Origin: a virus
IMG/VR virus record: IMGVR_UViG_3300020060_000007
Coordinates: 1 to 42,720 of that record
Direction: 5' to 3' (one strand)
Length of the DNA: 42,720 nucleotides
Below are positions 1 through 42,720 of the stretch, piece by piece. Position 1 is the first letter of the stretch, and each line of letters opens with the position of its first letter. Below the pieces are notes generated by a model. That model had not been told where the DNA came from. It did no database searches and saw only the letters and a program-made list of their open reading frames with translations. Made by a program: the position numbers and the translations under genes.

Positions 1-127
1 TCGCGGACCTTGGTGAAGACGGCGTTCACGACATCGCGGAACGTCTCCGAGTTCTTGTAGGCGTAGACCAGACCGGCCGCCAGCCCGACGAGGGCGAGCA
101 CGATGATGCCGATCGGGTTCAGGCTCA
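1..127. repeat. Left copy of 127-bp terminal direct repeat
   Basis: Bases 1-127 are identical to 42594-42720. The tape measure reading frame continues exactly across the junction when one copy is removed, so the repeat marks a circular (or circularly permuted) assembly rather than a biological terminal repeat. Its length of 127 matches a common assembler k-mer size. Confidence 0.95.
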
Positions 128-1736
128 GCACCAGGTTCAGTGCGGCCTGCACCACGGCATACGCCTTCGCTGCAGCAGAGACCACACCGAGAGCGACCTG
201 CCAGGCGTAGAACGCTACGACCATCGCACCGACCCCGACAGCTACAGCACCCACCAGGGTCTTGTTGTCGGACAGGAACTTGGTGAAGTCCTTGATGGCC
301 GGGATGACGTTCGAGACGATCGCGGTTCCGATCGACACCACCACCGGGGCGAGCTTCTCGAACATGCCTACGGCAGTCTTGCCGACGTCCTCGGCGAGCG
401 GAGTGAAGGCGGCAATCAGGTTCTTCACCGCCGGCACAAGGTTGGCCACGAGGAACCCGCCGAACTGCTGGAGTTTCGGGACCACCTCGGACCCCACGAA
501 CCCGCCGAACTCCTTCAGCGCAGGCAGCGCGTGGGTCTTGAACTCCCCGGCGAGATTCTTAGCTGCCGGAACGATGCCATTAACCAGACCCGACAGGCCC
601 TTCAAGCCCGCCTGAACTGCGGGCGCGACGAAGAGGCCGAGTTGCAACTTCGCCGTCTCGACGGAGCCGGTGAAGGATTCCCATGCTCCGGCGGTGCCGG
701 ACATTCTCGCCGCAGCGACCTTCTCTGCGGCACCCTGATCCTTCGTGGCCGCGATGTACTTGCCGATCCCCGCGGCGCCCTCGTTCATCAGGACCGTGGC
801 GGCGCGGCTTGCGTCGCTACCGAAGATGGTGCTGAGGGCGGTCGTCTTCTGCTCGGCGGACAGTTTTCCGAGTTTGTCCTTCAACTGCTGTGCGACAGCG
901 GTGATCGGCAGGAACGCGCCCTTGGCGTCGGTGAACTTGAGGCCAAGATCCTTCATCGCATTGCGGGCCTTGTTGGAGGACGGGACAAGGCTGGTCAGCA
1001 TCGTCTTCAGTGACGTACCGGCATCTGATCCCTTGACGCCTGCGGCATCGAACGCCGACAGCACGCCGACAGTGTCCTGCAGTGTCAGACCCGCAGTCCT
1101 GGCTCCCGGACCGACCTGCGACAGTGCCTCACCTAGAGACTCGACCGACGCGCTCGATGCGTTCGCGCCACCAGCAAGGGCGGCAGCGACCGACGCCATG
1201 TCGGAGCCCTTCAAGGCGAACGTGTTCATCGCGTTTGAAGCGATGGTCGATGCGGTGGCCAGATCCGTCCCGCCGGCTGCGGCGAGCTGAAGGGTGCCCT
1301 GCAATCCACCAGCCTTGATGGTCGCCGCAGTCATTCCACCCTTGGCGAGTTCGAGCATCGCGTCGCCCGCCTCGACGGCGGAGAAGGTGGTGTCCGCGCC
1401 CATCTTCAACGCGAGATCGGACAAGCTCTTCATCTGATCCTTGGGCACGTTCGCGACTGCGGCCATCGTGTTCATGGTCTGCGAGAACTTCGCCTCAAGG
1501 CCGACGGAGTCCTTGATGAGATTGCCGATACCTACCGCCGCGACTGTCGCGCCCAGTAGTTTCGCCGACTTTGAGACGACGCCACCGAATGCGCCGTTGA
1601 AGCCGACACCGAACCGGGTGGCGACAGCCTTCCCCTCGCTGCGGGCATCGATCTTGCCCAGCTTCTTCTTCACCTCGGGGCCGAACTTGTCCATGTCCGG
1701 TTTCACGACGACGAAAACGTCTGTCAGTGAAGTCAT
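1..1736 (-). CDS. Tape measure protein, N-terminal part (continues at 42593)
   Basis: N-terminal 578 or so codons of the tail tape measure protein, which sets tail length, occupies the tube lumen and is ejected during infection. It starts with ATG at 1736 (MTSLTDVFVVVKPDMDKFG) and overlaps the frameshifted chaperone stop by ATGA. The text is TP901-type: alanine-rich, helical, with motifs such as GADTTFSAVEAGDAM and SLGEALSQVGPGART, then hydrophobic stretches near residues 500-560. Joined across the circle to 41183-42593, the full protein is 1,048 aa (3,147 nt, in frame). This is the expected position after tail tube and chaperones. Identity is secure from family text, length and context. Confidence 0.95.
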   Translation of the reverse strand, partial: MTSLTDVFVVVKPDMDKFGPEVKKKLGKIDARSEGKAVATRFGVGFNGAFGGVVSKSAKLLGATVAAVGIGNLIKDSVGLEAKFSQTMNTMAAVANVPKDQMKSLSDLALKMGADTTFSAVEAGDAMLELAKGGMTAATIKAGGLQGTLQLAAAGGTDLATASTIASNAMNTFALKGSDMASVAAALAGGANASSASVESLGEALSQVGPGARTAGLTLQDTVGVLSAFDAAGVKGSDAGTSLKTMLTSLVPSSNKARNAMKDLGLKFTDAKGAFLPITAVAQQLKDKLGKLSAEQKTTALSTIFGSDASRAATVLMNEGAAGIGKYIAATKDQGAAEKVAAARMSGTAGAWESFTGSVETAKLQLGLFVAPAVQAGLKGLSGLVNGIVPAAKNLAGEFKTHALPALKEFGGFVGSEVVPKLQQFGGFLVANLVPAVKNLIAAFTPLAEDVGKTAVGMFEKLAPVVVSIGTAIVSNVIPAIKDFTKFLSDNKTLVGAVAVGVGAMVVAFYAWQVALGVVSAAAKAYAVVQAALNLVLSLNPIGIIVLALVGLAAGLVYAYKNSETFRDVVNAVFTKVR

Positions 1737-1939
1737 GGACCTACCCCCAATGCGGCGAAGAGTTGGGCCTTCTCGATGTCAACAGGAGCGGGCTCGTCGA
1801 ACAGCCACTCGTCGTACTCGTCGACCAGATCGCCAGGAACGAGCTCGCCGCCACCAGAGATGACAGCGAGCTCGAGTGCCTGCCTGTGGTCTATCTGGAT
1901 CGAATAGACGACGTCGCACAGATCAGCGAGGGTCAGCCC
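1733..1939 (-). CDS. Tail assembly chaperone, frameshifted C-terminal extension
   Basis: An open frame of about 68 codons in the -1 frame relative to the upstream chaperone. It has no ATG, GTG or TTG near its beginning, so it must be reached by ribosomal slippage. It reads GLTLADLCDVVYSIQIDHRQ onward, is rich in acidic residues, and ends in a TGA overlapping the tape measure ATG (ATGA). This mirrors lambda G/GT and the equivalent actinophage pairs, where the long product chaperones the tape measure. The frame stays open well upstream of 1939, so the slip may lie anywhere from about 1935 to 2030. I see no textbook heptamer; a slip at the GGC before the TGA stop (ACG GGC TGA, reading GGG CTG after -1) is one possibility. 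Confidence 0.75.
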   Translation of the reverse strand, partial: GLTLADLCDVVYSIQIDHRQALELAVISGGGELVPGDLVDEYDEWLFDEPAPVDIEKAQLFAALGVGP

Positions 1940-2397
1940 GTCTGCTGACGCAGGACCGCCATAGCCAGGTCCGGCCTCGGGTGCTCCCCGGAGTTCAAGC
2001 GGCGCACCACCTCGAGCGCGGATGAGTCTTCCGCGGAGATAGGCGCTGTTGGCTGCGGCCCAGCCGAGGAGTCGGAAGGCCGCGAAGTAGGGCGCTCGGA
2101 CAGGGCTGACATGACGTCCTTGATGACCTGCATCAACTCCTGGTCATCAGCCCGTGTCTTGTCGGCGTGCGCCTCGAACTTGCCCCAGTCTTCGTCGGCG
2201 ATGCACTGCTGCAGCAGGTCGTACATCGCTGCCAGGCCGTCCTCGTCGGAGGAGTCGACACCGGACTTGGCGATCTTCGCGAACCGCATCAGCGGCATCA
2301 GGCCGATCTTGGAGGCGATCGCGAACTCGGCTCCCATGAACGGGACGCGCTGCACCTCCGGCTGCGGCGGAGTCTCCTGCACGATCTCGACCGGCAT
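1933..2397 (-). CDS. Tail assembly chaperone (G-like)
   Basis: A protein of 154 aa starting MPVEIVQETPPQPEVQ, chosen because ATG 2397 lies just beyond the tail tube stop (2399-2401). The open frame extends further upstream, but only as low-complexity shadow of the tail gene. The body (GAEFAIASKIGLMPLMRFAKIA, then DEDGLAAMYDLLQQCIADEDWGKF) is typical of actinophage tail assembly chaperones: a compact helical N-terminal domain followed by a disordered Pro/Ser-rich tail. It lies between tube and tape measure genes and shares a translational frameshift with the 1733-1939 extension. It should act in the cytoplasm during tail assembly and not be part of the virion. Confidence 0.88.
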   Translation of the reverse strand: MPVEIVQETPPQPEVQRVPFMGAEFAIASKIGLMPLMRFAKIAKSGVDSSDEDGLAAMYDLLQQCIADEDWGKFEAHADKTRADDQELMQVIKDVMSALSERPTSRPSDSSAGPQPTAPISAEDSSALEVVRRLNSGEHPRPDLAMAVLRQQTG

Positions 2398-2398
2398 G

Positions 2399-2992
2399 TC
2401 AGGCGCCGAACCGCGCGACACCGGCGGACCAGATGGAGAACACGGCGCCGGTCGGGGGGACCTCGAAGTTGAAGGTCGTCGGGATGCCCGCGAAGGCCGG
2501 GGCCTTCTGGAACTCCATCGACACCTCACCGCCCTGGATGGTCTGGCGCATCAGGATCCGGGTGGTGTTGTCGAAGGACTCCCAGCCGATCATGACCCGG
2601 ATCTCAGCCCCGGGGGCGACCGGCTCGAACAGGCCGAGAGTCGTCGCGCCGGTGCCGGAGACCGGCGCGATCGTACCGACGCCGCCGTTCATCGCGCGCT
2701 TCATGTTGTGCAGCGTCACATTGGCGAGGGCGAACGCGATGTTCCCGGCCCGCTCAGTGGTGGCGTACTTGATCGGGTCGAAGAACTCGGCCACCGACAT
2801 CGCTTCCACGGTCGAGCCATAGTTGAATACCGAGCCTTCCTTCGTGGCACCCAGCGATAGGTACGCGGCCGGCCAGGCGTCCGTGAAGACGGAGCCGACC
2901 ACGGTGTTCGTTGGGGCGGCCGTCAGCAGCGGCGCGATGTAGAGGTATCCGGGATCGGTCAGCAGGGTGGGGACTGCGGTAGCACCAGGCAT
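2399..2992 (-). CDS. Major tail (tube) protein
   Basis: A 197-aa protein (MPGATAVPTLLTDPGYLYIAP) with a strong ribosome site, TTAGGAGGG, just upstream of ATG 2992. It lies immediately before the tail chaperones, the standard place for the tube subunit. The sequence is beta-rich, with segments like VGSVFTDAWPAAYLSLGATKEG and FEPVAPGAEIRVMIGWESFDNT that fit the tail tube fold (Ser/Gly/Thr-rich strands, a long helix around FALANVTLHNMKRAMNG). It should polymerise around the tape measure into the non-contractile tail tube. The call rests on synteny and general resemblance, not on a single motif. Confidence 0.88.
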   Translation of the reverse strand: MPGATAVPTLLTDPGYLYIAPLLTAAPTNTVVGSVFTDAWPAAYLSLGATKEGSVFNYGSTVEAMSVAEFFDPIKYATTERAGNIAFALANVTLHNMKRAMNGGVGTIAPVSGTGATTLGLFEPVAPGAEIRVMIGWESFDNTTRILMRQTIQGGEVSMEFQKAPAFAGIPTTFNFEVPPTGAVFSIWSAGVARFGA

Positions 2993-3044
2993 GTTGCGGC
3001 CCTCCTAAGGGCGTTGGGTGAGAGCGGGAGAGCCGCAGCGGCGG

Positions 3045-3350
3045 CTAGTTCTTGAACTTGTCCGCAGCGGGGCGGAGGTGAGGGCGGGCCGGAGTGTCCT
3101 CGGTCCCAAATTCGACGAGGCTCCCGTACCAGCCGAGCTTGGTCCAGCCGACGTGATACTCGACCAGACCGGTCTTGGAGTCGTACACATTCTCGACCGC
3201 GATGTTCTTCCGCAGGTTCCCGGTGTCCTTAGGTGCGAGGCGCCGGGCTTCCTTGCGGATCTCGGCGGCGACGAGACGCACCTGCTTCTTCACCGAGGGG
3301 GACTGCGAGACGGCGGCCAGAACCTCGGGGCGGAACTGGCCGATGCGCAT
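3045..3350 (-). CDS. HK97 gp10-like head-tail/tail component
   Basis: A 101-aa protein starting MRIGQFRPEVLAAVSQSPSV. It has the signature of the HK97 gp10 family: a helical N-terminus with alternating basic residues (RLVAAEIRKEARRLAPKDTG), then NLRKNIAVENV and the closing WYGSLVEFGTEDTPARPHLRPA, in which FGT...RPHLRPA is the classic C-terminal motif. Such proteins sit at the head-tail interface or in tail completion. The start ATG overlaps the stop of the upstream gene by ATGA, so translation is probably coupled. Confidence 0.88.
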   Translation of the reverse strand: MRIGQFRPEVLAAVSQSPSVKKQVRLVAAEIRKEARRLAPKDTGNLRKNIAVENVYDSKTGLVEYHVGWTKLGWYGSLVEFGTEDTPARPHLRPAADKFKN

Positions 3351-3616
3351 CAGCGACCCAAGGACTCGAGGAGCGCCTTGTGCTCCTTGGTGCCGACCTT
3401 CACGGCAAGGCCCTGCTCCACGTACTGGAGCCGCTCGCAGTTCTCGATCGGGATCGCGTCGCCCGGGTTGTAGGCCAAGGCGGTGCCGTGGTGGATCTGC
3501 ACGGCCGCGACGTACAGCCCGTACTCCTTCGCCTGGAGCGCGATGAAGTCGGCCAGTTCGGCGGTGATCGGCGAGGTGGCCTCGGCGACCGTCGTCGGCT
3601 TGTCGGTGTCAGCCAC
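3350..3616 (-). CDS. Hypothetical protein in head-tail joining cluster
   Basis: An 88-aa protein starting VADTDKPTTVAEATSP. GTG 3616 is chosen because AAGGAG lies six bases upstream; the longer open frame reads into the neighbouring gene as shadow. It has a mixed alpha/beta text (TAELADFIALQAKEYGLYVAAVQIHHGTALAYNPGD) ending LAVKVGTKEHKALLESLGR, without a motif I recognise. Position between the tail terminator-like and gp10-like genes, with ATGA coupling to the latter, suggests a small structural or assembly role. Confidence 0.75.
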   Translation of the reverse strand: MADTDKPTTVAEATSPITAELADFIALQAKEYGLYVAAVQIHHGTALAYNPGDAIPIENCERLQYVEQGLAVKVGTKEHKALLESLGR

Positions 3617-3627
3617 GATGGGCTCCT

Positions 3628-4056
3628 TCACTGTAGGTGTAGCTCGAGGTCGCAGATGAATCTGGCCCGGCCCGAGGTGGTGTCGGGGTTCGGGATGATC
3701 TGGCCGGCGACCGCCATGGAGATGGAGGCTGGCCCCCAGGTCCCCTTCAGGTCGCGGGCCACGGAGCGGACGACGGCCGCGATCGCCTTGCAGTCGATGA
3801 CCTGCTGCTTGTTGCCGCCGCTGCCCCACACGTCCACCTGAACTCTGGCGATCAGCGTCTCGGGGCGGAGTTCGTCGTCGTCCACGAGGGACAGCACGAG
3901 GACCGGCAGGTCAGCGAGCGGGGCGCCCGCTTGTGGCCATGGGCTGGGGACCGCGTAGTAGACGCGTTGATCGACCAGTGCCGTCAGTGTCGGCTGGGCG
4001 ATGAGAGCAGTGCGGGCAACGACTACCGGGTCCGGGAGGACTGGCGTTGGGGCCAT
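3628..4056 (-). CDS. Tail terminator / tail completion-like protein
   Basis: A 142-aa protein starting MAPTPVLPDPVVVARTALIAQ. ATG 4056 lies 2 bp after the head closure stop; upstream codons in the frame overlap that gene. The layout (short helix, TALVDQRVYYAVPSPWPQ, DLPVLVLSLVDDDEL, then VDVWG and a long helix) resembles the DUF3168/tail terminator group, whose members cap the tail tube and join it to the head. The gene order head closure, terminator, gp10-like, tube supports this. Sequence similarity is moderate, so the exact role is inferred. Confidence 0.7.
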   Translation of the reverse strand: MAPTPVLPDPVVVARTALIAQPTLTALVDQRVYYAVPSPWPQAGAPLADLPVLVLSLVDDDELRPETLIARVQVDVWGSGGNKQQVIDCKAIAAVVRSVARDLKGTWGPASISMAVAGQIIPNPDTTSGRARFICDLELHLQ

Positions 4057-4058
4057 GC

Positions 4059-4388
4059 CTACCCACCCACAATCCGGAAGACCAGACACTCGATGTGGTG
4101 TTCACGGCCGCGGGCTCGCCACACTTCCGGCGCTCCATCGACCTCGTAGTCCAGGCCGAGGTGGCGTAGCCGGTCGGTGGCTTTCACGTCCGCGTCTGCG
4201 GGCAGGAACGCCCGATGGGTGGAGTCCGTCCGCTGCTGCGCCACGACGTCTTCAGTGGATGACAGCGGCTGAAGTTCACCGGGGTAGTCCGTGGTCGTGG
4301 CGGTGGCCCAGTTGGGAAGCGGGTCTCCGCCATCGGGGGAGGCGGTTGTGCCTGCCCGGACCACCGTCACGACGTCACGGAACCTCAT
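4059..4388 (-). CDS. Head closure (stopper) protein
   Basis: A 109-aa protein, MRFRDVVTVVRAGTTASPDG to FRIVGG. The text fits the head closure Hc1/gp16-like family: an N-terminal strand with VTVVRAG, a mid portion PLPNWATATTTDYPGELQPLSSTEDV and a closing segment DRLRHLGLDYEVDGAPEVWRARG describing a small beta barrel. Such proteins plug the connector after DNA packaging and provide the docking surface for the tail. It is separated from the adaptor gene (7184-7579) by three extra genes, which is unusual. Confidence 0.75.
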   Translation of the reverse strand: MRFRDVVTVVRAGTTASPDGGDPLPNWATATTTDYPGELQPLSSTEDVVAQQRTDSTHRAFLPADADVKATDRLRHLGLDYEVDGAPEVWRARGREHHIECLVFRIVGG

Positions 4389-4391
4389 GGG

Positions 4392-4973
4392 CTAGGCGCC
4401 GAGGAACTTGTGAGTCCAGGTGATCGCCAGCGTGTCACCCGCGGCCTTGTTGACCGCGGTGAAGACGACGCGGGAGATCACGTCCGCCGCGGTACCGATC
4501 GCATCGGTGACGAGGTTGGTGATGACAGCCTCGGTGATCGCCGCGTTGGTTGCTACGCCGGCAGCCCAGGTGGTCTTGTAGATCGCCTCGACGCCAAGGT
4601 TGGTCCCGAGGTTGTTGACCGCCGGGTGCGTGGTGTCGAACACGATGTTCGAGCCGGTGATGTAGGTGCCGACAGCGATGCCGGTACCCGCAGCCTTGTT
4701 CACTGCAGTGGTGGCGGTGCCGAGCTTCATCCTGGACACCAGGGTCGGCTGGGCGATGTTCGGCGTGCCGATGAGGGCCACGGCCCGGGTCGCGTAGTAC
4801 AGGTCGCCGTTGTTGGTGATCAGGTTCGCGAACGGCTGCACCTGCTTCAGCGCACCGTCCGGGCCGTGGAGCTCGACGATCCCGTAGCCGACGATGCCGC
4901 CGCTATCCTTCAGCCCCCGGGCGCGGCCCATGGCGATCTGGACAGCGTCCGTGATTCGAGTGTCGTTGTGCAT
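4392..4973 (-). CDS. Putative virion protein with internal repeat
   Basis: A 193-aa protein from ATG 4973 (MHNDTRITDAVQIAMGRARG). A GTG at 5006 is in frame but overlaps the upstream gene; AGAGAGG upstream of 4973 favours the shorter form. It contains the duplicated phrase AVNKAAG (in TTAVNKAAGTGIAVGTY and FTAVNKAAGDTLAITW) and is otherwise beta-rich with many Thr, Ala and Val, consistent with an extracellular or virion protein. I do not recognise a family. It is the last of three genes inserted between adaptor and head closure genes and probably decorates the particle with its two neighbours. Confidence 0.7.
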   Translation of the reverse strand: MHNDTRITDAVQIAMGRARGLKDSGGIVGYGIVELHGPDGALKQVQPFANLITNNGDLYYATRAVALIGTPNIAQPTLVSRMKLGTATTAVNKAAGTGIAVGTYITGSNIVFDTTHPAVNNLGTNLGVEAIYKTTWAAGVATNAAITEAVITNLVTDAIGTAADVISRVVFTAVNKAAGDTLAITWTHKFLGA

Positions 4974-5002
4974 CAGGGGTGCCTCTCTGGTGGGCGAGGG
5001 CT

Positions 5003-6475
5003 TCACCCTGGCCTGACGGTTGTTCCAGTGAATGGGCGTGGCGTGATCCCCGACCCGGGGCGGGAAGTGGTTCCGGTGTTGGGTCGCACGGTCGTCCCTG
5101 CTGTCGGTCCGGTCAGTGACACCAGCGTGGAGTCGGTGAGGCTGGCGACTTCTTCCAGGACGCGGACGAAGGATGCGGTCAGGTCAACCGCGTCAGTCAG
5201 GGTGAGGACGTCGCCCAGGTCGCGGGTGATGACCAGCGTCACCTGATCCGACAGTCCGAGGCTGTCGGCTGCCGTTCGATTGCGTCCCGGGGTGATGGCG
5301 GTCGAGTCAGTGAGGGACTCGCTGTCGGGGACGGCCTGCGAGCGGCTGAGTGCCGTCGTGTCCGTCAGGCCCTCGATGTCCGCGGTGGATACGGAGCCCG
5401 CACCGGATGCTTGCACCGAGACGGAGTCGGTCAGCCCGAGCGGCTCGGCTTGGCTCTGCCCGACTTCCTGAGCAGTGGCATCCGTGAGGCCCAGGCTGTC
5501 CGCTGCGGCCTGCGCGACACCCCGGGCGACAGTCAGTGCATCTGTCAACCCGAGGGCGTCAGAAGTCGCCTGAGCCCTGTCCAGGGTGACAGCCTCGGTG
5601 AGACCGATGCTGTCAGGTGCGGGAATGCCGAAGCCCTTGGAGACGACGGTCGCGTCAGTGAGTCCGAGAGAATCGGAGACGGTCCGGTCCAAGACGAACG
5701 ACACGGAGGCCGAGTCGGTCAGTCCGAGATTCTCAGTGGTCGCCTTGCCCTGGGTCAGAGCGGCAGTGTCGGTGAGGGGCTCGTTGTCAGAGACCGCTTC
5801 GCCGAAAGTGAAGGTGGCACTGTCAGTCAGACCCTGGTCATCGGCCGGGGTCTGGGTGTGGCCGGTGCCACCACCGGCGGCGGGCATGATCGCCGCGAGC
5901 GCCACCACGGCCAACGTGGATGTGGACTGCGTCGCGCCTGTGGCCGTGTAGGTACCAGTCGCGCCGGGGATCCGGTAGTTCGTCTTGAGGTAGTTGCTCT
6001 CGTGCTGCTCGGTGAAGCTCGTCGGCGGCGTGCCAGTGGACGAGTTCTCGTTCGAGTAGACGTGGATCAGGAACGCCAGTGTGGCGATCGTCACCGAGGT
6101 GGACGGGATCGTGGTACTCGTACCGGTCGCGGTGTTTGACGCCTCGAACGGGTCGCCGGCGGCGATGGCGCCGGAGATCATCAGGCAGTGGGCCTGGTTC
6201 CATTGCGGCCCGGTCCACGTCATCGTGTAGTTGCCGGCATCACCGGCGGTCAGCCGCTTCCATGCGATCTTCGTCTTCTGGCTACCCGAGATCGCGTTGA
6301 TCTTTTCGGTGAACCCCGTCGGGTAGGTGACCGTCGGGTTGGTGGACTCCCACTGCTCCAGGATCAGAACAGCGACGTCGTCGACAGCCGCGCCAGCCGG
6401 GACCGCGATGACGCAGGAACTACTGCTGGAGTCACCGACACCAGTGGTGGTGGACGAGCGGAGCGCGACAGCCAC
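5003..6475 (-). CDS. GLTD-repeat virion protein with N-terminal beta-sandwich
   Basis: A 490-aa protein starting VAVALRSSTTTGVGDSSSSS at GTG 6475, preceded by GGGGGAGGG; an in-frame ATG at 6514 would add 13 residues. The first 190 residues look like a lectin-type or receptor-like beta-sandwich (VIAVPAGAAVDDVAVLILEQ, GNYTMTWTG). Then come about 13 tandem units of 18-22 residues built on D-(S/A)-L-G-L-T-D, followed by four GTTxRPxx units at the C-terminus. The low-complexity, Ser/Thr/Asp-rich stalk and terminal adhesin-like tail suggest a fibre or head decoration that binds host or environment. No family name can be assigned. Repeats may also vary between relatives. Confidence 0.8.
   Translation of the reverse strand: MAVALRSSTTTGVGDSSSSSCVIAVPAGAAVDDVAVLILEQWESTNPTVTYPTGFTEKINAISGSQKTKIAWKRLTAGDAGNYTMTWTGPQWNQAHCLMISGAIAAGDPFEASNTATGTSTTIPSTSVTIATLAFLIHVYSNENSSTGTPPTSFTEQHESNYLKTNYRIPGATGTYTATGATQSTSTLAVVALAAIMPAAGGGTGHTQTPADDQGLTDSATFTFGEAVSDNEPLTDTAALTQGKATTENLGLTDSASVSFVLDRTVSDSLGLTDATVVSKGFGIPAPDSIGLTEAVTLDRAQATSDALGLTDALTVARGVAQAAADSLGLTDATAQEVGQSQAEPLGLTDSVSVQASGAGSVSTADIEGLTDTTALSRSQAVPDSESLTDSTAITPGRNRTAADSLGLSDQVTLVITRDLGDVLTLTDAVDLTASFVRVLEEVASLTDSTLVSLTGPTAGTTVRPNTGTTSRPGSGITPRPFTGTTVRPG
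5006..5105 (-). repeat. Short C-terminal GTTxRP repeats
   Basis: About four 8-residue units (GTTVRPNT, GTTSRPGS, GITPRPFT, GTTVRPG) encode the end of the repeat protein. Pattern G-(T/I)-T-x-R-P is flexible, basic and proline-rich, and looks like an interaction or anchoring tail. Confidence 0.7.
5112..5845 (-). repeat. Thirteen-unit DSLGLTD tandem repeat region
   Basis: Each unit is 54-66 bases and encodes an 18-22 residue block starting near D-x-x-G-L-T-D-(S/A/T). Units are diverged at the DNA level, so the array is old or under selection rather than a fresh expansion. It lies inside the gene at 5003-6475. Confidence 0.8.
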
Positions 6476-6517
6476 GGACCCTCCCCCAGACGATCCGGTG
6501 AGCAGGAGCAGCATCGG

Positions 6518-7144
6518 CTACTCGATCGAGAAGACGGCCAACACGGACCAGGTGTAGGCCGCGGCAGCGGTCACCACTTGGATCGCGAGGCCTTCCCCCT
6601 CGCGGAGGATGTAGTCCGACACCATGTCGCCGTCGTTCGGCAGGATGTTGATCAGTCCTGCCAGCCCGTTGCCTGCGGCTGTCTCCTCGGTGGCGATCGA
6701 CACCTCGAAGTAGGTGAAGGCCTGCGTCCCGCCCGCGGAGTAGGAGCGGGCCGCGGTGACCTGCGCCGGGACCGCCGGGTTGACCGAGTCGTGCGCCCGG
6801 ATCGTGAGCGCCGTATTCCCGGTCGTCCCTACGGCGGAGGTCTTCGCGACCCTCCACGTGTGCGGGGCCGGCGCGGTGACGATCGCCTGCGACGGCTGCA
6901 GGAACACCTTGCGCATCTTCACGATCCGACCGGAGCCGACGGCGTTGAAGACGTGCATGTAGACCAGGTTCGCCGTCGATGCGATCGCGGTGGACCACGC
7001 CGAATAGGTCGGGATGTCCCCGATCAGACTGCCGACCGGGTTGGCGAGCATCACCACCTGGTGTTCCTTGCCGCCCGCCAGGTGAGTGGCGATCGTCGCC
7101 CCAGAACCGGGGGTGATCGTGACGGAGTCGTTTGCTTGCGCCAT
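6518..7144 (-). CDS. Putative virion (decoration or fibre) protein
   Basis: A 208-aa protein, MAQANDSVTITPGSGATIAT to LAVFSIE. The sequence is rich in beta strands and Thr/Ala/Gly (GSGRIVKMRKVFLQPSQAIV, TYFEVSIATEETAAGNGLAG, EGEGLAIQVVTAAAAYTWSV), which suggests a jelly-roll fold as found in capsid decoration and baseplate proteins. It ends 3 bp before the in-frame ATG of the repeat protein gene, so the two are co-expressed. No family is recognised. It is the first of three genes interrupting the usual order of head-tail joining genes. Confidence 0.7.
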   Translation of the reverse strand: MAQANDSVTITPGSGATIATHLAGGKEHQVVMLANPVGSLIGDIPTYSAWSTAIASTANLVYMHVFNAVGSGRIVKMRKVFLQPSQAIVTAPAPHTWRVAKTSAVGTTGNTALTIRAHDSVNPAVPAQVTAARSYSAGGTQAFTYFEVSIATEETAAGNGLAGLINILPNDGDMVSDYILREGEGLAIQVVTAAAAYTWSVLAVFSIE

Positions 7145-7183
7145 GAGGATCGTGCTTTCTCATCGGTCCCCAGGACGGATGTT

Positions 7184-7579
7184 TCAGTACCAGCACTCCA
7201 CCGGATCAGGCCATGCCCGAGCCTCCGGGAAGCAGCCTTGCGGCTGACCCAGAGTCGACCCGCCCGGACCGTTGGCCCACTGCTGCAGGTCGGCCTTCTC
7301 CTGGTCCGACAGGTACACCCCGTTGCGGTAGAGCGGGGTGTTGTAGATCGCCGTCGTACCACCGGTGGTGTCCTGCCGCACACCGTCGGGGTTGACATAC
7401 GCCCTGCCGGCCGCGGCGAGCGCGACCGACTTCGCGATCGTCGGCCACGGGTCATGCTCGCCGATCTGCTCGGTGATCAGACCCTGCGCCTGGTCCAGCA
7501 GCAGCAGGTTCGCTGTTGCTGTGTCCAGGTCGCACTGAAGCTGGGACGCGAACTCAGCGAGTGTTGCGATGTCAGCCAT
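7184..7579 (-). CDS. Head-tail adaptor/connector protein
   Basis: A 131-aa protein starting MADIATLAEFASQLQCDLDT. The helical N-terminus (LDTATANLLLLDQAQGLITEQIG) and ALAAAGRAYVNPDGVRQDTTGG followed by LYLSD-like turns match the gp6/gp15-type adaptor family, which forms a ring under the portal. Actinophage versions have the same phrase of a short helical bundle, a VNPxG turn and LTxxEK near the end; here VYLSDQEKADLQQW. The place just after capsid genes is as expected. Cys residues near the C-terminus (GCFPEA, VECWY) are of unknown meaning. Confidence 0.8.
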   Translation of the reverse strand: MADIATLAEFASQLQCDLDTATANLLLLDQAQGLITEQIGEHDPWPTIAKSVALAAAGRAYVNPDGVRQDTTGGTTAIYNTPLYRNGVYLSDQEKADLQQWANGPGGSTLGQPQGCFPEARAWPDPVECWY

Positions 7580-7594
7580 GCCCGCGCCCCCTCC

Positions 7595-7912
7595 TCACTT
7601 GCCGTACTTCTCGCGGAGCTCGGTCTGGGAGAGTCCGCCTTCGCGGGTCTCCTCATCCGGAGCCCCGCGCAGGGCGGCGAACTTGGCCCACTCCTCGCGG
7701 GACGCGTTGCCCTTCGGAGCGCCATCGGCCTTCGGCTCAGAAGGCTGCTCGGTGTCAGCGACCTTCTTGACCATGCCCGACTCCCGCAACTGCTTCAGGT
7801 GATCCGGGTCCGCATTGGACGGGACCAGACCACCCTCATAGACGTGGTGCATGACCCCGTCTTCGTCCTTCACGATCACCAGCGCCGCAGTCACCTTGTC
7901 AGCCACGGTCAC
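7595..7912 (-). CDS. Small hypothetical protein after capsid gene
   Basis: A 105-aa protein from GTG 7912 (VTVADKVTAALVIVKDEDGV), overlapping the capsid stop by GTGA; GTG 7906 is an alternative. The N-terminal half reads HHVYEGGLVPSNADPDHLKQLRESGMVKKV, resembling a short domain seen in small proteins placed between capsid and adaptor in actinophages. The second half is charged, Pro/Ala/Glu-rich and probably disordered, and ends SQTELREKYGK. The role is unknown; a minor head protein or assembly factor is likely from position. Confidence 0.75.
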   Translation of the reverse strand: MTVADKVTAALVIVKDEDGVMHHVYEGGLVPSNADPDHLKQLRESGMVKKVADTEQPSEPKADGAPKGNASREEWAKFAALRGAPDEETREGGLSQTELREKYGK

Positions 7913-8835
7913 AAACCCGTGATCTTGCGACCGGCGGCCGGCTCGACAACGACAGGGACGGTGACACGACGGCAGCGCAGGCGCCACTCATCAGTCTTCT
8001 CCTCGCGGATCGTCTTGGCCTGCACGCCGACGCCGCCGGCGGACACGTAGCCAGGTCCGCCGAGATCCTCGTCAGCCATGCCACCGAGTTGAGTGGAGTC
8101 GAGCACAATCGCGACACCAGCGGTCGGGATGTTCGGGGACGACAGCCAGCGGAGACCGTTGATCACCGGGAACTGCCCGGTGAGGGCCGGGTTGTCGGCC
8201 GACTCCCGGGGGGTGTAGCCGGCGGCGACAAACTTCGTCATCGCATAGCCCCACGAGATGTCATCCACGACGATCGTGTCCGGCTCGTAACCCTGATTCA
8301 AGGCGAGGATGTTCTGCTTCGCGAGCATCACGCCCTCAAGGATCTGGGCGCCAGTGGCCGTTGCCCAGGCGACCGATCCCGGGGTGGCTGCGGTCGCCGT
8401 CACTGCAGAGGCGATCGCAGCCAGGGCAACGGAGTCGACGTACTTGACGTTCTGGTTCGCGAGCTTCAGGAACGCCCGCTCGACCGGATCCATCTTGCGA
8501 CGCTTGATCGACGCATCCGTGACCAGAGTGTCCTGGCCCCAGTTGACAGTCTTCGCCAGCGAAGCGGTGCCCGTGCCGGGGTTGACCAGCGGGTACTCGC
8601 CGCCGGGAGACACTGCGCGAGGGTTCTCGCCGGAGAAGATCGGCTCACCGGTCTCGTAGAGAACGGCGCCGCCTTCGACGTCGAAGCGGCCGGTCAGGAG
8701 AGCATCGGCGATGTACCGCTGCTCGAGGATGGTGCGCAGGCGGCGCGCGACCAGCGTGGGATTGCCGAGGAACCGGCTGACGGTGACCGCGTCACCGGAC
8801 AGAGTCGGCGCGGCGGGGGGATATGCGTAGGCCAT
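7909..8835 (-). CDS. Major capsid protein (HK97 fold)
   Basis: A 308-aa protein, MAYAYPPAAPTLSGDAVTVS onward. It matches HK97-fold capsid proteins of actinophages: N-terminal arm with FLGNPTLVARRLRTILEQRYIA, E-loop region SGENPRAVSPGGEYPLV, spine helix PVERAFLKLANQNVKYVDSVA, P-domain VMLAKQNILALNQGYEPDTIVVDD, and A-domain strands ending EWRLRCRRVTVPVVVEP. About 308 residues without a long N-terminal delta domain agrees with separate scaffolding, here probably the C-terminal part of the protease gene product (9213-10427). It forms the icosahedral shell. Confidence 0.93.
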   Translation of the reverse strand: MAYAYPPAAPTLSGDAVTVSRFLGNPTLVARRLRTILEQRYIADALLTGRFDVEGGAVLYETGEPIFSGENPRAVSPGGEYPLVNPGTGTASLAKTVNWGQDTLVTDASIKRRKMDPVERAFLKLANQNVKYVDSVALAAIASAVTATAATPGSVAWATATGAQILEGVMLAKQNILALNQGYEPDTIVVDDISWGYAMTKFVAAGYTPRESADNPALTGQFPVINGLRWLSSPNIPTAGVAIVLDSTQLGGMADEDLGGPGYVSAGGVGVQAKTIREEKTDEWRLRCRRVTVPVVVEPAAGRKITGL

Positions 8836-8847
8836 GTCAGGGGCTCC

Positions 8848-9210
8848 TTATCGAACCATCAGAACTTCGACGAGGGCAGTGTCAAGTGCCGTCGTCAGGG
8901 CGATGCCGACCTGCTGGCCGACCGTGCCGAGGCCGGTGGCCACGGTGCCAGCGGCACCGGTGATCACACCCGCGCCCGCAGTGATACCGCCCGAGGCGAC
9001 GATGCGCTGGACGCCGCCGCAGTGGACGAGGAACTTGTCGCCGTTCGCCGCGTCAGTCGCGGCCACGCCCACCCAGGCGGCGGTTGCCGCGCCAGCTGGG
9101 CCAACCGTTCCATCACCGGAGACCGCGACGACCTGGCCACCGGTGATGGTGGCGGAAGCGGTGCAGGTGATCGACTGGCCGGGCTTGAACAGCGGAAGGT
9201 ACTCAGCCAT
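8848..9210 (-). CDS. Head decoration/capsid stabilising protein
   Basis: A 120-aa protein, MAEYLPLFKPGQSITCTASA. The Gly/Ala/Thr-rich text (ATITGGQVVAVSGDGTVGPAG, VGVAATDAANGDKFLVHCGGV, GAGVITGAAGTVATG) is characteristic of DUF2190-type and lambda D-like decoration proteins, small beta barrels that bind the capsid surface at threefold axes. Its position directly upstream of the capsid gene is standard. Confidence 0.85.
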   Translation of the reverse strand: MAEYLPLFKPGQSITCTASATITGGQVVAVSGDGTVGPAGAATAAWVGVAATDAANGDKFLVHCGGVQRIVASGGITAGAGVITGAAGTVATGLGTVGQQVGIALTTALDTALVEVLMVR

Positions 9211-9212
9211 GA

Positions 9213-10427
9213 TCAGACCGCCTTCGGGGTGCCGTAGATGCTGTCGTAGAGCGTGTCATCGCCATCTTCGGCGACGTCACTCAGGGAACCGGTGTAGCCC
9301 TGCGGGCCGTCGACGGGGATGAGACCCTTTGCCAGGGAGGCCAGGGTCGCCTCCGCACCCGGGTCCTTCTCGAGGTTCTTCAGCCAGTCGGCCTTGCGGG
9401 CGAAGCTGATGCGGCCATCGCGAACCGCGGCGGTGACGACGGTCTCGCGGTGCTCGGCCTGCTGCTGGTCGCGGGCCTGTCGGCCGGCCAGAGCGTCAGC
9501 GCGGAGAGAGTTGAGGATCTCCTCGTCGACCGTCACCGTTCCCGGCGCGTCGGAAGTCTCCTCCTCCGCAGCCTCTTCCTCGACCTCTTCGGTCTCGGTC
9601 TCCTCGTCGGCCGGGGCCTCGGAGTTCTTCAGCACTGCATCGAGCTTGGCGGCGACATCCTCATCGCTTGCCTCGGCCTTGAGGCCAAGCCGCTCGCGCA
9701 GGTTCAAGGTGTCCGACATGAGGTCGGTTCCTTCCTGGTTGGTGGTCTCCGGCGGCTCGGCCGGAAGAATGGGGTCGGGCGCTGCTTCGCGGCCCGCGTA
9801 GTTGTAGAGATCGAGGTTGAACCGGTTCTTGACCTTGTCGCTCGCGGTCTTCCCCGGCTCGACCCGGTCAGCCAGACCAGCGGCCACGGCCTCCTTATCG
9901 GAGTACCAGGTCTCCGCCCGCATCGCGTCACGCCACTGCTTGACGGTGCCGCCAGCCTTGCCGGCATAGACGGAAGCGAGGTTCTCGCTGGACTTCGCCA
10001 GCAGGTCGGCCATCGCCTGCATGTCCTCGGCGTTGCCCATCACGATGCCGCTCGCGTCGTGAATCATCAGCTGAGCGTTCCGGCTCATGATCACCTCGTC
10101 GGCACCCATGGCAACCACGGAAGCGGCGGAAGCGGCGAGGCCATCGATGAACGCAGTGACCTTCGCCGGGTGGCGGCGGAGCGCGTTCAGCATCGTGATG
10201 CCCTCGAAGACCCGGCCGCCGGGCGAGTTGATCCGGAGGTGGATCTCCTCGGTGTCGATGGCCTGCAGGTCTTCGACGAACGTCTTCGCGGAGACACCGC
10301 CACCGAAGAACGGATCCTCGCCGATCTCGTCGTACAAGAGGATCTCGGTGGCTGAAGAGTCTGCTGCATTGCGGATCTTGTACTCACCGCGGCGGTTCAT
10401 CAACCGCGGAACACGTGTGTCATTCAC
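9213..10427 (-). CDS. ClpP-like head maturation protease fused to scaffold
   Basis: A 404-aa protein starting at GTG 10427, overlapping the portal stop by 8 nt. Residues about 25-195 form a ClpP-type serine protease: INSPGGRVFEGITML, DGLAASAASVVAMGAD with the likely nucleophile Ser100, and LMIHDASG with His123. From about residue 230 the protein turns into a charged coiled-coil region with a stretch of Glu (ETETEEVEEEAAEE) and ends like a scaffolding protein. The arrangement suggests the protease processes head proteins and the C-terminal part serves as scaffold within the prohead, later cleaved away. Confidence 0.92.
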   Translation of the reverse strand: MNDTRVPRLMNRRGEYKIRNAADSSATEILLYDEIGEDPFFGGGVSAKTFVEDLQAIDTEEIHLRINSPGGRVFEGITMLNALRRHPAKVTAFIDGLAASAASVVAMGADEVIMSRNAQLMIHDASGIVMGNAEDMQAMADLLAKSSENLASVYAGKAGGTVKQWRDAMRAETWYSDKEAVAAGLADRVEPGKTASDKVKNRFNLDLYNYAGREAAPDPILPAEPPETTNQEGTDLMSDTLNLRERLGLKAEASDEDVAAKLDAVLKNSEAPADEETETEEVEEEAAEEETSDAPGTVTVDEEILNSLRADALAGRQARDQQQAEHRETVVTAAVRDGRISFARKADWLKNLEKDPGAEATLASLAKGLIPVDGPQGYTGSLSDVAEDGDDTLYDSIYGTPKAV

Positions 10428-11652
10428 TGGGTACTCCCGGTCGAGGGTCCTTGGGCGGAAGGCCGAGGGTCTGGCGCATGGCCTCTTCCAGCGACTTGTC
10501 AGGCAGAAGGATCCCGGCGTCAGCGAGAAGCTTGATCGCGGCGGCGGTGGCCTGCTGCTGGGAGCCGATCTCCTGGAACCCGATCAACGGCGCGGGTTCG
10601 TTCTCACCCCACACCCAATCGACCATGTCTTCGACGACATGCTGCGTCGCTGTGTCCGCGATCTGCTGACCGAGAGCCTGCAGCGAGAGCGTGAAGAAGT
10701 CAGCGAACGTGGAACCGAGTGCCCAGCTACCTGTCTGGGTTCCCAAGTTCAAGAAGTGCGCCAGGACTGCGCGGGCGATCTGCTCATCGTGGTACCGGAT
10801 CACCGGCAGAGCGTCGGGCAGGGCCCCGGTGACGCCCATCAGTTCGAGTTCGGAACCGTTCGGGATCGCCGCGCCGGATGAGTCGCCGGCCCGGACGTCC
10901 TGGGCCAGCTGCTTGCCCGCAGCGAGATTCGTCTCATCAGGCGCAGCGGTGTACTTCGGGATGCCGAGGCCATTGCGCTCAATCGTCATCGTGTTGATGC
11001 GGAGCAGACGGTCCTTCAGTAACCAGTTCTTGTACGCCGGTCGCAGCAGTGAGATACCGGCCCAGTTGCCGCCCTCACGCTCGAACACGTACGCGACCAG
11101 TCGGTCGACGTCGATCTTCGCCGGACCAGATGTGTCCATGTGGCCGTGCTGCTCGATCGACTCCAGCCCGCCGTCGGCACCGACATTGAACCCGGAGATC
11201 GTCCGCGACGGGCGGAGGGACAGGCGCTTCAGGTGCGCTCGGCCCTGCTCGTCGAGACGGGCCTCCTGCTCGAAGAACGCATGCCCGAACGGCAGCATCA
11301 GCAGAGCAAGCCTGAGGTGTTCGTTCCAGGAGAACCTGTCCCGCGTGCGGCGCTTCGGCTTCGGCTCCTGCCCCTTGATCGGCAAACCCAGATCCGTCGA
11401 CACCCACTCGACAACCTCATCGCGGGCGCCGTTCGGCTCGATCCACCAGTCCGTGCGGAGGATCGGCAACACCACGGCCCGGAGGACCGAGCGGATCTGC
11501 GCATCCTGCCGGCGCATCTGGTCGAACACCGGCACCGAGTACGGCCACCGAAGCTCAGGGGTTGGGTCATCCTCGGTGCCAGGCGGAGTCCAGAAGTTCG
11601 CCTTCTCGTTCTGGTAGCCCTTGACGGTGGTCGGTACAGGGACTTCAGCCAT
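10420..11652 (-). CDS. Portal protein (DUF935-like)
   Basis: A 410-aa protein, MAEVPVPTTVKGYQNEKANF. It resembles the DUF935/Mu gp29-type portal family: VFDQMRRQDAQIRSVLRAVV, PILRTDWWIEPNG, the wing region LRLALLMLPFGHAFFEQ, stem and crown helices around ALGQQIADTATQHVVEDMVD. Twelve copies would form the packaging vertex ring that takes the terminase and later the adaptor. It lies between terminase and protease as usual. Length is typical for the family. Confidence 0.9.
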   Translation of the reverse strand: MAEVPVPTTVKGYQNEKANFWTPPGTEDDPTPELRWPYSVPVFDQMRRQDAQIRSVLRAVVLPILRTDWWIEPNGARDEVVEWVSTDLGLPIKGQEPKPKRRTRDRFSWNEHLRLALLMLPFGHAFFEQEARLDEQGRAHLKRLSLRPSRTISGFNVGADGGLESIEQHGHMDTSGPAKIDVDRLVAYVFEREGGNWAGISLLRPAYKNWLLKDRLLRINTMTIERNGLGIPKYTAAPDETNLAAGKQLAQDVRAGDSSGAAIPNGSELELMGVTGALPDALPVIRYHDEQIARAVLAHFLNLGTQTGSWALGSTFADFFTLSLQALGQQIADTATQHVVEDMVDWVWGENEPAPLIGFQEIGSQQQATAAAIKLLADAGILLPDKSLEEAMRQTLGLPPKDPRPGVPSE

Positions 11653-11663
11653 GACCCCACCTC

Positions 11664-13133
11664 TCAGAAGCTGGTAGACATCAACGAGTCGGACGACGGA
11701 GTGGAGCCGAGCGAGGTGGGCGGTGGCGGTGGGACCTTCACCTCAGGCGGTAGTGACACCGCGTGGGCGGCGAGCGTGGCGGCCTCGAGAGTGGAGATGT
11801 CCGACGTCGACACCTTCCGCCCCCACGCCCACCGGTCAGAGACCAGCCGACGCACAGCACCAGCGACCGCGATCTCGAGTTCGGGGTAGGTCGCGTGCCG
11901 GATCTTCCGCTCGCGCACCAGGTCGAGGATCGACGCGCAGGCATCGAGGACACCTGCCGTGTCGAGGATCGTCAGCCTGACCCCGGCGCGCTCGAGGTGC
12001 GGGATCAGCGGGGCCGCAGGGCCGCGCTTGTCGATCACTACCTCGACGTTGTGTTGCGTCTGCAGTTGGACGGTCCGGTCGACCATCCAGGTCGTGCCCG
12101 GTCCATGCTGCAGTGGCTTCAGGTGAATCACCCGACCGTCGTGCGCCGCTGCCGTGATCGCGCCGTGAGTCTGGTCCATCGACGCGGCGAGGCCAATTGC
12201 GCCCATCGGTACACCCTGAGGCGGATCACCGGCGCACGCTTCCCAGTTGCCGGGGCCGAACGCCGCATCAGCGGTGCCCGGTTCATCCCACCAGCCGAGG
12301 AACTCCCGGATGAACTCCTCCGGGGGCATCTCGTCGCGGAAGTCCTTGAGGCGTTCCATCGTGATGCGCCGCCCGAGAGCTGGGTTCGCCTCAGTCAGTA
12401 GATCCAGCCGGTCGGCCACGCACCCGATGACACCAAGCTCATGGTTGCAAGCGGGGTCTTCACATTCCGCCACCGGAGCGCACCACTCGAAGTACGCCGA
12501 GCGAGGATGCCCGCCGGCCCGACCGCGGTCACGGATCCTGCGTAGCACCGCTGAGTTGACGAAGCCGGCTGAAGATCCGTACCGAACCTGCGCGCCCTTG
12601 CGGGTCGCGAGGATCGGAAGCAGAGCGCCGGTCTCTGCGGGCTGCAGGAACAGCGCCTCGTCCCAGGTGATCTTGTCACCCGTGATGCCTCGACCGCCGC
12701 CCTTAGAGCGGGCGTGGAACTCGATGCGTTCACCGGACAGGAGTTCGATCGACTCGTTCCCGTTCGCGGTGCGCGGCTTGCGGCACCGCTTGCGGAAGTC
12801 GTCGTTGCCCTCGATCAGCTGGCACATGTGCTCGAACGTGGCTCGCGCCGTGTCGAACAGGTGAGCCGTCCACGCGTGCAACGGCTCACCCAGCACGAAC
12901 ACATCCGTGAGAGCCGCGATCTCGAGAGTCGCGGTCTTCAGGTTCTGCCTCGGAGCTATGGCGGTCACAGAGAAGCAGGCAGGTTCGCCCGATTCGTTCT
13001 CCGCGAAGATCGCATCCAGGATCATCCGCTGCTCGGCGTCCATGACCATGCCGAGTTGCTCGCCTACATCAGCGGCCAGATCCCCGAAAGTTTCCTTGTA
13101 CTCGGGGACCCACTTGTACCGCGGCTCACGCAC
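11664..13133 (-). CDS. Terminase large subunit
   Basis: A 489-aa packaging motor. The ATPase domain has a Walker A-like loop AIAPRQNLKT (residues about 59-67, the degenerate form common in actinophages) and Walker B ITWDEA with Asp158 and Glu159. The C-terminal nuclease domain follows, with acidic positions around AASMDQTHG and EVVIDKRG. It cuts and translocates concatemeric DNA into proheads through the portal. The start ATG 13133 overlaps the small subunit-like gene by 8 nt. The protein ends in a Pro-rich tail (KVPPPPPTSLG). Confidence 0.94.
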   Translation of the reverse strand: MREPRYKWVPEYKETFGDLAADVGEQLGMVMDAEQRMILDAIFAENESGEPACFSVTAIAPRQNLKTATLEIAALTDVFVLGEPLHAWTAHLFDTARATFEHMCQLIEGNDDFRKRCRKPRTANGNESIELLSGERIEFHARSKGGGRGITGDKITWDEALFLQPAETGALLPILATRKGAQVRYGSSAGFVNSAVLRRIRDRGRAGGHPRSAYFEWCAPVAECEDPACNHELGVIGCVADRLDLLTEANPALGRRITMERLKDFRDEMPPEEFIREFLGWWDEPGTADAAFGPGNWEACAGDPPQGVPMGAIGLAASMDQTHGAITAAAHDGRVIHLKPLQHGPGTTWMVDRTVQLQTQHNVEVVIDKRGPAAPLIPHLERAGVRLTILDTAGVLDACASILDLVRERKIRHATYPELEIAVAGAVRRLVSDRWAWGRKVSTSDISTLEAATLAAHAVSLPPEVKVPPPPPTSLGSTPSSDSLMSTSF

Positions 13134-13554
13134 CGCGCTGCGCCCGACGCTCGGCCAGTTGATCTTTGGCCCGATCCAGCGGAGACGCCGCGGACTTCAC
13201 GTCCGCAGTGGCCGAAGTCTTGGTGGCCTCGAGTTGCTTCACCAGCGACGCCAGGCCGGCACCGGTATCGCGGCCGATGTCCACCCGGCGGGCCAGAGTC
13301 AGCGCGGCCTGACCCAGCGTCGTATTGTCACGCTCCGCAGTTTTAAGCTCGGCGAGCAGCGCCGACTCGACCGGGCCTTGCTCGATTTCCCGGGCTGAGA
13401 CCGGAAGGGCGATCAGACCCCAATCACCCTTAGTGAGGTCGGGGGCTTTGACTACGCCACGCGATGCGCGCTTGCGGCAGGTACCTGAGCAATACTTCGA
13501 TGCTGGCCGCTTGGCCTCGTAGGTGTCGCCGCAGATGTCACACGGACGTTCCAT
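13126..13554 (-). CDS. Zinc-ribbon protein, possible terminase small subunit
   Basis: A 142-aa protein from ATG 13554 with the ribosome site GGGAGGT five bases upstream. The N-terminus has four cysteines in a ribbon (CDICGDTYEAKRPASKYCSGTC). The remainder is helical and charged (SALLAELKTAERDNTTLGQA, GLASLVKQLEATKTSA, KDQLAERRAQRGA), similar to terminase small subunit C-termini that form rings and recognise DNA. Position immediately before the large subunit with an 8-nt overlap supports this, but the zinc ribbon is not typical and I mark the role as probable only. Confidence 0.65.
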   Translation of the reverse strand: MERPCDICGDTYEAKRPASKYCSGTCRKRASRGVVKAPDLTKGDWGLIALPVSAREIEQGPVESALLAELKTAERDNTTLGQAALTLARRVDIGRDTGAGLASLVKQLEATKTSATADVKSAASPLDRAKDQLAERRAQRGA

Positions 13555-13564
13555 CTCGACCTCC

Positions 13565-14020
13565 CTACGCAGCGACCCGCAGAGCCGGAGCGGCAGGGCG
13601 GCACTCCTCGCACCACATGCGCGGTCGCCCGCGCCCTGACGGCACGATCTCGGTACCGCAGGTTCGGCATGGTCGAGGCTGCGGCTTGGACGGCTGCGGC
13701 TTGAGGACTCGCGCCGGCTTGGGGGGCTTGGCTTTCTTCGCCCTGATCGGCTTGGGAACGACATCCGGATCTTCGGCCCACAGGGTGGGCTGTCCGACGA
13801 AGTCACTGCCGTCGTTCGGGCGCTTCTGGTTGCAGAGGCGGCAGATGATCCGCACATTGCCGACCGTGTGGGGCTGGAACTCAGCACCGCAGAACCCGCA
13901 CGGACACGGCGGGATCCGACGGCAAGGTCGGCAACGCGCCCTTCCCGCAGGGAGGGATGTCGCGCCTCGCCACAGCATCTTGCCGCAACCAGCGCAAGGG
14001 AGATCGGGACGATTCGGCAT
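13565..14020 (-). CDS. Protein with three to four CxxC zinc ribbons
   Basis: A 151-aa protein beginning MPNRPDLPCAGCGKMLWRGA. Several paired cysteines are visible: CAGCG, CRPC, PCGFCG, ICRLC, CRTCG and WCEEC, with a basic Lys/Pro linker (KKAKPPKPARVLKPQPSKPQ). The layout implies several zinc-binding modules, probably for nucleic acid or protein contacts. It is the first gene after the hairpin at 14039-14073 and precedes the terminase genes. Function is unknown; a packaging or late-expression factor is possible from position. Confidence 0.7.
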   Translation of the reverse strand: MPNRPDLPCAGCGKMLWRGATSLPAGRARCRPCRRIPPCPCGFCGAEFQPHTVGNVRIICRLCNQKRPNDGSDFVGQPTLWAEDPDVVPKPIRAKKAKPPKPARVLKPQPSKPQPRPCRTCGTEIVPSGRGRPRMWCEECRPAAPALRVAA

Positions 14021-14038
14021 CTTGGCTCCAAGGAATGC

Positions 14039-14073
14039 GAAAGCCCCGACGCCTTGGAAACGTCGGGGCTTTC
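14039..14073. terminator. 13-bp perfect hairpin before the late operon
   Basis: GAAAGCCCCGACG at 14039-14051 pairs perfectly with CGTCGGGGCTTTC at 14061-14073 across a 9-base loop. The stem ends in a short A/T run on each side, giving modest U tracts in both directions. It lies 19 bp upstream of the first late gene start (14020), so leftward transcripts from the early region should stop here unless modified. Confidence 0.8.
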
Positions 14074-14227
14074 TAACCCGCGGTGATCAAGCCGGGGTTG
14101 CTAACTGATAGTAGTCACGGGACACAGAATGACTACGGAGGGAGATTGACGGCGCGGAGGTCAAACGGTCGATCGACATCGCCAGATTTTCTGACGGCGC
14201 CGATCGGTCACGCTTCACGTCACGCGT
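14074..14227 (-). promoter_or_regulatory. Non-coding stretch between early and late genes
   Basis: About 150 bases without a convincing gene. On the minus strand I see TTGACC near 14145 and TACTAT near 14110 without good spacing, plus TGACGGCGC twice on the plus strand about 40 bp apart. A late promoter may lie here, but its transcript would have to cross the hairpin at 14039-14073. Low confidence for any specific element. Confidence 0.3.
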
Positions 14228-14491
14228 TCACCATTCGCGGTATGTCATCGAACGGTTCGCGTTCATCAGTGCGGCACCCGCGCTGCGATTGCATTCAGGG
14301 TGTTCCGGTCCCATGTACTTCGACCGGTCGTGGTCGTCATGACCCAGGTCCCATGCGTCACCAGGTCTGATGGGCTTGCCGCATCGCCAACAGTCAGCGG
14401 CACCGGCATCTACAACCTTCTGATACTCGGCACGCTTCAGTTGGTGCGCGTTGCCGTACCCGCGCTCCGTCGTGTTGCCTCGGTCAGCCAC
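14228..14491 (-). CDS. HNH endonuclease
   Basis: An 87-aa protein from GTG 14491 (VADRGNTTERGYGNAHQ), overlapping the upstream gene stop by 8 nt. The HNH module is visible: CWRCGKPI for the first zinc pair, WDLGHDDHDRSKYMG with the central His/Asp, and HPECNRSAG with Asn and the second zinc pair. It is a minimal HNH nuclease, either a homing-type enzyme or a packaging helper; HNH genes near terminase often assist cos cleavage. Here two genes separate it from the terminase, so that role is possible but not shown. Confidence 0.85.
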   Translation of the reverse strand: MADRGNTTERGYGNAHQLKRAEYQKVVDAGAADCWRCGKPIRPGDAWDLGHDDHDRSKYMGPEHPECNRSAGAALMNANRSMTYREW

Positions 14492-14636
14492 GGCGCACCC
14501 ACGTATCGAGGGCTGCAATCAGCCAACGACGACGCGCCAGTACCTGACAGCGTCCGACCGCTGCATCATCACCGAGTAGTGCGATCTCAGCGTTGCGTGC
14601 GTACTGGTCATCGAGGTACTCGAGTGCGTCAGCCAT
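14484..14636 (-). CDS. 50-aa hypothetical protein
   Basis: Encodes MADALEYLDDQYARNAEIAL onward to TWVRRG (50 aa). Start ATG 14636 overlaps the stop of the preceding small gene by 8 nt, and its own stop overlaps the HNH start by 8 nt; this repeated overlap pattern is the main support. The text is helical with a Cys (GRCQVLARRRWLIAALD). No family recognised. Confidence 0.6.
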   Translation of the reverse strand: MADALEYLDDQYARNAEIALLGDDAAVGRCQVLARRRWLIAALDTWVRRG

Positions 14637-14763
14637 GCCACCACGCCTTGAGTCTGGTCAGCCATCCCTGCTTGGTGCGGGCGTGGCGGGCTGCAGGTAG
14701 GGGTGGGAGATAGCCGGCGAAGTAGGACTCGGGGTCAGCAGCGAAGCGGACAGACCTTGGCAT
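14629..14763 (-). CDS. 44-aa basic hypothetical protein
   Basis: Encodes MPRSVRFAADPESYFAGYLP to LKAWWHG (44 aa). It is basic and aromatic at the C-terminus (KQGWLTRLKAWWHG). The 8-nt overlap with the next ATG (14636) matches the coupling used by its neighbours. No recognised function. Confidence 0.6.
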   Translation of the reverse strand: MPRSVRFAADPESYFAGYLPPLPAARHARTKQGWLTRLKAWWHG

Positions 14764-14775
14764 CTGACACCTACC

Positions 14776-15180
14776 TCAGGGCTGGCACTCCGGTGTCATG
14801 CATCGGGTGATGGTGGATCCGCTACTCACGCCACGCTCACTCAGTGAGTGGATCGGCACCTCGATGCGGGCAGGTAGTGAGCAACGCACGCACCACAGCC
14901 CGGTGGTCGGTTCACCCAGTAGGACGTACACCGCAGCAGCGGGCAGTGAGCCAGCGTTGTACTCACCCATGCCTGCGGTACCGCTTGCGCCAGGCGAGAC
15001 CGGCAACGACATGCGCGTCGGTGACACACTCGGCCAGAAGGCCTGCGCCGCCTTAGCGCCTGCCTCCTCCACGATCGCCATGAATGGATCGACTGGGACC
15101 CTCGTGCCGCCAAAGCAGGCCACACCGGATTGGCGGCCTGGGTCGATCCAGATGCAGGAGTCCAGATCACGGTCACCCAT
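14776..15180 (-). CDS. Hypothetical protein with C-terminal zinc-finger-like cysteines
   Basis: A 134-aa protein from ATG 15180 (MGDRDLDSCIWIDPGRQSGV), which overlaps the upstream small gene by 8 nt. Four cysteines near the C-terminus, CVRC about 35 residues before CMTPEC, could bind zinc. The middle is Ala/Pro/Gly-rich (PVDPFMAIVEEAGAKAAQAF). No known family. It belongs to the early leftward operon. Confidence 0.65.
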   Translation of the reverse strand: MGDRDLDSCIWIDPGRQSGVACFGGTRVPVDPFMAIVEEAGAKAAQAFWPSVSPTRMSLPVSPGASGTAGMGEYNAGSLPAAAVYVLLGEPTTGLWCVRCSLPARIEVPIHSLSERGVSSGSTITRCMTPECQP

Positions 15181-15325
15181 GGCTGATCTCCAACCGTTGA
15201 TCAAGCAACAGGTCGATGTCGTGCTGGAGTACGGCACGCTCACTCAGGTCCACGGTGTCTGCGAGTAGTAGGCGCTTGGTGTTGATCTGCCCGTCGAGGG
15301 AGGCGGTCATACCTGGCATGGGCAT
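15173..15325 (-). CDS. 50-aa hypothetical protein
   Basis: Encodes MPMPGMTASLDGQINTKRLL to LEISHG (50 aa). ATG 15325 has AGAGGGG a few bases upstream; in-frame ATGs at 15319 and 15310 are alternatives. It is one predicted long helix with many Leu and Asp (SERAVLQHDIDLLLDQRLE). The stop overlaps the next start by 8 nt. Confidence 0.6.
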   Translation of the reverse strand: MPMPGMTASLDGQINTKRLLLADTVDLSERAVLQHDIDLLLDQRLEISHG

Positions 15326-15342
15326 GGTCACCCCTCTGCTGG

Positions 15343-15951
15343 TTACGCGCCCTCAGCCTGGGGTTCCTCGTCATCGAACGGGCCGTACATCTGGGCCCGG
15401 ATGACCTCGGATCGGGTAGGTCTGATGGGTCGGGAGTTCGCTATCCGTGGCGGCTGGATGGATCGCCACTCAGCTTCACGGTAGGCAGCCTCTTCGGCGT
15501 GCCGCTTGTCCTCGGTCAGTTGGACATCCCGCATGTACTCCAGCACCTGGGGCGTCCGCGCGTACCACTCACGACCTGCCACCAGGGACTGCCTCAGGGT
15601 GCGGTGTAGGTCGCGCTCATCGGCCCTGCTTGCTGGGTAGGTCACCACCATGCGCGCGTGCGGTGGGTAGGACCTAAGGCGCTTCTCAAGGTTCGCGGTC
15701 CAGCCGACCTTGATCTTGTCGTCCAGCGTGAGGAAGTAGATCCATCCGGGTTCGAGGCTGCCTTGCGTGCGTCGCTTGCGCTCATCCGCCTGCCGGGCAG
15801 TACGGGCGGCGACGCTCTCGGTCGTGATGGCTGAGCCGGCGGATTCGAGATGCTTGGTCTGCACGCGCTCCCAGATCTGCAGCGAGTGTTGCCAGCAGAC
15901 GAGGGCGTCTTCCGCGATCGGGAAGATGCATCCAGGGATGGGGCATCGCAT
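15343..15951 (-). CDS. T5orf172 (GIY-YIG-like) domain nuclease
   Basis: A 202-aa protein. N-terminal cysteines (MRCPIPGCIFPIAEDALVCW) may bind zinc. Residues about 69-130 fit the T5orf172 domain, a relative of GIY-YIG nucleases: GWIYFLTLDDKIKVGWTANL, KRLRSYPPHARMVVTYPASR, then DLHRTLRQSLVAGREWYART. The C-terminus is charged and helical. Such genes are often free-standing mobile endonucleases. ATG 15951 has GGAGG about ten bases upstream, and a likely promoter precedes it. Confidence 0.85.
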   Translation of the reverse strand: MRCPIPGCIFPIAEDALVCWQHSLQIWERVQTKHLESAGSAITTESVAARTARQADERKRRTQGSLEPGWIYFLTLDDKIKVGWTANLEKRLRSYPPHARMVVTYPASRADERDLHRTLRQSLVAGREWYARTPQVLEYMRDVQLTEDKRHAEEAAYREAEWRSIQPPRIANSRPIRPTRSEVIRAQMYGPFDDEEPQAEGA

Positions 15952-15974
15952 AGGTAGGCAGACCTCCGGTGCTG

Positions 15975-16008
15975 GCTAAATTACCGTAACGGTGGGTAAG
16001 GCAACAAT
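15975..16008 (-). promoter_or_regulatory. Possible promoter with inverted repeat
   Basis: On the minus strand TTGTTG is followed after 18 bases by TAATTT, a fair match to a sigma70-type promoter for a G+C-rich genome. The spacer contains an inverted element, TTACC-GTAACGGT-GGTAA on the plus strand at about 15981-15999, which could bind a regulator. The gap between genes (15952-16016) is the longest inside the lower early operon, which supports an internal promoter. Confidence 0.35.
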
Positions 16009-16016
16009 CGACACGC

Positions 16017-16244
16017 TCAAGCAACACGCCTGCCCTTGCGGTTAGGCCTCTGGTGTGAGCGTTCATCAAGGCACCGGACCTGCCAGTAGTTGACCTCGGT
16101 GACGTTCGCGCGGCGGGTCTGGCATTGGGCCATCCAGGCTCGAATGGTCTTCAGTGGCCGGCCGAGCAGGATCGCTACATCCCTCGGCCGGGCCCACTGT
16201 GGCGGCCTGGAGCACCACTCGCAGGCTGCCGCATCGTGACTCAC
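16017..16244 (-). CDS. Small HTH-like protein
   Basis: A 75-aa protein from GTG 16244 (VSHDAAACEWCSRPPQWARP) overlapping the upstream stop by GTGA. It has a CEWC pair and a helix-turn-helix-like stretch, PRDVAILLGRPLKTIRAWMAQ, as in MerR or transposon-type wing helix starts, followed by a basic tail (RSHQRPNRKGRRVA). Probably a DNA-binding protein; target unknown. Confidence 0.65.
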   Translation of the reverse strand: MSHDAAACEWCSRPPQWARPRDVAILLGRPLKTIRAWMAQCQTRRANVTEVNYWQVRCLDERSHQRPNRKGRRVA

Positions 16245-17029
16245 GAGACTTCCTCGATGCGACCTCGCACAGCGATCCAATACTCAGCCTCCGAGTACGA
16301 CCTCCCGCACCTGCGGCACTCGTAGTTGTCGCTGTAGCCGCCCTGGTCGCACTTGGCGTGCTCGGTGGCTTCCTCGGGGTAGGAAATGAGGATCTGCCTG
16401 AGCATGATCGTCGGGTCCTGGTCGCCTGCCATGGCCCGCGCGCGCTTGGTGTGGGCGCATCCCCTCTTCGGTGAAGCCGTGCGGGTCAGGTGCTGGCCGC
16501 ACCCGCTACACGGGACGCCACGCTCCACCCGGTCGCCGTGGCGCAGGGACGACTCCAGGGCGCCCACGGACTTCGCGAGCTGGGTGGAGAACTCATCGAA
16601 GGCGGGATGATGCTGCGCCGCCCACGCGAGGCGCTTCGAGAGGTAGGCCGTGGTACTGCCGATGGTCGCCTTCTCGGGGGCTGCGGGTTCCTTGCGGAGG
16701 TTCCGCCAGTCGTCCTCCCATGAGCCGAGCATGAAGCTGATGGGATCGGGGTCGAGTTGGAACAGGGCGTCAGGCTCTGAGCGGCCCTCAGAGCCGTCGG
16801 ACAGCATGACCAACAGGTCACCGCCCGGGAGCGGCCGTTCGTGGCTCCTGGATCCATCCTTGGGCGTGCCGCCGGAGACCGCGGGCCACCCGTCAAGGCG
16901 CTCGTCACCTACTGCGGCGAGTTCGAGGATCGAGGACAGGTTGTTGCGCGCCCGGTTCAGGCAGTTGATGCACGTCTGCGGCTCATCGCCGAGGTCGCGA
17001 AAGCAGACGATGCAGGCCGTGACGCTCAT
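16241..17029 (-). CDS. Zinc-binding hypothetical protein, 262 aa
   Basis: Starts MSVTACIVCFRDLGDEPQTC at ATG 17029; an upstream in-frame start overlaps the next gene more deeply and is not favoured. It has three cysteine clusters: CIVC with CINC at the N-terminus, CSGCGQHL in the middle and CDQ...CRRCGRSY near the end, suggesting several zinc ribbons. The middle (SFMLGSWEDDWRNLRKEPAA, TAYLSKRLAWAAQHHPAFDE) is a helical block recurrent in actinophage early proteins of unknown role. A role in nucleic acid metabolism or regulation is only an inference. Confidence 0.75.
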   Translation of the reverse strand: MSVTACIVCFRDLGDEPQTCINCLNRARNNLSSILELAAVGDERLDGWPAVSGGTPKDGSRSHERPLPGGDLLVMLSDGSEGRSEPDALFQLDPDPISFMLGSWEDDWRNLRKEPAAPEKATIGSTTAYLSKRLAWAAQHHPAFDEFSTQLAKSVGALESSLRHGDRVERGVPCSGCGQHLTRTASPKRGCAHTKRARAMAGDQDPTIMLRQILISYPEEATEHAKCDQGGYSDNYECRRCGRSYSEAEYWIAVRGRIEEVS

Positions 17030-17145
17030 CCGAACCTCCGGTGTCGCTCGCACACCAGTTCGGTACCGGTGTTGTCTGTGTACGGTCTGGTTCGGGTGGC
17101 TGGGGTTCCACAGCCGTCAGCGCAGAGAGCAGGGTCTAGGTTCAT
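17026..17145 (-). CDS. 39-aa Cys-containing microprotein
   Basis: Encodes MNLDPALCADGCGTPATRTR to RHRRFG (39 aa), with Cys residues at CADGC and VCERH. ATG 17145 overlaps the upstream stop by ATGA and its stop overlaps the next start (17029) by ATGA, which supports expression. The text resembles the N-terminal zinc motif common to small actinophage early proteins (CGTPAT...YC). Function unknown. Confidence 0.6.
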   Translation of the reverse strand: MNLDPALCADGCGTPATRTRPYTDNTGTELVCERHRRFG

Positions 17146-17324
17146 GGGGTCTCCCGAGGCGTGGACCAAGTCGTCCGGCAAGCGCGCGCAGGCATCACGT
17201 CGTGGCCGCAGGCGATACAGAACGCTGGATCGTCGGGCGTGATGATGACCTCGCCGCCACATGTACCGCAGCGGGCGTGCACGACGCACCACGGATCAGG
17301 ACAGGTGCAGGCCTCGCCGCTCAT
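17142..17324 (-). CDS. 60-aa zinc-ribbon protein
   Basis: Encodes MSGEACTCPDPWCVVHARCG to TPRETP. Cysteines CTC, WC, CGTC and CIAC form a compact probable zinc ribbon (ARCGTCGGEVIITPDDPAFC). Starts and ends in ATGA overlaps with its neighbours. Role unknown. Confidence 0.65.
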   Translation of the reverse strand: MSGEACTCPDPWCVVHARCGTCGGEVIITPDDPAFCIACGHDVMPARACRTTWSTPRETP

Positions 17325-17728
17325 GTGGGGTCTCCACTTCGGCCGGGGCAGTTGCGCATGTGGTTCCGCGCCGTCTGGAAGATCTCCAGCAGCCCGGTGT
17401 GGCTCCTGCTCGGCTCGAACCGGTGGATCGTCGGGCAGTGAGCGCAGGAGACCTCTACGTCACCGTTGACGGTGGCCTGGATCAGGTAGCCGTCGAAGTC
17501 AACGGCTCGCTCAGCTGCTTCCTGGCGGCCTAGCTTCAACCCGAGGGCGGTTGCTGTCTCGAACAGGGGGCGGAGGTGAGGAAGAGCGGCCTCCAGAGCA
17601 GCGAGGGACATCTTCGAGGCGTCCTGGATACCGACGTTGCACGCATAGAACCCGCCCCCGATCTGGTAGCCCTCGATCGCGTCAGCGCCCGCCTCCACCG
17701 CTGCGGGTGGTATCACCATGTCAGTCAC
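17321..17728 (-). CDS. Hypothetical protein, 135 aa
   Basis: MTDMVIPPAAVEAGADAIEG to GRSGDPT. Helical N-terminal half (MSLAALEAALPHLRPLFETA), then VDFDGYLIQATVNGDVEVSC with CAHC and a later NCPG, so a zinc site may exist. The N-terminal phrase PPAAVEAGADAIEG recurs in early proteins of actinophages. No function can be assigned. ATG 17728 overlaps the MazG-like gene stop by ATGA. Confidence 0.7.
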   Translation of the reverse strand: MTDMVIPPAAVEAGADAIEGYQIGGGFYACNVGIQDASKMSLAALEAALPHLRPLFETATALGLKLGRQEAAERAVDFDGYLIQATVNGDVEVSCAHCPTIHRFEPSRSHTGLLEIFQTARNHMRNCPGRSGDPT

Positions 17729-18156
17729 GCGCGCTTCCCTCCGTGCTTGGCGGGGCGGGTCAGGTTGAATGCGATCTTGCGCTCGTACTCAGCGCGGAGG
17801 TCGATGCCGTATGTGGCGCAGTTGTCGAGCAGGCGGATGAAGATGTCCGCGAACTCAGACCCCACACCTTCGGGCTTATGGGGGTTGCCGAGGTAGTCGA
17901 CGCCCTCGCGGGTCGCATCCTTCGCGTAGCCCCACTTGCGCCACGCCTCCCACGCCTCCGAGACCTCACCGTGGAGGTTTGCGATGGCCGTCGGGAATTG
18001 AACCTGCTCACCGTTGCCCCAGTCGTGCCGGGCGTTGACCTCCACCACCTCGGCTTGCATCGCCTCCAGCGTCTTCACTCGCGCTAGCCGTTGTTCCTGG
18101 TGCAGGGCTTTACCCGCTCTACGGGCTGCCTCGAATTCGGTGCGGTCGTCAGTCAC
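17725..18156 (-). CDS. MazG-like nucleotide pyrophosphohydrolase
   Basis: A 143-aa protein from GTG 18156, giving the same 8-nt overlap seen elsewhere. The MazG-like metal site is visible: FPTAIANLHGEVSEAWEAWR (ExxE) and, further on, EGVGSEFADIFIRLLDNCAT (ExxD), followed by EYERKIAFNLTRPAKHGGKR, the usual basic closing. Such enzymes hydrolyse non-canonical NTPs or alarmones such as ppGpp. In phages they may modulate the nucleotide pool or starvation response during infection. The N-terminal 35 residues are a charged helix. Confidence 0.82.
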   Translation of the reverse strand: MTDDRTEFEAARRAGKALHQEQRLARVKTLEAMQAEVVEVNARHDWGNGEQVQFPTAIANLHGEVSEAWEAWRKWGYAKDATREGVDYLGNPHKPEGVGSEFADIFIRLLDNCATYGIDLRAEYERKIAFNLTRPAKHGGKRA

Positions 18157-18346
18157 GGGTGGCCTCGCAGGACTCATCAGGCGGGCGCTCGTCCATCCCG
18201 GCTTTATGGAACGGAATTCGGCCGTCAACGACAGTGACGTGGGCGCCGCAGGAGCAGCGAGCGCCGAAGATCCTGTCGTTCGGGATTCCGGTCAGATCAC
18301 CGGTCAGTCCGAGTCCGCTGTATGGACAGAGAGCCGCGTCGGTCAT
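18149..18346 (-). CDS. 65-aa Cys-rich hypothetical protein
   Basis: MTDAALCPYSGLGLTGDLTG to SCEATRD. It has LCPYSG and ARCSCGAHV, a possible zinc ribbon, and no recognised family. ATGA coupling with the upstream gene and an 8-nt overlap with the downstream one support its reality. Confidence 0.62.
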   Translation of the reverse strand: MTDAALCPYSGLGLTGDLTGIPNDRIFGARCSCGAHVTVVDGRIPFHKAGMDERPPDESCEATRD

Positions 18347-18618
18347 GCGGTAGCCCCCAAACCGGCCCAGCCAGAGGGTCCGAGACCCCAGGCGATGCCG
18401 TCAGTCGTCCCAGGCCGTTCTCGGGGATACCACTTGGCCTCCCCGGATGGATTCAGGGTTGTCGTCGGGTCCTCACAGGTGAGGTTCCCGTTGTCTAGAT
18501 GCTGGTGGGCCGTGAAAGCCGTCTCGCCACTGAAGGTCAGGTGGCACGCGGTGCAGTGGCCGTCCTGGTCGTTCGCGCGGGACACCTTGCCGCATCGCGG
18601 GTCGGTCATGGTCTTCAT
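18343..18618 (-). CDS. FDXHR-type zinc-binding protein
   Basis: A 91-aa protein. Residues about 20-55, HCTACHLTFSGETAFTAHQH then NLTCEDP, match the small phage zinc-binding domain family named for its FDxHR motif (here AFTAHQ), with C..C, His and Cys as probable zinc ligands. A C-terminal Gly/Trp tail follows. Members are common in actinophage early regions; their role is unknown. The start ATG 18618 overlaps the loader-like gene stop by ATGA. Confidence 0.7.
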   Translation of the reverse strand: MKTMTDPRCGKVSRANDQDGHCTACHLTFSGETAFTAHQHLDNGNLTCEDPTTTLNPSGEAKWYPRERPGTTDGIAWGLGPSGWAGLGATA

Positions 18619-19049
18619 GCGTTCCTCCGTGGGATGCGCTGGAAGGCGCCTTGGGTGATTGCCTTGACCTTCTGGACGCCGGCCTCATCGCGGCCCGAGT
18701 CCAGCTCCTTCGGCTTCAGGTCGCCGTCAGCGATCGCCTTCTCGGTGGCGGTCTGCCACTCGATGAACGCGCGCCAGTTGTCCGGGTCCAACTCCTCAGC
18801 CGGCGGAGGCGGGATGGCGCCGAACTCCGCGATCCGCTTGGCCCGGATCCGCTTCACCTCCGCGATGATCTCGGCGACCGCGATGAACACCTGCTTGGCA
18901 CCGAGCGTCTTCACGGCCTCAAGGGCGTCGACGTAGCGGATCTCCGGCATCAGGTCGGCCCACGCGTCTCCGGTGTACTCGTTGAAGCGTTGCTGCGGGC
19001 AAAGCTGCTCGACGTAGCCGGACAGCATCACCGCTTCCTGGGGGGTCAT
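18615..19049 (-). CDS. Putative helicase loader (G39P-like)
   Basis: A 144-aa protein, MTPQEAVMLSGYVEQLCPQQ. The helical N-terminus fits the layout of the SPP1 G39P/helicase-loader group: an initial helix, a short segment RFNEYTGDAWADLMPEIRYV, then DALEAVKTLGAKQVFIAVAE leading to IIAEVKRIRAKR. It directly follows the DnaD-like initiator with an ATGA overlap, the usual pairing. It would deliver the host replicative helicase to the phage origin. Similarity is read by eye and the C-terminal half is divergent. Confidence 0.65.
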   Translation of the reverse strand: MTPQEAVMLSGYVEQLCPQQRFNEYTGDAWADLMPEIRYVDALEAVKTLGAKQVFIAVAEIIAEVKRIRAKRIAEFGAIPPPPAEELDPDNWRAFIEWQTATEKAIADGDLKPKELDSGRDEAGVQKVKAITQGAFQRIPRRNA

Positions 19050-19804
19050 GCGAGTTCTCCTCGTGGGGTGGCGACTCGTTGCAGGGAGCGCTCGAGACGG
19101 CCAACGGAGTCAGGGCGGCTAGGTGCCGCCCGCTTGTAGGTCTTGGCGTTGTTCAGCCAGGTGCGGAAGGCGGCATCCCACGACTTCATCGTCGAGCCCT
19201 TGGCCTCGTGGTGGTCGCGGAACTTGCGCAACTCGAAGGCGGGATCCAGTCCGTAGTCGATCGCGATCTCGAGGTGGTCCTCCTTCGGCTTCCAGTCGGC
19301 CGGCAGTTGTGTCGCGCGCTTGCGCGTAGTGGGTTCGGGGGCGGGATCCTCGGGAGGACTCGCTACCTCGGCCGAAGAGAATTCCCTTCCCTTCCCTTCC
19401 CTTCCCTTCCCTAAAACGACGGAGTCCTCTAGAGGACTCGCTAGGGCTACGGAGGACTCGTCAAGAGATGCACGTTTCCGCAGGTCAGCCCGCACGTATC
19501 TCTCTAGAGCCGGATTCGACACCCGCTGGTGTCGCTTCCAGTGAGTTATCCACAGGACAATCCCGGTCGGCCCGTCAAATGCCTCCAGAAGGGAGGCCTC
19601 CAGAAGCCTCGCGAGGGCTCTAGAGATATCGACGTCATCGCCCGGGAAGATCTGCATCTTGATCCGCCGCGGCGAGTAATCGAGGTAGCCCTGGTCGTCG
19701 GCGAAGTTCCAGAGGCCGATGAACAGCAGCCGCTCATGGAATTCGAGTTCGACGATCTTCTCGTCGGTCCAGAAGTCGGGCTTAATCGTCCGGATCCGCG
19801 CCAT
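19046..19804 (-). CDS. DnaD-like replication initiator
   Basis: A 252-aa protein starting MARIRTIKPDFWTDEKIVEL, the hallmark opening of actinophage replication initiators with a winged-helix N-terminus (FHERLLFIGLWNFADDQGYL, RRIKMQIFPGDDVDI). A Ser/Glu/Arg-rich linker contains GKGREGKGRE, encoded by six TTCCC units. The C-terminal domain has the DnaD-type stretch LPADWKPKEDHLEIAIDYGL and a motif near WDAAFRTWLNNAKTYKRA. Start ATG 19804 overlaps the methyltransferase-like gene by TAATG. It probably binds origin repeats inside its own gene (see 19354-19625) and recruits the loader encoded next. Confidence 0.88.
   Translation of the reverse strand: MARIRTIKPDFWTDEKIVELEFHERLLFIGLWNFADDQGYLDYSPRRIKMQIFPGDDVDISRALARLLEASLLEAFDGPTGIVLWITHWKRHQRVSNPALERYVRADLRKRASLDESSVALASPLEDSVVLGKGREGKGREFSSAEVASPPEDPAPEPTTRKRATQLPADWKPKEDHLEIAIDYGLDPAFELRKFRDHHEAKGSTMKSWDAAFRTWLNNAKTYKRAAPSRPDSVGRLERSLQRVATPRGELA
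19354..19625. other. Putative replication origin: iterons inside initiator gene
   Basis: Within the linker and winged-helix coding part there are three GAGGACTCG direct repeats (19354, 19432, 19452), an inverted copy forming the perfect 18-bp palindrome at 19422-19439, three CTCTAGAG palindromes (19427, 19502, 19618) and six TTCCC units (19382-19411). The first two GAGGACTCG copies are 78 bases apart, the next 20 bases, so the third is out of codon phase and protein repetition does not explain them. Initiator genes with internal origins are well known in lambdoid and Gram-positive phages. Function is inferred. Confidence 0.5.
19382..19411. repeat. Six tandem TTCCC units
   Basis: Thirty bases of TTCCC repeated six times on the plus strand (GGGAA on the coding strand), encoding GKGREGKGRE in the initiator linker. 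It is a purine-tract repeat prone to slippage and could form part of an origin. Confidence 0.85.
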
Positions 19805-20523
19805 TAGGCAACCCACCTCATCGTCTTATCGAGGTATGCCTTTCGCCCGTCAATATGGCCGGCGAGCAGTTGATGCGGCAGATCATGAACGGCGAGCAAT
19901 GCGAACGCCTTATCGAAGCCTGCCAGGTAGTTCCCGCCGAAGGCATGCCCCACCGTGTCGGGGTAGATCAGCGGTTCGCGGATCGGGTCGAGGTCGAACC
20001 AGTACCGCTGCGACTTGCTGAACAGGAACATCAGTTCGTAGCGGCAGGAGAGCCGGTCCGTGACGCTCTCGGGCATGGCGTTCGGCTTGTTCCAGACGAT
20101 CGCGTTGCGGAGGATCCACCCGTCGTCCTGCAGCGCGAGGGCGACGCGCCACGGCATGCCGAGCAGGTTCTTCGGAGCGAATCCGGGAACACGAGTCGAC
20201 TGCTGCGGGACACTCCCGATCGTTCCATGCTTGCCGCCGTTCCCCTGTCCGCCAGCGCTGTACGAGTCGCCGAGGTTGAGCCACAGCGTCCCGACGTCGG
20301 CGAGCACTCGGCGCACCTCGGCGAACAGGGCGCGCATCGTCTCGACGTACTCGGCAGGCGTCTTCTCCAGCCCGTACTGCCCCGGCTCGCCGTAGTCGCG
20401 CAGCCCGAAGTACGGCGGCGAGGTAACGCAGCTGTCGACCGAGGCGTCCGGCAGGGTACTCAGGACTTTGAGCGAGTCGCCGTGGTGCAGTGTTACCTGG
20501 TCGTCGCTGTAGTGGACGGTCAT
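19804..20523 (-). CDS. Truncated N4/N6 DNA methyltransferase-like protein
   Basis: A 239-aa protein. It begins like beta-class DNA methyltransferases: LHHGDSLKVLSTLPDASVDS, catalytic SCVTSPPYFGLRDYG, then VLADVGTLWLNLGDSYSAGG, KNLLGMPWRVALALQDDGWI, MPESVTDRLSCRYELMFLFS and RYWFDLDPIREP. In this class an AdoMet-binding DPFxGSGT motif should follow, but the protein instead ends in an unrelated-looking GFDKAFALLAVHDLPHQLLA and KTMRWVA. No DPF-GSG text occurs in any frame in that stretch. The gene ends in TAATG with the initiator. It may be inactive, use a partner, or bind DNA only. Confidence 0.82.
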   Translation of the reverse strand: MTVHYSDDQVTLHHGDSLKVLSTLPDASVDSCVTSPPYFGLRDYGEPGQYGLEKTPAEYVETMRALFAEVRRVLADVGTLWLNLGDSYSAGGQGNGGKHGTIGSVPQQSTRVPGFAPKNLLGMPWRVALALQDDGWILRNAIVWNKPNAMPESVTDRLSCRYELMFLFSKSQRYWFDLDPIREPLIYPDTVGHAFGGNYLAGFDKAFALLAVHDLPHQLLAGHIDGRKAYLDKTMRWVA

Positions 20524-20912
20524 CCCGCCACCTCCCCGAGCAGGGGAGACTCACAGGGGGTACGGGAGCCGTCATCCGACAGCTTGAACCAGCCCTCGAA
20601 CAGCAGGATGGGCTCCTGGGTGGGGTCGATGTCGGGGTTGTTCCGTGGCAGCAGCCACCCCGTCATCCCCGCGGCCTTGGGGTGTTCGGTAACCCAGCCA
20701 TGACAGCCGAAGACGCCATCGCCACATGCGCGGATGAGGATCGAGGCACGCTCGAGTAGAGCCGAACCACCGCGGCCCTTGTTCAGCCTGTGGTGGATGG
20801 AGCTCGGCCTGTCCACGATGGACTGCCCGCACATCTGACAGCGGTGCCCGTCACGCTGGCGTACGAGGGTGCGGGCGGCCTCTACGTCCTTACGAGTGGC
20901 CTTCGGGGACAT
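20520..20912 (-). CDS. HNH endonuclease
   Basis: A 130-aa protein. HNH features: RDGHRCQMCGQSIVDRPSSI with paired Cys, IHHRLNKGRGG with the His pair, then ILIRACGDGVFGCHGWVTEH with the second Cys pair and final His. The C-terminal third (GWLLPRNNPDIDPTQEPILL) is typical of actinophage HNH proteins related to recombination NinG-like genes. The N-terminus KATRKDVEAARTLVRQ is helical and basic. TAATG coupling with the upstream gene. May act as a homing nuclease or in recombination. Confidence 0.85.
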   Translation of the reverse strand: MSPKATRKDVEAARTLVRQRDGHRCQMCGQSIVDRPSSIHHRLNKGRGGSALLERASILIRACGDGVFGCHGWVTEHPKAAGMTGWLLPRNNPDIDPTQEPILLFEGWFKLSDDGSRTPCESPLLGEVAG

Positions 20913-21148
20913 TAGCCACCGTCCATCTGGTCTGCGAGGCGGTTGAGCATGACGTTCAGTTCATCCTCGAAGCCGCCTCGCTGAGACAGGTTCACCAGAT
21001 ACGCAAGGGTTCCGAGCGTCACCCAGCGAGTGGCCGTGATCGCCTCCTCGTTCCAGTCGCCTCCTCGCTCGAGGATGTCCTTGGTGATGATGTAGTCGCT
21101 GGCCCCGCCGACCAGTTGATCAGTCAAGGCCTGTCCGCGCTCGTCCAT
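20912..21148 (-). CDS. Hypothetical protein, 78 aa
   Basis: MDERGQALTDQLVGGASDYI to LADQMDGG. Helical, acidic, with SDYIITKDILERGGDWNEEA and TLAYLVNLSQRGGFEDELNV; no cysteines, no motif I recognise. Coupled by TAATG on both sides. Confidence 0.65.
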   Translation of the reverse strand: MDERGQALTDQLVGGASDYIITKDILERGGDWNEEAITATRWVTLGTLAYLVNLSQRGGFEDELNVMLNRLADQMDGG

Positions 21149-21318
21149 TAGCTGGCCTCCTGAAGTTCCGGGCGGGTCTCTTTCTGGTGGCGCTTAGCGA
21201 GCCGGCTGGGGTGCAGTTCGGACCTCGACCCGAAGTGGTAGAGGTCGCAGTCCATGCACCAGAAGCCCCACTGGGTCTCGTCGTCGGTGACGAACACGAG
21301 GGGTCGGTGGCCCTTCAT
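21148..21318 (-). CDS. Small hypothetical zinc-ribbon-like protein, 56 aa
   Basis: From ATG 21318: MKGHRPLVFVTDDETQWGFW, with CMDCDLYHFGSRSELHPSRL, a CxxC and a possible His pair. The start overlaps the preceding mini-gene stop by ATGA. A longer open frame upstream reads through the neighbour and is not favoured. Confidence 0.6.
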   Translation of the reverse strand: MKGHRPLVFVTDDETQWGFWCMDCDLYHFGSRSELHPSRLAKRHQKETRPELQEAS

Positions 21319-21359
21319 GAGGCGAGCCTGACGTAAATGCGATTGGCCGCGCAGGTCAT
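21315..21359 (-). CDS. Possible 14-aa microprotein
   Basis: ATG ACC ... TCA TGA encodes MTCAANRIYVRLAS. It is bounded by ATGA overlaps on both sides, exactly like the full-size genes of this operon. It may be a coupling bridge that carries ribosomes from 21356-21493 to 21148-21318, or a truncated remnant of a longer gene. Too short to judge by composition. Confidence 0.35.
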   Translation of the reverse strand: MTCAANRIYVRLAS

Positions 21360-21493
21360 ATCGACACCCCCGCAAGGGTCCGCTCGGTGGCGACGATGGT
21401 GCGGCCGACGTCGATGCGGGCATGCAGCGCGCGGATGTGCTCCCGCTGGATCCGCACGAGGGCGGCAGTCTTGTCTCGGTTGGTGTGCGCCAC
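21356..21493 (-). CDS. Small hypothetical protein, 45 aa
   Basis: From GTG 21493 (TAGTG overlap with the upstream stop): VAHTNRDKTAALVRIQREHI to LAGVSI. One predicted amphipathic, basic helix (LVRIQREHIRALHARIDVGR). No family recognised. Support comes from tight coupling on both sides. Confidence 0.55.
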   Translation of the reverse strand: MAHTNRDKTAALVRIQREHIRALHARIDVGRTIVATERTLAGVSI

Positions 21494-21684
21494 TAGCAGC
21501 CCCGCCTCTCGTCGTCATCCAGCACGAGCTCGGCTGGAGTCACGGGCGGGTCGTAGATCGCCTTGATCTCCTCGCGCGAGAGACCGCCACCGACGTTGCG
21601 GTAGACCTCGTCCAGCGCCTTGGACGCCTTCCTGACGGCAGGGTCGGTGCGCTCCAGTTCATCGAGGTCGTCCTGCAGGCTCAT
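21493..21684 (-). CDS. Hypothetical protein, 63 aa
   Basis: MSLQDDLDELERTDPAVRKA to DDDERRGC. Acidic, with a helical N-terminus (DELERTDPAVRKASKALDEV), as found in short antitoxin-like or antirepressor-like proteins, but no motif supports such a role. Coupled to the RHH gene by ATGA. Confidence 0.65.
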   Translation of the reverse strand: MSLQDDLDELERTDPAVRKASKALDEVYRNVGGGLSREEIKAIYDPPVTPAELVLDDDERRGC

Positions 21685-21890
21685 CGCAACGCTCCGATGA
21701 TCTCGACGACGTTGCCGTCCGCATCGACCGCCGCCAGCCGGTTGCCCAGCGCGGTCTGCACATCCTGGTAGTTCAGGACGCTGACCGCGTGACGTACCGC
21801 CTCGGTGACCGTCACCCCATGTGCGCGGGAGTACGCCTCAAGCGATGCCCTGCACTCGTCATTGATGTTCACGTTCAGGCGGGTGGTCAT
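21681..21890 (-). CDS. Ribbon-helix-helix DNA-binding protein
   Basis: A 69-aa protein, MTTRLNVNINDECRASLEAY. N-terminal strand RLNVNIND, helix CRASLEAYSRAHGVTVTEAV and second helix RHAVSVLNYQDV match the RHH (CopG/Arc) fold. A transcriptional regulator of phage or host genes is likely, binding as a dimer. The C-terminal DADGNVVEIIGALR may mediate oligomers. ATGA coupling both sides. Confidence 0.8.
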   Translation of the reverse strand: MTTRLNVNINDECRASLEAYSRAHGVTVTEAVRHAVSVLNYQDVQTALGNRLAAVDADGNVVEIIGALR

Positions 21891-22453
21891 GAGACCTCCC
21901 CGAAGTCGAGCGCGGCCTGTCCGTCAACCTCAAGCGGTTGGCCCTCAGCTACTGCCACAACGCGACCGAACACGCCGGTGCCGGGGAATAGGTCGTCGAT
22001 CCGGTCACCGTGCTTCCAGCCGAGGATGTCCAGGACCCAGCGGCAGAAGTCCTTGGGCTTGGCTCCGGTCAGGCCCTTCCTCAGGGTGATGTTCGCCGCA
22101 AGGAAGTCCTTCGGGGTCGTAGCCTCTCCGCCCTTCTCAGGCGGCGGATGCTTGGAATTCCTGCCACCCCGGAACAGCAAGGGCTCCCAGGCATAGGCTG
22201 GGCGTACGCCCTTCTTGTAGGCGTGGAACGGCTTCACCCAGGCGCCAATGCGGACGTCATCGGGGCACATCGGCAGCAGCACCTTGAGGCTCGGGGTGTG
22301 ACAGCTGAGCGCCCAGCCATCGGGGTACTCGCGGCACAGACGCTCGATCAGCAGGCGGTGGGTCTCGGGGTCGTCCCAATCCCGCGAGTTCGGGTGCTCG
22401 GGGTAGAGCCGCCCACATCCCAGATAGACAGGGTCGGCGTAGGCGAACTTCAT
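21887..22453 (-). CDS. DNA methyltransferase-like protein with altered DPPY motif
   Basis: A 188-aa protein from ATG 22453 (MKFAYADPVYLGCGRLYPEH). The family opening is normally ADPPYLG, the catalytic motif; here it reads ADPVYLG. Then WDDPETHRLLIERLCREYPD, GWALSCHTPSLKVLLPMCPD, VRIGAWVKPFHAYKKGVRPA, and near the end DDLFPGTGVFGRVV, the AdoMet-binding DxFxGxG motif. Members are common in actinophages and modify adenine or cytosine against host restriction. Pro to Val in the catalytic motif may reduce activity or change the target. Confidence 0.8.
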   Translation of the reverse strand: MKFAYADPVYLGCGRLYPEHPNSRDWDDPETHRLLIERLCREYPDGWALSCHTPSLKVLLPMCPDDVRIGAWVKPFHAYKKGVRPAYAWEPLLFRGGRNSKHPPPEKGGEATTPKDFLAANITLRKGLTGAKPKDFCRWVLDILGWKHGDRIDDLFPGTGVFGRVVAVAEGQPLEVDGQAALDFGEVS

Positions 22454-22692
22454 TGGGTCACCCACTTAGCAAGGTGCTCACCAAGGTGACGCACATCCCG
22501 ATCACTGAGCCCCCAGCGGGTTTGCCCTAGGCCGACCTCGAAGATGTCGGCGCGGCAGGCTAACCAGTGATCGATGACCTCAGCGACCGTCTCGCCCTCG
22601 GGCTTCAGGTCGTCATGGGGTTTGTCGTTCCACGGCATCATCTGGTGGACGATCGCGTGATGCTCCAGGTTGCGCTGGATGTGGTCGCTCAC
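22450..22692 (-). CDS. Hypothetical protein, 80 aa
   Basis: From GTG 22692: VSDHIQRNLEHHAIVHQMMP to HLAKWVTQ. Helical with many His (HIQRNLEHHAIVHQ) and a Trp-rich second half (DHWLACRADIFEVGLGQTRW). No recognised family. GTGA and ATGA coupling on either side. Confidence 0.65.
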   Translation of the reverse strand: MSDHIQRNLEHHAIVHQMMPWNDKPHDDLKPEGETVAEVIDHWLACRADIFEVGLGQTRWGLSDRDVRHLGEHLAKWVTQ

Positions 22693-22964
22693 AGCACCTC
22701 CTCCTGTGGCTCGAACATGGGAACCCCGGACCTTGCCGCTACCTCTAGCTCCTCCAGGAACCGCGCGGCAGCCAGGTTGTCCGCCTCCACCCCGGACCGG
22801 GCACAGGCTCCGATGTGTGCGAGAGCGGCGTTCAGGAACTCCGTGACCCGCGTGTGGTCGCGGAGGTAGGCGTCCTTGATGGAGTCCCGAATGCCGTCAT
22901 AGGTGGACTCCGACATTGGGTGGCGGGCGATGGTCGCGAACGGGTCGATTAGTTCGGCGCTCAC
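22689..22964 (-). CDS. Hypothetical protein, 91 aa
   Basis: From GTG 22964: VSAELIDPFATIARHPMSES to EPQEEVL. Mostly helical (DSIKDAYLRDHTRVTEFLNA, NLAAARFLEELEVAARSGVP) with two Cys close together (GACARSG). It follows the ERF gene by a GTGA overlap and may have a role in recombination, but no family is recognised. Confidence 0.65.
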   Translation of the reverse strand: MSAELIDPFATIARHPMSESTYDGIRDSIKDAYLRDHTRVTEFLNAALAHIGACARSGVEADNLAAARFLEELEVAARSGVPMFEPQEEVL

Positions 22965-23572
22965 GCGGGCACCTGCTGCTTCAGGTGTTCGGCGTACTCG
23001 TAGAGCCGGGTCGAGGTGGCATTGCCGAACAACTCACCCTGCGCCCAAGCCATGAAGTCCTTCGCGACGGCATCCGTATCAAGCTCCCCGCGGTTCGCCC
23101 GCCACGCGTCGGCGACAGCAATGCGGGCCGCGATGATGGGATCAGGCATGGCGCGCTCGTACGACTGGGAGTCCGGGTCTGGCTCGTCGGTGGGGATACA
23201 CAGCATCTGCAGCAGGACGATGCGGTAGGCGACACTCATCGCCTTCGGGGTGCCCTTGTCGCCGGTGTCCATCGACTCCCCCGGCACCGTGGCTTCGATG
23301 AAGTCGCCGGCCGGTCCGTAGAACCGGTACGTGGCGCCGACGGTCACTTCACGCGAGGGCTTACCGGTGGAGGTGAGGACGTCGCGGTACCTCGCGGTGC
23401 AGGCGTACGGGACGGGGATGATCTTGTGTTTCCGGAAGATCGGTCCGACCGCGTTCACCACCTGGTCGATGCCGCGGAAGTTGTACTTCTGGCTGTCGTT
23501 GAAGCCGTCCTTGCGGACGGCCTGCACCTCTTCCATGGCTGCGCTCATCACGGCGTAGATGTTCTCGGTCAT
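22961..23572 (-). CDS. ERF-family single-strand annealing protein
   Basis: A 203-aa protein, MTENIYAVMSAAMEEVQAVR. ERF features: KYNFRGIDQVVNAVGPIFRK, YACTARYRDVLTSTGKPSRE, RFYGPAGDFIEATVPGESMD and DKGTPKAMSVAYRIVLLQML, which is the usual AYRYALLQLL helix. ERF proteins anneal complementary single strands for recombination and genome circularisation. The ATG at 23572 overlaps a TGA in another frame, and no stop separates this frame from the WhiB-like gene upstream, so a WhiB-ERF fusion of 288 aa is formally encoded. A resolvase (RusA-like) gene lies just above. Confidence 0.9.
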   Translation of the reverse strand: MTENIYAVMSAAMEEVQAVRKDGFNDSQKYNFRGIDQVVNAVGPIFRKHKIIPVPYACTARYRDVLTSTGKPSREVTVGATYRFYGPAGDFIEATVPGESMDTGDKGTPKAMSVAYRIVLLQMLCIPTDEPDPDSQSYERAMPDPIIAARIAVADAWRANRGELDTDAVAKDFMAWAQGELFGNATSTRLYEYAEHLKQQVPA

Positions 23573-23827
23573 GCGGCGGTGCTCTCTTCCTGCTGGGCTT
23601 GGCGGGTGATCCGGCGGCGAACATCTCGCGGAGAGTCCGCCCAGCACGCCGTACTGCTCGTTGTTGTCCAGCGCCCACTGGAGGCAGAGGTCCGTAGCTG
23701 GGCAGGTGAAGCACATCGCCTTCGCCCTGCGGGTCGAGCCACCTTTCTCCGGGTAGAACTCCTCCGGATCTGAGCGGGCGCAGACCGCGTGCCGCATCCA
23801 GGGCTGTCGAGACGTGTTGATGTTCAT
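23569..23827 (-). CDS. WhiB-like protein with disrupted C-terminal frame
   Basis: Starts MNINTSRQPWMRHAVCARSD. The WhiB domain has four Cys for a 4Fe-4S cluster (AVC, MCFTC, DLC), EEFYPE, and the turn GVLGGL. After GGLS the frame changes: read straight it becomes ARCSPPDHPPSPAGREHRR and runs into ERF; with a shift of two bases it reads PRDVRRRITRQAQQEESTAA and ends in TGA overlapping the ERF start by ATGA. That alternative is a classical WhiB tail and normal coupling. So two bases appear lost near 23631, by mutation or assembly error, or a frameshift is used. WhiB proteins regulate transcription through sigma factor. Confidence 0.8.
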
Positions 23828-24222
23828 GGCTTCCCCCGTTCGGGCACTTCGGTGAATGTGAGCGTCACGAAACAGGCGACACCCGGGATGTCGTGGGTGT
23901 CCTCGGCGGACGTGAATGTCAACGCCTGCAGGTACTTGTCGGAGTCGTCAGGCAGTAGGCCGTAGTCCCCGATCACGCCATCGAGAGCCGCTTTAACCGT
24001 TGGCTGGAGGTTGTGCGAGTCGCGGGTGCGGGACAGCTTCGGCCACTTGATCACCGCCTCACAGGTGGCGGCCTGCATCTTCTGCGGGCGCTCGTGCAGT
24101 GCGATCACGTAGGCCATGTCGCGGATGACCTTGGTGTGCCGCGCCTTGGTGGCCCAGTGCTTCCTTTGGTTCGAGGTGAGGACCACGTCCCGCGAGATCG
24201 CGAGTTGGATGACGGCACTCAC
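23824..24222 (-). CDS. RusA-like Holliday junction resolvase
   Basis: A 132-aa protein from GTG 24222 (VSAVIQLAISRDVVLTSNQR), GTGA-coupled. RusA signature: RKHWATKARHTKVIRDMAYV early, then RTRDSHNLQPTVKAALDGVI with Asp residues that bind metal, followed by GLLPDDSDKYLQALTFTSAE. RusA-type nucleases cut four-way junctions symmetrically, in step with ERF-mediated annealing. The location next to WhiB/ERF makes a recombination cassette. Confidence 0.85.
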   Translation of the reverse strand: MSAVIQLAISRDVVLTSNQRKHWATKARHTKVIRDMAYVIALHERPQKMQAATCEAVIKWPKLSRTRDSHNLQPTVKAALDGVIGDYGLLPDDSDKYLQALTFTSAEDTHDIPGVACFVTLTFTEVPERGKP

Positions 24223-24698
24223 GATGGTCGCGGTGGGTTCGAGCGGTCCAGGTCGGGCCAACTGGGGATCTTGCACATCAGTACGCCGACAAGCACCTCG
24301 CGGCCCCGACGCTGCTGCCACCATCCGATGTTCCCGCTGGCCCGGTTCGTGGCGCGCGGGTAGGCGATGCTGGACCATCCTCGGTAGCTCGTGGAGTCGA
24401 CGCCATATGTCGCTGTTCCGATGCGGATGATCGACGTGTCATCGTCCGCATCGCCCAGCCACAGGGGTTTGACGGTAGGCGTGGCCCGTACCTGACTGAG
24501 CAGTGTCCGCAGTACCGTGGGGCTGAACTTCGCCGGCGGCGGGTTCCTCTCGCCGACCGGCTTGTTCCACAGGTCCACCCGGGCGAGCGCGAACCGGTCG
24601 GTCACCCACTGGATACCCCGGTCTTCGATGGCCCAGCGGTACGTGTCGGGGCTGATCAGTAGGTCGCGGTGCTTCTTCGCTTTCGGCCAGTTGCTCAC
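24219..24698 (-). CDS. Hypothetical protein, 159 aa
   Basis: From GTG 24698 with GAGGAGAA upstream: VSNWPKAKKHRDLLISPDTY. A mixed alpha/beta text with WAIEDRGIQWVTDRFALARV, VGERNPPPAKFSPTVLRTLL and GWSSIAYPRATNRASGNIGW. Many Trp and Arg suggest DNA or nucleotide contact. Not recognised. Starts after the longest gap in this part of the operon, so it may have its own ribosome site rather than coupling. Confidence 0.7.
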   Translation of the reverse strand: MSNWPKAKKHRDLLISPDTYRWAIEDRGIQWVTDRFALARVDLWNKPVGERNPPPAKFSPTVLRTLLSQVRATPTVKPLWLGDADDDTSIIRIGTATYGVDSTSYRGWSSIAYPRATNRASGNIGWWQQRRGREVLVGVLMCKIPSWPDLDRSNPPRPS

Positions 24699-24730
24699 AG
24701 GGTTCTCCTCACGGTGTGGTTGTTGGTTGG

Positions 24731-24747
24731 CCCTCCCCCAGAGGGCG
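24731..24747. terminator. Weak hairpin in early operon gap
   Basis: GCCCTC at 24731-24736 pairs with GAGGGC at 24742-24747 across a 5-base loop. There is no U tract, so it may be an RNA processing or pause site rather than a terminator. It sits in the 24699-24798 gap, which otherwise holds only an 8-codon open frame (MRRYWDW) at 24774-24797. Confidence 0.3.
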
Positions 24748-24798
24748 GGCGATGGACGGTTAGTTGCCTAGGGCTACCAATCCCAATAGCGGCGCATG

Positions 24799-24954
24799 TC
24801 ACTCACCTCCGATCGGTGGGTGACGATTGGCCCGGATCCAGGCGGTACGGGCAGCTGTGTCGGCAGCGGTCGAGTCCGGGTCTGGGTCCTCTGGGTAGCG
24901 GGCGGCGAACATCTCGCGGACCGCAGCCTTGAAGTCGAGCCAGCGCTGCCTCAT
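24799..24954 (-). CDS. Small hypothetical protein, 51 aa
   Basis: MRQRWLDFKAAVREMFAARY then PEDPDPDSTAADTAARTAWI and ending RANRHPPIGGE. ATG 24954 overlaps the upstream stop by ATGA. An N-terminal amphipathic helix followed by a charged second half. No family recognised. Confidence 0.6.
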   Translation of the reverse strand: MRQRWLDFKAAVREMFAARYPEDPDPDSTAADTAARTAWIRANRHPPIGGE

Positions 24955-25136
24955 GACATCGCCGCTTCCAGGACAGCCAGGCGTTCCCGTACCGGGTCGG
25001 CCGCCAACTCAGCAGCGGTCGGGTTCTCCTGGGGGGCGTAGTCGATGCCGTCCCTGAAGAGGTCCGCGTAGGCGGAGCAGATGACCGGGCGATCCTTCAG
25101 GCTCGGGAGTTGGTCGGCTGTGAGGTCGATGATCAC
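24951..25136 (-). CDS. Small hypothetical protein, 61 aa
   Basis: From GTG 25136 (VIIDLTADQLPSLKDRPVIC), GTGA-coupled to the upstream gene. It continues SAYADLFRDGIDYAPQENPT and ends ERLAVLEAAMS. Acidic; no motif recognised. The longer open frame upstream is a shadow of its neighbour. Confidence 0.6.
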   Translation of the reverse strand: MIIDLTADQLPSLKDRPVICSAYADLFRDGIDYAPQENPTAAELAADPVRERLAVLEAAMS

Positions 25137-25366
25137 GTCGGCGTCTCGTGGGGGTCGGGGACGAATAGGTTCCCGATCCAGAACGACGAGCCGATGCCGT
25201 GGTCTTCTGCGAGTCTCCGTTGCAGCCACGCGGATGTGACTCCACACTGGCCGGCTGGGCCACCTGCCTTGCCTTCGTAGCTTTCGTGGGCGGTGGCGGG
25301 GGACCATGCGGCTTCCACCTGGGCTCGGTAGCCAGCGAGGATGGGGCGCAACTCGTCGAGGTTCAC
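25133..25366 (-). CDS. Small YunG-like hypothetical protein, 77 aa
   Basis: From GTG 25366: VNLDELRPILAGYRAQVEAA to VPDPHETPT. The stretch WSPATAHESYEGKAGGPAGQ followed by CGVTSAWLQRRLAEDHG resembles the start of YunG-type proteins, where a Cys after a GQ pair leads a helix (GQCGVTSAWL). The resemblance is short and the function of that family is unknown. GTGA coupling both sides. Confidence 0.6.
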   Translation of the reverse strand: MNLDELRPILAGYRAQVEAAWSPATAHESYEGKAGGPAGQCGVTSAWLQRRLAEDHGIGSSFWIGNLFVPDPHETPT

Positions 25367-26616
25367 GAGGGGTCACCTGCCCGGAGAGTGGCAGCGCGGG
25401 CCTCCTTAGGGAGGAGGGCGGACGCCTTGGCGGCCGCCAGCCCATAGCAATGCTTCTCCGTCGCCGTGATCGCGACGCGCTGCAATTCCTTGAGAGACCA
25501 GATCAGCGACTCGACGCCGCCCACCGATACGCCGGGCTGTTGCCCACCCACATCAAGGACGCGGGCGAATGCCTCACGAAGGAGGCCCTCGCGCCGCATG
25601 ACGCCATCGGTGCGGCAGATGACCGCCTGGTACTCCGACACCAGCGCTTCGATCTCGTTCCCTACGGGGGTCGATGCGTCGGGCAGCGCTTCGATCGGGT
25701 CGTCTTCAGCGGGAGCCGGGAGCGTGACCGCAGCGCGGATCTGCGCGTCGGTCGTGCCGGTCGGAATCTCTCCCAACTCCTCTCGCAAGGCCACGCCAGG
25801 GTCTACGGCTAGCACGGACGAGAACAGCCCGCCCTTGGGCGGCTCGGCATCTACCTGCACAGGAGAGGGGCCGGAGGGTGACGACGGGGCCGGGCTGGCG
25901 TTCGCCTCGCCTGCCTGTGCCGTGAGGGCCAAACCAGCACTCGTTGCGGCAGGGGGCGGCCCGGCCCCGTCGTCAGTCTGTGGGAGGTGCCTGCGCACCA
26001 AGTCGATCGCATGATCCAGACCGGGGTAACGGTCGGCGATGTAGGACGCTGTCTCGGGTGAGGAGTCGACGATATCCACCAGCCGAGCGGCTGCATCGCG
26101 CAGTGCCTTGTCGGCTTCTACTGCCTCAGCGGGAGAGGGGGCAGGCTCACCGAGCGCATCGCGTGCGGCCTGCCAGGCGAGCGGCTTGCGGGAGCGGTAG
26201 TGGTCATCGCGCGGGCCGTCATGCAGTTCAACCAGCACGGCGAGGGTGGAGCGGAGGGCGGCAGCAGGCTCACCGATGCCGACACGCAACACCTCGACGT
26301 CGCGAAGCATCTGGTAGCCGCCGACGAATCCGCCGAACTCGCTGTACCAGCCGGGCTCGGATGTCGGGCTGCACCACCGCTCGTGCTGCTCGTGCTCGCT
26401 GGCACGGGCCAGGATGATCGACCCGTACTGGGTCGGCTCGGGCGGTTCGGTAGGTTCTTCGACAGGCGCCTTCGCCTGCGCGTCGATCTGGTCAGCCGCC
26501 TCCCGCAGGGCGGACCCCAGGCCCTCTCCGTTGGACACGCCGTAGTCGTTAGCGGCGACCCTGAGCCGGCGGGCGAACAACTTCGGGTCGTCGAGCGTCA
26601 GCTTGATCTCACTCAC
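25363..26616 (-). CDS. Large modular hypothetical protein, 417 aa
   Basis: From GTG 26616 (VSEIKLTLDDPKLFARRLRV), GTGA-coupled. It is built of separate short blocks: an N-terminal AANDYGVSNGEGLGSALREA, a mid block RASEHEQHERWCSPTSEPGW, blocks rich in Ala/Pro/Ser (about 220-270, probably disordered) and a final helical block SEYQAVICRTDGVMRREGLL. Several blocks resemble small free-standing proteins common in actinophages, so this looks like a fusion of early modules. No catalytic motif seen. It is the largest protein of unknown role in the early operon. Confidence 0.7.
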   Translation of the reverse strand: MSEIKLTLDDPKLFARRLRVAANDYGVSNGEGLGSALREAADQIDAQAKAPVEEPTEPPEPTQYGSIILARASEHEQHERWCSPTSEPGWYSEFGGFVGGYQMLRDVEVLRVGIGEPAAALRSTLAVLVELHDGPRDDHYRSRKPLAWQAARDALGEPAPSPAEAVEADKALRDAAARLVDIVDSSPETASYIADRYPGLDHAIDLVRRHLPQTDDGAGPPPAATSAGLALTAQAGEANASPAPSSPSGPSPVQVDAEPPKGGLFSSVLAVDPGVALREELGEIPTGTTDAQIRAAVTLPAPAEDDPIEALPDASTPVGNEIEALVSEYQAVICRTDGVMRREGLLREAFARVLDVGGQQPGVSVGGVESLIWSLKELQRVAITATEKHCYGLAAAKASALLPKEARAATLRAGDPS

Positions 26617-26819
26617 TGGAATACATCCGTCTCGTGTAGGTGGGTCGTGTCTTGGTGAAGGCTTCGCGCCCTCTGGTCCGGCTGGTCTGCGAACAGCCGC
26701 TTGCCTCGCGCCCTCGCTTTACGGACGACGACGATCACCGGGGCGGAGATGATGGATGCGATCAGGAACAGGGCGGCTGCCTCCCAGAGGATCTGGATGA
26801 CACGCGCCGCGGTGTTCAC
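26613..26819 (-). CDS. Small single-span membrane protein, 68 aa
   Basis: From GTG 26819: VNTAARVIQILWEAAALFLI with one predicted membrane span (residues about 8-32, ILWEAAALFLIASIISAPVI), then a basic stretch VRKARARGKRLF and an acidic/His tail. Probably inserted with the C-terminus inside. GTGA coupling. Role unknown; small early membrane proteins may alter host permeability or exclude other phages. Confidence 0.65.
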   Translation of the reverse strand: MNTAARVIQILWEAAALFLIASIISAPVIVVVRKARARGKRLFADQPDQRARSLHQDTTHLHETDVFQ

Positions 26820-27124
26820 GAGGACAGCCGGTAGGTGCGGAGGATCCGACTGACTGCGAACCGGATCTGCTCGGGCATCTGGTCGAAGTCAAGATTCGCG
26901 AACGCTCGGCCACCCGCACTCAGCCCACCGCCTGCCTTGTACCAGCAGCCTTCGGCGTGGATTCGGGGCGCGTTCCCATCAATCAGGTCGCGGAGGACTA
27001 CCTGCCGCACCTGCATCTGGCGGAAGGGCTTGACGCTGCCCGCGTTGCTGCCCTCAGTGGGGACGGTGGCGTCGAAGAACTCGCTCCTGTCGAGGCGAAG
27101 TTCCGCCGCTCGGTAGTAGTGCAT
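26816..27124 (-). CDS. Hypothetical protein, 102 aa
   Basis: MHYYRAAELRLDRSEFFDAT. Beta/alpha text with GSVKPFRQMQVRQVVLRDLI and WYKAGGGLSAGGRAFANLDF, no cysteine clusters except one. No family recognised. TGATG overlap with the upstream gene. Confidence 0.65.
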   Translation of the reverse strand: MHYYRAAELRLDRSEFFDATVPTEGSNAGSVKPFRQMQVRQVVLRDLIDGNAPRIHAEGCWYKAGGGLSAGGRAFANLDFDQMPEQIRFAVSRILRTYRLSS

Positions 27125-27339
27125 CAGTGCTCACCCCCAACCAGATCTACGACCACACGGAACGGCTTCGGGGGAACCACTGACCGCAGGTGGGCTCGGG
27201 ACGCCTCGTACTGCGCGCGGACCTTGGCCACGTCCACCGGTTCGGTCGGGTCGCCCAGGCGGACAAGGAACTGCATGCGTTCGACCGCTTCGTCGTACCG
27301 GCCGGCGCGGAGCATGTCGTCAACGGACAGGCAGATCAC
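27124..27339 (-). CDS. Hypothetical protein, 71 aa
   Basis: From GTG 27339: VICLSVDDMLRAGRYDEAVE, with helical text MQFLVRLGDPTEPVDVAKVR and a C-terminal strand RVVVDLVGGEH. Not recognised. GTGA overlap with the upstream gene supports the start. Confidence 0.62.
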   Translation of the reverse strand: MICLSVDDMLRAGRYDEAVERMQFLVRLGDPTEPVDVAKVRAQYEASRAHLRSVVPPKPFRVVVDLVGGEH

Positions 27340-27887
27340 GAGGTCACCTCGGGGTCGTCATGGCGAGCCCACTCGGTTCCGTAGGTCTCGCCTTCCAGTA
27401 GTTCCGTGAAGGTGCCGACCTCCGAGTACTGCAGCCACAGGTCGCCGTCCGGGCTGATCCACGTGGTGCGGATCTCGCCGTCCACCTCTTCATGGGTGGC
27501 GGCGAAGGTGGAGCCGTCGAGGAGAGCCACCCACCACTTCCACGCATGCTCGGTCTGGAACACGAGCCGCAGGCGATCGGGGTGATCAGGGTGGGGAGCA
27601 ACCCTCAGGGGGGTGACGTGCTCTTGGCTTGTCAGCACGTACGGCATCACCAGCTGGTACGCCTTCAGCAGCCGGTCGTTGTCGGTGTACTGCACTACGG
27701 TTGCTCCCTCGTGGCCGTGGGTTGCTTCGACGTCTCGCAGGTCTCCCCACACGGCCGTGGAGGGGTGCTCACCGGGCCAGTGGAGGGCCACGGAGCCGTC
27801 GTCGAACTCAGCCCCGTGAGCGACTACTCCGAGACCGGAGACGCCACTGGGATCGCTGTACCGCTGGAGCACGAACGTGGCTGTCAT
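27336..27887 (-). CDS. Hypothetical protein, 183 aa
   Basis: MTATFVLQRYSDPSGVSGLG. The N-terminal 70 residues form a beta-rich block (VALHWPGEHPSTAVWGDLRD, VEATHGHEGATVVQYTDNDR) found in host-type actinophage early proteins; the C-terminal half has several Trp (AWKWWVALLDG, ISPDGDLWLQYSEVG). It may be two small domains joined. Function unknown. ATG 27887 overlaps by ATGA. Confidence 0.68.
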   Translation of the reverse strand: MTATFVLQRYSDPSGVSGLGVVAHGAEFDDGSVALHWPGEHPSTAVWGDLRDVEATHGHEGATVVQYTDNDRLLKAYQLVMPYVLTSQEHVTPLRVAPHPDHPDRLRLVFQTEHAWKWWVALLDGSTFAATHEEVDGEIRTTWISPDGDLWLQYSEVGTFTELLEGETYGTEWARHDDPEVTS

Positions 27888-28243
27888 GACGCACCAGCCA
27901 GCACGAGGTCGGCGAGGTCGAGCATGGCGCTGCGGCCAGGGCCGACCGGGATGGAAGTCAGGATCTGTTCCAGTTCACGGGCACCTTCGCCGTAGGCCCG
28001 GATCACCTTCGCGACCGCGCGGCCGACCTCGGGGTGCATGGTGGCGATGTAGCGGGTGTTGGCATCGGTGGCCCCCTGAGGCGCGATAACCACGGCATCG
28101 CGAGCGAGGCCAGCCGTCACCATCGCCGCGCAGGTGTCACCCCACCACCAGGGACCGTCAACGTTCCACGGCCCCTCGGTCGCTTCGCCTGCCCGCTTGT
28201 CCAGCAGGTCAGCGGCAGCGATCAGCCGCTCAGCCGGGGTCAT
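27884..28243 (-). CDS. Hypothetical protein, 119 aa
   Basis: MTPAERLIAAADLLDKRAGE to LVLAGAS. The opening LIAAADLLDKRAGEATEGPW followed by a Trp-rich segment and DANTRYIATMHPEVGRAVAK recurs in many actinophage and actinobacterial proteins of unknown role. Helical throughout. ATGA coupling. Confidence 0.7.
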   Translation of the reverse strand: MTPAERLIAAADLLDKRAGEATEGPWNVDGPWWWGDTCAAMVTAGLARDAVVIAPQGATDANTRYIATMHPEVGRAVAKVIRAYGEGARELEQILTSIPVGPGRSAMLDLADLVLAGAS

Positions 28244-28533
28244 CGCGCGCCGCCCAACGGGGTGAGCGGCCGGCGGACGGTGACCTTGATGTGTTCGGCC
28301 TCGATCACGTCGGCTTCATCGGCGCCGTACATGGTGGATACCAGTGCCGTCCCGGTTCGATGATCGGGGATCGCGTGCGCCCAGGACTTCAGCGCACCGT
28401 TGGCACCGAGGACCGCGACCTCCATGGAGCCGTTCTCGTGGATGACGATCGACTTGGCGTGCAGACCGGGGTTGGTCTTGAAGATCGCGCACAGGGTGCC
28501 GACGGCTTCACCCAGGCCGTACGCGGTGCTCAT
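28240..28533 (-). CDS. Hypothetical protein, 97 aa
   Basis: MSTAYGLGEAVGTLCAIFKT. Strand-rich second half (GSMEVAVLGANGALKSWAHA, HRTGTALVSTMYGADEADVI, EHIKVTVRRPLTPLGG). No motif recognised. ATGA coupling on both sides. Confidence 0.65.
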   Translation of the reverse strand: MSTAYGLGEAVGTLCAIFKTNPGLHAKSIVIHENGSMEVAVLGANGALKSWAHAIPDHRTGTALVSTMYGADEADVIEAEHIKVTVRRPLTPLGGAR

Positions 28534-28661
28534 TCCTTGCCACCGGACTTCTTCTGGTCCCGCTTGGCCGCTACCTCGTCCTTGCCGCGGGGCTCCTTCA
28601 CGTCGCGGCGTGCGTCATCGATCGTCTGGTTGGCCTTCTGGAAGGCCTTGAAGATGCCCAT
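28530..28661 (-). CDS. Small Lys-rich hypothetical protein, 43 aa
   Basis: MGIFKAFQKANQTIDDARRD then VKEPRGKDEVAAKRDQKKSG and GKE. Highly charged and probably disordered or nucleic acid-binding. ATGA coupling to both neighbours. Confidence 0.6.
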   Translation of the reverse strand: MGIFKAFQKANQTIDDARRDVKEPRGKDEVAAKRDQKKSGGKE

Positions 28662-28936
28662 CAGAGCTCACCGTCCTGGCGGACGATGCCCAGCTGGTCG
28701 CGGGTCCAGTTGGCGTCCGTCGGGATCTGGTCGTCGTGCCGGTTCGGGATGAGGAAGTCACTCAGCGCCGGGTGCGCCGACCGCCAGATGCGGTAGGCAT
28801 CGTTCTCCCACGCCTTGACCTGCTCGTCGGTCACGTCGCCCTCGCGGCGATTGATCCGACTGCCCACGTAGCCGTTCACGAACTCGGATCGGACCCTGGA
28901 GACCTCTTCCAGGAGTGCGCTGTAATCGGTAGCCAC
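28661..28936 (-). CDS. First gene of early operon, hypothetical, 91 aa
   Basis: From GTG 28936 with GGGGAGAG eight bases upstream: VATDYSALLEEVSRVRSEFV. Helical with NGYVGSRINRREGDVTDEQV and WENDAYRIWRSAHPALSDFL; no known family. Its own strong ribosome site, unlike its coupled followers, marks the beginning of the early leftward chain. Confidence 0.7.
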   Translation of the reverse strand: MATDYSALLEEVSRVRSEFVNGYVGSRINRREGDVTDEQVKAWENDAYRIWRSAHPALSDFLIPNRHDDQIPTDANWTRDQLGIVRQDGEL

Positions 28937-29088
28937 TGGTAATCTCTCCCCTTGTAATCGGTTGGGGTCAGACCTCGTCTTTGCGGATGGGGGTCTGGCC
29001 CCTTCTTCTGTTGCCTGCTGTGCTTGTGAAGTTGGAGCCTCGACGGCGCCGGGAGTGGGGGGGACCTCAACCGACGCCGTCAAGGTGA
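28937..29088 (-). promoter_or_regulatory. Leader region upstream of early genes
   Basis: A 152-bp gap. It holds TGTAATCGGT twice (28921-28930 and 28953-28962; the first within the gene start) and a stem CCTCGACGGCG/CGCCGTCAAGG (29038-29048 with 29075-29085, one G:T mismatch) around a G/C-rich loop containing a run of seven G. A TTGACG sits on the minus strand near 29080 but has no clear -10. The hairpin may be an attenuator or terminator after the excisionase-like gene. Confidence 0.4.
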
Positions 29089-29271
29089 CTAGGAAGCGGC
29101 CGTCCGGGTGTTCCGCTCGACGTAGGCCTGCAGGTCCGCCTCGGAGACGCGCTGGAGGCTGCTGACCGTCACGGCCGGGAGTTCGCCGGCGGCGATCAGG
29201 CGGTACACGGTGTTGCGGGAAACCTTCAGGCGCTCGGCGACCTGCGGGATGGTGAGGACTTCAGCGCTCAC
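29089..29271 (-). CDS. Excisionase-like HTH protein
   Basis: A 60-aa protein from GTG 29271 (VSAEVLTIPQVAERLKVSRN). It is a MerR-type/HTH_17 excisionase domain: LTIPQVAERLKVSRNTVYRL, IAAGELPAVTVSSLQRVSEA, DLQAYVERN. Such proteins bind DNA to direct integrase to excise, or repress. First but one of the leftward genes opposite to the repressor, the normal Xis/Cro position. Confidence 0.85.
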   Translation of the reverse strand: MSAEVLTIPQVAERLKVSRNTVYRLIAAGELPAVTVSSLQRVSEADLQAYVERNTRTAAS

Positions 29272-29378
29272 GAGATCACCAGCCAAATCAGTAGAAGTGC
29301 GGCCACGGCTGCGGGGGCGGCGATGGAGAAGCAGCCCCACTTCGGCTTCGGTGACTCCTTGAGCAGTTGCCCGTCCAT
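29268..29378 (-). CDS. 36-aa membrane microprotein
   Basis: From ATG 29378 with GGGAGA upstream: MDGQLLKESPKPKWGCFSIA then APAAVAALLLIWLVIS, a single membrane span at the C-terminus. It overlaps the excisionase-like start by GTGA and is the first leftward gene. Its role is unknown. Expressed immediately upon infection or induction, if the promoter is where I place it. Confidence 0.6.
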   Translation of the reverse strand: MDGQLLKESPKPKWGCFSIAAPAAVAALLLIWLVIS

Positions 29379-29588
29379 CTGGGTCTCCCGTGTGTCGCCG
29401 TGGATCGCAGCGTGTCTTGCTGTGTCAGCCACGCTATACCCAGGGTGTGGAATGCGCAACAGTTTGAGTGGATCAGAGTGTGTCAGCGTGTGCCGCAGAG
29501 CCTCTAGACGTATCGAAATGCGTCAGTTAACCTGATGCAGGATGAGACGCCCTGCAACACGGTGAGACAAAGGGAGGTGAAACGGAGC
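29379..29588. promoter_or_regulatory. Divergent control region between early and repressor genes
   Basis: A 210-bp non-coding region. Leftward, TGTTGC-17-TATAGC (around 29456 to 29431) could drive the excisionase operon. TGTGTCAGC occurs twice in direct orientation (29421-29429 and 29479-29487), the second inside GTGTGTCAGCGTGTG (29478-29492), which reappears inverted at 31644-31658. A near palindrome TCAGTTAACCTGA sits at 29523-29535, upstream of the repressor start, with a ribosome site GGGAGGTGA at 29572-29580. These are candidate operators and promoters; assignments are inference. Confidence 0.5.
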
Positions 29589-29930
29589 ATGCTTCTGTTC
29601 ATGATCGACACGCGCGGACGCGCCAGGATCGGGGAAACCGTCAAGGCAGTCATGGCCTGGGACGGGTACACCGGAGTCGGCATCGACAGCACCGGCCGCG
29701 TCAGTCGCGCCACCATCAACAGGGCCAAGCGCGGCGATCAGATCAGCGACACCATGCTCCGCGCCCTAGGCGACGCACTCGGGTTACCCAGGGACTTCCT
29801 GCTGTACGTCGGCGCCGGCAACGTCCGGAAGATTGAAACTTCAGGCGCCGACCCGGATCTCATCCGATGGACTACAGACCTAGTCCTTTCGAGTCACTCC
29901 GAGGATGACGAGGCGAGGGGCAATGCGTAA
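29589..29930 (+). CDS. Immunity repressor-like HTH protein
   Basis: A 113-aa protein from ATG 29589 (MLLFMIDTRGRARIGETVKA), preceded by GGGAGGTGA; ATG 29601 is an alternative. Helices IGETVKAVMAWDG, VSRATINRAKRGDQISDTML and RALGDALGLPRDFLLYV fit a Cro/C1-type HTH domain, with the turn RATINRAKRG as the recognition region. A short C-terminal stretch follows, with no LexA-like peptidase, so it is not self-cleaving. It lies divergent from the excisionase-like operon and next to integrase, so it is the probable maintenance repressor. Confidence 0.8.
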   Translation: MLLFMIDTRGRARIGETVKAVMAWDGYTGVGIDSTGRVSRATINRAKRGDQISDTMLRALGDALGLPRDFLLYVGAGNVRKIETSGADPDLIRWTTDLVLSSHSEDDEARGNA

Positions 29931-30069
29931 CGAAACCGCGCGGTTACCGAATCGAGATGCCACACACCGTAACTTCTTGATCGATCCAACTGATGTTGCT
30001 GTAGGGGCGCGCCGCTGGGGGCGGACGAGTCGCTATCGGATGCAGCGACGATTCGGAAGAGGTGTGGTA

Positions 30070-30414
30070 GTGCGAAGACGACTCACGACCAAGGGGTGGT
30101 TGGCCAAGGCTGGGGGCATGGTGCTGATGGTGGTCGGGTTCACGGCATTCGTCCTGGGGTTCACGACCGACATTCAGATCGCCGGAGGGCAGCCGGTGGC
30201 GCTGATGCTGGGAGGTGGGCAGGCGATGATCCTCGGCACCGGGCTGTACTGCTATCAGCAGCTGCTGATACGGAGCATGCAGAACGAGGAGTCCCTGAAG
30301 TTCCAGTACGACATCGGCTACGAGGCGGGGTTCCGCGACGCCGAGGCGGCCGGACGGCCGAACCTGGTTGATCTGAGCGACTACCGGCCGGGTGGCATTG
30401 CTGGCCGGACCTAA
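30070..30414 (+). CDS. Membrane protein in immunity region, 114 aa
   Basis: From GTG 30070 (VRRRLTTKGWLAKAGGMVLM), with GAAGAGG upstream; in-frame starts at 29905 and 30040 read low-complexity text and are not favoured. Two membrane spans: MVLMVVGFTAFVLGF and VALMLGGGQAMILGTGLYCY, followed by a cytosolic tail ESLKFQYDIGYEAGFRDAEA. Such proteins between repressor and integrase in actinophages often have superinfection or immunity roles, which here is only an inference. Confidence 0.65.
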   Translation: MRRRLTTKGWLAKAGGMVLMVVGFTAFVLGFTTDIQIAGGQPVALMLGGGQAMILGTGLYCYQQLLIRSMQNEESLKFQYDIGYEAGFRDAEAAGRPNLVDLSDYRPGGIAGRT

Positions 30415-30503
30415 CCACATCCAGGCGAACCCAACCGCCACTCAGCTTCATCCCAGACCCGGTGAGGCTCAGTGGAGCTTGAGCTCGAATCCAAGGGGGG
30501 CGC

Positions 30504-31643
30504 ATGGCCCACATCCGCCGGCTACTGACGCCGGAACAGAAGCGCCGCAAGCGTGAGGGGCTGCTGCCTGCCACCGAGAAGCCGCGGGGGAAGTGGCAGG
30601 CCACGGTCCGCCACCCGTCCGGGCAGAGGTTCTCCCACTCCGACCCGCTGAAGGTGGTCGTCACTCAGTGGGCGCTCGACACCGAAGCGGCGATGCGAAG
30701 GGGTGACTTCATCGACCCGGCCGCGGGCAAGATGACGCTGTCGGACTGGTGGGTGAAGTGGTCATCCACCCGAGGGGTGGAGGTGGCGACGGTGGACAAG
30801 AACCTGTCGTGGTGGCGGAACCACATCGAGCCCGCGTTCGGGTCGTGGCCGCTGTCGTCGATCCACTCCTGGGATGTGAAGGAGTGGGTGGCGAAGCTGC
30901 GCGCGAAGAAGGTGGGACCGACCACGGTGGCGTCATCTCTCCGCCTGCTGACACAGATCCTGTCGGAGGCTGCGGTACACAAGCTGCTGGCGTCGAACCC
31001 GGCCGCGCTGGTGAGTGCACCCACCCCACCGAAGCACGTCGACCGGTTTCTCAGTCGCGCCGAGGCTGAGCAGTTGCTCGAGCAATTCGCGGCCGCCGAT
31101 CGGGCGTTCGTCGAGGTGCTGCTGTACTGCGGGTTGCGGTTCCAGGAGGCTGCGGGGTTGCGGCGGTTCCGGGTGGACCTGTTGCGGAAGCGGCTCCAGG
31201 TCGCGCGGGTGCAACCTAGGAAGGGCGCCGAGAAGAAGCCCAAGAGCGACGCCGGGACCCGCCCTGTCCCGTTGACGGACGAGCTCGTGGTGCACCTGTC
31301 GCAGCTGATCCCAGCACCCGACGACGGGTTGGTGTTCACCTCGCCTACGGGGGAGCGGCTGCGGTATGACAACTGGCTAAGGCGGACGTGGTACCCGGCG
31401 CTGAAGGGGGCGGGGTTGGCGGACCCGCAACCGACGCCTCATGACCTGAGGCACACGTACGGTTCATGGCTGGGGGAGGCGGGGGTTCCGCCGGCTCAGA
31501 TCGCGGCGCTGATGGGGCACGCCACGTTGCGTTCGGTGGAGCGGTACATCCATGCCACCGAGGCGCGGTTCGATCAGGCGAGGGAGGCGCTAGTGGAGCG
31601 GCGGGAGAGCGGCAGAGCAACTGATCACCACAGGACACCTTGA
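30504..31643 (+). CDS. int: Tyrosine-type site-specific integrase
   Basis: A 379-aa recombinase. N-terminal arm-binding part (PRGKWQATVRHPSGQRFSHS), core-binding SAM-like domain (MTLSDWWVKWSS to ASNPAALVSAP), and catalytic domain with Arg212 (CGLRFQEAAGLR), Lys about 247, His313 and Arg316 (TPHDLRHTYGS), His339 (LMGHATLRS) and Tyr348 (VERYIHA). All catalytic residues are present. It would integrate at a tRNA-Val site, judging from the attP that lies about 65 bp downstream. The ATG 30504 has AGGGGGG just upstream. Confidence 0.95.
   Translation: MAHIRRLLTPEQKRRKREGLLPATEKPRGKWQATVRHPSGQRFSHSDPLKVVVTQWALDTEAAMRRGDFIDPAAGKMTLSDWWVKWSSTRGVEVATVDKNLSWWRNHIEPAFGSWPLSSIHSWDVKEWVAKLRAKKVGPTTVASSLRLLTQILSEAAVHKLLASNPAALVSAPTPPKHVDRFLSRAEAEQLLEQFAAADRAFVEVLLYCGLRFQEAAGLRRFRVDLLRKRLQVARVQPRKGAEKKPKSDAGTRPVPLTDELVVHLSQLIPAPDDGLVFTSPTGERLRYDNWLRRTWYPALKGAGLADPQPTPHDLRHTYGSWLGEAGVPPAQIAALMGHATLRSVERYIHATEARFDQAREALVERRESGRATDHHRTP
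31595..31619 (+). repeat. Direct repeat left of attP core
   Basis: GGAGCGGCGGGAGAGCGGC-AGAGCA at 31595-31619 matches 31815-31840 with one mismatch and one indel. It encodes ERRESGR at the integrase C-terminus; the other copy encodes ERQESGR. It may be an arm-type site or a duplicated integrase end. Confidence 0.6.
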
Positions 31644-31658
31644 CACACGCTGACACAC
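31644..31658 (-). repeat. 15-bp inverted match to the divergent control region
   Basis: CACACGCTGACACAC here is the exact reverse complement of 29478-29492. It lies immediately after the integrase stop. Probable binding site for Int, Xis or repressor. Confidence 0.6.
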
Positions 31659-31674
31659 CTGTCAGACTCAGGAC

Positions 31675-31974
31675 ATGAACGAGAGGCCGGTGACCAGCGA
31701 AGTCAACTTCCCTTACAAGGAAGATGGCACAGGTTCGATTCCTGTAGCACCCACCCAAGATTCACGCTCAGACGGACCCATCTCGACGGGTTCCGAAAGC
31801 CCACTCCGTATCTCGGAGCGGCAGGAGAGCGGCAGGAGCACCGAGGTTCGCTTCACTGCCTACCAGTCCGGTGACGCCTTCACCGTCTGGGACCACTACA
31901 CCGACACCCTCGTGGACGACCAGATGCCGTGCCTGGAATCCGCCGAGATGCTCGCCCGCCTACTCACCGACTGA
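31675..31974 (+). CDS. Hypothetical protein overlapping attP, 99 aa
   Basis: MNERPVTSEVNFPYKEDGTG to LARLLTD. The N-terminal 30 codons read through the tRNA-like attP core, so after integration this N-terminus would be replaced or split. The C-terminal part STEVRFTAYQSGDAFTVWDH, then VDDQMPCLESAEMLARLL, looks like a conserved small domain, yet I see no internal ATG or GTG, so the start remains uncertain. Whether the gene is expressed only from the free phage or also from the prophage is a direct question raised by this layout. Confidence 0.5.
   Translation: MNERPVTSEVNFPYKEDGTGSIPVAPTQDSRSDGPISTGSESPLRISERQESGRSTEVRFTAYQSGDAFTVWDHYTDTLVDDQMPCLESAEMLARLLTD
31707..31756 (+). other. attP: attP core: 3' half of tRNA-Val(TAC)
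   Basis: Anticodon arm CTTCC-CTTACAA-GGAAG (31707-31723) with anticodon TAC at 31714-31716; then a short variable region; T arm ACAGG-TTCGATT-CCTGT (31729-31745); acceptor strand AGCACCC (31746-31752) with discriminator A and CCC. The 5' half of a tRNA is absent, so this is not a full gene but the common core that restores the host tRNA 3' end on integration. It lies about 65 bp downstream of integrase. Valine follows from the anticodon. Confidence 0.85.
31815..31840 (+). repeat. Direct repeat right of attP core
   Basis: Partner of 31595-31619. Together they bracket the tRNA-like core at about 90 bp and 60 bp. Confidence 0.6.
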
Positions 31975-32000
31975 CCTATCTACTCCCCAGGGGGGACATC

Positions 32001-32600
32001 ATGACCCAGTTCGATCCCAACCAGCCGCCCCGTCTCGACTCGCAGGGCTTCCCGATCAAGCCGAAGAAGCGGCACACCGGCCGCAACGCCGCGATCATCG
32101 CCGGCTCCGTCCTCGGTGGCCTGATCCTGATCGGCGTCCTGTCTCCCAGCGACCCCGCCAGGGAGGCCGCGGACAAGATCCCGAACGTCGTCACCACCAC
32201 CTCGGCCCCCAAGGCCAGCCTTGCCCCCACCCAGCCCCCGAAGACGACCGCGCCTCCCAAGACCACCGCTCCGGTGGTCGAGCCCGAGGCGACCACGGAA
32301 GCGCCTTCGATGACCAGGAGCCAGGAGCAGGCGGTCGGCAAGGCCGAGTCCTACCTGGACTACAGCGCGTTCAGTCTCAAGGGCCTGATCGAGCAGCTCG
32401 AGTATGAGGGTTTCACCAAGGCGGATGCGACGTACGCCGTAAGCCACATCGAGGTCTCCTGGAATGAGCAGGCCGCGAAGAAGGCCGAGTCGTACCTGGA
32501 GATGACGCAATTCTCCCGCAGTGGCCTCATCCAGCAGCTCGAGTTCGAGGGCTTCACCCACAAGCAGGCTGTCTACGGCGTGAGTAAGGCTGGCCTGTGA
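32001..32600 (+). CDS. Ltp-type superinfection exclusion protein
   Basis: A 199-aa protein from ATG 32001 (GGGGGG ribosome site). One membrane span near residues 28-48 (AAIIAGSVLGGLILIGVLSP), a Thr/Pro/Lys-rich spacer (about 60-100), then two tandem Ltp repeats: KAESYLDYSAFSLKGLIEQL EYEGFTKADATYAVSHI and KAESYLEMTQFSRSGLIQQL EFEGFTHKQAVYGVSKA. Ltp of Streptococcus phage TP-J34 is a surface lipoprotein that blocks DNA injection by other phages. Here the anchor is a membrane helix without a lipobox cysteine. Position after int/attP fits expression in lysogens. Confidence 0.85.
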   Translation: MTQFDPNQPPRLDSQGFPIKPKKRHTGRNAAIIAGSVLGGLILIGVLSPSDPAREAADKIPNVVTTTSAPKASLAPTQPPKTTAPPKTTAPVVEPEATTEAPSMTRSQEQAVGKAESYLDYSAFSLKGLIEQLEYEGFTKADATYAVSHIEVSWNEQAAKKAESYLEMTQFSRSGLIQQLEFEGFTHKQAVYGVSKAGL

Positions 32601-32821
32601 TGACGCGGTACTTCGTGACTGGCGACTGCAGCTGCGCGGAGCCAACCGAGCATGAGGTGTCCAAGGCGGACTACGTACACGCCGAACGGAAGGCTGGCTT
32701 CCACAACACGATGGGCCAGCCACTGGAGCCCGCGACTCATAGCTTCGGCAGTTCCAACCCGCCCATCTCGGGTCGCACCGAGGATGAAGGCGTGGACCTC
32801 GCCGACCTTCGCCAGTCCTGA
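32600..32821 (+). CDS. Hypothetical protein, 73 aa
   Basis: From ATG 32600, overlapping the Ltp stop (TGATG): MTRYFVTGDCSCAEPTEHEV. Cys pair CSC, several His and Glu, and a disordered C-terminal half. Coupled to the exclusion protein, so probably part of the same lysogenic module. No family recognised. Confidence 0.6.
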   Translation: MTRYFVTGDCSCAEPTEHEVSKADYVHAERKAGFHNTMGQPLEPATHSFGSSNPPISGRTEDEGVDLADLRQS

Positions 32822-32920
32822 TCCATCCAGCGGCGAGCACTGGCAGCCAGTCCGGGAACCAAGGCCCGGCGCCGCACCATCCCACCCAACCAGGGTGGGT
32901 CGAGGGGGAAGGCCCTTCAC

Positions 32921-33628
32921 ATGAAGTTCACCACCAAGACTGCACGCATCACCGCTGTCGTGGCCGCTGCCAGCTTCGCCCTCGTGGGTGGGATGGCGTC
33001 CAGCCAGGCGATCTCGGTCCCGGAGGCCACTCCGACCGCGCCGGCCAACAGCGTCAACACCAAGGCCCTCCAGAACGGGGCGGTCACCACGGCGAAGGTC
33101 GGGGCCGGTCAGATCTGGCAGACCCAGATGAACCCGGCTGTGAACGATGTCTACCTGAAGACGTACAACAACACGGTCGGCAAGGTGCAGCTGAAGAAGG
33201 AGGTCGCGGACGACCTGGAACTCGGGAAGGGCTCGGTCAAGCTGACGGTCCCGACAACGACGATCGCGAACATCGGCGGCCCGTTCGCGGCGAACGCCAC
33301 CAACGTCGGCACGTTCACCCTGCGGGCCGGTACCTGGCTGGTCACCACGAACGCGGTGTTCAACCGGACCGAGGCGGCCACCGCGACCGACCCGAAGACC
33401 CTGCCCCAGTTGGCGCTGCGCTACCCGGGTGACGCGGGGACGATCATGGGTAACGACATCTCCACCGCTGTCGGCCGTGAGTTGCTGGGCGCGACCGTGA
33501 AGACGGTCACGGTCACCGAGCCGACCACGGTCGCGGTCTACGGCTTCGGCTACAACGACAACGGTAGTGCCTTCGCGAGTGGCAAGATCAACGTCGCTGC
33601 GGAGATCACCGCCACCAAGATCGGCTGA
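32921..33628 (+). CDS. Secreted protein of lysogenic module, 235 aa
   Basis: Begins with a clear Sec signal peptide: MKFTTKTARITAVVAAASFA followed by LVGGMASSQAISV, cleavage likely after SQA. The mature protein is beta-rich: QNGAVTTAKVGAGQIWQTQM, GTFTLRAGTWLVTTNAVFNR, VKTVTVTEPTTVAVYGFGYN, resembling a jelly-roll as in collagen-binding or complement-like secreted domains of Gram-positives. The text from NSVNTKALQNGAVTTAKVG resembles phage tail-fibre stalk linkers. No catalytic residues evident. A secreted protein from a prophage suggests lysogenic conversion of the host surface. Confidence 0.8.
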   Translation: MKFTTKTARITAVVAAASFALVGGMASSQAISVPEATPTAPANSVNTKALQNGAVTTAKVGAGQIWQTQMNPAVNDVYLKTYNNTVGKVQLKKEVADDLELGKGSVKLTVPTTTIANIGGPFAANATNVGTFTLRAGTWLVTTNAVFNRTEAATATDPKTLPQLALRYPGDAGTIMGNDISTAVGRELLGATVKTVTVTEPTTVAVYGFGYNDNGSAFASGKINVAAEITATKIG

Positions 33629-33816
33629 CCTAGCGGTACCCTCGAACGAGCGTGAGCCTCCAGTCTGAAGAGGTTCTCCGGAAGCCCGTGGCGAAAGCGG
33701 CGGTTGCCTCAGCGTCCGAGATGCGCTGACACGCTCCCAGACAAGAAGAATGCCGCCCACCCCGCTGTTGACGGGAGGGGCGGCGCAGTCGAACCGGATG
33801 AAGGGGACTCGACGAG
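33629..33816 (+). other. Intergenic region with weak hairpin
   Basis: About 190 bp without a gene. It contains CGCTGACAC (33724-33732), the third copy of the core of the control-region motif, and a hairpin GCCGCCC (33752-33758) with GGGCGGC (33778-33784) around a 19-base loop. The stem may be a terminator for the secreted protein gene; the motif may mark a regulator site for the downstream genes. Confidence 0.4.
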
Positions 33817-34095
33817 ATGAACGATAGCAAGACCTACGACTGTCCGGGCATAGCCATGGACCAGCCCGCAGGTGCCCCGCACGAGGGCTACGTCGCGTGC
33901 TACAAGGCGGGCCACGAGTGCCCACCGAAGGAACGGATCCGCAAGGAGTCAGACGGGTTCGTGACGGTCTCGTACCGCTGTCCATGCTGCGGAGACGGCG
34001 GCATGTCGTTCGGGATGCCTGTCGAGTGGGAGCCTGACTTCGATCAGCGGATGGCTGACCGAGTCGCCCGCCAGTGGGACGAGGTTCGGCCGTGA
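33817..34095 (+). CDS. Cys-rich hypothetical protein, 92 aa
   Basis: MNDSKTYDCPGIAMDQPAGA. Cysteines at DCPG, ACYKAGHECP and RCPCCGDGG suggest zinc binding. First gene of a five-gene coupled block. No family recognised. Confidence 0.65.
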   Translation: MNDSKTYDCPGIAMDQPAGAPHEGYVACYKAGHECPPKERIRKESDGFVTVSYRCPCCGDGGMSFGMPVEWEPDFDQRMADRVARQWDEVRP

Positions 34096-34355
34096 CCGAC
34101 GAGCGCGAGAACATCCTCTCGGCGGCATGCGCGCTTCTGATGGCCGCGATCCTGTTGCGCGACCTGCACGGCTCGATGAACCCGCACGTCCGGGCCGCGA
34201 TGCCCGCGGATCTTCGGAACCGGATGCAGTCCACGTGCTACCAGGACAGCTTCAACCGCCTGCCAGTGGACATCCAGGACGAAGCTCGCGCGCTGGTTCT
34301 GGCGGACCCCGACGTGTCGGCCGCACGGTCGATCGACGCAGGAGCCAGGTCGTGA
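34092..34355 (+). CDS. Hypothetical protein, 87 aa
   Basis: From GTG 34092 (VTDERENILSAACALLMAAI), GTGA-coupled. Helical and hydrophobic N-terminal half (possibly membrane-associated, AACALLMAAILLRDLHG), then MPADLRNRMQSTCYQDSFNR. Role unknown. Confidence 0.62.
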   Translation: MTDERENILSAACALLMAAILLRDLHGSMNPHVRAAMPADLRNRMQSTCYQDSFNRLPVDIQDEARALVLADPDVSAARSIDAGARS

Positions 34356-34570
34356 GCGGCGCTAGCATCTCCCCCATGAGCGAGCGGCCGTACATGAAGC
34401 CGGGGACAGTGGTGAAGGCGCGGCGCTTCGGCATCGAGATCGACGGCCACGTCAGCGCCTCCAGCGGGAGCACGTTCACCGTCACCGAGGACGGCGAGGG
34501 ATGCCACGTCTGGTGGGACATGACGTTTGACGACGTGACCATCATCGAGGAGTCGACTCGTGACTGGTGA
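34352..34570 (+). CDS. Hypothetical protein, 72 aa
   Basis: From GTG 34352, GTGA-coupled; an ATG at 34376 (MSERPYMKPGTVVKARRFG) is an alternative. Small beta-barrel-like text: TVVKARRFGIEIDGHVSASS then GSTFTVTEDGEGCHVWWDMT. Not recognised. Confidence 0.6.
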   Translation: MSGASISPMSERPYMKPGTVVKARRFGIEIDGHVSASSGSTFTVTEDGEGCHVWWDMTFDDVTIIEESTRDW

Positions 34571-34865
34571 CCCCTCCCCGCAGATCACCGTCGAGCAGTT
34601 ACACGGGATGCAGTGGGCCACAGGCTTCCAGTACTGCACCGTCTGGCGGCAGGCGAAGAACGGCGACCCGTTCGACCTGGCAGACCCGCCCGACGGGGAG
34701 GGGTGGGAGGTCAACGTCGACCGGGAGGGCGGGTCTCAGGTCACCGTCCCCCGGTGGAGTGACGGGACCGTGGTGCATCAGGCGATGTACTGGCGGCGAC
34801 CGGTGAAGGACATGGTGGCGGCATCGCGCGTCGATCGATCGAGTGATCACCACCGCCGTGAATAG
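34560..34865 (+). CDS. Hypothetical protein, 101 aa
   Basis: From GTG 34560, overlapping the previous gene by 11 nt: VTGDPSPQITVEQLHGMQWA. Trp-rich middle (FQYCTVWRQAKNGDPFDLAD, DGEGWEVNVDREGGSQVTVP) and a basic C-terminus. Not recognised. Coupled to its neighbours. Confidence 0.6.
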   Translation: MTGDPSPQITVEQLHGMQWATGFQYCTVWRQAKNGDPFDLADPPDGEGWEVNVDREGGSQVTVPRWSDGTVVHQAMYWRRPVKDMVAASRVDRSSDHHRRE

Positions 34866-35004
34866 GTGGCTGGTCGCGCGTCACAAGCCTGAGAACATCG
34901 GCATGCCCGGCGAGCCTATGCCGTGGTGCTTCACCTGCCGGAAGCCGTGGCCCTGCAACGAGTGGGCGAAGCTCATGGATGAACGAGAGGCCATCAAGGG
35001 CTAG
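34858..35004 (+). CDS. Small zinc-motif protein, 48 aa
   Basis: From GTG 34858 (8-nt overlap with the previous stop): VNRWLVARHKPENIGMPGEP, then MPWCFTCRKPWPCNEWAKLM. The CFTCRKPWPC block with two or three Cys is a small zinc-like motif common in actinophage proteins. It is the last rightward gene before the terminator. Confidence 0.62.
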   Translation: MNRWLVARHKPENIGMPGEPMPWCFTCRKPWPCNEWAKLMDEREAIKG

Positions 35005-35016
35005 GCATGCAGAAGC

Positions 35017-35056
35017 GGCCCTCACCACGACCCGGACGGGGGCAGTGGTGAGGGCC
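35017..35056. terminator. 12-bp hairpin between convergent operons
   Basis: GGCCCTCACCAC (35017-35028) pairs perfectly with GTGGTGAGGGCC (35045-35056) across a 16-base loop. It lies between the end of the rightward genes (35004) and the end of the leftward late genes (35105), the place for a bidirectional terminator. U tracts are short (TTCGTCGT on the right), so strength is uncertain, but the perfect stem and location are convincing. Confidence 0.85.
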
Positions 35057-35104
35057 TTCGTCGTGCAGTGGGTCAGTTGCCGCGGGAACAACCATCGCCG
35101 CGCA

Positions 35105-35446
35105 TCAGGCGGCCAGGTTGAAGTCGCCCTTGACCAGCGGTGCCACCTGAGTCCGCTGGAAGAAGCCGACCACCACGGTCACGATGGCGATGGCCGCAGC
35201 GGTGGTGTCAGGGGAGAGCTCGTAGCCGTAGCCGGCGACCAGTGCGAACGTCGCGTTCACGAACAGGACGATGACACCGAGCAGGGTGGCGCTGGTCTTC
35301 CAGGCGGTGTACACACCGAGGGCTGCGGTGACGACACCCATGATGAGTCCGACGTTCTCGTTGGTGAGGCCGAACTGGTTCAGCGACAGCAGCAGGGCGA
35401 GTACGCCGGAGACGAGGCCCACGAGGGCCGCCGGTTCTCTGTTCAT
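35105..35446 (-). CDS. Holin-like membrane protein, 113 aa
   Basis: MNREPAALVGLVSGVLALLL. Three or four membrane spans: LVGLVSGVLALLLSLNQFGL, NVGLIMGVVTAALGVYTAW, LLGVIVLFVNATFALVAGYG, and TAAAIAIVTVVVGFF; short loops and a basic region QRTQVAPLVKG near the C-terminus. The size and hydrophobic layout fit a phage holin, which forms pores so that endolysin reaches the wall. It lies right after the endolysin gene at the end of the late operon. Other membrane proteins upstream could share the role. Confidence 0.75.
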   Translation of the reverse strand: MNREPAALVGLVSGVLALLLSLNQFGLTNENVGLIMGVVTAALGVYTAWKTSATLLGVIVLFVNATFALVAGYGYELSPDTTAAAIAIVTVVVGFFQRTQVAPLVKGDFNLAA

Positions 35447-35448
35447 GG

Positions 35449-36171
35449 TCAGACTCCGTCCGTGTCGGCTTCGATTCGATCGAGCTGGTTGTTGAACTGA
35501 CCGCCCTCGGCGAACTGCTCCGACAGCCAGCGGGCCTTGGCGAGGCAGTCGGCCACGGTCGAGCCGCCGACCGGGGTGTTCAGGATCTTCTGGACGTCAG
35601 CGTCGGTGAGGGGCATGTCGGCATCCTTCGGGGGAGTGGGCTTGCTGGCCGTGGCGAACCACGGCACGAGGACGTTGCTGAACTGCTTGACCCGGTCCCT
35701 GCCGGGGCAGTCCTTCGCTACCGGGGTCCACGCGGATGGGGCGCCCCACATCGTGTGGTAACCGACACCCGACTCGAACGGTCCGGGACAGCGGCGGAGC
35801 GGGAAGTTGTGCGTCTTCGACAGCCACAGCAGCAGGGCCTTGATCTCGGCCAGCTGGTAGGCATTCCACTCGCCGGCCCCGAAGCCCTGCGTCTCGATGG
35901 AGATGAAGCCGTAGCGCTTGCCGTTCTTGATGAACGAGTTCGCCTTCAGGTTCGCGTCGGCTTCGCGACCGGTGTCGCGGTACTGCTCGACCGGGAGTTC
36001 CTTCGGAACGTGGAAGTGGGACTCGATCCCACCACTCGGCCCGTTGAAGTAGCCGTACAGGGACTTCGAGTTCCCGGCGTCCACGTGCAGGATCGCACCG
36101 ACCACAACGATCGCTGGGTCGTTCGCACCTGGGGTGATGAGCCGTTGTCGGGCCTTGGGGTAGAGCGCCAT
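35449..36171 (-). CDS. Endolysin (N-acetylmuramoyl-L-alanine amidase)
   Basis: A 240-aa protein from ATG 36171 (MALYPKARQRLITPGANDPA). Amidase_2 domain: first zinc His29 in AILHVDAGN, catalytic Glu93 in FISIETQGFG, second His139 in GVGYHTMWG, Cys155 in VAKDCPG. It cleaves the amide between MurNAc and L-Ala in peptidoglycan. The C-terminal 70 residues (DADMPLTDADVQKILNTPVG, GGSTVADCLAKARWLSEQFA) act as a wall-binding or linker region. No signal peptide; release depends on holin. No mycolic-ester lysin accompanies it. Confidence 0.92.
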   Translation of the reverse strand: MALYPKARQRLITPGANDPAIVVVGAILHVDAGNSKSLYGYFNGPSGGIESHFHVPKELPVEQYRDTGREADANLKANSFIKNGKRYGFISIETQGFGAGEWNAYQLAEIKALLLWLSKTHNFPLRRCPGPFESGVGYHTMWGAPSAWTPVAKDCPGRDRVKQFSNVLVPWFATASKPTPPKDADMPLTDADVQKILNTPVGGSTVADCLAKARWLSEQFAEGGQFNNQLDRIEADTDGV

Positions 36172-36173
36172 GG

Positions 36174-37010
36174 TCAGTTCCCCGTCTGTGGTTCGGATGG
36201 AGTCTCGGGCAGGGCGACCCGGCAGGGACCAGATGCGGTCGTGGTGGTGCCGTCGCTGAAGTGGATCCGCCAGGAGGACTCGTCGCCCTGACCCACGCAA
36301 TCCATGTCGTCCACGCTGACGCCTCGCTCGCCGGCTGGACCGGCTGGCCCTACCGATCCATCGCAGGGCTTGCTCTCCTGCCCGCAGTACGCCACCAGGG
36401 CCGTCCGGGCGGCGGTCAGGAGTTCCTCGTCCGTCACCTTCGGGCCCTGCTCACCGCGCTCCCCCAGATCGCCCTTGGGGCCGGTGTCGCCCTCGTCGCC
36501 TTTCGCGCCGACGCACTTGTCGTCCACGCAGTACGCGGCAAGAGTGGCCGTGACGATCGGCTGCAACTGGGCAGCGGTCGGGGTCGATCCGTCCTTCGGT
36601 TTCGGGACCAGGGCCGCGGCAATGCGCGCGATCTGGGAGATCTCCGCCTGCGTGATGGTCACCTTTTGGCGGGAGATCTGATCCGCCACGATCACCCGCA
36701 CGGCGGCAGCCTCGGCATCGGTGAACTCGTCCACCTGCACTGGAGGGCTGGATGCTGCAGCTGCCGGGACTGCGACGGGCGTCTTGCCGAGTGCGATGAG
36801 TCTGGCGTTGGCCTCCGCGAGCGCCTTCTCGTTGGCCTTGACCTTCCCCTCGACCTCGGCAACTTTCGTCAGCGCCTGGTTCGCGGTGATGCTCGACGTG
36901 TCCGCCGACTCCTGCAGGGCAGGGTTCTGGATCATCAGCCAGGCGACAGTGCCTGTGAGTACCACGAGCGCGGCGCCCCCGTAGCCGCGCATCTTCACTC
37001 TCGGGTTCAT
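36174..37010 (-). CDS. Membrane-anchored collagen-like protein in lysis cassette
   Basis: A 278-aa protein, MNPRVKMRGYGGAALVVLTG. One N-terminal membrane span (about 10-28), then a coiled-coil (TANQALTKVAEVEGKVKANE, LAEANARLIALG), an Ala/Pro spacer, and collagen-like Gly-X-Y text in two blocks (GAKGDEGDTGPKGDLGERGE and GSVGPAGPAGERG), several cysteines (YCVDDKC, YCGQESKPC, MDCVG) and a compact C-terminal domain. The topology, membrane to extracellular, resembles spanins or envelope bridging proteins rather than a tail fibre. No family recognised. ATGA coupling. Confidence 0.75.
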   Translation of the reverse strand: MNPRVKMRGYGGAALVVLTGTVAWLMIQNPALQESADTSSITANQALTKVAEVEGKVKANEKALAEANARLIALGKTPVAVPAAAASSPPVQVDEFTDAEAAAVRVIVADQISRQKVTITQAEISQIARIAAALVPKPKDGSTPTAAQLQPIVTATLAAYCVDDKCVGAKGDEGDTGPKGDLGERGEQGPKVTDEELLTAARTALVAYCGQESKPCDGSVGPAGPAGERGVSVDDMDCVGQGDESSWRIHFSDGTTTTASGPCRVALPETPSEPQTGN

Positions 37011-37372
37011 TTGGGACCGAGCTCCTCAGGGATAGGGACGCCGTTCTCACGTAGGAGCTTCCTTAACTGGAAGTTTTTTCCCCGTTCGTCCAGCAGGTCG
37101 GTCTCGTGCTGGACGCGTAGTGCTTCGATGGTTCCTTCGAGGGACCGGACCCGTTCGGCGAGAGCATCGAGCTTCGAGGTCGTGTTGATGCCGTGGGTCT
37201 TCTCGCGTTCCTCGGCCTCGATGCGGCGCTTGCGTTCGCCCTCGACGTCGATCTGCCGGGACTCCTTGTACGCCCGTACCGCCAGTAGCGCGAGGCCGCC
37301 GAAGGTCGCCAGCGAGATGCCGGGGGCGACGAGGGTGGAGTCGGTGAGTTCCATCACCAGGTGCGCGATCAC
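37007..37372 (-). CDS. Membrane protein with long coiled-coil, 121 aa
   Basis: From GTG 37372 (GTGA-coupled): VIAHLVMELTDSTLVAPGIS, one span (LVAPGISLATFGGLALLAVR), then a charged coiled-coil (EGERKRRIEAEEREKTHGIN, SLEGTIEALRVQHETDLLDE). The topology and size recall small holin-like or lysis-associated proteins of actinophages. Lies between two other lysis-region membrane proteins. Confidence 0.7.
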   Translation of the reverse strand: MIAHLVMELTDSTLVAPGISLATFGGLALLAVRAYKESRQIDVEGERKRRIEAEEREKTHGINTTSKLDALAERVRSLEGTIEALRVQHETDLLDERGKNFQLRKLLRENGVPIPEELGPK

Positions 37373-37827
37373 TGTTCGTCCCCTCTTCGGGGGACCGGAC
37401 CGCGGGCCCAGCACAGGATGCCGTGCGCAACGGTGATCACCAGCGACATCGTCACCGCGCGCCAGATCGAGCCGGTGTCGTTCGCCGCCGGGGTCTGGGA
37501 GAACTGCCACACGGCCTGCGCGGTGGCGGCGGTGAACCCGACGTACAGGACAGCGCAGGCGAAGTGTCCCAGCCATACCGCCGCGTGCCGTTTGAACAGC
37601 AGACCGAGGGCGAGTGTCCCGCCGGCCGTGAGGAACAGGATCCCCCAGGTGTGGAGGGTGGCGATCTGCTCGACCATCTTCAGTGACTGCGGCGTCTGTC
37701 CGGGAGACTTGAGGTAGTCGAAGCCCGTGACGGCTGCGTTGAGCGCCAGGATCCACGACAGGGTGCGGGCCAGTTGCCATGGGATGTCGGTGGCGGCGAG
37801 GCGTGCGGCGAACTGTTTGAGGCTCAC
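37369..37827 (-). CDS. Four-span membrane protein of lysis region, 152 aa
   Basis: From GTG 37827: VSLKQFAARLAATDIPWQLA. Four hydrophobic spans: WILALNAAVTGFDYL, TWGILFLTAGGTLALGLLF, LGHFACAVLYVGFTAATAQA, and AVTMSLVITVAHGILCW, with a short cytosolic C-terminus. Such proteins occur in actinophage lysis cassettes as putative holin or antiholin partners. No family motif seen. Confidence 0.7.
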   Translation of the reverse strand: MSLKQFAARLAATDIPWQLARTLSWILALNAAVTGFDYLKSPGQTPQSLKMVEQIATLHTWGILFLTAGGTLALGLLFKRHAAVWLGHFACAVLYVGFTAATAQAVWQFSQTPAANDTGSIWRAVTMSLVITVAHGILCWARGPVPRRGDEQ

Positions 37828-37991
37828 GTCGTGTCCACATCCCCAGGTGGATCAGGCAGCCGATGGGTGGCGTACACCACCACGGCCGCGTTGGTCGCTC
37901 CTTCTACTGCCGCCTTCCACTTCTCCAGGGCCTCGAGGCGGGTGATGATCTCGTCGAGCACGCCGGGTGGCAGGTCGGACTTCTTTCCCAT
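37824..37991 (-). CDS. Small protein preceding lysis cassette, 55 aa
   Basis: MGKKSDLPPGVLDEIITRLE then ALEKWKAAVEGATNAAVVVY and THRLPDPPGDVDTT. Helical with a basic N-terminus; a short LxxxAV helix may associate with the membrane. GTGA overlap with the next gene. GGGGGAAGG upstream is the ribosome site. Confidence 0.6.
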   Translation of the reverse strand: MGKKSDLPPGVLDEIITRLEALEKWKAAVEGATNAAVVVYATHRLPDPPGDVDTT

Positions 37992-38022
37992 CAGGCCTTC
38001 CCCCAGAAGGTCAGTGTGAGGA

Positions 38023-39663
38023 TCAGCGTCTGCGGGTCCGCTTGTTGATCAGGTTCGCGAGTTGGCGTTGCTCGGTCTGGGCGAACATGTCGAGCTCCAG
38101 AGTCGCCTGCCCTTCGCCGTTGGCTTCGACTCCGACGATCCGGAACACCGTCACCCCGTCGCGGGTGTCGTCGTCCAACTGGCGTGACGCCTCGATGCCA
38201 CGGACACGGATCAGGTTGCCGGGCTTGATCTCCCACGGTGCCACCCATCGGGCGCCGGTGATGTCGCGGAGTGGCCGGGCCACAGTCAGGGTGCCGCCGC
38301 TACTGGGTGCGCGGTGCTCGATCAGGAAGTTGTTCGCGGCCAGGGTGGCGTTGGCGGAGGTGCCGGCCTCGTCGCCGAGGTCGATGAACCCCTCACGCAC
38401 GATGCCTTCGTCGTCGAGCATCGGGATGGCCTGGGTCATGGTGGTCCACTTGATCCGGCCGCGAGCGTCCCGCCAGCGAACCTTGACCTTGTTGAAGATC
38501 TCAAAGGTGGGGGCGGGTGAGTCGAAGCCGTCCTCGACGGTCGCCTCATACCTCACCTCGGTGGGCCACGTGGACCACTCGAACCGGTTCTTGCCGGCGG
38601 CATTGGATTCCCACGCCGCCCAGTAGGTGGAGGGCTCGAGCGCCATCATGTCGTTGAGCACCTGGTTCGGGGTGACCGGGTCGTCGTAGGCCAGCTGGTC
38701 GATGTCGACCGTGTTCCCGGTCAGGGTCGCGTTCGCGCCGTCGTACTGCGGAAGCATCCTGGCGAGGAGATCCTCCACCACCCAGGAAGCGCGGACGTAG
38801 ATGGTGGTGCTGCCCATCCCTGCCCCACCTGACGCCAGGACGCCCGCCTTGTTGAAGCGGCGGCCGATGATGCGGATGTTCGCGAACGTTCCCCAGGTCG
38901 TGTCCCCGACCGTGGGAACGGCGGCACCGCCGGCGATCTTCACGATCCTCACTGCGGCGATGTCCATGTTGGCGGCGAAGTCGGTGATCACGTACCCGAA
39001 GTACGTACCACCTGCCACGTTCCATGCGGCGGAGAACGGGATCGTCGCGTACGTCGGGTACCCGCCGACCACGAGCTCAGAGACCCACTGCGCGGTGGTG
39101 GCGCCCACGTCCCAGGAGAACCCGATAGCACCGATGTGCATGCCGGTGTCGGCGAACCCCTCGTACAGCGCGGCGATGGTTGTCCCCGGCCCGGCCTGCG
39201 GTACGCCCGGTCCCGCCTGCACGATGACCGCGTCGAAGGCTGTCGTGTGCGGGTGGTTAGCTACGGACACGCTCGCGGAAGCGGGCATCGCCGCAGCCTC
39301 CAGCGAGGACCGCACCCACCGGTCGAGGCGGGTATCGATGTAGATCAGCGGGGACACCTGGTCGAGGGTGTGCGCCGAGGGCCCCACTGCGGTGAGGGCC
39401 CACACCTCTCCGCTGTCACCGGAGGACCGGCCCGGCATGGCGAGGCGGCCTTCCCACAGGGTGCTGCCGGAGCGCCCGTCGTAGACGTAGACCCGGGTGA
39501 ACGCGGCCAGCATCGGGTCGCTGACGTCGAGCGGGGACTGCAGCGTGAACGTCGCCGAGGCGTACCCGCCGGGGACGACGGAGCGGAACGACAGGCCGGA
39601 CAGTTTGCTGGTGACGTGAGCGTCGACCCGGGAGTTCGACAGCCGCACGGTGACCGGGATCAT
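38023..39663 (-). CDS. Tail hub-like minor tail protein
   Basis: A 546-aa protein, MIPVTVRLSNSRVDAHVTSK. The N-terminal third (LSGLSFRSVVPGGYASATFT, VYVYDGRSGSTLWEGRLAMP) matches the Gp37/gp18-type tail hub family, which forms the tail tip ring. Residues about 150-300 form a beta-sandwich insertion (AGGTYFGYVITDFAANMDIA). Then a helical block and the C-terminal hub domains (FEIFNKVKVRWRDARGRIKW, PWEIKPGNLIRVRGIEASRQ). AAGGAGGGG lies upstream of ATG 39663. Probably involved in host contact and DNA injection. Confidence 0.82.
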   Translation of the reverse strand: MIPVTVRLSNSRVDAHVTSKLSGLSFRSVVPGGYASATFTLQSPLDVSDPMLAAFTRVYVYDGRSGSTLWEGRLAMPGRSSGDSGEVWALTAVGPSAHTLDQVSPLIYIDTRLDRWVRSSLEAAAMPASASVSVANHPHTTAFDAVIVQAGPGVPQAGPGTTIAALYEGFADTGMHIGAIGFSWDVGATTAQWVSELVVGGYPTYATIPFSAAWNVAGGTYFGYVITDFAANMDIAAVRIVKIAGGAAVPTVGDTTWGTFANIRIIGRRFNKAGVLASGGAGMGSTTIYVRASWVVEDLLARMLPQYDGANATLTGNTVDIDQLAYDDPVTPNQVLNDMMALEPSTYWAAWESNAAGKNRFEWSTWPTEVRYEATVEDGFDSPAPTFEIFNKVKVRWRDARGRIKWTTMTQAIPMLDDEGIVREGFIDLGDEAGTSANATLAANNFLIEHRAPSSGGTLTVARPLRDITGARWVAPWEIKPGNLIRVRGIEASRQLDDDTRDGVTVFRIVGVEANGEGQATLELDMFAQTEQRQLANLINKRTRRR

Positions 39664-39744
39664 GTGCCCCTCCTTGCGCTTGGCGGCACTGACCTGTGGT
39701 GTACTACCCGGACCTGTCGGGTCACCCCAATGACTCGGCAGGTA

Positions 39745-39781
39745 GAAGCCCCGCAGCTATGACAAACGGCCGCGGGGCTTC
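39745..39781. terminator. Hairpin between two tail genes
   Basis: GAAGCCCCGC (39745-39754) pairs with GCGGGGCTTC (39772-39781) across a 17-base loop, just after the distal tail gene stop (39784). It may reduce expression of the hub and lysis genes relative to upstream tail genes, or act as a pause or processing site. There is T-rich text after the stem on the minus strand but short. Confidence 0.65.
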
Positions 39782-39783
39782 GC

Positions 39784-41178
39784 TCACCCGGTAAGAGATC
39801 TCACGAGCAAATAGCGCGGCCAATACCTGATGGTCATCGTGATGCTGGTGGTGATCGCGTTCGCCACGCCCGGGAACTCGGAGGACTCCACGATCACGAG
39901 CCGGTTGTTTCCCGGCATCACCCGGGGAAGGCGGCCGGTGATGGCGACAGGGAAGCCGCCGCTGATGCGACCCGGGGTCGCGCCGGACAGCGCCGTCGCG
40001 GTGTAGAAGCTGTCGCTGACCGCGTCGACTACGGAGAGGTGGGTGGCTGACGTGACGTTGCTCTTGTAGGTCCAGGTGCCGAAGCACTCGTCAGCGGGGA
40101 CGAAGGCGACGTAGTCGATGTCCAGGCTGCCCGACCCGGACAGCCGGGCCGCACGGACCAGGAGCGGACCCGTGATGCCGGGCTGGTCCTCGATGCGGTA
40201 CTCGGAGACGGCGTGCCCACCGGTGGTCGGCACGCCGAAGGTCGAGTCGACCGTGCCGAGATCAACGAGTTGCGCCGCGGTCTGCGACTTGATCGTCACC
40301 ACGGCCGTGGACGCGTTGTCGATGAACAAGTCCATCTGCATGACATCGCCGGCGACCGTCTGCGCGACCCGCGCGAACACCCGGTACACGCCCCAGTTCT
40401 CCGCGCCTGCAGGCACGGTCGCGCTGGGGAACTTGCCGCTGATCCGGGTGGTCAGTACCTGCTGGGTGGTGAAGGTGCAGCGGGATTTGTTCCCACCGGA
40501 GAATGCGGCATCGACGACAGCGGACGTGTCGGTGTTCTGATTCATCGACTCGGCCTGCAGGAACCGGTTCGGGTACGGGCTCGGTCCCGAACGGACCCCG
40601 ATGGAGAACCCGTTCCGCGCCAGCCCGCCACCGCCGTCGGCGTACTCGATCATCAGCGGGGTTTCCACATCACCCTTGATGCCGGTCAGATCAGCGAACA
40701 ACCCGTTCGACCCGGCGGCGGGGTTGTTGTTCACGGTGACCGGGCCGATGTCCTCCCGCAGCCCCAGGGCGAACGGTTCCGCCAGGACCTGGACCCTGAC
40801 CTGCTTGAGGCCGATGTCCCACCGGACGCTCTCCGGTGGAGTGCGGAACGTCCGGAAGAACACCGTGTTCGTCGTACCGCCCGGGGTGTACTGCAGCAGG
40901 TTCGTCGGCCGGTCGAGTTCCCGCTGCAACAACTGCAGCTGGGTGGCCGCGTTGTCGCCCGCGTGGAACAGGTGCAGCACCAGGTTCAGTACCCGGTTCC
41001 CGTACGCCGACGCACCGACATAGTCACCGTCGCGCATCATCGACGACGTGACGGACCGCTTCATCTCCGGGGTCCCGAAGGATGTCTCGTTCGACATGCC
41101 CCACACCGACAGGTCGTTCAGGTTCAACCTGACCGTGGGGGATGCCTGGATGGAGTCGACGAACCTCAGGACGGCCAT
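39784..41178 (-). CDS. Distal tail (Dit-like) protein
   Basis: A 464-aa protein, MAVLRFVDSIQASPTVRLNL. The N-terminal 160 residues follow the distal tail pattern (LVLHLFHAGDNAATQLQLLQ, RELDRPTNLLQYTPGGTTNT, RVQVLAEPFALGLREDIGPV). Two beta-rich carbohydrate-binding-like segments follow (ETPLMIEYADGGGGLARNGF, SGSLDIDYVAFVPADECFGT). Placed right after the tape measure, as in other siphoviruses. It links the tail tube to the hub and may bind host saccharides. Confidence 0.82.
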   Translation of the reverse strand: MAVLRFVDSIQASPTVRLNLNDLSVWGMSNETSFGTPEMKRSVTSSMMRDGDYVGASAYGNRVLNLVLHLFHAGDNAATQLQLLQRELDRPTNLLQYTPGGTTNTVFFRTFRTPPESVRWDIGLKQVRVQVLAEPFALGLREDIGPVTVNNNPAAGSNGLFADLTGIKGDVETPLMIEYADGGGGLARNGFSIGVRSGPSPYPNRFLQAESMNQNTDTSAVVDAAFSGGNKSRCTFTTQQVLTTRISGKFPSATVPAGAENWGVYRVFARVAQTVAGDVMQMDLFIDNASTAVVTIKSQTAAQLVDLGTVDSTFGVPTTGGHAVSEYRIEDQPGITGPLLVRAARLSGSGSLDIDYVAFVPADECFGTWTYKSNVTSATHLSVVDAVSDSFYTATALSGATPGRISGGFPVAITGRLPRVMPGNNRLVIVESSEFPGVANAITTSITMTIRYWPRYLLVRSLTG

Positions 41179-41182
41179 GTGC

Positions 41183-42720
41183 TCACCCGTTCGTCATCTG
41201 CAGTGTGTACGCCCCGCCGGATCCACCGACGAGCCGGAACTTGGCCTCGTTCATCGCGTCCTTGAACGCCTTCTTGTTCGCCGTCGCCAGATCAGCGATG
41301 GTGCCCCGGCTCAGGGTGGTGTCCCTGCCCAGTGCGGCTTCCTGCGCCTCGGTGCGGACCGTCTCCGTCTTGCCGGACAGGTTCGCCCCGAGAGTCCCGG
41401 ACCTCCACTTGCCGCCGGTGTCGAACGTGTCGATGCCGAGCTCCTTCAGCAGACCCTTGCGGTTCTTGAGGGAGTCGTACGGCGCGTCACCCTCGACGGC
41501 ACCACCTCGGGCGTAGCCCTTCAGGTGCCAGATGTTCCCGCCGAACAGGCGGTCCTTCGCGCCGCGCGCACGCCCACCGGTGACCACACCGGCACCACCC
41601 CTGGACTCGACGTTCACCCCGTTCAGGGTCCCGGCCATGTGGCCCGGGTTACCTCTGCGGGAGCCGATCGAGAACGCACCCATACCGCGGGCGAACATCG
41701 ACGTCGGGAAGTTCCCGGTGGCGAACAGCCTGCTGTAGGTCTTGCGGCCCAGGATCACGTTCGTGATCGCGGACATGAACCCGGAGCAGTCGTACGCAGA
41801 CGGGCCGACAGCACCCCACCCGTAGGGCTTGCCAACCTGCCTCTTCGCGAAGGTCAATGCACCGGCGAGGCCAGGGTTCACCTGACCCTTCGCGAGTTGC
41901 AGGCCGATGATGCGGGCGATCGAGGAACCGGCCCAGCCCACACCGAATTGCGCCTGCTCCTTCAGTTGCGTCAGCCGCTCATTGGACGGGACGCGCGGGT
42001 TCAGTTTCACCCCGCCACCCTTGGCGTAGCCCTTCGCCCACTCGGAGCGCATCTGCTCGACCGCTCCATGCCCGCCGGCGCCGCGAACTTCCTTCGCGGT
42101 CAGGACGTGCTCGTTGTTCGACAGCAGGGCGGGGATGGAGTCCGAGGTCGAAGTACCGCGGCCGAACACGCCACCACCGGCGGCGAACTTCATCTTCTTC
42201 GTGGCTTGCCCCAGTGCCTGCGTGTAGGACAGCCCGATCTTGACGTCGACCGGTTCATCGTTGATCCCGTCGAGCTTGGCGTTCACCGAGTCGCGGAACT
42301 TCCCGAACGCCTCGGATGCGCCCTTCAGTTTGTCGCCCAGGCCGGGGACCCAGCCGAACGCCGTCGCTGCGGTATCCAGAATGGTCTGCGCGAAGCCGAG
42401 GAACTTGTCGACCACGAACTTGAGCGCGATCCGTGCGGCGGACTTGATCGAGTCCCAGTTCCTCGCGATCACCACGACCGCGAGGCCGAACGGGCCGGTG
42501 AGAACCGCCAGCAGCAGGGGCCAGTTCGTCTTCACCCAGTTGATCGCGCCGAGAACCGCTCCGGTGACCGCCTTGAACGCGCCGACCGCGATGTCGCGGA
42601 CCTTGGTGAAGACGGCGTTCACGACATCGCGGAACGTCTCCGAGTTCTTGTAGGCGTAGACCAGACCGGCCGCCAGCCCGACGAGGGCGAGCACGATGAT
42701 GCCGATCGGGTTCAGGCTCA
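41183..42720 (-). CDS. Tape measure protein, C-terminal part with NlpC/P60-like domain
   Basis: Continues 1-1736 across the circle; residues 579-1048 of the full protein are encoded from 42593 to 41183 (42594-42720 repeats 1-127). Further helical and hydrophobic stretches, the common tape measure motif NEHVLTAKEVRGAGG near 740, then an NlpC/P60-like cysteine peptidase module: QVGKPYGWGAVGPSAYDCSG with Cys848, and GHMAGTLNGVNVESRGG with His897. Such domains help local wall cleavage during DNA entry. The end KGYARGGAVEGDAPYDSLKN and a charged tail follow. Confidence 0.92.
   Translation of the reverse strand, partial: SLNPIGIIVLALVGLAAGLVYAYKNSETFRDVVNAVFTKVRDIAVGAFKAVTGAVLGAINWVKTNWPLLLAVLTGPFGLAVVVIARNWDSIKSAARIALKFVVDKFLGFAQTILDTAATAFGWVPGLGDKLKGASEAFGKFRDSVNAKLDGINDEPVDVKIGLSYTQALGQATKKMKFAAGGGVFGRGTSTSDSIPALLSNNEHVLTAKEVRGAGGHGAVEQMRSEWAKGYAKGGGVKLNPRVPSNERLTQLKEQAQFGVGWAGSSIARIIGLQLAKGQVNPGLAGALTFAKRQVGKPYGWGAVGPSAYDCSGFMSAITNVILGRKTYSRLFATGNFPTSMFARGMGAFSIGSRRGNPGHMAGTLNGVNVESRGGAGVVTGGRARGAKDRLFGGNIWHLKGYARGGAVEGDAPYDSLKNRKGLLKELGIDTFDTGGKWRSGTLGANLSGKTETVRTEAQEAALGRDTTLSRGTIADLATANKKAFKDAMNEAKFRLVGGSGGAYTLQMTNG
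42594..42720. repeat. Right copy of 127-bp terminal direct repeat
   Basis: Identical to 1-127. Removing one copy closes the genome to about 42,593 bp. Confidence 0.95.

Follow-up and report, generated by a model that had tools for sequence, protein, structure and literature searches.

A phage WhiB-like gene that reads in frame into its ERF neighbour, probably through a short templated frame change

WhiB-like 4Fe-4S proteins and ERF single-strand annealing proteins are encoded in an actinobacterial phage genome by a single open reading frame. Does this frame represent a redox sensor joined by selection to a recombinase, or two ordinary genes whose separation was lost through mutation or sequencing error? 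The question was addressed in one virus record, IMGVR_UViG_3300020060_000007, the whole 42,720 bases of which are called the window here.

Two domains in one reading frame

The minus-strand ORF 23827..22961 encodes 288 aa and is free of stops across both domains. The WhiB domain was matched by Pfam PF02467 (residues 10-68, E 5.7e-18, above the family cut-off), and the ERF domain by PF04404 (residues 90-222, E 1.1e-20, 74.7 bits against a cut-off of 25) and by PHROG 155 (E 1.1e-35), confirming the original prediction that WhiB continues into ERF without a stop. The WhiB half carries the four-Cys signature of Wbl proteins (C, CxxC, C), formed by C16, C39, C42 and C48, and a turn of the G[VI]WGG type is present as GVLGG, with L replacing W. 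The basic C-terminal helix that should follow the turn is missing from the 288-aa frame (frame A), which reads ARCSPPDHPPSPAGREHRR at this position and has a Pro-rich linker. A basic tail, PRDVRRRITRQAQQEESTAA, is found only in the alternative frame entered at ~23631, and its TGA overlaps the ERF ATG as ATGA. Such a tail and overlap had been predicted, and reading of the frames bore this out. The same coupling was observed at the neighbouring junctions, also as predicted: the minus-strand operon consists of ATGA/GTGA-overlapping genes (RusA-like resolvase, WhiB, ERF and small genes), with overlaps at 23827-23824 between the RusA-like gene and WhiB and at 22964-22961 between ERF and the next gene. 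The features of the locus are listed in Table 1.

Table 1. Coordinates of the features at the WhiB-ERF locus and of the matching 20-nt stretch upstream
Feature	Position	Strand	Remarks
WhiB gene, intact part	23633..23827	minus	four Cys and GVLGGL turn; PF02467; codon score favours its own frame
Frame-A linker SARCSPPDHPPSPAGREHRR joining WhiB to ERF	23573..23632	minus	lowest codon score of the three frames (-9.65)
Alternative-frame WhiB tail PRDVRRRITRQAQQEESTAA	23569..23631	minus	TGA 23571-23569; tail end resembles that of L069
ERF single-strand annealing protein	22961..23572	minus	own ATG 23572-23570; PF04404, PHROG 155
AGGA, possible ribosome-binding site	23588..23591	minus	15 nt before the ERF ATG
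RusA-like resolvase gene	23824..24222	minus	upstream of WhiB, ATGA-coupled; PHROG 9203, E 2.7e-11
20-nt stretch at the frame break, probable templated copy	23613..23632	minus	identical to 24901-24920
Matching 20-nt stretch, probable donor	24901..24920	minus	A[LV]RE kept in L064 and L081 homologues
Small gene holding the donor stretch, 51 aa	24799..24954	minus	homologues in L064 (57%) and L081 (47%), same operon

Codon usage and relatives of the junction

To establish which frame is native, a codon model trained on the other genes of the window was applied to the last 20 codons of the WhiB tail. The fusion frame scored -9.65, the separate tail +1.47 and the third frame -0.76. The separate-tail frame was thus 11 nats ahead of the fusion frame, where real coding stretches of equal size exceed a shifted frame by a mean of 14.7 (sd 6.3); the separate-tail frame is not a product of chance. 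A WhiB profile built from 30 sequences likewise favoured the separate tail over the fusion tail by 6-8 bits. Two missing bases had been proposed; the frame change itself (+1/-2) stood, and the loss of two bases is one of two equivalent readings. A tail with one extra base scored 90.8 bits on the profile and the other tail 88.9-89.6 bits, values too close to decide between them. On the ERF side, the N-termini of homologues align at or near the window ATG at 23572.

A scan of viral contigs for the junction sequence returned a single match, the contig of locus L069 (IMG/VR 3300044739_000012). This locus is like the window in gene order and in the sequence of the ATGA junction. Unlike the window, its WhiB, which is only 27% identical, has a stop of its own. 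The L069 ERF is 47% identical, and the separate WhiB ends in GCCGCATGACCGAG directly before it, at the same junction as in the window. The tail ends are also alike (AEQEAEIAA-stop in L069 and AQQEESTAA-stop in the alternative frame of the window), and the motif CAGGAAG occurs at the same distance from the ERF ATG in both. The original prediction had named relatives in which WhiB stops normally ahead of ERF as a refutation. L069 is one, and the fusion can thus not be ancestral, whereas a derived fusion is unaffected by this finding.

In two further relatives (L072 and L081) WhiB is separate and lies somewhat further upstream of ERF, with another gene between. The locus with the closest ERF, L064 (62-64%), has another small gene in the WhiB slot, and its record lacks WhiB altogether. 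The WhiB position of L064 (2361-2502) holds an unrelated ~47-aa ORF that likewise ends in ATGA before ERF, and therefore the slot appears to swap small genes while the coupling stays. The ERF type of the window was found in only three of 396 genomes of the phylum. No WhiB-ERF fusion was present in any of 191 ERF loci, none of 50,697 phage and 72,556 plasmid records covers 80% of the 288 aa, and a literature search for such a fusion yielded nothing relevant. An apparent match to the fusion motif in another locus, L068, was rejected as an out-of-frame chance match that has no GG turn. Comparison of these sequences indicates that the ancestral state is two coupled genes rather than a fusion, because codon usage, the WhiB profile, the ERF starts, the L069 junction and the lack of fusions elsewhere all point this way.

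A genuine and selected fusion, with the 4Fe-4S domain serving to tether the annealing protein or to place it under redox control, would fit the open 288-aa frame with its Pro-rich linker, and regulator fusions are known (WblP, phage Ku-Lsr2 and the WhiB read-through of phage GAL1, all described below). However, the linker has the worst codon score of the three frames, the fusion is absent from all of the loci and records searched, and L069 keeps separate genes, which makes a selected fusion quite improbable.

A 20-nt repeat at the frame break

The sequence TCCGCGAGATGTTCGCCGCC occurs at 23632-23613 and again at 24920-24901. It is the only non-tandem exact direct repeat of at least 18 nt in the genome; the sole exception among direct repeats of this length is a TTCCC tandem array. 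The repeat starts exactly at the WhiB frame break, and its copies lie in genes ~1.3 kb apart. A non-tandem direct repeat of at least 20 nt arose in none of 150 codon shuffles and in one of 60 Markov sequences; the match could be coincidence. Within the WhiB copy, the frame of the donor gene scored best (REMFAA, +2.8 against -3.1 and -3.8), in a test resting on six or seven codons, and beyond the repeat (23612-23573) the WhiB-tail frame scored +4.6 against -5.9 and -3.6. The homologues of the donor gene in both L064 and L081 have retained A[LV]RE where the repeat lies, which shows these residues to be native to the 24954-24799 gene.

The best explanation, and in our judgement a probable one, is that a separate, ATGA-coupled WhiB gene suffered a frame change, probably by a short templated copy, with the fusion as a by-product. 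The starting point would have been an ordinary, separately encoded phage WhiB that was translationally coupled to ERF via ATGA. Approximately 20 nt may then have been copied from 24920-24901 into WhiB by a template switch or micro gene conversion, which would have changed the frame by +1 (one base extra) or -2 (two missing) just after the Gly-Gly turn. Both the ancestral bases and the direction of copying are proposed from proteins of 27-57% identity, the WhiB tail having no close relative and the WhiB itself being distant from those of the ERF relatives. Of the mutation first suggested, the disruption of the frame near 23631 in an ATGA-coupled WhiB was upheld; a simple loss of two bases or a slip in assembly was not, and the repeat points to templating instead. 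Since the downstream gene lies one frame away under an ATGA overlap, any stop-free +1/-2 change in the tail joins both proteins, and an open fusion frame is the by-product expected of this geometry. Ribosomes leaving WhiB would enter ERF, producing a WhiB-ERF fusion in addition to free ERF initiated at the ERF ATG. Production of free ERF probably continues, because the ERF start and the possible AGGA site, which is common to L069, are retained. The WhiB part would keep its cysteines and lose its basic C-terminal DNA-binding helix. The fusion is most likely accidental and not a selected redox-controlled recombinase.

It might be argued that the metagenomic contig contains a sequencing or assembly error and that WhiB and ERF are separate in the real phage, given that the window is a single virus record and that the alternative frame is entirely normal by codon and profile scores. 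However, the site contains no homopolymer, a miscalled base would not leave 20 nt exactly matching another gene, and a chimera of 20 nt would require two junctions. A rough frame-switch scan, itself too insensitive to flag the WhiB site, also revealed no other clear break in the recognised genes. We consider an error unlikely.

Ribosomal shifting that gives both forms, as also suggested originally, found no support. Programmed +1 frameshifting would yield normal WhiB and some fusion from one mRNA; both frames do give sensible products, and frame A has a rare AGA codon after the break. Nevertheless, CTC TCC GCG AGA allows no +1 re-pairing, a stop codon that would make ribosomes pause is absent, the RNA fold is nothing unusual (z -0.76), and codon usage of the tail in the WhiB frame is poor within the repeat. 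Programmed frameshifting is therefore exceedingly improbable.

Gordonia phage GAL1 and other regulator fusions

A comparable case was found in Gordonia phage GAL1 (KR053194), where Orf53 (KR053194 36318-37556) is one 412-aa ORF in which WhiB continues in frame into the next gene. Orf53 is annotated as a single WhiB-family protein. In the relatives Horus, Phabuloso and ODay, two ATGA-coupled genes stand where GAL1 has one, and compared with these GAL1 has a net +4 nt (frame +1) in the WhiB tail, a few codons after the GG turn. GAL1 resembles the window in that a frame-shifted WhiB runs, after the GG turn, into the ATGA-coupled next gene. It differs in its partner, which is an HTH-like DNA-binding gene and not ERF. 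The same fusion is carried by the 49,954-bp contig L034 (2818-4056); a comparison of 1,401 bp revealed no difference from GAL1. The GAL1 genome comes from Illumina reads at a depth of about 927-fold, and its paper gives >99% identity to a contig of 49,954 bp from a separately sequenced strain (PMC4972346), which from its length is probably L034. The GAL1 fusion is very unlikely to be a sequencing error, which makes the frame change in the window more believable as real. GAL1 also shows that a WhiB fusion of this kind can persist in nature.

DNA binding by WhiB1 of M. tuberculosis and by phage WhiBTM4 requires the turn and the basic residues that follow, which in WhiB1 are dispensable for the cluster (PMC3390391). 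WhiBTM4, from mycobacteriophage TM4, belongs like the window protein to the phage WhiB-like proteins, and the two are alike in the kind of turn and C-terminal region. Its tail residue R67 is needed for DNA binding (PMC3390391), whereas frame A is without such a tail. Because of this loss, the WhiB half of the fusion would by analogy at most hold the cluster and perhaps bind a sigma factor.

Fusions of an actinobacterial regulator to a DNA-acting domain are known from WblP, a Wbl-ECF sigma fusion of plasmid SCP1 (PMC6282962), and from phage Ku-Lsr2 proteins, two of which were reported to work in phage genome circularisation (PMC8612146). Both are like the window in this respect, but neither has ERF as partner. 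For the working redox-sensor/recombinase fusion raised in the original prediction, no supporting evidence was found. That the newborn fusion is expressed and useful, either tethering the annealase to host RNA polymerase or making annealing responsive to redox or NO while free ERF is still made, is a long shot and very improbable. More generally, the locus illustrates a route to gene fusion in tightly coupled phage operons, in which one base gained or two lost upstream joins two proteins at ATGA in one step. With its 20-nt copy, the break also makes short templated mutation open to testing in a phage encoding an annealing protein of its own.

Some further features of the genome were observed. 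The TTCCC array (19382-19412) comprises six copies, GGGAA on the coding strand, within a DnaT-domain replication gene (19816-19046), where it encodes GKGREGKGREF. A slip of one unit would alter the reading frame, and the array could be a phase-variable site. An N6/N4 DNA methylase gene is located at 19804-20523, and within 17000-24900 its region is the one that matches known actinobacteriophages best at the DNA level (about 70-77%). An exact 127-base direct repeat is present at the termini (1-127 and 42594-42720). It probably represents the last k-mer used by the assembler on a circular contig, and because of this repeat the record is probably a complete genome that was assembled in circular form.
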